Below, piece after piece: positions 1-32,845 of a DNA stretch of 32,845 nucleotides. The DNA lies in the NCBI GenBank assembly GCA_017453305.1, contig JAFTKJ010000010.1:1-32845 (forward strand), read 5' to 3'. The notes beneath the pieces were generated by a model. It had not been told where the DNA came from. It made no database searches and worked only from the letters and a program-made list of their open reading frames with translations. Numbering within the stretch: position 1 is the stretch's first letter; each line of letters opens with the position of its first letter. The translations under genes and the position numbers were made by a program. This DNA is from Clostridia bacterium. Its GTDB lineage: Bacteria > Bacillota > Clostridia > Oscillospirales > CAG-272.

Positions 1-45
1 CGTGAGCGGCTGCCTGTGATTGTAATGCGGTATCAAACTTTCTGT

Positions 46-124
46 ACCCCTTTTAGGGGTTAAGCCTGTATTAGCCCCTTATAGGGGCTGTGCAAACCAC
101 CGGTTGAACCGGTGGTTTTGATTT
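46..124. repeat. Three tandem hairpins, possible insertion-sequence end
   Basis: Three perfect short palindromes follow each other: 46-51/55-60 (ACCCCT stem), 73-79/83-89 (AGCCCCT stem) and 94-104/108-118 (11 bp, AAACCACCGGTT-type). The last is followed on the plus strand by a T-rich run, so it could also terminate plus-strand transcription entering from the left. Clustered hairpins of this type resemble the subterminal hairpins of IS200/IS605-family elements, but no transposase lies in the window and positions 1-45 hold nothing recognisable. The IS assignment is inference. Confidence 0.4.
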
Positions 125-624
125 TATTTGATCATGGCTTGAATTTTTTTCTTACATTCTTCCCAAGAGCCTTCTACAAAAGCGTCTTTATACAACCTTA
201 AGGCAATATTGTTATTCATAAATATCATAACAACATTATTTTTTTCCTTGATTTTCTGAATATTGCTGTATTTTAATTTGCTGACTGAGGTATGGTCGGT
301 AAGAATGATTTCGTCATCCAAAAACTCTGTGGTACGCATCCACTCGGAAACTCCGTATGTGGTCGAATATAGCTGATATCTTTTTGACCAAACGAAAAAA
401 CGGGAAAGAAACAGCTTGAAAAAAGCAACGACGGTAAAAAGTGCATAGATATAGATAACCAACCAATCGCTTTGCAGGGCAATAGAAAAAATCAGCCCCG
501 CTGATCCGATCACGCCCAACACGCACCAAATGATAAATAATATGATATTCGCCGCACCGTGTAAATGATATTCCTTTGCCCAGGTTTTTATCAAATCTTT
601 TGTGATTTTGTATTGATTTTTCAT
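124..624 (-). CDS. YcxB-like two-helix membrane protein
   Basis: A 166-residue protein of unknown function. Two hydrophobic segments at about residues 24-48 and 53-72 form a hairpin. The C-terminal part, about residues 85-166, is a soluble domain with the alternating pattern of YcxB-like C-terminal domains (FLDDEIILTDHT, then a YSNIQKI-like stretch and a weakly conserved end). It is the third gene of a minus-strand operon, 22 bases after the zinc-ribbon gene, with an AAAGGA site about 8 bases before the ATG. The gene is visibly richer in A and T than its neighbours, which may mean recent acquisition; it also abuts the hairpin cluster at 46-124. The family has no established biochemical role. 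The family call is moderately certain. Confidence 0.75.
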   Translation of the reverse strand: MKNQYKITKDLIKTWAKEYHLHGAANIILFIIWCVLGVIGSAGLIFSIALQSDWLVIYIYALFTVVAFFKLFLSRFFVWSKRYQLYSTTYGVSEWMRTTEFLDDEIILTDHTSVSKLKYSNIQKIKEKNNVVMIFMNNNIALRLYKDAFVEGSWEECKKKIQAMIK

Positions 625-646
625 GGATCAGTTCCTTTTCGATATT

Positions 647-1063
647 TTAAGTGTTTTTTTCAATTCGTTCGCCGCACTTGGGGCAGGTGACAATGATGCT
701 GCCTTTTCCGCGCGGCACGCGAAGGACAGACTTGCATTTGGTGCACTTGAAATAAGTGTGCGTTTTGCGGTCGCGCCACTTGTTGCGGCGGAGCTTGAAA
801 AATCCAAAAAAGCCGTTTTTGATCTTCAAATAGCGATCCAATTCCCGTCTGCGTTTGAAAATGTTTTTGGAAAAGCTGCGAAACAGCGACCAGATCATCA
901 CTGCAAGCGCAAGAAAATAAAAGAACCACAAAACGGGAACCCAGGAGAGCACCAAAAGCACGAGCGAGGTGATCATCAGCGCTTTTGTCAATTCGTCGTT
1001 GCCGTAACGCCCGTACAGAAAGCTTGCCATGCGATAGCCAAGCCGTTGAAACCAATTTTTCAT
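647..1063 (-). CDS. Membrane protein with C-terminal zinc ribbon
   Basis: A 138-residue hypothetical protein. Residues about 28-60 contain one or two hydrophobic segments, followed by a very basic linker (residues about 63-100). The C-terminus carries CTKCKSVLRVPRG and then CPKCGERI: two CxxC knuckles about 20 residues apart that form a rubredoxin-like zinc ribbon. The start codon overlaps the stop codon of the upstream alarmone synthetase in an ATGA arrangement at 1060-1063, so translation of the two is probably coupled. Basic linker plus zinc ribbon suggests nucleic-acid or protein binding at the inner membrane face, but this is inference. I do not recognise a named family beyond 'zinc-ribbon domain-containing membrane protein'. 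Confidence 0.8.
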   Translation of the reverse strand: MKNWFQRLGYRMASFLYGRYGNDELTKALMITSLVLLVLSWVPVLWFFYFLALAVMIWSLFRSFSKNIFKRRRELDRYLKIKNGFFGFFKLRRNKWRDRKTHTYFKCTKCKSVLRVPRGKGSIIVTCPKCGERIEKNT

Positions 1064-1782
1064 AATCCGATGTCACTCCTTTTTTCACGGTCAGAGCCGT
1101 CAATGATCTGCCGCCGCAGGTGATCCATACGCGCGTCCAACTCCGCGCTCATGTTGGCACAGCACTGCAGCTCGCTTGCAATCTGCTCGGTGGCGACAAT
1201 ATCCTTTTTGTAACGGAGCTGATGCTCCAGGGATGCCCAGCAGTCCATGGCAATGGTACGCAATTGAATTTCCACGCGCATGTTCCGTTTGCCCGCCTGC
1301 AGATAAATGGGGATCTGTACGATCAGATGCAGGCTGCGGTAACCATTCTCCTTGGGGTGGGAAATGTAGTCCTTTTGCGCGATCAGGGTAATGTCGTCCT
1401 GGCTGAGCAAGCACTCGGCAAGCAGATAAATGTCGTCCAAAAAGGAGCAGATCACGCGCACACCCGCAATGTCATTCAAGTTTTTCTCCATGGTTTGCAG
1501 CGTCATGGGGAGATTTTTGGATGCCAGCTTTTCTTCAATGCTGACGGGGGATTTGAGTCGGGATTTGATGCTGTTGATGGGGTTGCGATCAAAACGAAGC
1601 GAAAACTCCTCGTTGAGCACGTTCAGCTTGGTTTCTACCTCCATCATCGCGCATTTATAATAGGACATCAGCGTAATAAACGCATGCGAATGCCGGCGCG
1701 CCAATTGCAAATTTGGCGTGCTGATCAAGCTTAAGGATTTTTGGGGGACAGTAGTGGATTGAGTAAATGCTTCTTGTTTCAT
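1060..1782 (-). CDS. Small alarmone synthetase (RelQ/YjbM-like GTP pyrophosphokinase)
   Basis: Transfers pyrophosphate from ATP to GTP or GDP to make (p)ppGpp, a cytosolic stress second messenger. The 240 residues hold only the RelA/SpoT synthetase fold: the ATP-contacting basic loop SIKSRLKSPVSIEEKL (71-86), DIAGVRV (104-110) with the metal-binding Asp, KDYISHPKENGYRSLH (137-152) and VEIQLRT (170-176). There is no HD hydrolase, TGS or ACT domain, so it is a small synthetase and not a long Rel. Length is slightly above the roughly 210 residues of RelQ because of a non-conserved N-terminus of about 40 residues. It is the first gene of the operon, with GGAGGTG before the ATG and a promoter at 1801-1829. 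Synthetase-only enzymes are usually controlled at transcription or allosterically. Confidence 0.93.
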   Translation of the reverse strand: MKQEAFTQSTTVPQKSLSLISTPNLQLARRHSHAFITLMSYYKCAMMEVETKLNVLNEEFSLRFDRNPINSIKSRLKSPVSIEEKLASKNLPMTLQTMEKNLNDIAGVRVICSFLDDIYLLAECLLSQDDITLIAQKDYISHPKENGYRSLHLIVQIPIYLQAGKRNMRVEIQLRTIAMDCWASLEHQLRYKKDIVATEQIASELQCCANMSAELDARMDHLRRQIIDGSDREKRSDIGL

Positions 1783-1800
1783 CTTTGCACCTCCATGCTA

Positions 1801-1829
1801 ATTATACCATGCAAACATTAACTCAACAA
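1801..1829 (-). promoter_or_regulatory. SigA-type promoter for the alarmone synthetase operon
   Basis: On the minus strand TATAAT (1801-1806) lies 17 bases downstream of TTGTTG (1824-1829). It sits directly before the GGAGGTG site of the gene starting at 1782. Confidence 0.7.
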
Positions 1830-1851
1830 GAAGTTTTTGTGATTTTCCCTT

Positions 1852-1896
1852 GAAAAATACATGCAGGGATCGGAATTTTCCAATCCCTGCATGTTT
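1852..1896 (-). terminator. Rho-independent terminator of the pheST-deacetylase operon
   Basis: Arms 1859-1873 and 1880-1894 pair with one mismatch, followed on the minus strand by a run of T (A residues at 1852-1857 on the plus strand). It begins at the stop codon of the deacetylase gene. Confidence 0.85.
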
Positions 1897-2837
1897 TATA
1901 GAAGCGAATACGACGTGCGAGCGGGAAGCACAAGCTTTTCGCCGTCAATTTTGACGTACAGATCTACATTGGAATCATTCGTGATTTTGCCGTTTTCTAC
2001 ACGCAAAGCCTTAACGGCATCCTCGTAATCAAGAATGTCACCAACAGATGCATACCAATAATCCTTTGGGCGGTTTCCGTAAAGGCGGCAGAATTCCTTG
2101 AGATTGTCCCAATTGCCGTCGCGCTCAAAGTCAATGGAGTGAACGCCAAAGGCAAAGAATTTCAGCTCTCCGTCATCCGGATAAGCCTCGTATTTTGCGG
2201 CGTTTTCCAAAAGTGTTTTGTGGTGTGCATTGTAGGACCAACGCGTGCGATCGGCGGGCAGAGCAAAGCCCGTCGAGTCGCTGACATCTCCCGTTATGCG
2301 GATGGAGCGAAAGCCGTAATCGATCAAACGCTGTGTCAAGGCAGGGTTTTGTTGATCCCCAAAGGGCCATACAAAATCCTTGACCGTTCCTGCTCCAAAG
2401 ACGTCCTCAAGAATGCCGTTGCAAAGGGCAACGTAGTCCATATATTTGTCCTCGGTTGCGATATAATAGTTCCAGCTGTTGGCTCTTGGGGAGTAAATGC
2501 GGTAAAAGCCCTCGTCATCGGTACGGTATGCCTTTGTTTGGTCGGCAGTTGCTTCGTCAAAGGCTTCCTCGGCAATTGCGGGATTTCTGTAAGTGGAGAA
2601 GGCGTGAGGATGACGGTGACAATGATTTGCAATTTCGTAGCCACGGTAAAACGTGCGATAGTCCTCGGCAGTCATCGTTTTTTTCAAGGATGTGCAGAGG
2701 TTAAACGTACCAATTACGCCGGCGGGCTTAACGATGGAGAGGAACTTTTCATCCATTGCAATGTTGCCGTCGTCAATGGTAAAGGTGATTGCTTTGCGCG
2801 TCCACCCGGGATAAAAGTGAAAGTCTGTCATCTTCAT
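1896..2837 (-). CDS. Polysaccharide deacetylase family protein (NodB fold, no signal peptide)
   Basis: A predicted metal-dependent carbohydrate esterase-family-4 hydrolase that would remove acyl groups from an N-acetylated sugar or a related amide. The NodB motifs are present: FTIDDG (19-24) with the catalytic and metal-binding Asp pair, NHCHRH with the HxxxH metal ligands (near residue 71), and a WPFG motif near residue 145 (FVWPFGDQQNP). The 313 residues have no signal peptide or membrane segment, unlike secreted peptidoglycan deacetylases, so the protein is probably cytosolic. The substrate may be a soluble sugar or another amide. It follows pheT by 10 bases with its own GAGGAAGG site, so it is co-transcribed behind the Phe T-box. 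Family certain, substrate unknown. Confidence 0.88.
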   Translation of the reverse strand: MKMTDFHFYPGWTRKAITFTIDDGNIAMDEKFLSIVKPAGVIGTFNLCTSLKKTMTAEDYRTFYRGYEIANHCHRHPHAFSTYRNPAIAEEAFDEATADQTKAYRTDDEGFYRIYSPRANSWNYYIATEDKYMDYVALCNGILEDVFGAGTVKDFVWPFGDQQNPALTQRLIDYGFRSIRITGDVSDSTGFALPADRTRWSYNAHHKTLLENAAKYEAYPDDGELKFFAFGVHSIDFERDGNWDNLKEFCRLYGNRPKDYWYASVGDILDYEDAVKALRVENGKITNDSNVDLYVKIDGEKLVLPARTSYSLL

Positions 2838-2847
2838 AGCGCCTTCC

Positions 2848-5253
2848 TCAATTTCTCAGCTCCAAGCCCATCTTGAACTTGAGATCGTTCAAAATCTTCT
2901 TGGTTACCTTGTCGGCTTCCTCAACGGTCAGGGTACGGTCAGTGGCACGGAGCGTCACGCGCAGGGAAACGGACTTTTTACCCTCTCCCACCTGGGGACC
3001 GCGATAAATATCGAACAGCGTCACGTTTTCCACCAGCTTGCCGCCTGCTTTAGCCATCACGCCCTCAATGGCGCCAACCTCCATATCCTCGTCGCAAACA
3101 AAGGAGAAGTCACGGGTGGTAGCGGGGTACTTGGGCAGAGGCTTGTAGGACTTTTTGGTGTTTGCACTTGCAAAGATCTTATCAAATGAAAGCTCAGCAA
3201 CGTAAACAGGGATGTTCATACCGTAGTTCTCAGCCATCAGAGGATGCGCTTGACCGAAAACGCCAAGACAAGCGCCGTTCTCTGCTACGATTCTAGCGCA
3301 TCTGCCGGGATGATAAGAGGGGTTATCCGAAACAGACGTGTAGGTTGCATCCTTGATACCTGCCAATTTAAGAATGTTTTCGCAAATGCCTTTGATTGCA
3401 TAGAAATCAACGTTGCCGTAAGCGCCGATGGTGAGAACGCGCTTTTCATCGGGCAACTCGTTTGCTGCCTCATGAGGCAAATAGATGGATGCAATCTCAA
3501 ACAAACGCACGTTTTCGTTATTAAAGTTGTAGTTTCTTGCAACGGTCTCCATCATGGAGGGCAGAGCGGTGGTGCGCATGACGCTGGTGTCCTCGCCCAA
3601 AGGATTGGAGATGACAACCGAGCGGCGCAAAGCGCTGTCCTCGGGCATGCGGATCTTATCGTAATATTTGGGGCTGATAAAGGAGAAGGTGTGGATCTGA
3701 GACAGTCCCATGCCAACCAGTGCGTTTTCGGTATTGACCTCAAACACCTGCTTTTCGGTACGACCGCCCAGCGTGGTTTCGGCATTCATATAGGAAGCCT
3801 CGATCTTATCGTATCCGTAAATACGGCAAACCTCCTCGGCAATATCGTTCATGCAGCCAAGGTCTGCACGGTAGGAGGGAACGTAGATCTTTCCATCCTC
3901 AATGCGGCAACCAAGTCCCGTCAGGGATTTGATCATATGCTCCTTTGGAATGTTCATGCCAAGGAATTCATTGTATCTTGTGGGATTGAAGGGAAGCACT
4001 GTCTGCTCGGGCTTGCTCGGATATACGTCAATGATGCCGTCTACCACGTCACCCGCGCCCAACAGCTCTACCAGCTCGCAGGCTCTTTCAAGTCCAGCCA
4101 TGCAGTTTTCGGGATCCAAGCCCTTTTCAAAGCGAGCGGAGGACTCGGTGCGCATACCGTTCTTCTTCGCGGTTACGCGAACGGAGGCACCGTTAAAGCA
4201 AGCGGACTCAAACACAACAGTCGCCGTGGAATCGGTAATTTCGGAGTTTGCACCGCCCATAACGCCCGCCAGTGCACATGCCTTTTTGCTGTCGGCAATG
4301 ACCAGCATGGAGCTGTCCAGGGTGTGATCAATATCGTCCAGGGACTTGAAGGATTCGTTGTCGGCGGCACGGCGGACGTCGATCTTTGCGCCCTCGATCT
4401 GCGTGTAATCAAACGCGTGCATGGGCTGACCGTACTCGAGCATAACGTAGTTGGTAATATCAACGATGTTATTGATGGGACGCACGCCCGACGCACGCAG
4501 ACGCATCCGCATCCAAAGGGGAGAGGGGGCGATCTTGACGTTCTTCACCACTCTTGCGGCGTAGCGGTAGCACAAATCGGGCGCGGAGATTCCTACGCTG
4601 AGATAATTGCCGATCTGATCTCCGTCGCCACAGCCCTTGACCACGGGTGCCTTCAAGGTCAGCTCTTTATCAAAGGAGACCGCAGTTTCTCTTGCAAGAC
4701 CGATGACCGAAAGGCAATCGGGGCGGTTGGAGGTGATCTCAAACTCAACGGTAGTGTCGCGAAGCATCAAAACGTCGCGGATGTCGTCACCGATGCGATC
4801 TTCACAATCATCATCAAGGATCAAAATACCGTTTTCCTCCTTACCGGGGCACTCGTGCGCGGTGAGCTTCAATTCGCCCATCGAGCACAGCATGCCAAAG
4901 GAGTCCACACCGCGCAGCTTACCTGCCTTGATGACTACGTCGCCGGGGAGGTGTGCTACAGGGAGTGCGGCGGGAACGAGTGCGCCCACAAATACGTTTT
5001 GCGCACCGGTCACGATCTGAATATCGTGTCCGTGAGCCTCACCTGCGTCCAAATGGCAGATCCAAAGGTGATCGGAATCGGGGTGCTTTTCCATAGCGGT
5101 GACCTTTGCAACCACTACGTTCTCAATGTCGTCGCCCAAGACCTCAAAGCCCTCTACCTTGGAGCCGGTAATGGTCAGGCGATCACTGTATTCTTTATTG
5201 CCGATTTCGCTGACGTCAACGAAATCAGAAAGCCAATTTCTTGAAAGATTCAT
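2848..5253 (-). CDS. pheT: Phenylalanyl-tRNA synthetase beta subunit
   Basis: Beta subunit of the cytosolic alpha2-beta2 enzyme that charges tRNA-Phe. At 801 residues it has the normal bacterial length. Domains in order: N-terminal part; EMAP-type tRNA-binding OB fold (about 40-150, containing VVAKVTAMEKHPDSDHL); B3/B4 editing domain (about 210-385, with the conserved SSARFEKGLDPENC stretch after it); B5 domain (about 400-475, YNEFLGMNIPKEHM and later AEEVCRIYGYDKI); catalytic-like domain; and the C-terminal anticodon-binding FDX-ACB domain (about 705-800, KYPATTRDFSFVCDEDMEVG). The start is fixed by AGGAGG 7 bases before the ATG. It lies 15 bases after pheS in the same operon, under the T-box at 6331-6584. 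Confidence 0.98.
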   Translation of the reverse strand: MNLSRNWLSDFVDVSEIGNKEYSDRLTITGSKVEGFEVLGDDIENVVVAKVTAMEKHPDSDHLWICHLDAGEAHGHDIQIVTGAQNVFVGALVPAALPVAHLPGDVVIKAGKLRGVDSFGMLCSMGELKLTAHECPGKEENGILILDDDCEDRIGDDIRDVLMLRDTTVEFEITSNRPDCLSVIGLARETAVSFDKELTLKAPVVKGCGDGDQIGNYLSVGISAPDLCYRYAARVVKNVKIAPSPLWMRMRLRASGVRPINNIVDITNYVMLEYGQPMHAFDYTQIEGAKIDVRRAADNESFKSLDDIDHTLDSSMLVIADSKKACALAGVMGGANSEITDSTATVVFESACFNGASVRVTAKKNGMRTESSARFEKGLDPENCMAGLERACELVELLGAGDVVDGIIDVYPSKPEQTVLPFNPTRYNEFLGMNIPKEHMIKSLTGLGCRIEDGKIYVPSYRADLGCMNDIAEEVCRIYGYDKIEASYMNAETTLGGRTEKQVFEVNTENALVGMGLSQIHTFSFISPKYYDKIRMPEDSALRRSVVISNPLGEDTSVMRTTALPSMMETVARNYNFNNENVRLFEIASIYLPHEAANELPDEKRVLTIGAYGNVDFYAIKGICENILKLAGIKDATYTSVSDNPSYHPGRCARIVAENGACLGVFGQAHPLMAENYGMNIPVYVAELSFDKIFASANTKKSYKPLPKYPATTRDFSFVCDEDMEVGAIEGVMAKAGGKLVENVTLFDIYRGPQVGEGKKSVSLRVTLRATDRTLTVEEADKVTKKILNDLKFKMGLELRN

Positions 5254-5268
5254 TCTATTTACCTCCTA

Positions 5269-6282
5269 TCAGAACTGTTCCAGAAAACGCTCATCGTTTT
5301 CATAGAAGAGGCGAATATCGTCAATGCCGTATCTTGCCATGGTGATACGCTCAATGCCCAAGCCGAATGCAAATCCGGAGTACTCCTCGGGATCAATGCC
5401 GCAGTTGGAAAGCACAAAGGGGTGTACCATACCGGCACCGAGGATCTCGATCCAGCCCTCACCCTTGCACAAGCGGCAACCCTTACCGCCGCAAACAAAG
5501 CAGGAAACGTCAACCTCTGCAGAGGGCTCGGTGAACGGGAAGTGGTGGGGACGGAAGCGGATTTTTGTCTCTTCACCAAACATCTTCTTTGCAAACACCT
5601 CAAGCGTTCCCTTCAAATCTCCCATGGTGATACCCTTGTCAATCACAAGTCCCTCCAATTGGTGGAAGAGGGGAGAGTGCGTTGCATCCAATGCGTCGGA
5701 ACGGTACACGCGACCGGGAGAGATGATGCGGATGGGGGGCTTTTGATGCTCCATAACGCGCACCTGAACGGGAGAGGTCTGGGAGCGGAGCAGGATGTTA
5801 TCGGTGATATAAAAGGTATCCTGCGTATCACGTGCGGGATGATTTTCGGGAATGTTGAGTGCTTGGAAGTTGTAATAATCCAGCTCGACCTCGGGACCCT
5901 CCGCAATCGAAAATCCCATACCGATAAAGATATCCTCCAGCTCACGCTGAGCACGTGTCAGGGGATGAATATGTCCTACGGGAGAGGGGGTACCGGGCAT
6001 GGTGACGTCCAGCTTTTCCGCCTTGAGCTGTTCCTGGAGCGCCTTTGCCTGAAGCTCACTCTTTTTTTCGTTGAGTGCGGCTTCAATGCTTTCGCGCACT
6101 TCGTTTGCAAGCTGACCAACGATTGGGCGTTCCTCGGCACTCAAAGCACCCATGCCACGCAAAACGGCGGTCAACTCACCCTTTTTTCCAAGATATTTTA
6201 CTTTGATTTCCTCGAGATTGGCATCGGGAGCATTGATCTGCTCCAGTGCTTCCACTCGAATTTTTGAAAGCTTTTCTTTCAT
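5269..6282 (-). CDS. pheS: Phenylalanyl-tRNA synthetase alpha subunit
   Basis: Catalytic subunit of PheRS, a class II synthetase. The 337 residues show the N-terminal coiled-coil arm (residues 1-85, rich in Leu, Glu and Lys), motif 1 ([19 protein letters not shown], about 105-124), motif 2 ([22 protein letters not shown], about 188-210) and motif 3 ([19 protein letters not shown], about 308-327). The Cys-rich loop [17 protein letters not shown] before GAGMVHP is typical of bacterial PheS. A GAAAGGAAG site precedes the ATG. First gene of pheS-pheT-deacetylase, transcribed from the promoter at 6591-6619 through a tRNA-Phe-sensing T-box. Confidence 0.98.
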
Positions 6283-6330
6283 GATTGTATCTTCCTTTCA
6301 AAATAATTACTGCATTCTTTGGGAGGCAAC

Positions 6331-6584
6331 AAAAAAAGCGCCGTCCCATAAATCAGGACGAGGCGCAAATGCACTCCGCGGTACCACCCGAAATTTCGGC
6401 TCAAAGCCAACACTCTGATAGACGGATAACGGTGTCTTTCCGTATCGGGTTAATTGCATACGCGTTTGCCCGATCTGCTCCAAAGGGAAATGCACGATTT
6501 GAAGGTTATGCACCACTCTCAGCACGTGGCACTCTCTGTAAAAAGCCTGTAGCTCAAATCGGCTGTCTTTATCATTGCATTCTA
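6331..6584 (-). promoter_or_regulatory. T-box leader (tRNA-Phe) with terminator
   Basis: On the minus strand the leader begins near 6584, a few bases after the -10. The T-box core GGGTGGTACCGCG is the complement of 6377-6389. The transcription terminator, with arms at 6338-6350 and 6354-6366, is followed by seven T residues (complement of 6331-6337). A TTC triplet at 6501-6503, in an AACCTTCAAA context within the stem I region, fits a Phe specifier codon. Uncharged tRNA-Phe would stabilise the antiterminator and switch on pheST and the downstream deacetylase. Confidence 0.95.
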
Positions 6585-6590
6585 CGTTAC

Positions 6591-6619
6591 ATTATAGCAT
6601 GTTTTTTTGCGTTTTGCAA
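6591..6619 (-). promoter_or_regulatory. SigA-type promoter of pheST
   Basis: On the minus strand TATAAT (6591-6596) is preceded 17 bases upstream by TTGCAA (6614-6619), with a TGC extension before the -10. Confidence 0.85.
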
Positions 6620-6679
6620 GAGCTTTTTGAAAAAAAGAGTAAAAATTAATCACTTTTTCTTTCCTTATTATAATTAGAA

Positions 6680-6714
6680 GGGGATCACAAACGCGAAGTG
6701 CATTTGTGATCCCC
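6680..6714 (-). terminator. Terminator-like hairpin after the peptide-binding protein gene
   Basis: A perfect 12-bp stem, 6680-6691 with 6703-6714 (GGGGATCACAAA arm), lies 20 bases after the stop codon. The T-tract on the minus strand is short and interrupted, so termination may be incomplete. Confidence 0.65.
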
Positions 6715-6734
6715 ATTGGATGATCGGTATTTGA

Positions 6735-8882
6735 TTATTTCTTCTCAGCCTCTACGTAGTAGCTCTTGCCAGCCTCTTCCCAAACGGGGTTCGGGAAGGG
6801 AGCGAAGATGGATACCAGCTTACCCTGCGCATCAATGTAGGTATACTGGAGGTAATCCTTCAGCTCGGTCTTCGTAAATACTGCGGGAACGTAGTAGTTA
6901 GAAGCGATCTTGCTCAAATGATCTGCATTGATGACCTCTGCATGCTGGTTGAAGAGGACGGGAATGATTGCCATATCAGCAATGAGCATTTCCTCAGCCT
7001 TGTGCAGCAGCTTAGCCTTTTGAGCAGCCCAATCGGAGGAGTTGGTGGAAGGAGTGATACCGTTATCACTGTAAACCTTCTTTACGATGTCGTAAACAGC
7101 TTGGAACTCTTCCTTTGTATCATAAATACCCAGGAAGTCGGAATCGTTTTCTCTGTCAAGGTTTGCAAAGTAGGGAACATAGTAAACAGCTTCCATCAAA
7201 TTGTTGTACTCTTCGCTGTCATATCCGGTTCTGTTAGGATTGAGCTCATAGTTGTCGGAAGACATGTTTACAGCCATGCCTGCAAAGGACTTTGCAAAGT
7301 TTGCCAATACGGAGTAAGCATCTGCGGTGAATGCGTTGTAATCGTAAGTGATAACCTCGTAGTTAGCACGGGTGATTGCTTCTACAAACAGATCGTCGCA
7401 AATATCAAGAGACTTGTTGTTTGCCTCGTCTGCAATTGCCTTGAGGACGTCGTTATTCACGATGGTCTCAACTTCCTGTACGGTAACGTTAAAGCCAAGA
7501 GACGTCCAAGCCTCTGCGATCATGTTGGTAGCAACGATGTTTACGTCATCGTAAGCAGCAACCTTGATAGTGAAGGAATACTTGGAGGGATCGGTAATGC
7601 CGGCAGCGTTCAGCTTTTCAACTGCCTTATTCTTGTTTGCGCCGGTAGCGATCAGATCGGTTGCCTGGGAACGGAAGGTGGTAGCATTCTTGCCAGCACC
7701 GGTTTCAAACACGCCGTAGGGAACCAAACCGGTTGCAGCCTTTGCGTAAACGACAGCCTTGCGGATTGCTTCACGGTCAATTACAAGAGAGAGCGCTTCG
7801 CGAACGTTCTTGTCGGCAAAGAGGTAAGTACCCTCGCCGCCGTCATCGATCAGCGCATTCTGGTTCAGGGAGCATACAAAGGTGGAAAGGGAATCCTTTA
7901 CCTGTACGTTCTGTGCGATAAAGCCGTTGGCATCGGCACGCATGGAGCAGGGGATATCACCAATGTAGAAGAGGTGACCTGCCTTGTACTCGGACTCGAT
8001 CTCCTCGGGAGTCAGAGAGCAGTTGACCAGCAAGCGGTAAGGAGTTACTGCGGAGTCAACAACGTCGCGCTCTGCATTGCGGTAGTAGTTGGGGTTGCGC
8101 TCCAGATAGAACCAAGCAAGCTTCTTGACCTGGTAGTCAGCCATGCCGGTGCTGATAACCTTGCCGTACTCGTCCTGGGAGTAGTCATCCTTAAAGGTTA
8201 CGTCGGTTACGTCAACGTACTGGGTTCTGCCAAGCTTAAAGGGACCGCTGGTCACCATGGTAGAGCTTTTCTTAGCCCAGTCGGGATCCTTTTCGATGTA
8301 GCTCTCGGGCAGGGGAGCGGTAGCAATGCTTGTCAGGTTGAGAATAAAGCGCTCGTAATCAATAGGAGCCTCGAAGAAGATGGTAACCACTCTCTGAGCG
8401 GAAGCCTCAACGCCAAGGTTATCGATGGATTCATCGCCTTCCTTTACGGCGCGTGCGTTCTTAATATCAAACAGAAGAGAAGCAGCCTCAAAGCTGTTGT
8501 TGGGATTGAGCAAACGCTTCCAAGCGTATACAACGTCATCTGCGGTAACGGGAAGACCGTTACTCCAAGATGTATTTTTCAGATTGAGTTGGAGAGTGAA
8601 CTCATTTTCTTCAAAATCCTCGGTGTACTTATAAGAGTTAACCAGGGAATTTTGTACCTTTCCCTCTGCATCCAGAGTGAACAGGGTTTCAAACATCAAG
8701 CTTACGATATTGCGTGTGCCATTGTTGTAATTTGCATAAGCGGGATCAAAGTTGTAGATCTCGTCCGTCAAATACATGGTGATGAAGGCACCCATATCGT
8801 CCTCGTTGCGTTGTGCGCAAGCGGAGAGGCAGGGAATCAACATCAATACACACAATAAGAGTGCAAAGACCTTTTTGAACAT
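6735..8882 (-). CDS. Oligopeptide ABC transporter substrate-binding lipoprotein (OppA-like)
   Basis: Extracytoplasmic solute-binding protein, family 5, that captures peptides for an ABC importer. A lipoprotein signal peptide is clear: MFKK, a hydrophobic core, and the lipobox LSAC with Cys22. After it come SBP_bac_5 landmarks: FETLFTLDAEGKVQNSLVNSYKYTED, then LKNTSWSNGLPVTADDVVYAWKRLLNP (the W-x-DG-x-PvtAdDV signature), NVREALSLVIDREAI, and a long C-lobe with AEEMLIADMAIIPVLFNQHAEV near the end. The 715 residues exceed the usual 540-600 for OppA/DppA. GAGGAGG precedes the ATG. No permease or ATPase gene is adjacent, so it is an orphan binding protein here and must share a transporter encoded elsewhere. 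Confidence 0.93.
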   Translation of the reverse strand: MFKKVFALLLCVLMLIPCLSACAQRNEDDMGAFITMYLTDEIYNFDPAYANYNNGTRNIVSLMFETLFTLDAEGKVQNSLVNSYKYTEDFEENEFTLQLNLKNTSWSNGLPVTADDVVYAWKRLLNPNNSFEAASLLFDIKNARAVKEGDESIDNLGVEASAQRVVTIFFEAPIDYERFILNLTSIATAPLPESYIEKDPDWAKKSSTMVTSGPFKLGRTQYVDVTDVTFKDDYSQDEYGKVISTGMADYQVKKLAWFYLERNPNYYRNAERDVVDSAVTPYRLLVNCSLTPEEIESEYKAGHLFYIGDIPCSMRADANGFIAQNVQVKDSLSTFVCSLNQNALIDDGGEGTYLFADKNVREALSLVIDREAIRKAVVYAKAATGLVPYGVFETGAGKNATTFRSQATDLIATGANKNKAVEKLNAAGITDPSKYSFTIKVAAYDDVNIVATNMIAEAWTSLGFNVTVQEVETIVNNDVLKAIADEANNKSLDICDDLFVEAITRANYEVITYDYNAFTADAYSVLANFAKSFAGMAVNMSSDNYELNPNRTGYDSEEYNNLMEAVYYVPYFANLDRENDSDFLGIYDTKEEFQAVYDIVKKVYSDNGITPSTNSSDWAAQKAKLLHKAEEMLIADMAIIPVLFNQHAEVINADHLSKIASNYYVPAVFTKTELKDYLQYTYIDAQGKLVSIFAPFPNPVWEEAGKSYYVEAEKK

Positions 8883-8948
8883 GGTAAAAACCTCCTCAAT
8901 GAAAGAAAAATAAACCGCTGTGTCTCAAAAGACACTATATACCCCTTT

Positions 8949-8977
8949 ATTATATACTATTTTTCATCAAAATTCAA
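8949..8977 (-). promoter_or_regulatory. SigA-type promoter of the peptide-binding protein gene
   Basis: On the minus strand TATAAT (8949-8954) lies 17 bases after TTGAAT (8972-8977). A small palindrome, TGTCTTTTGAGACA at 8921-8934, lies in the untranslated leader. Confidence 0.75.
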
Positions 8978-8998
8978 TAGGTTACCAATTTTTTTAAT

Positions 8999-9028
8999 GT
9001 ATATTTTGTTAACTTTTTTATGAAATTA
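8999..9028 (+). promoter_or_regulatory. Possible SigG-type promoter of gpr
   Basis: GTATA (8999-9003) matches the SigG -35 pattern GHATR. After 18 bases comes GAAATTA (9022-9028), a partial match to CATNHTA. Position fits forespore expression of gpr, but the region is very AT-rich and the match may be chance. Confidence 0.35.
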
Positions 9029-9035
9029 ACAATAA

Positions 9036-9965
9036 ATGATGATACGGACGGAGGAACAACTGAAATTGAAGGAATTTGTAAGAAGCGATCTTGCCTCCGA
9101 GATGATGGAGGATCACGCCAAAGGTCTTGACGGAGTTGATTTGCACAGGCGCCGTGCGGGGGAGTTTTTGATCACGGAGCTTTCGGTGCGTACTCCTGCG
9201 GGAGCTGCGAAATTGGATAAACCGTGCGGGAGATATCTGACTTTGGAGTGTGGGAGGATCGATCGCTTGGATGTGGAAAAGTCACGTGCGCTTGCGCATT
9301 TGCTTGCGGGTGAGCTGCGCGGTATGGGACAGCGTCTGACGGGGAAGCGGATCGACGCCTCTTTTTGCGTTTTTGTTGCGGGGCTTGGTAATGCCGAGCT
9401 GACGGCGGATGCGCTGGGACCCGAAACGGTTCGCAGATTGAGTGTTACGCGGCATTTGCGTGAACACGAGGAGCAAATTTATCGCAAGATCGGTTGTGCC
9501 TCAGTTGCCTCCTTGGCTCCCGGTGTGTTAGGGCAGACGGGAATTGAAACGGGAGAGATCCTGCGCGGTATTGTGAATGCGATACACCCGGATTTGATTT
9601 TGGTTGTTGATGCCTTGAGCGCGCGAAGCTGCGATCACCTCTCTACTACGGTACAGCTCTCCGATGTGGGAATTGCGCCCGGCTCCGGCGTAGGCAACCA
9701 CCGCACGGCAATCAATCGGGAGAGCATGGGGGTACCCGTCATTGCCATGGGGGTTCCCACGGTGGTCAATTCCGCAACGCTTGTTTACGATGCCTTACAA
9801 GAGGCGGGTATCACAAGCGAGAATCAAAATTTACAACGCGTGCTGGAGCGTGGAAAAAGCTTTTTCGTCTCCCCCAAGGAGTGCGACGTGATCTGTGACA
9901 AAGTGGCAGATCTGTTTTCTATGGCGATCGGCATGGCGTTTGCTTCCATGCTGGTCATGGAATAA
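9036..9965 (+). CDS. gpr: Spore germination protease GPR
   Basis: Atypical aspartic protease that degrades small acid-soluble spore proteins early in germination. It acts in the spore core and is made in the forespore as a zymogen that self-processes. The conserved blocks are VRSDLASEM (15-23), AGLGNAELTADALGPETV with the catalytic Asp125, TRHL, APGVLGQTGIET (161-172), VVDALSAR with catalytic Asp192, SDVGIAPGSGVGNHR and VPVIAMGVPTVV. The 309 residues are shorter than the roughly 370 of Bacillus Gpr because of a reduced C-terminal insertion. The ATG at 9036 has no visible ribosome-binding site. An in-frame TTG at 9066 follows GGAGG (9050-9054) by 11 bases and may be the real start. spoIIP follows, as in Bacillus. 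Confidence 0.96.
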   Translation: MMIRTEEQLKLKEFVRSDLASEMMEDHAKGLDGVDLHRRRAGEFLITELSVRTPAGAAKLDKPCGRYLTLECGRIDRLDVEKSRALAHLLAGELRGMGQRLTGKRIDASFCVFVAGLGNAELTADALGPETVRRLSVTRHLREHEEQIYRKIGCASVASLAPGVLGQTGIETGEILRGIVNAIHPDLILVVDALSARSCDHLSTTVQLSDVGIAPGSGVGNHRTAINRESMGVPVIAMGVPTVVNSATLVYDALQEAGITSENQNLQRVLERGKSFFVSPKECDVICDKVADLFSMAIGMAFASMLVME

Positions 9966-10021
9966 TTCTCTTTCCAAAAGCATAAAATGGAGAAAAATAC
10001 AATGCTTTGGAGGATTTTCTC

Positions 10022-11059
10022 ATGGGCTTGCATCCAATTGCCGTTCATGGCGGCGCAACAGACGCCCCTCACGTCACACTCTCACCCCACCCGTATCGGC
10101 GTTCACGTTATATCGGTCTGCTTCTGATCTTTTGCGCTGTCTTCGTCGCCGGCTTTGCCGTTACCGAAATCTGGCGCGCGCAGGATCAAAGCTTGCAAGA
10201 GGAAGGGATTCCCGGGGAGAGCACATTGCAAAACGACGCACTTTTGCCGCCTGTGGCAGAGCCTCCAAGCCTTGGCATTCCAGACGGTGCCACACCAATC
10301 GTCACACGCGATCTTTCCGCAACGGAGCTTGGCGCTTTTTATATCAACAACGCAACCGCCTACTCTCCAAGCCTTGAAGCTTTGATGGAAACAGATGTTT
10401 CCTCTTCCATCACAGAGGCACCGCTGGTTTTGATCCTGCACACTCATACAAGTGAGGGATATGCAAATGAAGAAGCTGAATTTTTTGAGGGCGACGTTGG
10501 GGAGTTGACATATACAAGGCAAGAGGACCAAAACGTGCTTGCAGTTGGAAAGGCGCTTGCCGAAACCCTGAAAGAAAAAGGCATCACCGCACTGCATTGT
10601 ACGGTGATGCACGATCAGCCTTCGCTTGGCGGTTCTTATGAACGCGCCGCAGAGAGCATTCGATTTTTTCTGGAGCAATATCCCAGCATCCGATACGTCA
10701 TTGACTTGCATCGGGACGCGGTAATGACGGAGGCGGGGGAATACGTTCGGGCTGTTGCCGAAACCTCCGAGGGGGCAGTGGCGCAGGTCATGCCCGTGGT
10801 GGGCAGTGACGGCGGCGGAACGCCGTGTGAAAATTGGGAAGGAAATTTGGCACTTGCATTACAGCTTCGTGCCGCTTTGAATGCCGAGGGCACGCCTGTG
10901 TGCCGTCCGATCTATTTGCGGAATTCTACGTATAATCAAGAGCTTGCGCCGTTCTCACTTTTACTTGAAATCGGGACGGGAGGCAATTGTATTGAAGAAG
11001 CGGAGCGCGCGGCTGTGCTGGTGGGGGAGGAGCTTGCGAAATTGATTCATCCTTATTGA
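10022..11059 (+). CDS. spoIIP: Stage II sporulation protein P
   Basis: Peptidoglycan amidase/endopeptidase of the DMP (SpoIID-SpoIIM-SpoIIP) complex that thins septal peptidoglycan and drives engulfment at the mother-cell membrane. The 345 residues have a basic N-terminus (YRRSRY, 25-30), one membrane anchor (about 31-49), a variable linker, and the catalytic domain from about 133: LHTHTSEGY (139-147) with the metal-binding His and Glu, VIDLHRDA (226-233), an NSTYNQELAPFSLLLEIG stretch near the C-terminus, and the terminal helix. ATG 10022 is chosen because GGAGG (10009-10013) precedes it by 8 bases; a TTG at 10007 would add five residues without a usable site. It lies 56 bases after gpr, conserved gpr-spoIIP synteny. 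Confidence 0.95.
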   Translation: MGLHPIAVHGGATDAPHVTLSPHPYRRSRYIGLLLIFCAVFVAGFAVTEIWRAQDQSLQEEGIPGESTLQNDALLPPVAEPPSLGIPDGATPIVTRDLSATELGAFYINNATAYSPSLEALMETDVSSSITEAPLVLILHTHTSEGYANEEAEFFEGDVGELTYTRQEDQNVLAVGKALAETLKEKGITALHCTVMHDQPSLGGSYERAAESIRFFLEQYPSIRYVIDLHRDAVMTEAGEYVRAVAETSEGAVAQVMPVVGSDGGGTPCENWEGNLALALQLRAALNAEGTPVCRPIYLRNSTYNQELAPFSLLLEIGTGGNCIEEAERAAVLVGEELAKLIHPY

Positions 11060-11361
11060 CGGCGCAGACAAAGGAACTCGACACCAAGGATCAAGGAGCC
11101 AATCAAAACGCCCATGCCAAGCCCAAGCACACCATTTTCCATGGCACCGATAATTCCAATGAAAGCAACCAGGCAAAGCCCCAAGGAAGCCGCGCGGACA
11201 ATGGCACGTACGCGTGCGCCGGAGAGCGCTGCAAGCAAAGCGGCAAGCATGCAAAGCAGGTTGTCCAATGCTTTTTTGGTTTTGGTTTCAGTGTTGAAAT
11301 ATGCTTCAAGAATATCGTTATTGGAAGCAACTTGGCTGTTTCTTTCATAATAAGTGTTCAT
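11053..11361 (-). CDS. Small two-helix membrane protein, unknown function
   Basis: A 102-residue protein I do not recognise. The N-terminal 35 residues are polar (MNTYYERNSQVASNNDILEAYF-type, Asn/Thr-rich). Two to three hydrophobic segments follow: about 35-47, 56-73 and 78-97. The last contains Gly repeats (NGVLGLGMGVLIGSLILG), a helix-packing pattern. The ORF is judged real because GAGGTG lies 6 bases before the ATG and a consensus promoter stands at 11404-11432. Its 3' end overlaps the last 7 bases of spoIIP in convergent orientation, with no terminator between them. Confidence 0.7.
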   Translation of the reverse strand: MNTYYERNSQVASNNDILEAYFNTETKTKKALDNLLCMLAALLAALSGARVRAIVRAASLGLCLVAFIGIIGAMENGVLGLGMGVLIGSLILGVEFLCLRRQ

Positions 11362-11403
11362 TTTTACACCTCACAAATCCATAAATGGAATTCTTACGAT
11401 GCT

Positions 11404-11432
11404 ATTATAGCAGATAAAATTCTGTTTGTCAA
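11404..11432 (-). promoter_or_regulatory. Consensus SigA promoter for the 102-aa membrane protein
   Basis: Perfect hexamers on the minus strand: TTGACA (complement of 11427-11432), 17 bases, TATAAT (complement of 11404-11409), with a TGC extended -10. Expected to be strong and active in growing cells. Confidence 0.88.
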
Positions 11433-11473
11433 TAGGTTTTTTCCAAAAAAAGAAAAATTTTTTCAAAAACCTC

Positions 11474-11502
11474 TTTACAAATTGGAAAATTCGTGTTATA
11501 AT
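11474..11502 (+). promoter_or_regulatory. SigA-type promoter of the S24 repressor gene
   Basis: TTTACA (11474-11479), 17 bases, TATAAT (11497-11502), 30 bases before the ATG at 11533. It is divergent from the promoter at 11404-11432; the -35 elements are only about 40 bases apart, so one protein could affect both. Confidence 0.82.
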
Positions 11503-11532
11503 ATTGCCGTAATCGGAAAAAGGAGGAGTAAA

Positions 11533-12357
11533 ATGGAATCCTATTTAGATAGAATCAAGCAGATCAAAAACGATCGCAAAATGACAAACGAGCAGCTCTC
11601 CGAGCGGTCAGGAATTCCGCTTGGAACCTTGAGCAAGATCCTGGCGGGTATGAGTGATTCTCCAAAGCTTTCCAACATTGTAGCACTCTGCAGTGCCTTG
11701 GATTGTTCGGTGGAATACGTGGTCAGCGGTGTGCCCGAAAATACGAATAACTATACCTTAACAAATGAAGAAATCCGCATGATCGAAGCTTTTCGCTCAC
11801 TCGATTCCTTCGGACGTGATTTGGTCGAAACCGTGGTGTTCAAGGAGCAGGCGCGTGCTATGTCTCAGCCCGCGCAGGCAAAGGAGGAGACGCCCGCAAA
11901 GATGGAAAAATCTTCTGTCGGCGGTGGTGCACGCATCCTGACACCGCGCACGCTCGGTCGTTATGCAGGGGAGGTCACACGCTCCGGCAAGCGCCCCATC
12001 ACTCTCTACGAGCTTCCCGTATCCGCAGGTGTCGGCGTGTATCTTGACGAGGCGGACGCCGCAAGCATCAACATTCCCGACAACGAAAAAACCGCCGATG
12101 CTGACTATGCTTTGCGCATCAGCGGAAACAGTATGGAGCCGAAATATCACGACGGCGATATTCTGCTGGTTCGCTATGCGGATAGTGTGGACGTTGGGGA
12201 ATTGGGTATTTTCCTTTTGGATGGAAGCGGCTTTTTCAAGGTGTTTGGCGGAGACCGTTTGCTGTCCTTGAATCCCGATTACGGACCAATCCTTTTGAAG
12301 GATTTTGCCGACGTTCAATGTAAGGGAGCCGTGGTCGGCAAGCTGAAAAGAAAATAA
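11533..12357 (+). CDS. XRE-family repressor with S24 (LexA/CI-like) self-cleavage domain
   Basis: A cytosolic DNA-binding regulator of 274 residues. An N-terminal XRE helix-turn-helix (about 4-65) contains MTNEQLSERSGIPLGTLSKILAG, with VEYVVSG closing the domain. A charged linker of Ala, Glu and Lys follows (about 100-150). The C-terminal LexA/CI-type peptidase domain (160-272) has a candidate cleavage dipeptide Ala165-Gly166 in LPVSAGVG, the nucleophile Ser200 in ISGNSMEP, DGD at 207-209, and the general-base Lys236 in GFFKVF. All self-cleavage elements are thus present. GGAGGAG precedes ATG 11533. The radC-family gene follows directly, suggesting a DNA-damage or stress-linked unit. No other phage genes are nearby, so this is probably a chromosomal repressor. 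Confidence 0.93.
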   Translation: MESYLDRIKQIKNDRKMTNEQLSERSGIPLGTLSKILAGMSDSPKLSNIVALCSALDCSVEYVVSGVPENTNNYTLTNEEIRMIEAFRSLDSFGRDLVETVVFKEQARAMSQPAQAKEETPAKMEKSSVGGGARILTPRTLGRYAGEVTRSGKRPITLYELPVSAGVGVYLDEADAASINIPDNEKTADADYALRISGNSMEPKYHDGDILLVRYADSVDVGELGIFLLDGSGFFKVFGGDRLLSLNPDYGPILLKDFADVQCKGAVVGKLKRK

Positions 12358-12368
12358 AGGTGTCCGTT

Positions 12369-13166
12369 ATGCATGAAAATCATCGACAAAGAATGCTTGA
12401 AAGGGCAATGAAAAACGGATTTGATTCCTTTCACGATCATGAAATTTTGGAAATGCTTTTGTATCACAGCATCCCACGCGCCGATACCAATCCCATTGCG
12501 CACGAGTTGTTGGAACGCTTTGGGCGGTTCGACCTCGTTTTGGAGGCATCGGGGGATGAGATGAAGGATATCAAAGGGATGGGGGACCGTAGTGCCTTTC
12601 TTCTACATTTGATCCGCGAATCGGCGCGCCGTTATACCAAGGCAGTCATCCAAACGGGAAAATGCTTTGATAATATCAAGGCGATTGCAGAGTACGCCAA
12701 CGCATGCTTCGTCGGGACTACCTGCGAGCATTTGTACATGTTTCTCTTCAATAACAAAATGGAGATGATCGATTCGATCCTTCTCTCCGTTGGATCTGTC
12801 AACAGTGCCGAAATTCCATCGCGTATTATGCTGGAAAAGGCGATCTTCAAAAAGGCGTCCTGCGTGGTGTTGGCACACAATCATCCACATGGAACGGCTG
12901 TTCCTTCCGATTGTGATATCGACATGACCTATCGTGTCGCGGAGATCTTTGAGCTGGTCAATATTCCGCTTTTGGAGCATTTGATCATTGCAGAAAATCG
13001 GTTTGTTTGCATTATGAAAAACAATTATCGGCTGCATAACACTCTGTCTTCTTTGCCAAAGAACACTTTTTTGATAGATATGAAGAATTTTTTAAACGTA
13101 GAGGGGAACAACTATTTGTTTGACGATCCCTTCGAGCTTGCAAAGCCCTCTACCAAGGAGGATTAA
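12369..13166 (+). CDS. radC: RadC-family JAMM-domain protein
   Basis: A 265-residue member of the RadC/DUF2466 family. Residues 1-90 hold a helix-hairpin-helix-like region (LLERFGRFDLVLEASGDEMKDIKGMGDRSAFLL), and the rest is a JAB/MPN metalloprotease-like fold. Metal-binding residues are present: Glu148 in SAEIPSR, His170 and His172 in LAHNHPHG, and Asp183 in PSDCDIDMT. Despite the old name, a role in DNA repair is not established. ATG 12369 is preferred to GTG 12360 because an AAAGGTG site lies about 5 bases before it. It starts 11 bases after the S24 repressor stop and is surely co-transcribed with it. The usual HNHPSG motif reads HNHPHG. The terminal 30 residues are an extra polar tail. 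Confidence 0.92.
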   Translation: MHENHRQRMLERAMKNGFDSFHDHEILEMLLYHSIPRADTNPIAHELLERFGRFDLVLEASGDEMKDIKGMGDRSAFLLHLIRESARRYTKAVIQTGKCFDNIKAIAEYANACFVGTTCEHLYMFLFNNKMEMIDSILLSVGSVNSAEIPSRIMLEKAIFKKASCVVLAHNHPHGTAVPSDCDIDMTYRVAEIFELVNIPLLEHLIIAENRFVCIMKNNYRLHNTLSSLPKNTFLIDMKNFLNVEGNNYLFDDPFELAKPSTKED

Positions 13167-13186
13167 CCCCCTCTCGATAGAAGAAG

Positions 13187-13230
13187 AAAGCAAGGCAAAC
13201 GCATTTTTGGGTTTGCCTTGCTTTTTGTTT
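13187..13230. terminator. Bidirectional terminator between radC and eno
   Basis: A perfect 14-bp stem, 13187-13200 with 13211-13224, has T-rich sequence on the plus side (13222-13233) and an A/G-rich side on the left that gives CTTTCTTCTTC on the minus strand. It serves radC and plausibly eno from the other side. Confidence 0.85.
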
Positions 13231-13231
13231 T

Positions 13232-14548
13232 TTAACCTACTGTGGCAGGCTTGCGGGAGGGAATTGCGGTTTGTGACTGCTTTTCAAAACCATACCGAGC
13301 CCCTGCGCCCAGTGCCGATTCAATGCGCAACAAGCGATTGTATTTGGCAACGCGCTCGCTTCGGCAAGGTGCGCCCGTTTTGATTAAGGGTGCGGAAACA
13401 GACACGCAAAGATCCGCCAAGGTCGTGTCTTCGGTCTCTCCGCTACGGTGCGAGGGAATATACCCGTATCCCGCGCTGCGTGCGGTTTGAATGACGTTCA
13501 AGGTCTCGCTCAGCGTACCGATCTGATTCGGCTTGATGAGAATGGTATTGCCTGCATGGCGACGAATGCCTTCTTTTAATCTTTTTTCATTCGTTACAAA
13601 AAGATCATCGCCCACCAAAAGGATCTTGTCACCAAGAATTTCGGTCATGTGTGTCCAGCCTTCAAAATCACGTTGATCCAAGCCGTCCTCAATCGAAAAG
13701 ATCGGGTATTTGTCGCATAGGTGCTTCCAATTGTCAATCAACTCGGTTCGCGAATAACGCTTTCCGCGTTTGGGCATGCGGTAACTGCCGTCCTCCGAGT
13801 ACCATTCGCTTGAGGCGCAATCCAAAGCAATCTTGACGCGTGCAGTATCATAGCCGCTTTCCTCAATGGCGCGGCAGATCAGCTCCAGTGCCTCTTCGTC
13901 GTCTGAGAGGTTGGGTGCAAAGCCACCCTCGTCTCCTACGGTCGAGGCGTATCCCTCGGAGCGAAGGAGCTTGCCAAGCGTGTGGTAGATCTCGCATCCC
14001 ATGCGCAGTCCCTCCGCAAAGGAGGAAGCACCAACGGGAGCAATCATGAATTCCTGAATTTCCACGTTGTTGGAGGCGTGCGCACCGCCGTTGAGGATGT
14101 TCATCATCGGTACGGGAAGTCGATTTGGATTGGTTCCGCCAAGATAGCGGTAAAGCGGCATGTGGTACCAATTCGCCGCGGCGCGCGCACAAGCCAGGGA
14201 GACCGATAAAATAGCATTGGCGCCCAGGCGACTTTTGTTGTCGGTGCCGTCCAGATCGCACAAAATGCGGTCGATCTCACCTTGCTCGGAGGCGCAAAGT
14301 CCGGAAAGGGCAGGAGAGATGGTCTTAGCAACGCCGGATACAGCTTCGCTCACTCCTTTGCCTCCGTAGCGACGGCGGTCGCGGTCGCGCAATTCACAAG
14401 CTTCATAAATACCGGTTGAAGCACCGGATGGGACGCTTGCAACACCGACGGTGCCGTCTGTTAAAAATACGGTGGATTCTACGGTTGGGTTGCCTCGGGA
14501 ATCGAGAATTTCACGAGCCGAGCAACGTACGATTTGCGGTTTGTTCAT
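13232..14548 (-). CDS. eno: Enolase (phosphopyruvate hydratase)
   Basis: Cytosolic Mg-dependent glycolytic enzyme converting 2-phosphoglycerate to phosphoenolpyruvate. The 438 residues show all signatures: [12 protein letters not shown] (14-25), mobile loop SGAST (41-45), [25 protein letters not shown] with the general-acid Glu, [14 protein letters not shown] and VGDDLFVTN with metal-binding acidic residues, [14 protein letters not shown] with catalytic Lys, and [10 protein letters not shown]. The start is set at ATG 14548 (MNKPQIV) because AAAGGA lies 9 bases upstream; ATG 14554 would leave only 3 bases, and a longer ORF to 14695 is an artefact. The gene has its own promoter (14773-14801) and a structured leader of about 210 bases. 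The C-terminus extends about ten residues beyond the usual end. Confidence 0.98.
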
Positions 14549-14554
14549 AAGCAT

Positions 14555-14766
14555 AATTCCTTTCGCAGAAAAAATTGGGTTGACGATATTATCATTGACC
14601 CGAGCGGAGAAGAATATACAGGACGAAGCAAATCGCAGGCTTGGTTTTCGGCAAAAATAAAATGGCACACCGCCGCTTTGTGAGGATGGTGTCATGAGCT
14701 TGACACTTCACAAAAATCTCTACGGTGTGCACAAGGGGGAACCCGACGAGCGCTTGCCCATCGGCA
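14555..14766 (-). promoter_or_regulatory. Long structured 5' leader of eno
   Basis: Between the promoter and the eno start the minus strand can form three nested helices: outer 8 bp (14722-14729 with 14664-14672, GCACACCG/CGGTGTGC), middle 7 bp (TTTGTGA/TCACAAA, near 14708-14714 and 14678-14684) and inner 6 bp (GTGTCA/TGACAC, 14701-14706 and 14689-14694). On the minus strand the 3' side of the outer helix is followed by CATTTTATTTTT, a terminator-like T-rich run. A smaller hairpin (CCGA/TCGG) lies near 14743-14765. This fits an attenuator or a structured RNA. I cannot match it to a known riboswitch class. Coordinates of inner helices are approximate. Confidence 0.5.
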
Positions 14767-14772
14767 TGTTAT

Positions 14773-14801
14773 ATTATACTACATTTTTTTGGATTTGTAA
14801 A
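14773..14801 (-). promoter_or_regulatory. SigA-type promoter of eno
   Basis: On the minus strand TTTACA (complement of 14796-14801), 17 bases, TATAAT (complement of 14773-14778). Confidence 0.85.
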
Positions 14802-14864
14802 TTATCAATTCTAACGAAAATGAAGATGTTTTTTCGTCAAAACGCATATGAAGTAGAAAATAAC

Positions 14865-14886
14865 AGCTGGTTCAATCAGCTTTTTT
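14865..14886. terminator. Weak terminator-like hairpin between suhB-like gene and eno
   Basis: A 5-bp stem, AGCTG (14865-14869) with CAGCT (14877-14881), is followed by TTTTTT on the plus strand and a poorer T-run on the minus strand. It lies after the monophosphatase gene. The stem is short. Confidence 0.3.
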
Positions 14887-14940
14887 GTATAAAATATAGA
14901 TAGACATTTATGTCGCAGGTCAAAAATCGGTAAATTCAAT

Positions 14941-15744
14941 TTACGTTTCGACAGCCTCCGACGCTGATCGCAATAATTCGCGGTAGGTCGTCGGCGTACC
15001 TGCAAGAACGGGAGAGGGTGACGAAAAATCAATTTTTTCGCCCTTCAGATCCGTGAGGATGCCGCCCGATTCGGTGACGAGCAGGTATCCTGCTGCAATG
15101 TCCCAAGGGGAGAGGAGAAGCTCAAAAAAGAGGTCGAGCCGTCCTGCGGCAAGGTAAGCAAGATCCAGGGCGGCACTGCCTGAACGACGCAGATCCGCGC
15201 AGGTCAAAAACAGCTTGCGGCTCAGGGCAAAGGTCGCGTCGCACAGCCGTTGCTTATAGTAGGGAGAGGTGCCAAAGGCGACAATGGAGGAAGTGAAGGG
15301 ACGAGAGGAGACCTGCATGCGCTGACCGTTGAGGTATGCCCCCTTTCCGCGCTCGGCGCAGAACATTTCATCTGCATAAGGGTTGTACACCGCACCAAAG
15401 ATCGGTGCACCGCAAGAAAACATGGCAACGGAAACGCAGGAGAAGCGACAGTCGTGAATGAAGTTGGTCGTTCCGTCAATCGGATCGATGATAAAGCAAT
15501 GCTCTGCCGCAAGTACACTTGTCTGATTGTCTTGTTCTTCGGCAATGAAGCATGCATCCGGAAAGAGCTGCCTGATTCCGTTGATCAGATATTCCTGAAT
15601 CTGTACGTCGTATAGCGTTACGAAATTGGCGTCCCCGGGCTTGAGAGTGACATGATTTTCCGCATCTGCGTGAGCCTCGCGCATTTGTTCTCCCGCATTG
15701 CGGATCAGGGGGAGCAGTACGTCTGCGTATAAAAGGTTTTCCAT
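14941..15744 (-). CDS. Inositol monophosphatase family protein (SuhB-like)
   Basis: Mg-dependent, Li-sensitive phosphatase family acting in the cytosol on myo-inositol-1-phosphate or related substrates (some members use fructose-1,6-bisphosphate, 3'-phosphoadenosine-5'-phosphate or NADP). The 267 residues carry the metal-site motifs: IAEE (67-70), IIDPIDGTTNF (85-95) with Asp87 and Asp90, and a C-terminal SPWDIAAGYLLVTESGG with the third metal-binding Asp. Also present are GAVYNPYADEMFCAERGKGAYLNG and RRSGSAALDLAYLAAGRLD, typical of the family. It has its own promoter (15778-15806). The stop codon lies about 140 bases before the eno promoter, so it may read through into eno. The exact substrate cannot be told from sequence. 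Confidence 0.93.
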   Translation of the reverse strand: MENLLYADVLLPLIRNAGEQMREAHADAENHVTLKPGDANFVTLYDVQIQEYLINGIRQLFPDACFIAEEQDNQTSVLAAEHCFIIDPIDGTTNFIHDCRFSCVSVAMFSCGAPIFGAVYNPYADEMFCAERGKGAYLNGQRMQVSSRPFTSSIVAFGTSPYYKQRLCDATFALSRKLFLTCADLRRSGSAALDLAYLAAGRLDLFFELLLSPWDIAAGYLLVTESGGILTDLKGEKIDFSSPSPVLAGTPTTYRELLRSASEAVET

Positions 15745-15777
15745 AACCGAACCTCACAAAAAGAATTTTACCGATAC

Positions 15778-15806
15778 ATTATATCATATTGTGTCCCAAA
15801 AAGCAA
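15778..15806 (-). promoter_or_regulatory. SigA-type promoter of the inositol monophosphatase gene
   Basis: On the minus strand TTGCTT (complement of 15801-15806), 17 bases, TATAAT (complement of 15778-15783). Confidence 0.75.
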
Positions 15807-15869
15807 TCCTAAAAATGTCGGCAAAGATATTTTTTTCAGCACAAAAAGGGATAAAAACGAAAACCGCAC

Positions 15870-15898
15870 TTTACAAAAAGAGTTTTTTGTGATATAAT
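15870..15898 (+). promoter_or_regulatory. SigA-type promoter of the MFS permease gene
   Basis: TTTACA (15870-15875), 17 bases, TATAAT (15893-15898), with a TGA before the -10. It is divergent from the promoter at 15778-15806. Confidence 0.82.
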
Positions 15899-15961
15899 AA
15901 CTCTGTTTTGGGCGGTAAGAGAATCTACCGCAAAGTTTCCCGTTTTCAAAAAGGATTTATC

Positions 15962-17155
15962 ATGAAGCTAACCTACCGTTCTACCGTTCTTGCCTGCTAC
16001 AACGGATATATTACGCAGGCGATCTGCATTAATTTGGCGCCGCTGTTATATCTCACCTTTCAACGGTCTTTTTCACTTTCCGCTACCGAGATCGGTATGC
16101 TGATCGCGGTCAATTTTGCAACGCAGATCCTCATTGACGTCATTGCCTCCAATTTTGCCGACCGCATGAATCTGCGCTTTTTTGCGGTCCTTGCTCATCT
16201 GTTGTCGGTTGGCGGCTTGCTTGGCCTTTCGCTCTTTCCCCTGCTTATGCCGCCGTATGTCGGGCTATTGTTGGCAGAGGTACTGCTTGGCTGTGGCGGT
16301 GGATTTACCGAGGTACTCATCAGCCCCTTGATCGAGGCGTGCCCCACGGAGGGGAAATCCGGCAATATGAGCCTTTTGCACTCCTTTTATTGTTGGGGGC
16401 AGGCAGGGGTTGTTCTTTTCTCTGGTATTTATTTCTATTTTTTTGAAATCAGCGAAAATTGGATCTACTTACCGTGGATCTGGGCAATCGTGCCTGCCGT
16501 CGGGGCTGTCGCATTTTGTATGGTTCCGCTTTATCGACTGCCAAGCGACACCGCAGAAAGCGGCTCTCCTTTCATGCGCCTGTTCCGTACTCCCGTATTC
16601 TTCCTTTTTTTGCTGATGATGCTTTGTGCAGGAGCCGGGGAGATGGTCATGAGTCAGTGGTCGTCTGCCTTCGTTGAGTCCGCCTTAGGGATCGAAAAAT
16701 CCTTGGGGGATCTCTTAGGACCGTGCATGTTTGCATTGATGATGGGCTTGGCGCGTATGCTGTACGGAAAATTCAGTTTGCGCGTGGATCTGACCGTTTG
16801 GATGATGCTTGGTTGCATCGGTTGTATCGTGTCTTACCTGCTGGCTGCATTCGCTCCGTATCCATGGCTTGCGTTGCTTGGATGCGCCTTGTGTGGCTTC
16901 AGTGTGGGCGTTTTCTGGCCCGGAACGCTCAGCTACGCGGCAGAAAAGATCCCTATGGGAGGAATGTCGATGTTTGCCATTCTTGCAGTGGCGGGAGACG
17001 TAGGATGCTTGTCAGGACCTGCCGCGGCGGGAGCTATTTCGGATGCCTGCGGCGGAGATTTGCGTCTGTCATTCTGTTTTGCAGCGGTTTTTCCGGCGGC
17101 TTGCCTCATTGCGTTGTTGATCCAAAAAAAGAAGAAGGGAAGTGGAGCAGCTTGA
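15962..17155 (+). CDS. Major facilitator superfamily transporter
   Basis: A 397-residue integral membrane protein with about 12 hydrophobic segments in two halves and a central cytoplasmic loop (about 198-215, YRLPSDTAESGSPFMRLFRTP). The first half has the loop NFADRMNLRF after TM2, a version of the MFS A-motif. The end is a Lys-rich tail (QKKKKGSGAA). Overall character resembles the FucP/sugar-permease-like group of Clostridial MFS proteins, but no substrate-specific residues are recognisable. ATG 15962 is chosen because AAGGA lies 7 bases before it; an extended ORF to 15908 lacks a site. Its stop overlaps the start of the histidine phosphatase (TTGA), indicating coupled expression; transport of a phosphorylatable metabolite is a possible link. 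Confidence 0.9.
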   Translation: MKLTYRSTVLACYNGYITQAICINLAPLLYLTFQRSFSLSATEIGMLIAVNFATQILIDVIASNFADRMNLRFFAVLAHLLSVGGLLGLSLFPLLMPPYVGLLLAEVLLGCGGGFTEVLISPLIEACPTEGKSGNMSLLHSFYCWGQAGVVLFSGIYFYFFEISENWIYLPWIWAIVPAVGAVAFCMVPLYRLPSDTAESGSPFMRLFRTPVFFLFLLMMLCAGAGEMVMSQWSSAFVESALGIEKSLGDLLGPCMFALMMGLARMLYGKFSLRVDLTVWMMLGCIGCIVSYLLAAFAPYPWLALLGCALCGFSVGVFWPGTLSYAAEKIPMGGMSMFAILAVAGDVGCLSGPAAAGAISDACGGDLRLSFCFAAVFPAACLIALLIQKKKKGSGAA

Positions 17156-17796
17156 CCACCTTGATTTTCGTTCGTCACGGACAAAGTGAAGCAAACCTGC
17201 AAAAGGTTTTTGCAGGTCATACGAATACCCCCTTGACCGAATTGGGGCATCGCCAGGCGGAGCGTACGGCGTCATTTTTGAAGGAGTATCCGATCACTCA
17301 CGTTTACGCGAGTGACCTGGATCGCGCCATGCAAACGGCAGAACCGACCGCAAAAAGTCACGGTTTGTCCGTCATACCCGACCCCGGGATGCGTGAGATT
17401 TACGCCGGGGAATGGGAAGGTAGGCTTTACGAGGACTTGATGCGCGATTTTTCAAAGAGCTATGAAACGTGGCGCAAGGATTGCGGACGTGCACATCCCG
17501 AGGGCGGTGAGAGTGTGGTAGCGCTCTCCGTGCGCATTTATGCCGAGGTAGAGCGCATTTTGCAAAAGCACAAAGGCGAGTGTGTGGCAATCTTTACGCA
17601 TGCAACGCCCATTCGTCTGTTGCGCGCCAAATGGGAGGGGTATCCTCCCGAGGAGCTGGCGCAGGTGGAGTTTTGCGCCAATGCCTCCGTTTCGGTAGTG
17701 GATTATGAAGACGACGGAAGCTTTCACGTCCGTCTTTGCGGATACGATGCGCATCAGGGTGAGCTTTCTACAAGCCTTGCCAAGGGAATTGTATAA
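17152..17796 (+). CDS. Histidine phosphatase family protein (phosphoglycerate mutase-like)
   Basis: A 214-residue cytosolic phosphatase of the branch 1 RHG superfamily. The N-terminal catalytic motif VRHGQSEANLQKVFAGHTNTPLTELGHRQAERTA begins at about residue 7, with the phospho-accepting His. YASDLDRAMQTAEPTA carries the second Arg, REIYAGEWEGRLYEDL contains the acidic general acid, and IFTHATPIRLL holds the second catalytic His. The features resemble CobC/PhoE-type phosphatases more than glycolytic dPGM. The start must be TTG at 17152, which overlaps the MFS stop by four bases; no ATG gives a complete RHG motif. The much longer reading frame from 16723 is an artefact over the MFS gene. Substrate unknown. 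Confidence 0.92.
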   Translation: MTTLIFVRHGQSEANLQKVFAGHTNTPLTELGHRQAERTASFLKEYPITHVYASDLDRAMQTAEPTAKSHGLSVIPDPGMREIYAGEWEGRLYEDLMRDFSKSYETWRKDCGRAHPEGGESVVALSVRIYAEVERILQKHKGECVAIFTHATPIRLLRAKWEGYPPEELAQVEFCANASVSVVDYEDDGSFHVRLCGYDAHQGELSTSLAKGIV

Positions 17797-17800
17797 AACA

Positions 17801-17835
17801 AAACGGTGAGACGGCATTGCGCTGTTTCACCGTTT
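17801..17835. terminator. Bidirectional terminator between phosphatase and cortex-lytic operon
   Basis: A 9-bp stem, AAACGGTGA (17801-17809) with TCACCGTTT (17827-17835), is flanked by T-rich sequence on both strands. It separates convergent genes ending at 17796 and 17841. Confidence 0.75.
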
Positions 17836-17840
17836 ATGTT

Positions 17841-18374
17841 TTAAAAGAATGGTTGAATCTGAAAAAGCGTGTTATATTGGTCGGTCAGCGTATTCCATGT
17901 GACAAGATCGACCTCTCCGCTTGCGAGAAGGCGATTCTTTTTTTGAAATGCGCTTACGGATGCTTGCGTGGGGGGATCGAACACGCCGCTGATCTCTATT
18001 TCCTCCAATTCGGAGTGACTTTCGCTCAACTCCTGTAGCATATGCTGCAGCACCGTTACGGCAAATCCGCGATCTCCGAGCCTCAAGCCAATCTCCTCAG
18101 CGGCAAAGGGGAGCACGGCAACCTCACGCGCAGGAGAATGCTCGTATACGGAGGCGCGGTAAAGATCGTACAGCTCATCCCAAGTTCTGCGGTCTGCGAT
18201 CCCCGTGATCGGGAGGGATCGCAGTGCTTGAAATGCACGCAAGGCGCGTTCGGTATCGCTTTCAAAAATACCGTCGATCGGAGTGGGAGGAATGCTTGGA
18301 TAGTGATAGGAGAGTTGGCGCAGATAGCGCTGTAAATTTTGTATGGCTTGCACCTGATTTGGATGAGTGGGCAT
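17841..18374 (-). CDS. Protein of two peptidoglycan-binding domains, cortex-lytic operon
   Basis: A 177-residue protein made almost entirely of two PG_binding_1 repeats. Repeat 1 is about 5-72 (IQNLQRYLRQLSYHYPSIPPTPIDGIFESDTERALRAFQ, then LPITGIADRRTWDELYDLY). Repeat 2 is about 95-172 (LRLGDRGFAVTVLQHMLQEL through GVFDPPTQASVSAFQKKNRL and VDLVTWNTLTDQYN). There is no signal peptide and no catalytic domain. It is the third gene of the minus-strand operon, 15 bases after the SleC-like enzyme, with AAAGGAGT before the ATG. Its repeats match those of the upstream enzyme in style, so it probably anchors to or competes for cortex peptidoglycan in the spore. This role is inference. Confidence 0.85.
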   Translation of the reverse strand: MPTHPNQVQAIQNLQRYLRQLSYHYPSIPPTPIDGIFESDTERALRAFQALRSLPITGIADRRTWDELYDLYRASVYEHSPAREVAVLPFAAEEIGLRLGDRGFAVTVLQHMLQELSESHSELEEIEISGVFDPPTQASVSAFQKKNRLLASGEVDLVTWNTLTDQYNTLFQIQPFF

Positions 18375-18389
18375 AAAACGACTCCTTTC

Positions 18390-19787
18390 CTATGCGCCGA
18401 TATCAAAGCCGGGATATTGCCCGTCCTGCAGGCGATTCCCTTGGTAGAGGGCTTCATAGACCTCGATGATCCGATTCCACGTGACCGAAGCGACCACACC
18501 GTTAGGTGTCAATCCAAACTGTCGCTGAAAGGCAATTACGGCATCCTGCGTGCGCGGACCAAAGTAACCCGTCACGCCGGTTCCCGGAATTTCGGGGTAA
18601 GAGATCGATATTACGTTCAGGTACTCCTGCAACAGCCGCACGGAATCCGAATCCGAACCGATACGCAAGGGGATTCCGCCGTAGGGAACTGCTACCCCCT
18701 CGACGTATTCACGCGGAACTGTGCTGACGATTCCAAGATATGCGTTGGTCAGGGCGTACCAGGTGCGCTCTCCCACAACGCCGTCGGGCGTGATACCAAA
18801 GGTGCTTTGCGCTGCACGCACCGCCGCCTCGGTAACGCTTCCAAACGAGCCGTCGATCGGAGTTGCGGGAATGGTGTCGTAATACTGTGAGAGGTAGGAG
18901 AGGAAGTATTGCAGGTTGCGCACGCCGTCCCCCTGACTTCCAAGCTGTAAGGCTCCGGGATACTGTTGCGTAACCTCGTTCAGGGTGATCCCCTCGGAGT
19001 TGAGATCATTGAGCCGCTTGACCCCGATATATACGTTTTGAATGGTATACCAGGTGTTTTTGCCAATGATCCCGTCCGCAGATATTTGAAAGACCTCCTG
19101 AAAGCGCCGTACCGCCGCCTCGGTGTCCTCTGCAAAAATGCCGTCTGTGGCAAGGATCTTTGGAATGGAAGGAAAGTTGGTTGAAATGCGGTTGAGTCGG
19201 ATCTGTGCCGTGCGCACCTCATCCCCCGTAGATCCAACCTGCAAAGGGTAGAGCGGTGCACTTTCGGTGCTTCCGCGAACGGGCGCGTTTTGAACCAGCT
19301 CAATATCGTCACCGTAGTAGTAAACCAGTATTTCATAGGGGGTGTAGCCTTGGTTTGCAAGCTCTACCGTTCCCCATTGCGAAAGTCCGGGGCATGTGAC
19401 TGTGGTGCCGTTGCAGTATTGTGCAAACAGCGGCTCTATATTTCCAACGCGCCGAATATAGTTGTTGAAGAGCTCGCCCGCAATCTCGCGCACGTTATCA
19501 AACACAACGCGGCCATTGACGTAGGATTGATCGTTTGAGGTAACGTTGGTAATATCAAAATCATATCCACGCGTGCGGTAATATTCTGTGTAAACGCGGT
19601 TTAGGGCAAAGGAGATCTGCGCGTACATGTTGGCACGGATGGCACTTTCGGGCCAGGTAGGGTAGATCTCGCTGGAGGCGACGTTTGCAACGTAATCCAA
19701 AAAGGGAACGGTTACGTTTTCGGCGGCGGCATCCGGGGCACCGAGGTGGACGGTAATGGTTTCGGGAATAAAGGGAAGCTGTGGCAT
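18390..19787 (-). CDS. sleC: SleC-type spore cortex-lytic enzyme, catalytic and cortex-binding part
   Basis: Predicted lytic transglycosylase that degrades cortex peptidoglycan at germination. The 465 residues start with the SleC/SpoIID-like catalytic domain (about 8-165). VPFLDYVANVASSEIYPTWP contains the predicted catalytic Glu40, and FALNRVYTEYYRTRGYDFDIT, PLFAQYCNGTTVTC and LSQWGTVELANQGYTPYEIL correspond to blocks I recall from Clostridioides difficile SleC. Three PG_binding_1 repeats follow (about 180-265, 280-365 and 375-455). SleC of other Clostridia has the pro-domain and usually one such repeat in one chain; here the pro-domain is a separate gene upstream. ATG 19787 has AAAGGAG 7 bases before it; an upstream ATG at 19808 lacks a suitable site. 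Confidence 0.88.
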   Translation of the reverse strand: MPQLPFIPETITVHLGAPDAAAENVTVPFLDYVANVASSEIYPTWPESAIRANMYAQISFALNRVYTEYYRTRGYDFDITNVTSNDQSYVNGRVVFDNVREIAGELFNNYIRRVGNIEPLFAQYCNGTTVTCPGLSQWGTVELANQGYTPYEILVYYYGDDIELVQNAPVRGSTESAPLYPLQVGSTGDEVRTAQIRLNRISTNFPSIPKILATDGIFAEDTEAAVRRFQEVFQISADGIIGKNTWYTIQNVYIGVKRLNDLNSEGITLNEVTQQYPGALQLGSQGDGVRNLQYFLSYLSQYYDTIPATPIDGSFGSVTEAAVRAAQSTFGITPDGVVGERTWYALTNAYLGIVSTVPREYVEGVAVPYGGIPLRIGSDSDSVRLLQEYLNVISISYPEIPGTGVTGYFGPRTQDAVIAFQRQFGLTPNGVVASVTWNRIIEVYEALYQGNRLQDGQYPGFDIGA

Positions 19788-19811
19788 AAAATACTCCTTT
19801 CGATCCATCCG

Positions 19812-20234
19812 TCAAAGCGAGGGAGGTACAGTCTCAAAAAAACGCTCTTCCGAGGGACGAAGGGGAGCGTTGGTGCCGTTTTCCGATAAGGGGATCATAT
19901 CCACCGGTTGAATGGCTGTGATCCCTTCAAATATTGGAACTGCGATAAAGCTCTGCATTCCGTAGCCCTCAAGACGTACCTCTAAGAAATACGTCGCAAA
20001 CGGAGATGGAACGTTTGGGGAAAGGGAATTGCTTTTCAGCGGAGCCGTTAAAACAATGCGTTCCGTGTTTCCGTCCCGATCTGTGGCGGTTGAGGTAAGA
20101 ATATCGCCTCTCCCATCGTTGAATTCCGATTCATAGCCGCGGATATTGACCTGTGCTCCCTCCAAGGGAATTGCGCCACGTGCCGTGGTCACGTGAACGA
20201 TCAGATATCCAACGGACGTTTTTTCTTGATCCAT
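19812..20234 (-). CDS. Separate SleC pro-domain-like protein (transthyretin-like fold)
   Basis: A 140-residue protein with a carboxypeptidase-regulatory or transthyretin-like beta fold: GYLIVHVTTARGAIPLEGAQVNI, then TATDRDGNTERIVLTAP, PSPFATYFLEVRLEGYGMQSFIAVPIFEGITAIQPVDMIPL. This corresponds in order and style to the N-terminal pro-region of SleC (FLTV...NAVVNI, TDSSGQTQTVTLPAP-like, PFSTYVVSVESDGFEPF-like). In canonical SleC this region is part of the same polypeptide and is removed by Csp proteases. Here it ends in a stop 24 bases before the catalytic gene, which has its own Shine-Dalgarno site, so this looks like two genes and not a simple frameshift. AGGAGG lies before the ATG, and a SigE-like promoter lies upstream. 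It may act in trans as chaperone or inhibitor. Confidence 0.8.
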   Translation of the reverse strand: MDQEKTSVGYLIVHVTTARGAIPLEGAQVNIRGYESEFNDGRGDILTSTATDRDGNTERIVLTAPLKSNSLSPNVPSPFATYFLEVRLEGYGMQSFIAVPIFEGITAIQPVDMIPLSENGTNAPLRPSEERFFETVPPSL

Positions 20235-20269
20235 ATGCGGTCCTCCTTGCGTATATTTGATTCCATATC

Positions 20270-20298
20270 ATTGTATGCAAAAAAAATAAAAATGATAA
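20270..20298 (-). promoter_or_regulatory. SigE-like promoter of the cortex-lytic operon
   Basis: On the minus strand CATACAAT (complement of 20270-20277) is an exact match to the mother-cell SigE -10 consensus CATAYAMT. Fourteen bases upstream lies TTATCAT, a weak -35. Mother-cell expression fits the known compartment for SleC. Only the -10 is convincing. Confidence 0.5.
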
Positions 20299-20321
20299 AG
20301 CATCCTTTTTGGTCGCAGTAC

Positions 20322-20350
20322 TTGCTTTTTCGAGGTTTTTCTGCTATAAT
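20322..20350 (+). promoter_or_regulatory. SigA-type promoter of the NusG-II/Gx/ApbE operon
   Basis: TTGCTT (20322-20327), 17 bases, TATAAT (20345-20350) with TGC before the -10; 31 bases before the first ATG. Confidence 0.8.
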
Positions 20351-20381
20351 GTTTTTAGTATCAGGAGAGGAGGGAGAACCA

Positions 20382-20753
20382 ATGTTTCGCGCAAAGCTCA
20401 CATTTTTTGATTTTGTCGTCATGCTTTTCGTGCTTTTGCTGGCAGGCTTACTGTTTTGGCATCCGTGGCAGGTGAAAGAAATGGGCGAGACCTTGGTGAT
20501 CACAACCTCTACGGAGAGTACGGAGTACACACTTTCAGAGGATCGCCGCATTGAGCTGAGCTCGAACGGCATTGCTCTTTGCGTAGTGATCGAAAACGGG
20601 AGTGCTTACGTGTTGCACAGTGAGTGCGATGACGGTGTATGTGTTGCAAGTGGCGCAGTCTCCAAGGTGGGAGAAGGCATTCTTTGCGCACCTGCAGGCG
20701 TTTCCATTCGAGTGAAGGGAGGTAGCGGCGATGTCGATTTCGTTGCGGGATAA
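20382..20753 (+). CDS. NusG domain II-containing membrane-anchored protein (EetA-like)
   Basis: A 123-residue protein with one N-terminal signal anchor (about 8-27, FFDFVVMLFVLLLAGLLFW) and an extracytoplasmic NusG-II-type beta domain (about 40-120). It contains the two-Cys pattern SECDDGVCVASGAVSKVGEGILCAPAGVSIRV, where families of this type usually read HxxCPxxxCxxxGxI...G..IxCLPN. It is unrelated in function to the transcription factor NusG. ATG 20382 is set by GAGGGAG 7 bases before it. It overlaps the Gx transporter gene by 23 bases. In Listeria-type electron-transfer loci the same pair is called EetA and EetB, from memory. The biochemical role is not established. Confidence 0.85.
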   Translation: MFRAKLTFFDFVVMLFVLLLAGLLFWHPWQVKEMGETLVITTSTESTEYTLSEDRRIELSSNGIALCVVIENGSAYVLHSECDDGVCVASGAVSKVGEGILCAPAGVSIRVKGGSGDVDFVAG

Positions 20754-21285
20754 TCGGATCCGACGCATCTCTTTGGACGCGATGCTCTGCGGCTTTGCCA
20801 TTCTGCTGTCTTATCTGGAAGCGGTGCTTCCGCTGCAACTCTTGGTCCCTTTGCCGGGCTTTCGCTTAGGGCTTGCCAATGTTGCCGTTGTGGCGGTTTT
20901 TTGCCTGATCTCTCCAAAGGATGCGGCAATCGTATCCGCAGTCCGTATTTTCATTATGGGGGTTTTGTTCGGCTCTCCCACGTCGTTGTACTTTTCCGTT
21001 ATGGGGGGCGTATTTTCCTTTGTGACGTTGATGCTGATGCATCTTTTTTGCAAAAAATGCAGCTTGATCGGCGTTTCCGTTCTTTGTGCCGCCGCGCACA
21101 ATACGGGGCAGGTGCTGGCGGCGGTTACGCTGTTTGACGTTGCATTGCTGACATCTTATCTCCCTGCTTTGCTCATCGCATCCGTTTTATACGGCAGTGT
21201 GGTTGGCGCTCTGCTCAATCTTTTGATTCCAAAGCTGCAAGCCGTGTGTGGGAAGATACTTGGATATAAGGAGGAGCGTATATGA
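20731..21285 (+). CDS. Gx transporter family protein (EetB-like; 'heptaprenyl diphosphate synthase component I')
   Basis: A 184-residue integral membrane protein with five or six helices, of the ECF-S-like Gx family. Landmarks are GFAILLSYLEAVLPL (about 21-35), LVPLPGFRLGLANVAVVAVF (38-57), MGVLFGSPTSLYFSVMGGVFSF and LCAAAHNTGQVLAA. Databases often label it 'heptaprenyl diphosphate synthase component I', but it has no catalytic motif of a prenyl synthase. Fused or adjacent to NusG-II proteins it is the EetB part of flavin-based extracellular electron transfer loci. Here it starts inside the NusG-II gene (GGGAGG 7 bases upstream of ATG) and its stop overlaps apbE by four bases, so the three are tightly coupled. 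It may move a quinone precursor, flavin or electrons. Confidence 0.85.
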   Translation: MSISLRDNRIRRISLDAMLCGFAILLSYLEAVLPLQLLVPLPGFRLGLANVAVVAVFCLISPKDAAIVSAVRIFIMGVLFGSPTSLYFSVMGGVFSFVTLMLMHLFCKKCSLIGVSVLCAAAHNTGQVLAAVTLFDVALLTSYLPALLIASVLYGSVVGALLNLLIPKLQAVCGKILGYKEERI

Positions 21286-22277
21286 AACGACTGATTTGCA
21301 TTGTGCTGTGCCTCCTTCTTGCATTTCCGCTTTTCTCTTGCGGCGATCAAAAAAGTGAAAAGACCTTCTTTTTGATGGATACCTTGATCACTGTCACGCT
21401 TTATGCCTCAAAATCCGAGGCGGAACCGATCTTTGAAGGTTGCCGTGAGTTGTTGCAGGAGATGGAGCGGCTTTGGTCGCGCACACTTGCCGAGAGCGAG
21501 GTTTCACAGTTAAATGCCGCAAAAACGGATCAAAAAATCACTTTGGATGCACGCACCGTGCGCCTTTTGACTCTGGCAGCTGAGGTATCCTCTCACACGC
21601 AAGGCGCGTTTGATATCACGGTTGCGCCGCTGGTCGAGATGTGGCAAACGTGTGAGGAGAACAATGCCTTGCCAACGCAGGAATTTCTTTCGAAAACGCT
21701 TGATGCCGTAGGCTGGGAGAAGGTCACGGTTGATGGAAACGCCGTTTCAAAGACGAGCGACGAAGTGCAAATCGATCTTGGCGGTATCGGAAAGGGAGCG
21801 GCGATCTCGTATCTGATTCAATATTTGGAACAGAGTGGCGTCAGGGGAGGCTTGATCTCCTTTGGCAGTAACGTTGCCGTGTTTGGCGAAAAGCCGAATG
21901 GAGAACCCTTTCAAATCGCCTTGCGCAATCCCGTAGAGGAGCGTGCATACGCAGGCGTTTTGCAGATGCAGCCGGGGCAGGTGCTTTCTGTGTCGGGGGA
22001 TTATGAACGGTACTATACCGTCGAGGGAGAAAAATATCATCATATTTTAGATCCCGAAACGGGATATCCCTCCCAAAGCGGACTTACTTCGGTAGCTGTC
22101 ATTTGCCGTGACGGCGCGCTCGCCGATGCTCTTTCAACTGCCTTGTTCGTCATGGGCGAGGCACTTGCTATGGAGCTTTACGAGAGCGGCACGTACGATT
22201 TTGAAGCGATCTTTATTACCTCAAGCGGGAACGTTCGCGTAACGAAAGGGCTGGAAGGGGTCTTTCGGAATGCGTGA
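21282..22277 (+). CDS. apbE: FAD:protein FMN transferase (ApbE), lipoprotein
   Basis: Transfers FMN from FAD to Ser/Thr residues of extracytoplasmic redox proteins. The 331 residues begin with a lipoprotein signal (lipobox LFSC, Cys20). The ApbE domain follows: FFLMDTLITVTLY, ERLWSRTLAESEVSQLNAA, TQGAFDITVAPLVEMW, the nucleotide-binding IDLGGIGKGAAI (about 164-175), GGLISFGSNVAVFG, VSGDYERYY, KYHHILDPETGYPSQSGLTSVAVIC and the Mg-binding DALSTALFVMG. It appears complete and active. Its ATG overlaps the Gx gene stop (ATGA-type). No protein with the FMN-acceptor motif (Ser/Thr-Gly-Ala-Thr type) is encoded in the operon, so its client is elsewhere. A strong bidirectional terminator follows. Confidence 0.95.
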   Translation: MKRLICIVLCLLLAFPLFSCGDQKSEKTFFLMDTLITVTLYASKSEAEPIFEGCRELLQEMERLWSRTLAESEVSQLNAAKTDQKITLDARTVRLLTLAAEVSSHTQGAFDITVAPLVEMWQTCEENNALPTQEFLSKTLDAVGWEKVTVDGNAVSKTSDEVQIDLGGIGKGAAISYLIQYLEQSGVRGGLISFGSNVAVFGEKPNGEPFQIALRNPVEERAYAGVLQMQPGQVLSVSGDYERYYTVEGEKYHHILDPETGYPSQSGLTSVAVICRDGALADALSTALFVMGEALAMELYESGTYDFEAIFITSSGNVRVTKGLEGVFRNA

Positions 22278-22282
22278 CCAAG

Positions 22283-22333
22283 CATAAAAGAACAGCGCAA
22301 GCATCGATTTGGTGCTTGCGCTGTTCTTTTATG
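22283..22333. terminator. Bidirectional terminator between apbE and acyltransferase gene
   Basis: A perfect 21-bp stem, 22283-22303 with 22313-22333, with a 9-base loop and T-runs on both sides. It overlaps the stop codon of the minus-strand acyltransferase gene (22329). Confidence 0.93.
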
Positions 22334-23459
22334 TGTTCTTTTTACAATTGTTATAGTAATAGAGCATGCGGAGGATGTTATCACCGTGTGGAATGCGCAA
22401 TTCATAGTACGCTGTTCCGTCGGAAAAGACCAGACAATGTCGTCCGTGAATAGCAAGATCGGGAATCGAGCTGAGCAAAATTTCGTGATCTCCCACACGC
22501 AAAGCCTTGGAATTGATTTCTGCCTTGCCGGAGGCTACCTCGGTAGCCTCGTGCTGAGCCACGGTGGAAAGCGTTGCATGTTCCACCGTGTAAGGCTTTC
22601 CTTGCTCTACGTCACGTGCAACCTGTTCCTTTTGCCAATCGTTGAATTCTAACAGCGTGGAAAAGCGTGTGCCGTGCAGCATGCCGTATTCATCGTAGGT
22701 AAAGGAACTTTGACAAGCCTTGCAGGTTACGCAGTCACCTTTAGAGGCAAACGTGCCGTAGCCGTTGCACTCGGGGCAGATGAATACGAGGCTTTCCATT
22801 CCCTCTGCCAGCTTGCGTCCGCGATAACGGTGCATGCATTCCTTTTGCTTTTCGTATGCATTTTCATAAAGATCGTTGCGGATGACGGCATCCAGCTCCT
22901 CCTCGCTCATTGCGGCAATCTCCTCCTTAGAGTAGATCTTTACGGGTGCGCCGTAAAGGTGACCGCGGCGCGTATTGGCGGAGGACGCCCAGTTGGGACT
23001 TGCGAAATATCCACCCTCGATCTTATAGGTGATCAGCTTGCACCTGCAAGCCTTGATCAGCTTTGCCGTTGCTGGAACAATGGGTGAGGATACACCGTCC
23101 CACGTGCGTACCCCCTCGGCAAAAATACACACGCTGTTGCCCTTGCGCACCTTGCGCATAATATCCATGACCGTGGAGGCGGCAATGGTTGCTTTGTAAC
23201 GGATGATCGGTTCAAATACAAAGTTCAAAAGCTTGTAGATCCATCCCCAACGTGTGATGTGCTCGCTGGAAACGAAATACATCTGGTCAAAGCTGAGACC
23301 TACTAAAATCGGGTCATAGTCGGTCACGTGATTGGACAAGACAATGTAGCTCTCGGGAATATTTTTGACGCGCTCATAGCGATATCCAAACATGAATTTT
23401 GCCAAAAGAAAGCCGATTGGTCGAAGAAGCGCGTAAAAGAATCGATGCTTTTTGTTCAT
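22329..23459 (-). CDS. PlsC-type acyltransferase with C-terminal zinc ribbon
   Basis: A 376-residue protein. The N-terminal 1-acyl-glycerol-3-phosphate acyltransferase-like domain (about 1-210) has NHVTDYDP (43-50) with the HX4D catalytic pair His44/Asp49, FAEGVRTWDG (113-122) corresponding to the EGxR substrate block, and IVPATAKLIKA as the P-motif region. It has at most a weak membrane-associating N-terminus. Uniquely a zinc ribbon follows (CPEC 228-231, then CVTCKAC 243-249), and then a beta-rich C-terminal domain (about 260-376) with EINSKALRVGDHEILLSSIPDLAIHGRHCLVFSDGTAYYEL, which has the look of a PH-like or immunoglobulin-binding-regulator fold. It probably transfers acyl groups to lysophospholipid or a related acceptor at the inner membrane. 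Consensus promoter at 23496-23524. Confidence 0.88.
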   Translation of the reverse strand: MNKKHRFFYALLRPIGFLLAKFMFGYRYERVKNIPESYIVLSNHVTDYDPILVGLSFDQMYFVSSEHITRWGWIYKLLNFVFEPIIRYKATIAASTVMDIMRKVRKGNSVCIFAEGVRTWDGVSSPIVPATAKLIKACRCKLITYKIEGGYFASPNWASSANTRRGHLYGAPVKIYSKEEIAAMSEEELDAVIRNDLYENAYEKQKECMHRYRGRKLAEGMESLVFICPECNGYGTFASKGDCVTCKACQSSFTYDEYGMLHGTRFSTLLEFNDWQKEQVARDVEQGKPYTVEHATLSTVAQHEATEVASGKAEINSKALRVGDHEILLSSIPDLAIHGRHCLVFSDGTAYYELRIPHGDNILRMLYYYNNCKKNT

Positions 23460-23495
23460 CGTCAGGTCCTCCTTCCTTTTTGTAAATGTCTACTT

Positions 23496-23524
23496 ATTAT
23501 AGCATGAAAGTTTTGTTTTGTCAA
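23496..23524 (-). promoter_or_regulatory. Consensus SigA promoter of the acyltransferase gene
   Basis: On the minus strand TTGACA (complement of 23519-23524), 17 bases, TATAAT (complement of 23496-23501), with a TGC extended -10. Confidence 0.9.
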
Positions 23525-23651
23525 CTTGAAAGCAGGCAATTTTGCATATTTTGACAGGGAGAAATTTTCAAAATGTTATTTGAAGGTTCTATGTAGGTAG
23601 CAAATGATTTCAAAGCGCGTATGAATCGAGCAATGGTTTACCGAAAAGGAA

Positions 23652-23680
23652 TTGACAAAAAAGCCTTTTTGTGCTATAAT
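23652..23680 (+). promoter_or_regulatory. Consensus SigA promoter of azlCD
   Basis: TTGACA (23652-23657), 17 bases, TATAAT (23675-23680) with TGC before it; 30 bases before azlC. A second TTGACA near 23553 with a poor -10 may be chance. Confidence 0.9.
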
Positions 23681-23710
23681 TTCTTCATCCTCGCAGAAAG
23701 GAGAGATCAT

Positions 23711-24448
23711 ATGTCAAATCGTACCTCGCCGTACGGATATTTGGATGGGCTCCGTGACGGAATTCCCATTGGTCTTGGATATCTTTCGGTGTCCTTTGGA
23801 TTTGGAATATCGGCTGTTGGAGATGGGATCCGTATGCTGGAGGCGTTGTTGATCTCAATGACCAACCTGACCTCGGCAGGGCAGGTTGCCGGCGTGGCGG
23901 TCATCGTTGCGGCAGGCACAATTCTGGAAATGATCCTGACTCAACTGGTCATCAATCTGCGCTACTCACTCATGGGCATTACGCTGACACAGCGTCTGGA
24001 TGCAAGGTGCACGGTTCCGCATCGCATGCTGATGTCCTTTGGACTCACCGATGAAATATTCGCCGTTGCGGTGGCAAAACCGTATCCGGTAGGACCGAGC
24101 TATTTTTACGGCTTGATGACTATTCCATATATCGGTTGGGCTGGGGGCACGCTTCTTGGCGCCCTTGCGGGGCAGATCTTTCCCGCAGATCTGCGTGCGG
24201 CAATGGGAATTATGATCTATACTATGTTCGTAGCCATCATTCTGCCGCCTGCCATGCAGCACAGAGGCGTTCTTTTCACCGTGCTCATTGCGGCAGGGCT
24301 GAGCTGTTGTATCAAGTATATTCCGCAACTGAGTTGGATCTCCGAAGGCTTTTCCATCATCGTGTGCGCTGTTTTGGCGGCGGTGATCATGGCTTTGGTC
24401 TCACCGGTGGAGGCAGAAGAAGAGGAGGACACGAGAAATGAGAGCTGA
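23711..24448 (+). CDS. azlC: AzlC-family branched-chain amino acid exporter, large subunit
   Basis: Large subunit of the AzlCD/YgaZ-type inner-membrane exporter of branched-chain amino acids and analogues. The 245 residues carry about six to seven helices. Family landmarks are GLRDGIPIGLGYLSVSFGFGISA (about 13-35), SMTNLTSAGQVAGVAVI (49-66), INLRYSLMGITLTQRL (about 86-100), FGLTDEIFAVAVA and GWAGGTLLGALAG. ATG 23711 follows AAAGGAG by 8 bases, and the longer ORF from 23621 crosses the promoter. The C-terminal tail is acidic (EAEEEEDTRNES) and overlaps azlD by 11 bases, indicating translational coupling. Substrate assignment follows the family. Confidence 0.95.
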   Translation: MSNRTSPYGYLDGLRDGIPIGLGYLSVSFGFGISAVGDGIRMLEALLISMTNLTSAGQVAGVAVIVAAGTILEMILTQLVINLRYSLMGITLTQRLDARCTVPHRMLMSFGLTDEIFAVAVAKPYPVGPSYFYGLMTIPYIGWAGGTLLGALAGQIFPADLRAAMGIMIYTMFVAIILPPAMQHRGVLFTVLIAAGLSCCIKYIPQLSWISEGFSIIVCAVLAAVIMALVSPVEAEEEEDTRNES

Positions 24449-24740
24449 AGTCCTTTTGTACGTACTGGTCATGGCGTTGACGACCTATCTTGTGCGTATG
24501 CTTCCCACGACACTTTTTCGCAAAAAGATCAAATCGCGCTTTGCAAAGAGCTTCTTTTATTATATTCCGTACGCGGTGCTCTCCGCCATGACCTTTCCCG
24601 CCATTCTGTACTCGACAGGGAGTCTATTGACGGCGACGGTTGGTCTTGCCGTTGCTCTCGTGCTGGCACTTTTTAAGCGTTCGCTGATCGAGGTATCTCT
24701 GGCGGCGTGCTTCGTCGTTTTTCTGGTTGGATTGATCTGA
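24438..24740 (+). CDS. azlD: AzlD-family branched-chain amino acid exporter, small subunit
   Basis: A 100-residue membrane partner of AzlC with three to four helices. Landmarks are the N-terminal LLYVLVMALTTYLVRMLPTTLFRKKIKSRFAKSFFYYIPYAVLSAMTFPAIL, which is typical of AzlD, and the final hydrophobic helix AACFVVFLVGLI. The ATG lies inside the azlC 3' end. After the stop, a weak hairpin (CGG/CCG) with eight T residues at 24767-24775 and the inverted repeat at 24800-24839 may end the transcript before spoIVA. Confidence 0.93.
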   Translation: MRAEVLLYVLVMALTTYLVRMLPTTLFRKKIKSRFAKSFFYYIPYAVLSAMTFPAILYSTGSLLTATVGLAVALVLALFKRSLIEVSLAACFVVFLVGLI

Positions 24741-24799
24741 TTCTCGGTGTAAAAACGGAATTGCCGATTTTTTTTGCACTGCTTGTTCTAAATAAAAGC

Positions 24800-24839
24800 A
24801 ACCTCCCATATATTGTATCAAAGCGATATATGGGAGGTT
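24800..24839 (+). promoter_or_regulatory. 14-bp perfect inverted repeat covering the spoIVA ribosome-binding site
   Basis: Arms 24800-24813 (AACCTCCCATATAT) and 24826-24839 pair perfectly across a 12-base loop. The right arm contains the spoIVA Shine-Dalgarno GGGAGG (24832-24837), 7 bases before ATG 24845. In RNA that includes both arms, the site would be sequestered. CATATATT (24807-24814) within the repeat is close to a SigE -10 (CATAYAMT), so transcripts starting after it would lack the left arm. Alternative reading: terminator of azlCD (short T-run after it) or an operator. Confidence 0.55.
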
Positions 24840-24844
24840 TTGTG

Positions 24845-26323
24845 ATGCCTGAACATTCAATTTATAAGGATATTGCCGAGCGTACGGGTGGAGATATTTA
24901 CGTTGGCGTAGTTGGTCCGGTCCGTAGCGGCAAATCCACCTTTATCAAGCGGTTTATGGAGTCTGTAGTGCTTCCAAACATTGGAGAGGGCTATTCCCGT
25001 GACCGCGCACGCGACGAATTGCCGCAATCGGCGGCAGGAAAGACGGTGATGACCACCGAGCCGAAATTCATTCCCGAGGAGGCGGTGCCCGTCGTGCTGG
25101 ATCATAACGCAAAAATGCGTGTCCGGATGATCGATTGCGTCGGTTATCTCATTCCAGAGGCGATGGGAGCCATCGAAAACGGTCAACCGCGAATGGTGCG
25201 CACGCCGTGGCGCGAGGAGCCGATGCCTTTTTCTGAGGCGGCGGAAATGGGAACGTACAAGGTCATTACGGAGCACTCCACCATTGGAATGCTGGTTACC
25301 ACCGATGGCTCGATCGGGGATATTCCGCGTGACGCCTACATTGAAGCGGAGGAGCGTATCGTGCGAGAGTTAAAGGCACTTGGAAAGCCCTTTGCCATCA
25401 TTTTGAACTCTGCACGTGCCGACAGCGAAAACGCACGTACTCTGGCATATGAATTGGAGGAGAAATACGGTGTTCCCGTGGCACTTGTCAGTTGCTTGGA
25501 TCTGGACGCCGAAGATATCCGCCACATCCTGGCGCTCGTACTGGAGGAATTTCCGGTCTCCGAGATCACCTTGCGTATGCCGGAATGGATGAACGCCCTG
25601 GATGAAACACATCGCATCCGAGCGTCCGTTCGTGCCTCCGTTTGCCGTTGTGCAGAGACGGTACGTAAGATCGGTGATGTTCCCACAGCCTTTGCGGGCA
25701 TGGAGGAAAACGAATACGTCGCGCACATAGGCGTGGAGACGTTGGATCTCGGCACGGGAAAGGCTGTCATTGAGCTCTCTATGCGGCAGGGACTTTATTA
25801 TGAAGTGATCAGCGAGCTGACGGGCTTTTCGGTTGGCGGTGAGCGAGAATTGATCGCGCTGTTGCGTGAGCTTTCCACTATGAAGGAGAAGTACGATAAG
25901 GTTGCAAAGGCGCTGGAGGAGGTCAACGAGCGTGGATACGGCATTGTGATGCCCGAGGTGGAGGATCTGCACTTAGAGGAGCCGCAGATCGTCAAGCAAG
26001 CGGGGGGCTATGGTGTCAAGCTTCGCGCAGGGGCGCAATCGGTGCACATGATCCGCGCTAACATCGAGGCGGAGATCAACCCCATGGTAGGTACCGAGCA
26101 ACAATCCGAGGATCTGGTGCGCTATCTGCTTAAGGAATTTGAGGAGGATCCCAAAAGCATCTGGAACTCCAATATGTTCGGAAAATCGCTTTATGAGCTT
26201 GTCAACGAGGGGCTACACACCAAATTGGAGCACATGCCGGAGGAATCACGCAAAAAGCTTTCCGAAACCTTGGAGCGCATCATCAACGAGGGAAGCAATG
26301 GCTTGATCTGTATTTTACTCTAA
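24845..26323 (+). CDS. spoIVA: Stage IV sporulation protein A, coat-basement ATPase
   Basis: Mother-cell ATPase that polymerises on the forespore outer membrane to form the base layer of the spore coat and is needed for cortex assembly. The 492 residues match the length of Bacillus SpoIVA. The N-terminal TRAFAC-like ATPase domain has Walker A GPVRSGKST (24-32, Lys30), switch region TTEPKFIPEEAV, the Walker B-like MIDCVGYLIPEAMGAIENG, and SIGDIPRDAYIEAEERIVREL. The C-terminal part, needed for membrane localisation, ends with ILL. Start ATG 24845 follows GGGAGG; the longer ORF from 24707 overlaps azlD in another frame. In known Clostridia it is under SigE. Here it follows azlCD with the inverted repeat between them. 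Confidence 0.98.
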   Translation: MPEHSIYKDIAERTGGDIYVGVVGPVRSGKSTFIKRFMESVVLPNIGEGYSRDRARDELPQSAAGKTVMTTEPKFIPEEAVPVVLDHNAKMRVRMIDCVGYLIPEAMGAIENGQPRMVRTPWREEPMPFSEAAEMGTYKVITEHSTIGMLVTTDGSIGDIPRDAYIEAEERIVRELKALGKPFAIILNSARADSENARTLAYELEEKYGVPVALVSCLDLDAEDIRHILALVLEEFPVSEITLRMPEWMNALDETHRIRASVRASVCRCAETVRKIGDVPTAFAGMEENEYVAHIGVETLDLGTGKAVIELSMRQGLYYEVISELTGFSVGGERELIALLRELSTMKEKYDKVAKALEEVNERGYGIVMPEVEDLHLEEPQIVKQAGGYGVKLRAGAQSVHMIRANIEAEINPMVGTEQQSEDLVRYLLKEFEEDPKSIWNSNMFGKSLYELVNEGLHTKLEHMPEESRKKLSETLERIINEGSNGLICILL

Positions 26324-26334
26324 AAATCAAAAAA

Positions 26335-26373
26335 CAACGCTCTTATCGGACTTCAATCTCGGTAAGAGCGTTG
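26335..26373. terminator. Bidirectional terminator between spoIVA and ECF gene
   Basis: A 14-bp stem (one G-T pair), 26335-26348 with 26360-26373, with A-rich sequence on the left and a short T-rich run (TTGTTATGTTTTA) on the right. It lies between the convergent gene ends 26323 and 26378. Confidence 0.85.
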
Positions 26374-26377
26374 CTTG

Positions 26378-26929
26378 TTATGTTTTATCGACGGGTTTGA
26401 AATGCAAAAGCTTGTGTCTGTCAAGCAACATGACCAAAAAGGGGATCAGAACGATTTGCAAAACGATTCCCGGAATGGCGTTTGTAAACGCGCCTGCCAA
26501 AAATGCAGAAAAGGAAAAAGAAGTACCGCTAAGTCCAAGACACAAAAACATTGCCGCCCCCCAAACCAAGCGTCCTGCAAGCATTGCGGTCAGCAAAGCG
26601 CAATACAAAAACGGAATTTTTTGCGGAAGAATTTTGTGCATTAGCCCGGCAACGGCACCGTACGCGGCAAGCTCAAGTGCCATGCATACCGCCATTGGGA
26701 AGAGAACGGGCATACCAAGAATCAATGAACGTAGGAGCGGCGCAATCAAGCCGACCGTCAATCCCCATTGCCATCCGCAAAGAAATCCGCAAAGCAGTAC
26801 GGGCAAATGCATGGGGCATAGCATGGAGCCGATCTCGGGAATCTGTCCCGTCAAAAAAGGGAGTACGTAGGCAAAAGCCAAACACATTCCTGAAAGGGCG
26901 ATCCTTAAGGTTTTGTTTTGCAGGTTCAT
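26378..26929 (-). CDS. ECF transporter S component, substrate unknown
   Basis: Membrane substrate-capture subunit for an energy-coupling-factor vitamin importer. The 183 residues form about six helices (LRIALSGMCLAFAYVLPFLTG, MLCPMHLPVLLCGFLCGW, GLTVGLIAPLLRSLILGMP, MAVCMALELAAYGAVAGLMH, LLTAMLAGRLVWGAAMFLCLGL and a last helix from about 160). The small Ala/Gly-rich N-terminal helix and ALSGM motif that contact EcfT are present. It has a solitary location with no EcfA or EcfT genes nearby, as is normal for group II S components. The start is placed at ATG 26929 (MNLQNK), which has AGGAGC before it. The vitamin cannot be assigned from sequence; PanT, FolT or HmpT types are possible. Confidence 0.88.
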   Translation of the reverse strand: MNLQNKTLRIALSGMCLAFAYVLPFLTGQIPEIGSMLCPMHLPVLLCGFLCGWQWGLTVGLIAPLLRSLILGMPVLFPMAVCMALELAAYGAVAGLMHKILPQKIPFLYCALLTAMLAGRLVWGAAMFLCLGLSGTSFSFSAFLAGAFTNAIPGIVLQIVLIPFLVMLLDRHKLLHFKPVDKT

Positions 26930-26981
26930 TTTGGTGCTCCTATCTTGCATTTTGCGTGTCAATCACGCCATCATCGACATT

Positions 26982-27010
26982 ATTATAACACATGTGCATG
27001 CAAAAGACAA
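26982..27010 (-). promoter_or_regulatory. SigA-type promoter of the ECF S component gene
   Basis: On the minus strand TTGTCT (complement of 27005-27010), 17 bases, TATAAT (complement of 26982-26987). The roughly 45-base leader has one small hairpin, GCGTG/CACGC, but no recognised riboswitch. Confidence 0.7.
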
Positions 27011-27056
27011 GCACTTTTTGGAAAGAAGATAAATCATTCTTTAAGATGAAAAAGCA

Positions 27057-27085
27057 TTGACAAAATGGCAAAAGAATGATATAAT
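27057..27085 (+). promoter_or_regulatory. Consensus SigA promoter of the TerB/BrxD/helicase operon
   Basis: TTGACA (27057-27062), 17 bases, TATAAT (27080-27085), then GGGGAGGTG 5 bases before ATG 27112. Perfect hexamers suggest constitutive and strong expression. Confidence 0.9.
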
Positions 27086-27111
27086 TAAATATTACTCGGG
27101 GAGGTGAGAAA

Positions 27112-28809
27112 ATGGATCGAAACGAGCAAAAAAGAAGAGAAGAGGAGCTGGATCGCTTTTGGGATATCGACGCATTGATCCCGCCGAGAAAGATCATGCC
27201 CACACCCTCAAGCAATACCGATACGGTAGAGATTTTGGTGGAAAAAGAAGAAAAGAATGTAAATTCCAACGGCGCACAAGCTCTTCCACCGCGCAAAAAC
27301 GATCCCGAACGCTACTACGTTCCTCCCCATAAGCCGATTGATGCTGCGAGTGTCAAGGTGCCGGACGAGGAATACACACCGCAGGGCTCCCTGATTCATA
27401 CGGTGCGTATCTTCAAGCAAAAGACGAATTATCAATATTACGAAGCGTTCTGTGCCGATGCCGCACGTTTGTATGCGGTACACGGTGTGGAGTGCGCACA
27501 TATGCCATTCTTTTCTTACGTTCCACAGTATTCGCAAATGAACCGCCAACAATTGGAGTGGTACTTGTGGTGGCGCGAGAATTTCAGAAACGGGACGGCG
27601 CTTGCAACCGACTACAGCTATCTTTTGTTGTATGCATACGAGGTGATCAATCTGAAGGATCTGATGGATCCCTTGGAGGGGCAAACAATGCTGTGCCGCT
27701 TATGGCTCTCTTACCGTGAGCTTTTCCACCAGCTGGATACCTATCTTCCCGAATGGATCTGCGACTACAGTTTACTTCACCACTTGACACCGCCTGCAGA
27801 TCTTGACCCCAAGGAACTTTCCGCTGCCATGTCTCATTGTGCCCTCAAGGAGTTTTACGTTGCCTCCGACGAGGGAGACAGTCTTGTACGCGGACTTTTG
27901 ATTTTTGGATCAAATTATGATTATCACAAAAGCAAGTTCTATGTTCCCGAGTTGAAAAAATTGTTTGACGTTACCGTTCTCGGCGCCATGACCGCGGTGT
28001 TTGATGGGACGGGGGGAAGAGAAGGGAGCTTGTTTCAATTTGGTACGCCGGAGTCCACCCGATTGGTGCGGGATGCTTACACGGGTGCTCTGTGTGCTTC
28101 TACCGTCAAGCGCAAGATCGCCGTGGAGTACACCTCACTTTCCTGCACCCACAGCCTGCGTTTGTTGATCACAGACATCATAAAATATACCGAAAATCGC
28201 ATCCGAGGGCATATCGGTGTGCGTGCACGACTGGGTATTTACGCCTTGCCAACCAACATCCGTGCTATTTTGGATGAATATTTGAAGCCTTTGCAGACCA
28301 ATCAGCGTTTTGCCACCGCGCAAAAAAAGAAGGAAGAGGAGCAGGTCTACGAGCGCTTGTACGATCTGCCCAAAACGGCACTCTCCTTGGAAAATGCTTC
28401 AAAGATCGAGCAGACCTCCTGGAGCACTACAGAACGCTTGGTAGAGGCGTTTGCGGAAGAGGAGTCGTCGGCACCGATGCCCGTACCCTCTGCCGCCGAC
28501 GAGCCAACGCCGATAGAGAGTGTTCCTGCCACAATGAAGGAGGCAGACGTACAAAGCACGCCGTTGACACCGTATTTTGATTTCATTGAAGCCGCCGTGC
28601 AGGCAGACGGAGATGCACAAAAGCAGATCGCTTTGCAAAAGGGAGAGCTCATCGATGCCATTGCCGACCGTATCAACGAGTTGGCGGCAGAGCAGATGGG
28701 CGACGTCCTTTTGGAAGAGCGCGACGGAATTTACTGTGTATTAGAGGATTATCTGGAGTGGGCGATCGAGCTGATGCTTCAGGGGAAGGATGATGAAGAT
28801 GGAAAATAA
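27112..28809 (+). CDS. TerB-N/TerB-C domain protein
   Basis: A 565-residue cytosolic protein. The N-terminal 85 residues are polar and low-complexity. A TerB-N domain follows, about 90-290, with the signature SQMNRQQLEWYLWWRENFRNG (141-161) and TDYSYLLLYAYEVINL. The middle (about 290-400) is a helical region. A coiled, charged stretch (KKKEEEQ) leads to a TerB-C-type region with ENASKIEQTSWSTTERLVEAF (about 428-448) and a final helical segment. TerB-N and TerB-C are defined families, predicted from comparative genomics to link tellurite-type TerB modules to DNA processing; no biochemistry is established for this fold. First gene of a three-gene operon whose last base pairs overlap the ATPase gene. 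It may form a scaffold for the ATPase and helicase. Confidence 0.85.
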   Translation: MDRNEQKRREEELDRFWDIDALIPPRKIMPTPSSNTDTVEILVEKEEKNVNSNGAQALPPRKNDPERYYVPPHKPIDAASVKVPDEEYTPQGSLIHTVRIFKQKTNYQYYEAFCADAARLYAVHGVECAHMPFFSYVPQYSQMNRQQLEWYLWWRENFRNGTALATDYSYLLLYAYEVINLKDLMDPLEGQTMLCRLWLSYRELFHQLDTYLPEWICDYSLLHHLTPPADLDPKELSAAMSHCALKEFYVASDEGDSLVRGLLIFGSNYDYHKSKFYVPELKKLFDVTVLGAMTAVFDGTGGREGSLFQFGTPESTRLVRDAYTGALCASTVKRKIAVEYTSLSCTHSLRLLITDIIKYTENRIRGHIGVRARLGIYALPTNIRAILDEYLKPLQTNQRFATAQKKKEEEQVYERLYDLPKTALSLENASKIEQTSWSTTERLVEAFAEEESSAPMPVPSAADEPTPIESVPATMKEADVQSTPLTPYFDFIEAAVQADGDAQKQIALQKGELIDAIADRINELAAEQMGDVLLEERDGIYCVLEDYLEWAIELMLQGKDDEDGK

Positions 28810-30181
28810 AAATTTTGAAATTCCCAAGGTGCCAAAGCGCATTTTGACCTCGCTTCTTTCGTCGGTTTCGGCGGGCGTGGTTCCGCGCGCAGGTGCTCCT
28901 TATATTGCCATTGGGCGTAAGGATGAGATTGCCGCACTGCTTTCCGATCTGGAGGAGGTCAACGAGGGCGGAGGCTCGATGCGCTTTTTGGTGGGACGGT
29001 ACGGAAGCGGAAAGAGCTTTTTGATGCAATTGATCCGCGGTTACGCTTTGGAGCGCGATTTCCTTACCGCCGATGCCGATCTTTCCCCCGAGCGCCGTTT
29101 GTACGGAACGGGAGGAAGCGGAGTTGCCACCTACCGCGAGCTGATGAAAAATCTGGCGTCCAAAGCGTCCCCCGACGGAGGTGCGCTTCCTAAGATCATT
29201 GCACGCTGGATCTCCGGTTTGCAAGGAGAGGTCATAGATGGGGGAATCTCTATGGATGATCCTCGCTTTACCGATGCGCTTAGTCGCCGTGTGATGGATA
29301 CCTTGCGCGAAGTGGAATTTTTGGTGGGTGGTTTTGATTTTGCACGCGTGATCACCGCTTATTACCGTGCGTATATTGACGGCAACGACGATTGTCGCAG
29401 CGCGTGCCTGCGCTGGTTACGCGGTGAGTACTCTACCAAAACAGAGGCACGCCATGATCTCGGCTTTTCGGTTTCGGTCATTATCGATGACGATAACTGG
29501 TACGACTTTTTAAAGCTTTGGGCATCGCTCTCTCGCTTGATCGGCTATCGCGGCTTGGTCGTGTTCATCGACGAATGTGTCAATCTTTACAAAATCTCGC
29601 ACCGCGTCAGCCGCGAGAACAACTATGAAAAAATTCTTTCCATGTTCAACGACACTCTGCAGGGCAGAGCCCCGGGGCTTGCGCTGATCCTTGGCGGTAC
29701 GCCGCAGTTTTTGGAGGACACGCGCAGGGGACTGTTCAGCTACGAAGCATTGCGCAGTCGTCTTTGCGACAGTCGCTTTGCTCTTGATGGGTTTAAAAAT
29801 CTCATCGGTCCCGTCATTCGCCTGCGCCGCCTTTCGGACGACGAGCTCTTTGCGCTGATCAGCCGCATCACAAAGCTTTACGCCCAAAACTACGGGCAGG
29901 AGCCGCGCATTACCGAGGAGCAAATGGTGCATTTTTTGCAGATCTGTCTGGATCGTGCAGGTGCGGACAGCCTCATTACACCGCGTGAAATGTTACGCGA
30001 CTATATGACCGTACTAAACATCCTGATGCAAAATCCGGAGGCATCCTTCGAGGACGTTGTCGGGAGTGCCGTGACGTTGAAAACCGAAGCCGAGGCAGAG
30101 GAAGAGGAGACGGAGCACGTGGAAAAGGAAGAAACAAACACACAACACAATGCGTTTTCTATTGAGGACATCGAATTTTAA
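28799..30181 (+). CDS. BrxD-like P-loop ATPase (DUF2791)
   Basis: A 460-residue AAA-like ATPase of the BREX BrxD family. It carries YIAIGRKDEI near the N-terminus, Walker A VGRYGSGKSFLMQLIRG (about 65-81, Lys72), YGTGGSGVATYRELM, and Walker B RGLVVFIDECVNLYKI (Asp-Glu at about 258-259). The later motifs are AlILGGTPQFLEDTRRGLFSYEALRSRL and a C-terminal helical domain with ITPREMLRDYMTVLNIL. An acidic tail (EAEAEEEETEHVEKEE) ends the protein. The start is set at ATG 28799 because the GGGGAAGG site (28782-28789) is 9 bases before it; ATG 28790 and 28793 are too close. It overlaps the TerB-N gene by 11 bases, so the two are probably made together in fixed ratio. In BREX subtypes BrxD pairs with a BrxHI helicase, as here. 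Confidence 0.9.
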   Translation: MENKNFEIPKVPKRILTSLLSSVSAGVVPRAGAPYIAIGRKDEIAALLSDLEEVNEGGGSMRFLVGRYGSGKSFLMQLIRGYALERDFLTADADLSPERRLYGTGGSGVATYRELMKNLASKASPDGGALPKIIARWISGLQGEVIDGGISMDDPRFTDALSRRVMDTLREVEFLVGGFDFARVITAYYRAYIDGNDDCRSACLRWLRGEYSTKTEARHDLGFSVSVIIDDDNWYDFLKLWASLSRLIGYRGLVVFIDECVNLYKISHRVSRENNYEKILSMFNDTLQGRAPGLALILGGTPQFLEDTRRGLFSYEALRSRLCDSRFALDGFKNLIGPVIRLRRLSDDELFALISRITKLYAQNYGQEPRITEEQMVHFLQICLDRAGADSLITPREMLRDYMTVLNILMQNPEASFEDVVGSAVTLKTEAEAEEEETEHVEKEETNTQHNAFSIEDIEF

Positions 30182-30229
30182 CCATTTTGAGCGCATTGCC
30201 ATCGAATTAGGATTGGAAGGAGTATGCAG

Positions 30230-32455
30230 ATGAGTGATATTTTTGAACGCTATCCACCGTTTGTGCAGGAGTTTATCTATTCACATGGCTGGGAAACCCT
30301 GCGAGAGGTGCAGGTCGCGGCTGCAGAGGTGATCTTTGATACGGATCACAACCTGCTCTTGACCTCCTCCACAGCCAGCGGTAAGACCGAGGCGGCGTTT
30401 TTTCCAATCCTTTCGGATCTGTGCGAACGTCCGCCCCACAGCATCGGCGTTTTGTATATTGCACCCCTCAAAAGCCTGATCAACGATCAATTCTGGCGCA
30501 TTGAGGAGCTGTTGAACGAAAGCGGCATTCCCGTGACGCATTGGCACGGTGACGTGGCACAATCGCATAAAAAGAAGCTTTTGGAGCGCCCGCAAGGAAT
30601 TTTGCAGATCACGCCGGAGTCGCTTGAAGCCATGCTCATCAACCGCAGTAACGATATCGTGCGTTTGTTCGGTGACCTGCGCTATATCGTCATCGACGAG
30701 ATCCACACCTTGACGGGTAGCGACAGAGGAAATCAAATTTTGTGTCAGCTTTCCCGTATCGGACATATCATCGGATACCATCCGCGCAGAGTCGGACTTT
30801 CCGCAACCATTGGAGACGCGCAAAAAGCGGCAGATTGGTTGGGGGCGGGAAGCGGTCGCATGACTGTAGTTCCCAAGCTGGAGGAGGCAAAGATCCATTG
30901 GCGTCTCGGTATGGAGCATTTCTATATTCAAAACAGCAAGGCAGACCAGGCAACGCCGCCAAAGGAGAGCGCCGAGGCTGCGGCAACTCCGCCCCTTTAT
31001 GATGCAGGCTACTCCTTTATGTACGATTGTGTCAAGGATCGCAAATCCCTCGTTTTTTCCAATTCCCGTGAGGAGACCGAGTATCTTTGCGCTACCTTTC
31101 GGCAGATCGCGCAAAAAAGGAGAGAGCAGGACGTTTTTTTGATTCATCACGGTAATCTTTCCGCATCCATTCGCGAGGAAGCCGAAATGAAAATGAAGGA
31201 CGAGGATATCATGGCGGTGACCTGTGCCACCGTTACCATGGAGCTTGGGATCGACATCGGACGTCTTGAGCGCATTCTGCAAAATCAGTCACCCAACTCG
31301 GTTACAAGCTTTTTGCAGCGCCTGGGGCGTTCCGGCAGACGTGGACAGCCTCCCGAAATGATGATGGTGTTCCGAGAGGAGGATCCGCTCCCCAACACTC
31401 CATTACCTCAGCTGATCCCGTGGGAGCTGCTCAAAGCCATTGCCATTGTGCAGCTGTATATCGAGGAGCGGTTCATCGAGCCGCCCCAGGTGCGCCGTTT
31501 GCCCTTCAGCCTTTTGTTCCATCAAACACTGAGCGTGCTGGCGGCCGCCGGAGAGCTTTCATTGCGCCGCTTGGCAGAGAGAGTGCTGGCATTGCCGCCC
31601 TTTGCCGACGTGCCGAAAGAGGACTACAAGGTTCTGATCCTTTCCATGCTCAACAACGACTTTTTGGAAATGACCGAGGAAAAAACGCTCATTATCGGAC
31701 TTGCGGGCGAGCGTCTTTTGCGCTCCTTCAAATTTTATGCCGTATTCAAGGATTCGGAGGATTACACCGTACGGTGCGGCTCAGATGAGATCGGCACCAT
31801 CACAACGCCGCCTCCCGTGGGAGATCGCTTTGCCTTGGCGGGACGAGTATGGGAGGTCGAGGAGCTGGACATTCAGCACAAGCTCATCTATGTCAAAAGC
31901 GTGGAGGGGAAGATGGAGGTCTCCTGGCCCGGTGACTACGGCGAGATCCATACCCGCATTTTGCAACGGATGCGCCGCGTGCTGGAGGAGGATACCGTCT
32001 ATCCGTATCTCAAGCCCAACGCACAAAAGCGCCTGGAGCAAGCGCGTCACGTAGCACGCAATACGGGAATGCTCAACCACTCTCTCGTGCACCTTGGCGG
32101 ATACTCGTGGTGTCTTTTCCCGTGGCTTGGTACGCGCTCCTTCCGCACGCTGCGCAAAATGCTGCGCCAATATGCCCCCGCATTGCAAATTACGGGTATC
32201 GAGTACGAGGGATGCAATTATATCACCTTTAAAATGTCGCGCGGCAACGATTATGAATTGATCACCACGCTTGCAAACGCGGTCAGACAAGGGCGCGTCA
32301 GCACCGAGGATCTGGTCTCAAGCAATGAGATTCCCGTGTTTGAAAAATACGACGATTACGTTCCTGCTGACCTCTTGCGCCACGCCTATGCCGTGGACAA
32401 GCTGTCCTTACAGGAGGCATCCGAACGCATTTTGGAGATGGAAGAGGAGTATTGA
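30230..32455 (+). CDS. DEAD/DEAH-box helicase, Lhr/BrxH-like
   Basis: A 741-residue superfamily 2 helicase. Motif I TASGKT (48-53), Ia PLKSLIND (79-86), a GxHG-like THWHGD, TPESLEA, II DEIH (156-159), III SATI (191-194), IV VFSNSREETEYL, V TVTMELGIDIG and VI QRLGRSGRRG (362-371) are all present. The long C-terminal half (about 390-741) carries a winged-helix and Lhr-like region, with GDRFALAGRVWEVEELD and WPGDYGEIHTRILQRMRR. It would move on or remodel DNA with ATP. The start is ATG 30230, 7 bases after GAAGGAG; ATG 30224 is too close to that site. It lies 48 bases after the BrxD-like gene. No nuclease, methyltransferase or alkaline-phosphatase-like (PglZ) gene is near. Confidence 0.93.
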   Translation: MSDIFERYPPFVQEFIYSHGWETLREVQVAAAEVIFDTDHNLLLTSSTASGKTEAAFFPILSDLCERPPHSIGVLYIAPLKSLINDQFWRIEELLNESGIPVTHWHGDVAQSHKKKLLERPQGILQITPESLEAMLINRSNDIVRLFGDLRYIVIDEIHTLTGSDRGNQILCQLSRIGHIIGYHPRRVGLSATIGDAQKAADWLGAGSGRMTVVPKLEEAKIHWRLGMEHFYIQNSKADQATPPKESAEAAATPPLYDAGYSFMYDCVKDRKSLVFSNSREETEYLCATFRQIAQKRREQDVFLIHHGNLSASIREEAEMKMKDEDIMAVTCATVTMELGIDIGRLERILQNQSPNSVTSFLQRLGRSGRRGQPPEMMMVFREEDPLPNTPLPQLIPWELLKAIAIVQLYIEERFIEPPQVRRLPFSLLFHQTLSVLAAAGELSLRRLAERVLALPPFADVPKEDYKVLILSMLNNDFLEMTEEKTLIIGLAGERLLRSFKFYAVFKDSEDYTVRCGSDEIGTITTPPPVGDRFALAGRVWEVEELDIQHKLIYVKSVEGKMEVSWPGDYGEIHTRILQRMRRVLEEDTVYPYLKPNAQKRLEQARHVARNTGMLNHSLVHLGGYSWCLFPWLGTRSFRTLRKMLRQYAPALQITGIEYEGCNYITFKMSRGNDYELITTLANAVRQGRVSTEDLVSSNEIPVFEKYDDYVPADLLRHAYAVDKLSLQEASERILEMEEEY

Positions 32456-32509
32456 ACGGCGATCGATCTGCCAACGAAAAAATATTTTTGAAAAAATTCA
32501 AAAAAGGGC

Positions 32510-32538
32510 TTGCAATTTCCGTTTTTGTGTGATATAAT
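32510..32538 (+). promoter_or_regulatory. SigA-type promoter of tRNA-Val
   Basis: TTGCAA (32510-32515), 17 bases, TATAAT (32533-32538), 12 bases before the mature tRNA 5' end. Confidence 0.85.
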
Positions 32539-32550
32539 ATACACCGTTGC

Positions 32551-32627
<77 letters not shown>

Positions 32628-32628
32628 G

Positions 32629-32672
32629 AAAAAAGCACACATTTGTCTACCAAGACAAATGTGTGCTTTTTT
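32629..32672 (+). terminator. Terminator after tRNA-Val
   Basis: A perfect 18-bp stem, 32631-32648 with 32653-32670, with a 4-base loop and a T-run into 32672. It begins 3 bases after the tRNA. Confidence 0.95.
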
Positions 32673-32677
32673 CAACG

Positions 32678-32845
32678 AAATTTGCCCTTGCGGGCAAGTG
32701 AAATAGCTTCGCTGTGAAATATTTGCTCCGCAAATGTGAAATATTCGCTGACGCGAATGTGGGCAAATTTCATTTCACATCGACCAAAGCCGTAGGCGAC
32801 GGGAGATATTTCACAATTCACGCAGTGAATTATTTCACATTCGCC
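32678..32845. repeat. Array of short palindromes separated by GTGAAAT
   Basis: Four small hairpins follow one another: TTGCCC/GGGCAA (32682-32697), AGC/GCT (32705-32713), ATTTGC/GCAAAT (32721-32735) and ATTCGC/GCGAAT (32743-32758). The first three are each followed by the same heptamer GTGAAAT (32698, 32714, 32736). The set is enclosed by an inverted pair, GAAATTTGCCC (32678-32688) and GGGCAAATTTC (32761-32771). Beyond it the spacer continues in reverse orientation (ATTTCAC), with GCC/GGC and ATTCAC/GTGAAT (32816-32830) hairpins, to the window edge. It has no coding potential. It is not a CRISPR: spacers are constant and palindromes vary. Confidence 0.75.

Follow-up and report, generated by a model that had tools for sequence, protein, structure and literature searches.

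What is a TerB-domain gene doing beside genes for a BrxD-like ATPase and a BrxH/Lhr-like helicase: does the trio mark a machine of its own, a reduced BREX system, or something that already has a name? The window analysed here, 32,845 nucleotides from a Clostridia bacterium, is one whole contig (JAFTKJ010000010.1), and results within it cover nothing beyond its ends. An earlier note on this DNA had described one three-gene unit of overlapping or adjacent genes under a consensus promoter, and that description holds. All three open reading frames were confirmed on the forward strand (Table 1), with a 20-nt overlap between sngA and sngB, a 42-nt gap between sngB and sngC, and a perfectly matching promoter-like site upstream. 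No terminator-like site is listed on the forward strand between sngC and tRNA-Val, which has its own promoter-like site at 32510-32538. In relatives, the promoter upstream of sngA matches at 12/12 positions in 14 of 23 cases and at 11/12 in a further six, whereas the regions upstream of spoIVA, used as a control, reach at most 10/12 (31 loci). A promoter so near the consensus suggests standing surveillance and not induced expression.

Table 1. Coordinates of the operon and its flanking features in the window
Feature	Position	Strand	Description
spoIVA	24707..26323	+	core sporulation gene upstream; Pfam SpoIVA domains; control here
promoter-like site	27057..27085	+	TTGACA-17-TATAAT, extended -10 TG; 12/12 match; upstream of sngA
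sngA	27112..28809	+	565 aa; compact TerB_N + TerB_C protein
sngB	28790..30181	+	463 aa; AAA+ ATPase, BrxC/BrxD family
sngC	30224..32455	+	743 aa; SF2 DEAD/DEAH helicase, BrxHI/Lhr-like
tRNA-Val(gac)	32551..32627	+	next gene 3' of sngC, 95 nt away

Identity of the operon and the BREX question

Judged by sequence, the three-gene operon is the known Shango (SngABC) system and not an unnamed new machine, because all three proteins match PADLOC Shango models, in Shango order. The sngA product matches the SngA model at 4.5e-48 over profile positions 69-525 of 528; Pfam places TerB_N (8.9e-20) and TerB_C (1e-07) in it, both over cut-off, and finds no central TerB domain (PF05099) at E<=0.01. SngB scores 3.1e-170 with its Shango model versus 5.4e-50 with BrxD, and SngC 2.2e-248 versus 1.3e-126 with BrxHI. 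Pfam further assigns DEAD and Helicase_C to SngC, the Lhr winged helix staying below threshold (18.1 bits, cut-off 27). The TerB, BrxD-like and BrxH/Lhr-like families proposed earlier are thus borne out, and the profile-HMM search that the earlier note had recommended assigned all three proteins, with the Shango models best.

Both the ATPase and the helicase retain their motifs. The Walker A of SngB (GRYGSGKS, residues 69-76) is present in 80 of 80 aligned rows and the strict Walker B pattern (VVFIDE, residues 257-262) in 62 of 80. Among the other 18 rows, the first six carry one-letter Walker B variants with the DE retained. Motifs I, II (VIDEIH), III and VI of SngC are intact, as are motifs I, II and III in 57/57 ungapped rows and motif VI in 59/59. 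The solved structure nearest to SngC by sequence is YprA (6znp, 2.3e-27), followed by Lhr-type DNA helicases; searches with SngA (E<=1) and with SngB (E<=0.01) found no solved structure.

The same homologies allow the operon to be read as an incomplete or decayed BREX type 2 system, in which BrxD and BrxHI persist and the TerB protein stands in for the rest. SngB does fall in the Pfam BrxC_BrxD family (1.2e-158), SngC does match BrxHI, and in BREX type 2, according to an excerpt of PMC12839542, BrxD and BrxHI are linked as a pair. Yet the Shango models far outscore the BREX models, SngB reaches only 165.9 bits against the cut-off of 350 for the NCBIfam BrxD equivalog, and a genome-wide search found no PglZ in the organism's own genome, which is 80% complete; PglZ occurs in only one of 34 congeners. 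The names PglX, BrxC and BrxA/BrxB are absent among the PADLOC matches listed for 14 window proteins (for SngC, the best 25 of 57). With the PADLOC and NCBIfam scores and the lack of PglZ in the 80%-complete genome speaking against a BREX remnant, we give this reading next to no weight, in keeping with the earlier view that the locus bears no sign of BREX.

Chromosomal setting, distribution and divergence

The tRNA-Val gene just beyond sngC had been taken as an island border, and a mobile defence island, recently acquired and inserted at this tRNA, has several points in its favor. Neighbor genes vary between species, and SngB-like ATPases occur on 692 of 72,556 plasmid records (all at <60% identity; 542 predicted conjugative); the six of these 692 records examined individually are all Shango triads by annotation. 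However, the 3' end of tRNA-Val has no second copy within the window, the G+C content of the operon is level with its flanks, and no tRNA of any kind lies in 19 of 21 relative loci scanned, several of which end soon enough after sngC that a nearby tRNA could be missed. No integrase family was detected among 16 window proteins scanned with Pfam, a view limited to the contig, and 50,697 phage records yielded no matches. In the 12 closest pairs, SngB and SngC have also accumulated synonymous changes at a level similar to spoIVA. An island at tRNA-Val is therefore unsupported, as is the border claim, and recent mobile acquisition seems very unlikely.

Around Shango in relatives, the genes are mostly of housekeeping type. 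Where genes lie between sngB and sngC, as in some relatives, they are eutH and a PHP-domain gene, and the idea of cargo at that position was rejected. The suggested enrichment in defence islands was assessed on the nearest genes, at most two per side and each at least 100 aa long; 150 of 198 such genes, at 47 loci, were scanned, leaving out seven duplicate loci (L091-L095, L105, L117), L096, L136-L170, the distant genomes G041, G042 and G052, and loci after L121. Open reading frames here and in the spoIVA control followed a simple longest-ORF rule, by which a few in both sets are possibly spurious. At 1e-10, four PADLOC families matched among the 150 Shango neighbors, one of them a piece of SngC, and other PADLOC models took in at most four of these genes. 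The control gave 31 families (110 genes, 30 loci), the best 25 being for the most part single-member GajB models, which perhaps all reflect one UvrD-type gene. By gene number there is no excess of defence genes beside Shango relative to spoIVA, which counts against a defence reading; counted in its favor are an Abi_2 gene before an unlinked sngA in two genomes and an Arthrobacter plasmid SngC fused to an exonuclease domain.

With the organism's own genome excluded throughout, SngB is present in 22 of 37 family genomes, in 46 of 259 genomes from elsewhere in the order and in 14 of 298 from the phylum. The 15 family genomes that lack it are all at least 90% complete, so Shango is not essential. 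The earlier note had held that an invariant core locus with no island association would undo its proposal; no such association was indeed seen, but the triad is not invariant. As a side observation, within the genus, genomes lacking SngB have a median size of 1.55 Mb, versus 2.2 Mb for those with it, size being confounded with completeness.

Across 296 genomes sampled from the order (own excluded), 67 encode both SngB and SngC, one encodes SngB without an over-threshold SngC and two encode SngC without SngB. All 63 TerB_N-positive genomes of the order also have SngB. Five order genomes with SngB and no TerB_N match count, like the two SngC-only genomes, against the explanation we prefer. In 14 of the 62 genomes of the order sample that hold the full set, the genes are spread over different contigs. 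A genome with one Shango gene thus nearly always has its partners too, whether or not they lie nearby. A search of open-licence PubMed Central found no report of split or vertically inherited Shango.

Divergence of the Shango genes broadly follows that of the core gene, the trees being congruent only in part. Relative to SpoIVA, dN is 0.91-fold for SngB and SngC and 2.9-fold for SngA (median, 136 pairs). SngA dN/dS is below 1 in pairs with computable dS; rapid change in SngA is therefore no proof of diversifying selection, a point against the explanation we prefer.

Proposed function and significance

Of the earlier proposal of an independent anti-phage or DNA-maintenance machine, the anti-phage part probably stands; the independence does not, as PADLOC identifies a described system. 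We consider it probable that the operon is a Shango anti-phage system kept as a resident chromosomal module. That it would defend this lineage against phages is argued by analogy with other bacteria: an excerpt of PMC10250203 reports 10-100-fold protection of P. aeruginosa by Shango in plate assays, against many of the phages tested though not all, and cites a report from E. coli. By further analogy, the excerpt of PMC12839542 places BrxD among the ORC/Cdc6 AAA+ ATPases and proposes that it loads or activates BrxHI. We propose a model where SngB, as an ATPase of this type, would form an oligomer and load SngC, an SF2 helicase, onto invading DNA or onto replication intermediates of that DNA, with the fast-changing TerB protein SngA as a putative sensor or adaptor that chooses the target. 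SngC would then block or remodel phage replication. No effector is visible in the operon, and because it encodes no nuclease, the DNA is perhaps passed to a cellular one.

Dispersed and broadly vertically inherited genes would also suit a housekeeping role in DNA metabolism, the Shango genes being kept for replication-fork or recombination repair. The housekeeping-type neighbors, the retention of all three genes across separate contigs and the core-like synonymous divergence of SngB and SngC are all in line with such a role. On the other hand, those 15 near-complete family genomes dispense with SngB, and SngA evolves at roughly three times the rate of SpoIVA, a better fit to an arms race. We therefore regard DNA maintenance as unlikely, if the most serious competitor to resident phage defence.

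What may be new is the behavior of Shango in this lineage and not the system itself. Tentatively, and with slightly less than even confidence, we suggest that in these Clostridia Shango has turned from a mobile cassette into a settled, constitutively expressed chromosomal machine of innate immunity (or genome guarding), whose proteins are in many species encoded at separate loci, are kept or lost nearly as one, and include SngA as the sensor. Natural unlinking with near-constant co-occurrence argues for joint action of the three proteins in trans, and the rate contrast suggests that SngA is the component facing a changing opponent; both make the mechanism easier to test. PADLOC and DefenseFinder require adjacent genes. 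If our reading is true, such tools would miss split Shango. Counts based on adjacency probably underestimate the system in this group. In a broader context, the lineage offers Shango as a stable, inherited system for study.

Comparison with known systems

SngC shares the SF2 core of the Lhr and YprA helicases and differs from them in its sub-threshold winged helix and in its operon partners; an excerpt of PMC12278908 groups it with the BrxHI, DruE and DpdJ helicases. The BrxD-BrxHI pair of BREX type 2 resembles the present operon in setting a homologous ATPase gene next to a homologous helicase gene, whereas here the pair adjoins a TerB protein, in a genome without PglZ and with the BrxD equivalog cut-off unreached. 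From Shango as described, the operon differs in the compactness of SngA, where no central TerB domain is detectable (nor was one detected in four of six SngA proteins from plasmids), and in its setting, with no island context seen here and genes often on separate contigs in relatives. Shared with Shango are the layout, in which three genes for a TerB-domain protein, a BrxD-like ATPase and a DEAD/DEAH helicase follow one another in that order on one strand, and the sequence, the gene products matching the Shango models across most of the model length.

Identity of the operon

The three-gene arrangement in the window is Shango, a known defence system, of which the window has an ordinary member with linked genes. 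An earlier note correctly placed three ORFs under one promoter-like site, as borne out by the ORFs and the promoter match. The independent machine that it suggested finds no such support, as all three proteins match PADLOC Shango models, above BrxD and BrxHI. BREX models were much weaker in PADLOC (BrxD 5.4e-50, BrxHI 1.3e-126), and the NCBIfam BrxD equivalog scored window SngB at 165.9 bits, under its 350-bit cut-off. All six plasmid loci examined for comparison have the Shango gene order too (by annotation), and 8/8 plasmid proteins, from three of the six operons, gave the expected Sng model as top PADLOC match. Phage blocking by Shango is described in PMC10250203, where an E. coli report is cited as well.

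Features of the window and of related loci (L-numbers, stretches fetched from genomes or plasmids)
Feature	Location	Match
sngA ORF	window 27112-28809	PADLOC SngA 4.5e-48
sngB ORF	window 28790-30181	PADLOC SngB 3.1e-170
sngC ORF	window 30224-32455	PADLOC SngC 2.2e-248
Promoter-like site	window 27057-27085	12/12
tRNA-Val	95 nt downstream of sngC	
Small RelA_SpoT-domain protein	window 1060-1782 (-)	PADLOC candidate model PDC-S33
Abi_2 gene (genome G282)	L204:9465-10340	PF07751 E 1.9e-50
Abi_2 gene (genome G241)	L201:8464-9324	PF07751 E 3.3e-50
SngC fused to exonuclease domain (pLDW-10)	L232:9373-12282	RNase_T/DEDDh

A BREX reading was set aside, given the sub-threshold BrxD equivalog and the absence of PglZ in a genome-wide search of the window's own genome, which is 80% complete. 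The description of the operon as BREX-less holds to the extent of that missing PglZ, the window being the whole contig; among 34 congeners, PglZ is present in one. There is no sign that tRNA-Val marks an island border, as had been suggested: its end has no second copy within the window, where the copy was sought, operon G+C is level with the surroundings, and 19 of 21 relative stretches scanned contain no tRNA of any kind, some stretches stopping soon after sngC. The window also encodes phenylalanyl-tRNA synthetase beta, enolase, germination protease, AzlC and SpoIVA. Its RelA_SpoT-domain protein is perhaps an ordinary small alarmone synthetase.

Distribution and linkage of the genes

SngB was found in 22 of 34 congeners. 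In an order sample of 296 genomes beside the window's own, it occurred (E<=1e-100; weaker matches in genomes G141, G186 and G300 excluded) in 22/37 genomes of the same family vs 46/259 others, and in a phylum sample in 14/298. A contig scan of named genomes gave at least 582 relatives, of which the best 80 were kept, all titled metagenome-assembled genomes; to judge from identical contig positions, this set and the order sample overlap (G066=G196, G067=G286, G069=G269, G072=G151), and counts are not additive. Of the 296 genomes, 69 had SngC (E<=1e-100) and 63 a TerB_N match; SngB and SngC occurred together in 67, SngB only in one (G119, with a 206-aa SngC piece after sngB) and SngC only in two. 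All 63 genomes with a TerB_N match had SngB. Five had SngB without that match (G051, G148, G158, G268, G291), and in G051 tblastn found an SngA-like stretch all the same. Loci L193 (G316) and L194 (G173), whose genomes have a listed completeness of 96 and 97%, hold SngC without an SngA or SngB match. A tandem pair of SngC-length matches follows sngB in G150, G256, G268, G280 and G309 of the order sample.

The genes lie on different contigs in 14 of 62 genomes holding all three, although contigs may be misbinned in any such pair: sngA and sngB are apart from sngC in ten, sngA is apart from sngB and sngC in three, and all three are apart in one. Profiles built from fetched loci confirmed genes and absent neighbours in 13 of the 14, G041 resting on other evidence; the G111 split is not certain, its contig stopping ~2.4 kb past sngB. 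The clearest split is in G062, where one 384,531-base contig carries sngC at 246 kb, apart from sngB and sngA at ~141-144 kb. At 10 of 80 loci, sngB is followed by at least 4 kb without sngC, and all ten genomes carry SngC elsewhere (G061 in pieces only). Six genomes have at least 4 kb before sngB without sngA; SngA lies elsewhere in five, and none was seen in G070. We found no report of unlinked Shango genes in open-licence PubMed Central literature.

In 30 loci (the window and 29 stretches, two from one genome), triad order is mostly kept while flanking genes vary, flanking or inserted gene families each occurring in at most four loci, apart from one cluster of ORFs antisense to sng genes. 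Around spoIVA, the core sporulation gene upstream of the operon and our single control gene, order is also loose, yet less than at Shango loci; of 31 spoIVA loci, 14 have a member of the cluster to which the window's AzlC belongs, and in two of the 31 the simple ORF caller overlooked SpoIVA. Few defence-model matches appeared among 150 neighbour genes of Shango loci, and no defence-island association was seen; the commonest Pfam families, among the matches listed (25 of 122 families), were riboflavin kinase/FAD synthetase, PALP enzymes and NrdR. Some relatives carry eutH and/or a PHP-domain gene between sngB and sngC: eutH follows sngB in L039, L042, L043 and L049, and the PHP-domain gene is in L040 and L042 (five species of the genus).

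The 150 nt upstream of sngA, scored in 23 of 27 fetched relatives (G002, G033, G041 and G042 left out), held promoter matches of 12/12 in 14, 11/12 in six, 10/12 in one and 6/12 in two (G021, G034), where the sngA start is poorly placed because the tblastn match is in two pieces. Upstream of spoIVA, the best match was at most 10/12 in 31/31 loci. Matches of at least 11/12 occurred in 7/440 random 150-mers from the same loci and at 24/204 of their ORFs of at least 150 aa, sngA among them. Nine split-off sngC genes had weaker best matches (7-10 of 12).

Descent and rates

Distances of SngA, SngB and SngC track those of SpoIVA, our sole core marker (r 0.90-0.92; 20 of 22 genomes, the other two having one of the four genes missing or short), and do so inside the genus (r 0.58-0.72; 18 genomes); none of 2000 permutations matched the observed correlations. 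Among 17 congeners (G018 also excluded), median nonsynonymous divergence over 136 pairs was 2.9x that of SpoIVA for SngA and 0.91x for SngB and SngC. Synonymous divergence in the 12 closest pairs, partly saturated, was 0.8-3.1 for SngB/SngC vs 0.9-1.7 for SpoIVA. In quick, poorly resolved single-gene trees, SngB, SngC and SngA have 3, 4 and 6 of 17 splits in common with SpoIVA (~0.3 under label shuffling), and the SngB and SngC trees have one common split. This low agreement counts against simple vertical descent, and some transfer or recombination is possible. The lineage looks to carry Shango as a settled, inherited, partly dispersed defence system, and is more interesting than the window locus itself.

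Candidate effectors and core

Two observations touch on how Shango may act. On Arthrobacter plasmid pLDW-10, SngC is fused C-terminally to an RNase_T/DEDDh exonuclease domain, possibly a nuclease effector of Shango. An Abi_2-family gene lies directly upstream of unlinked sngA, on the same strand, in two genomes and hints at an effector. Restriction-modification genes tend to accompany Shango outside defence islands, according to one survey (PMC10924106), and Shango is one of the systems that a survey of the rumen lists as present (PMC13356809).

Of the three proteins, SngA changes fastest and is probably the sensor. As for the remaining pair, PMC12278908 places SngC, BrxHI, DruE and DpdJ in one helicase group, and in PMC12839542 BrxD is proposed to load or activate BrxHI. 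By analogy with these systems, the core of Shango would most likely be a loader-helicase pair, with SngB as loader and SngC as helicase.
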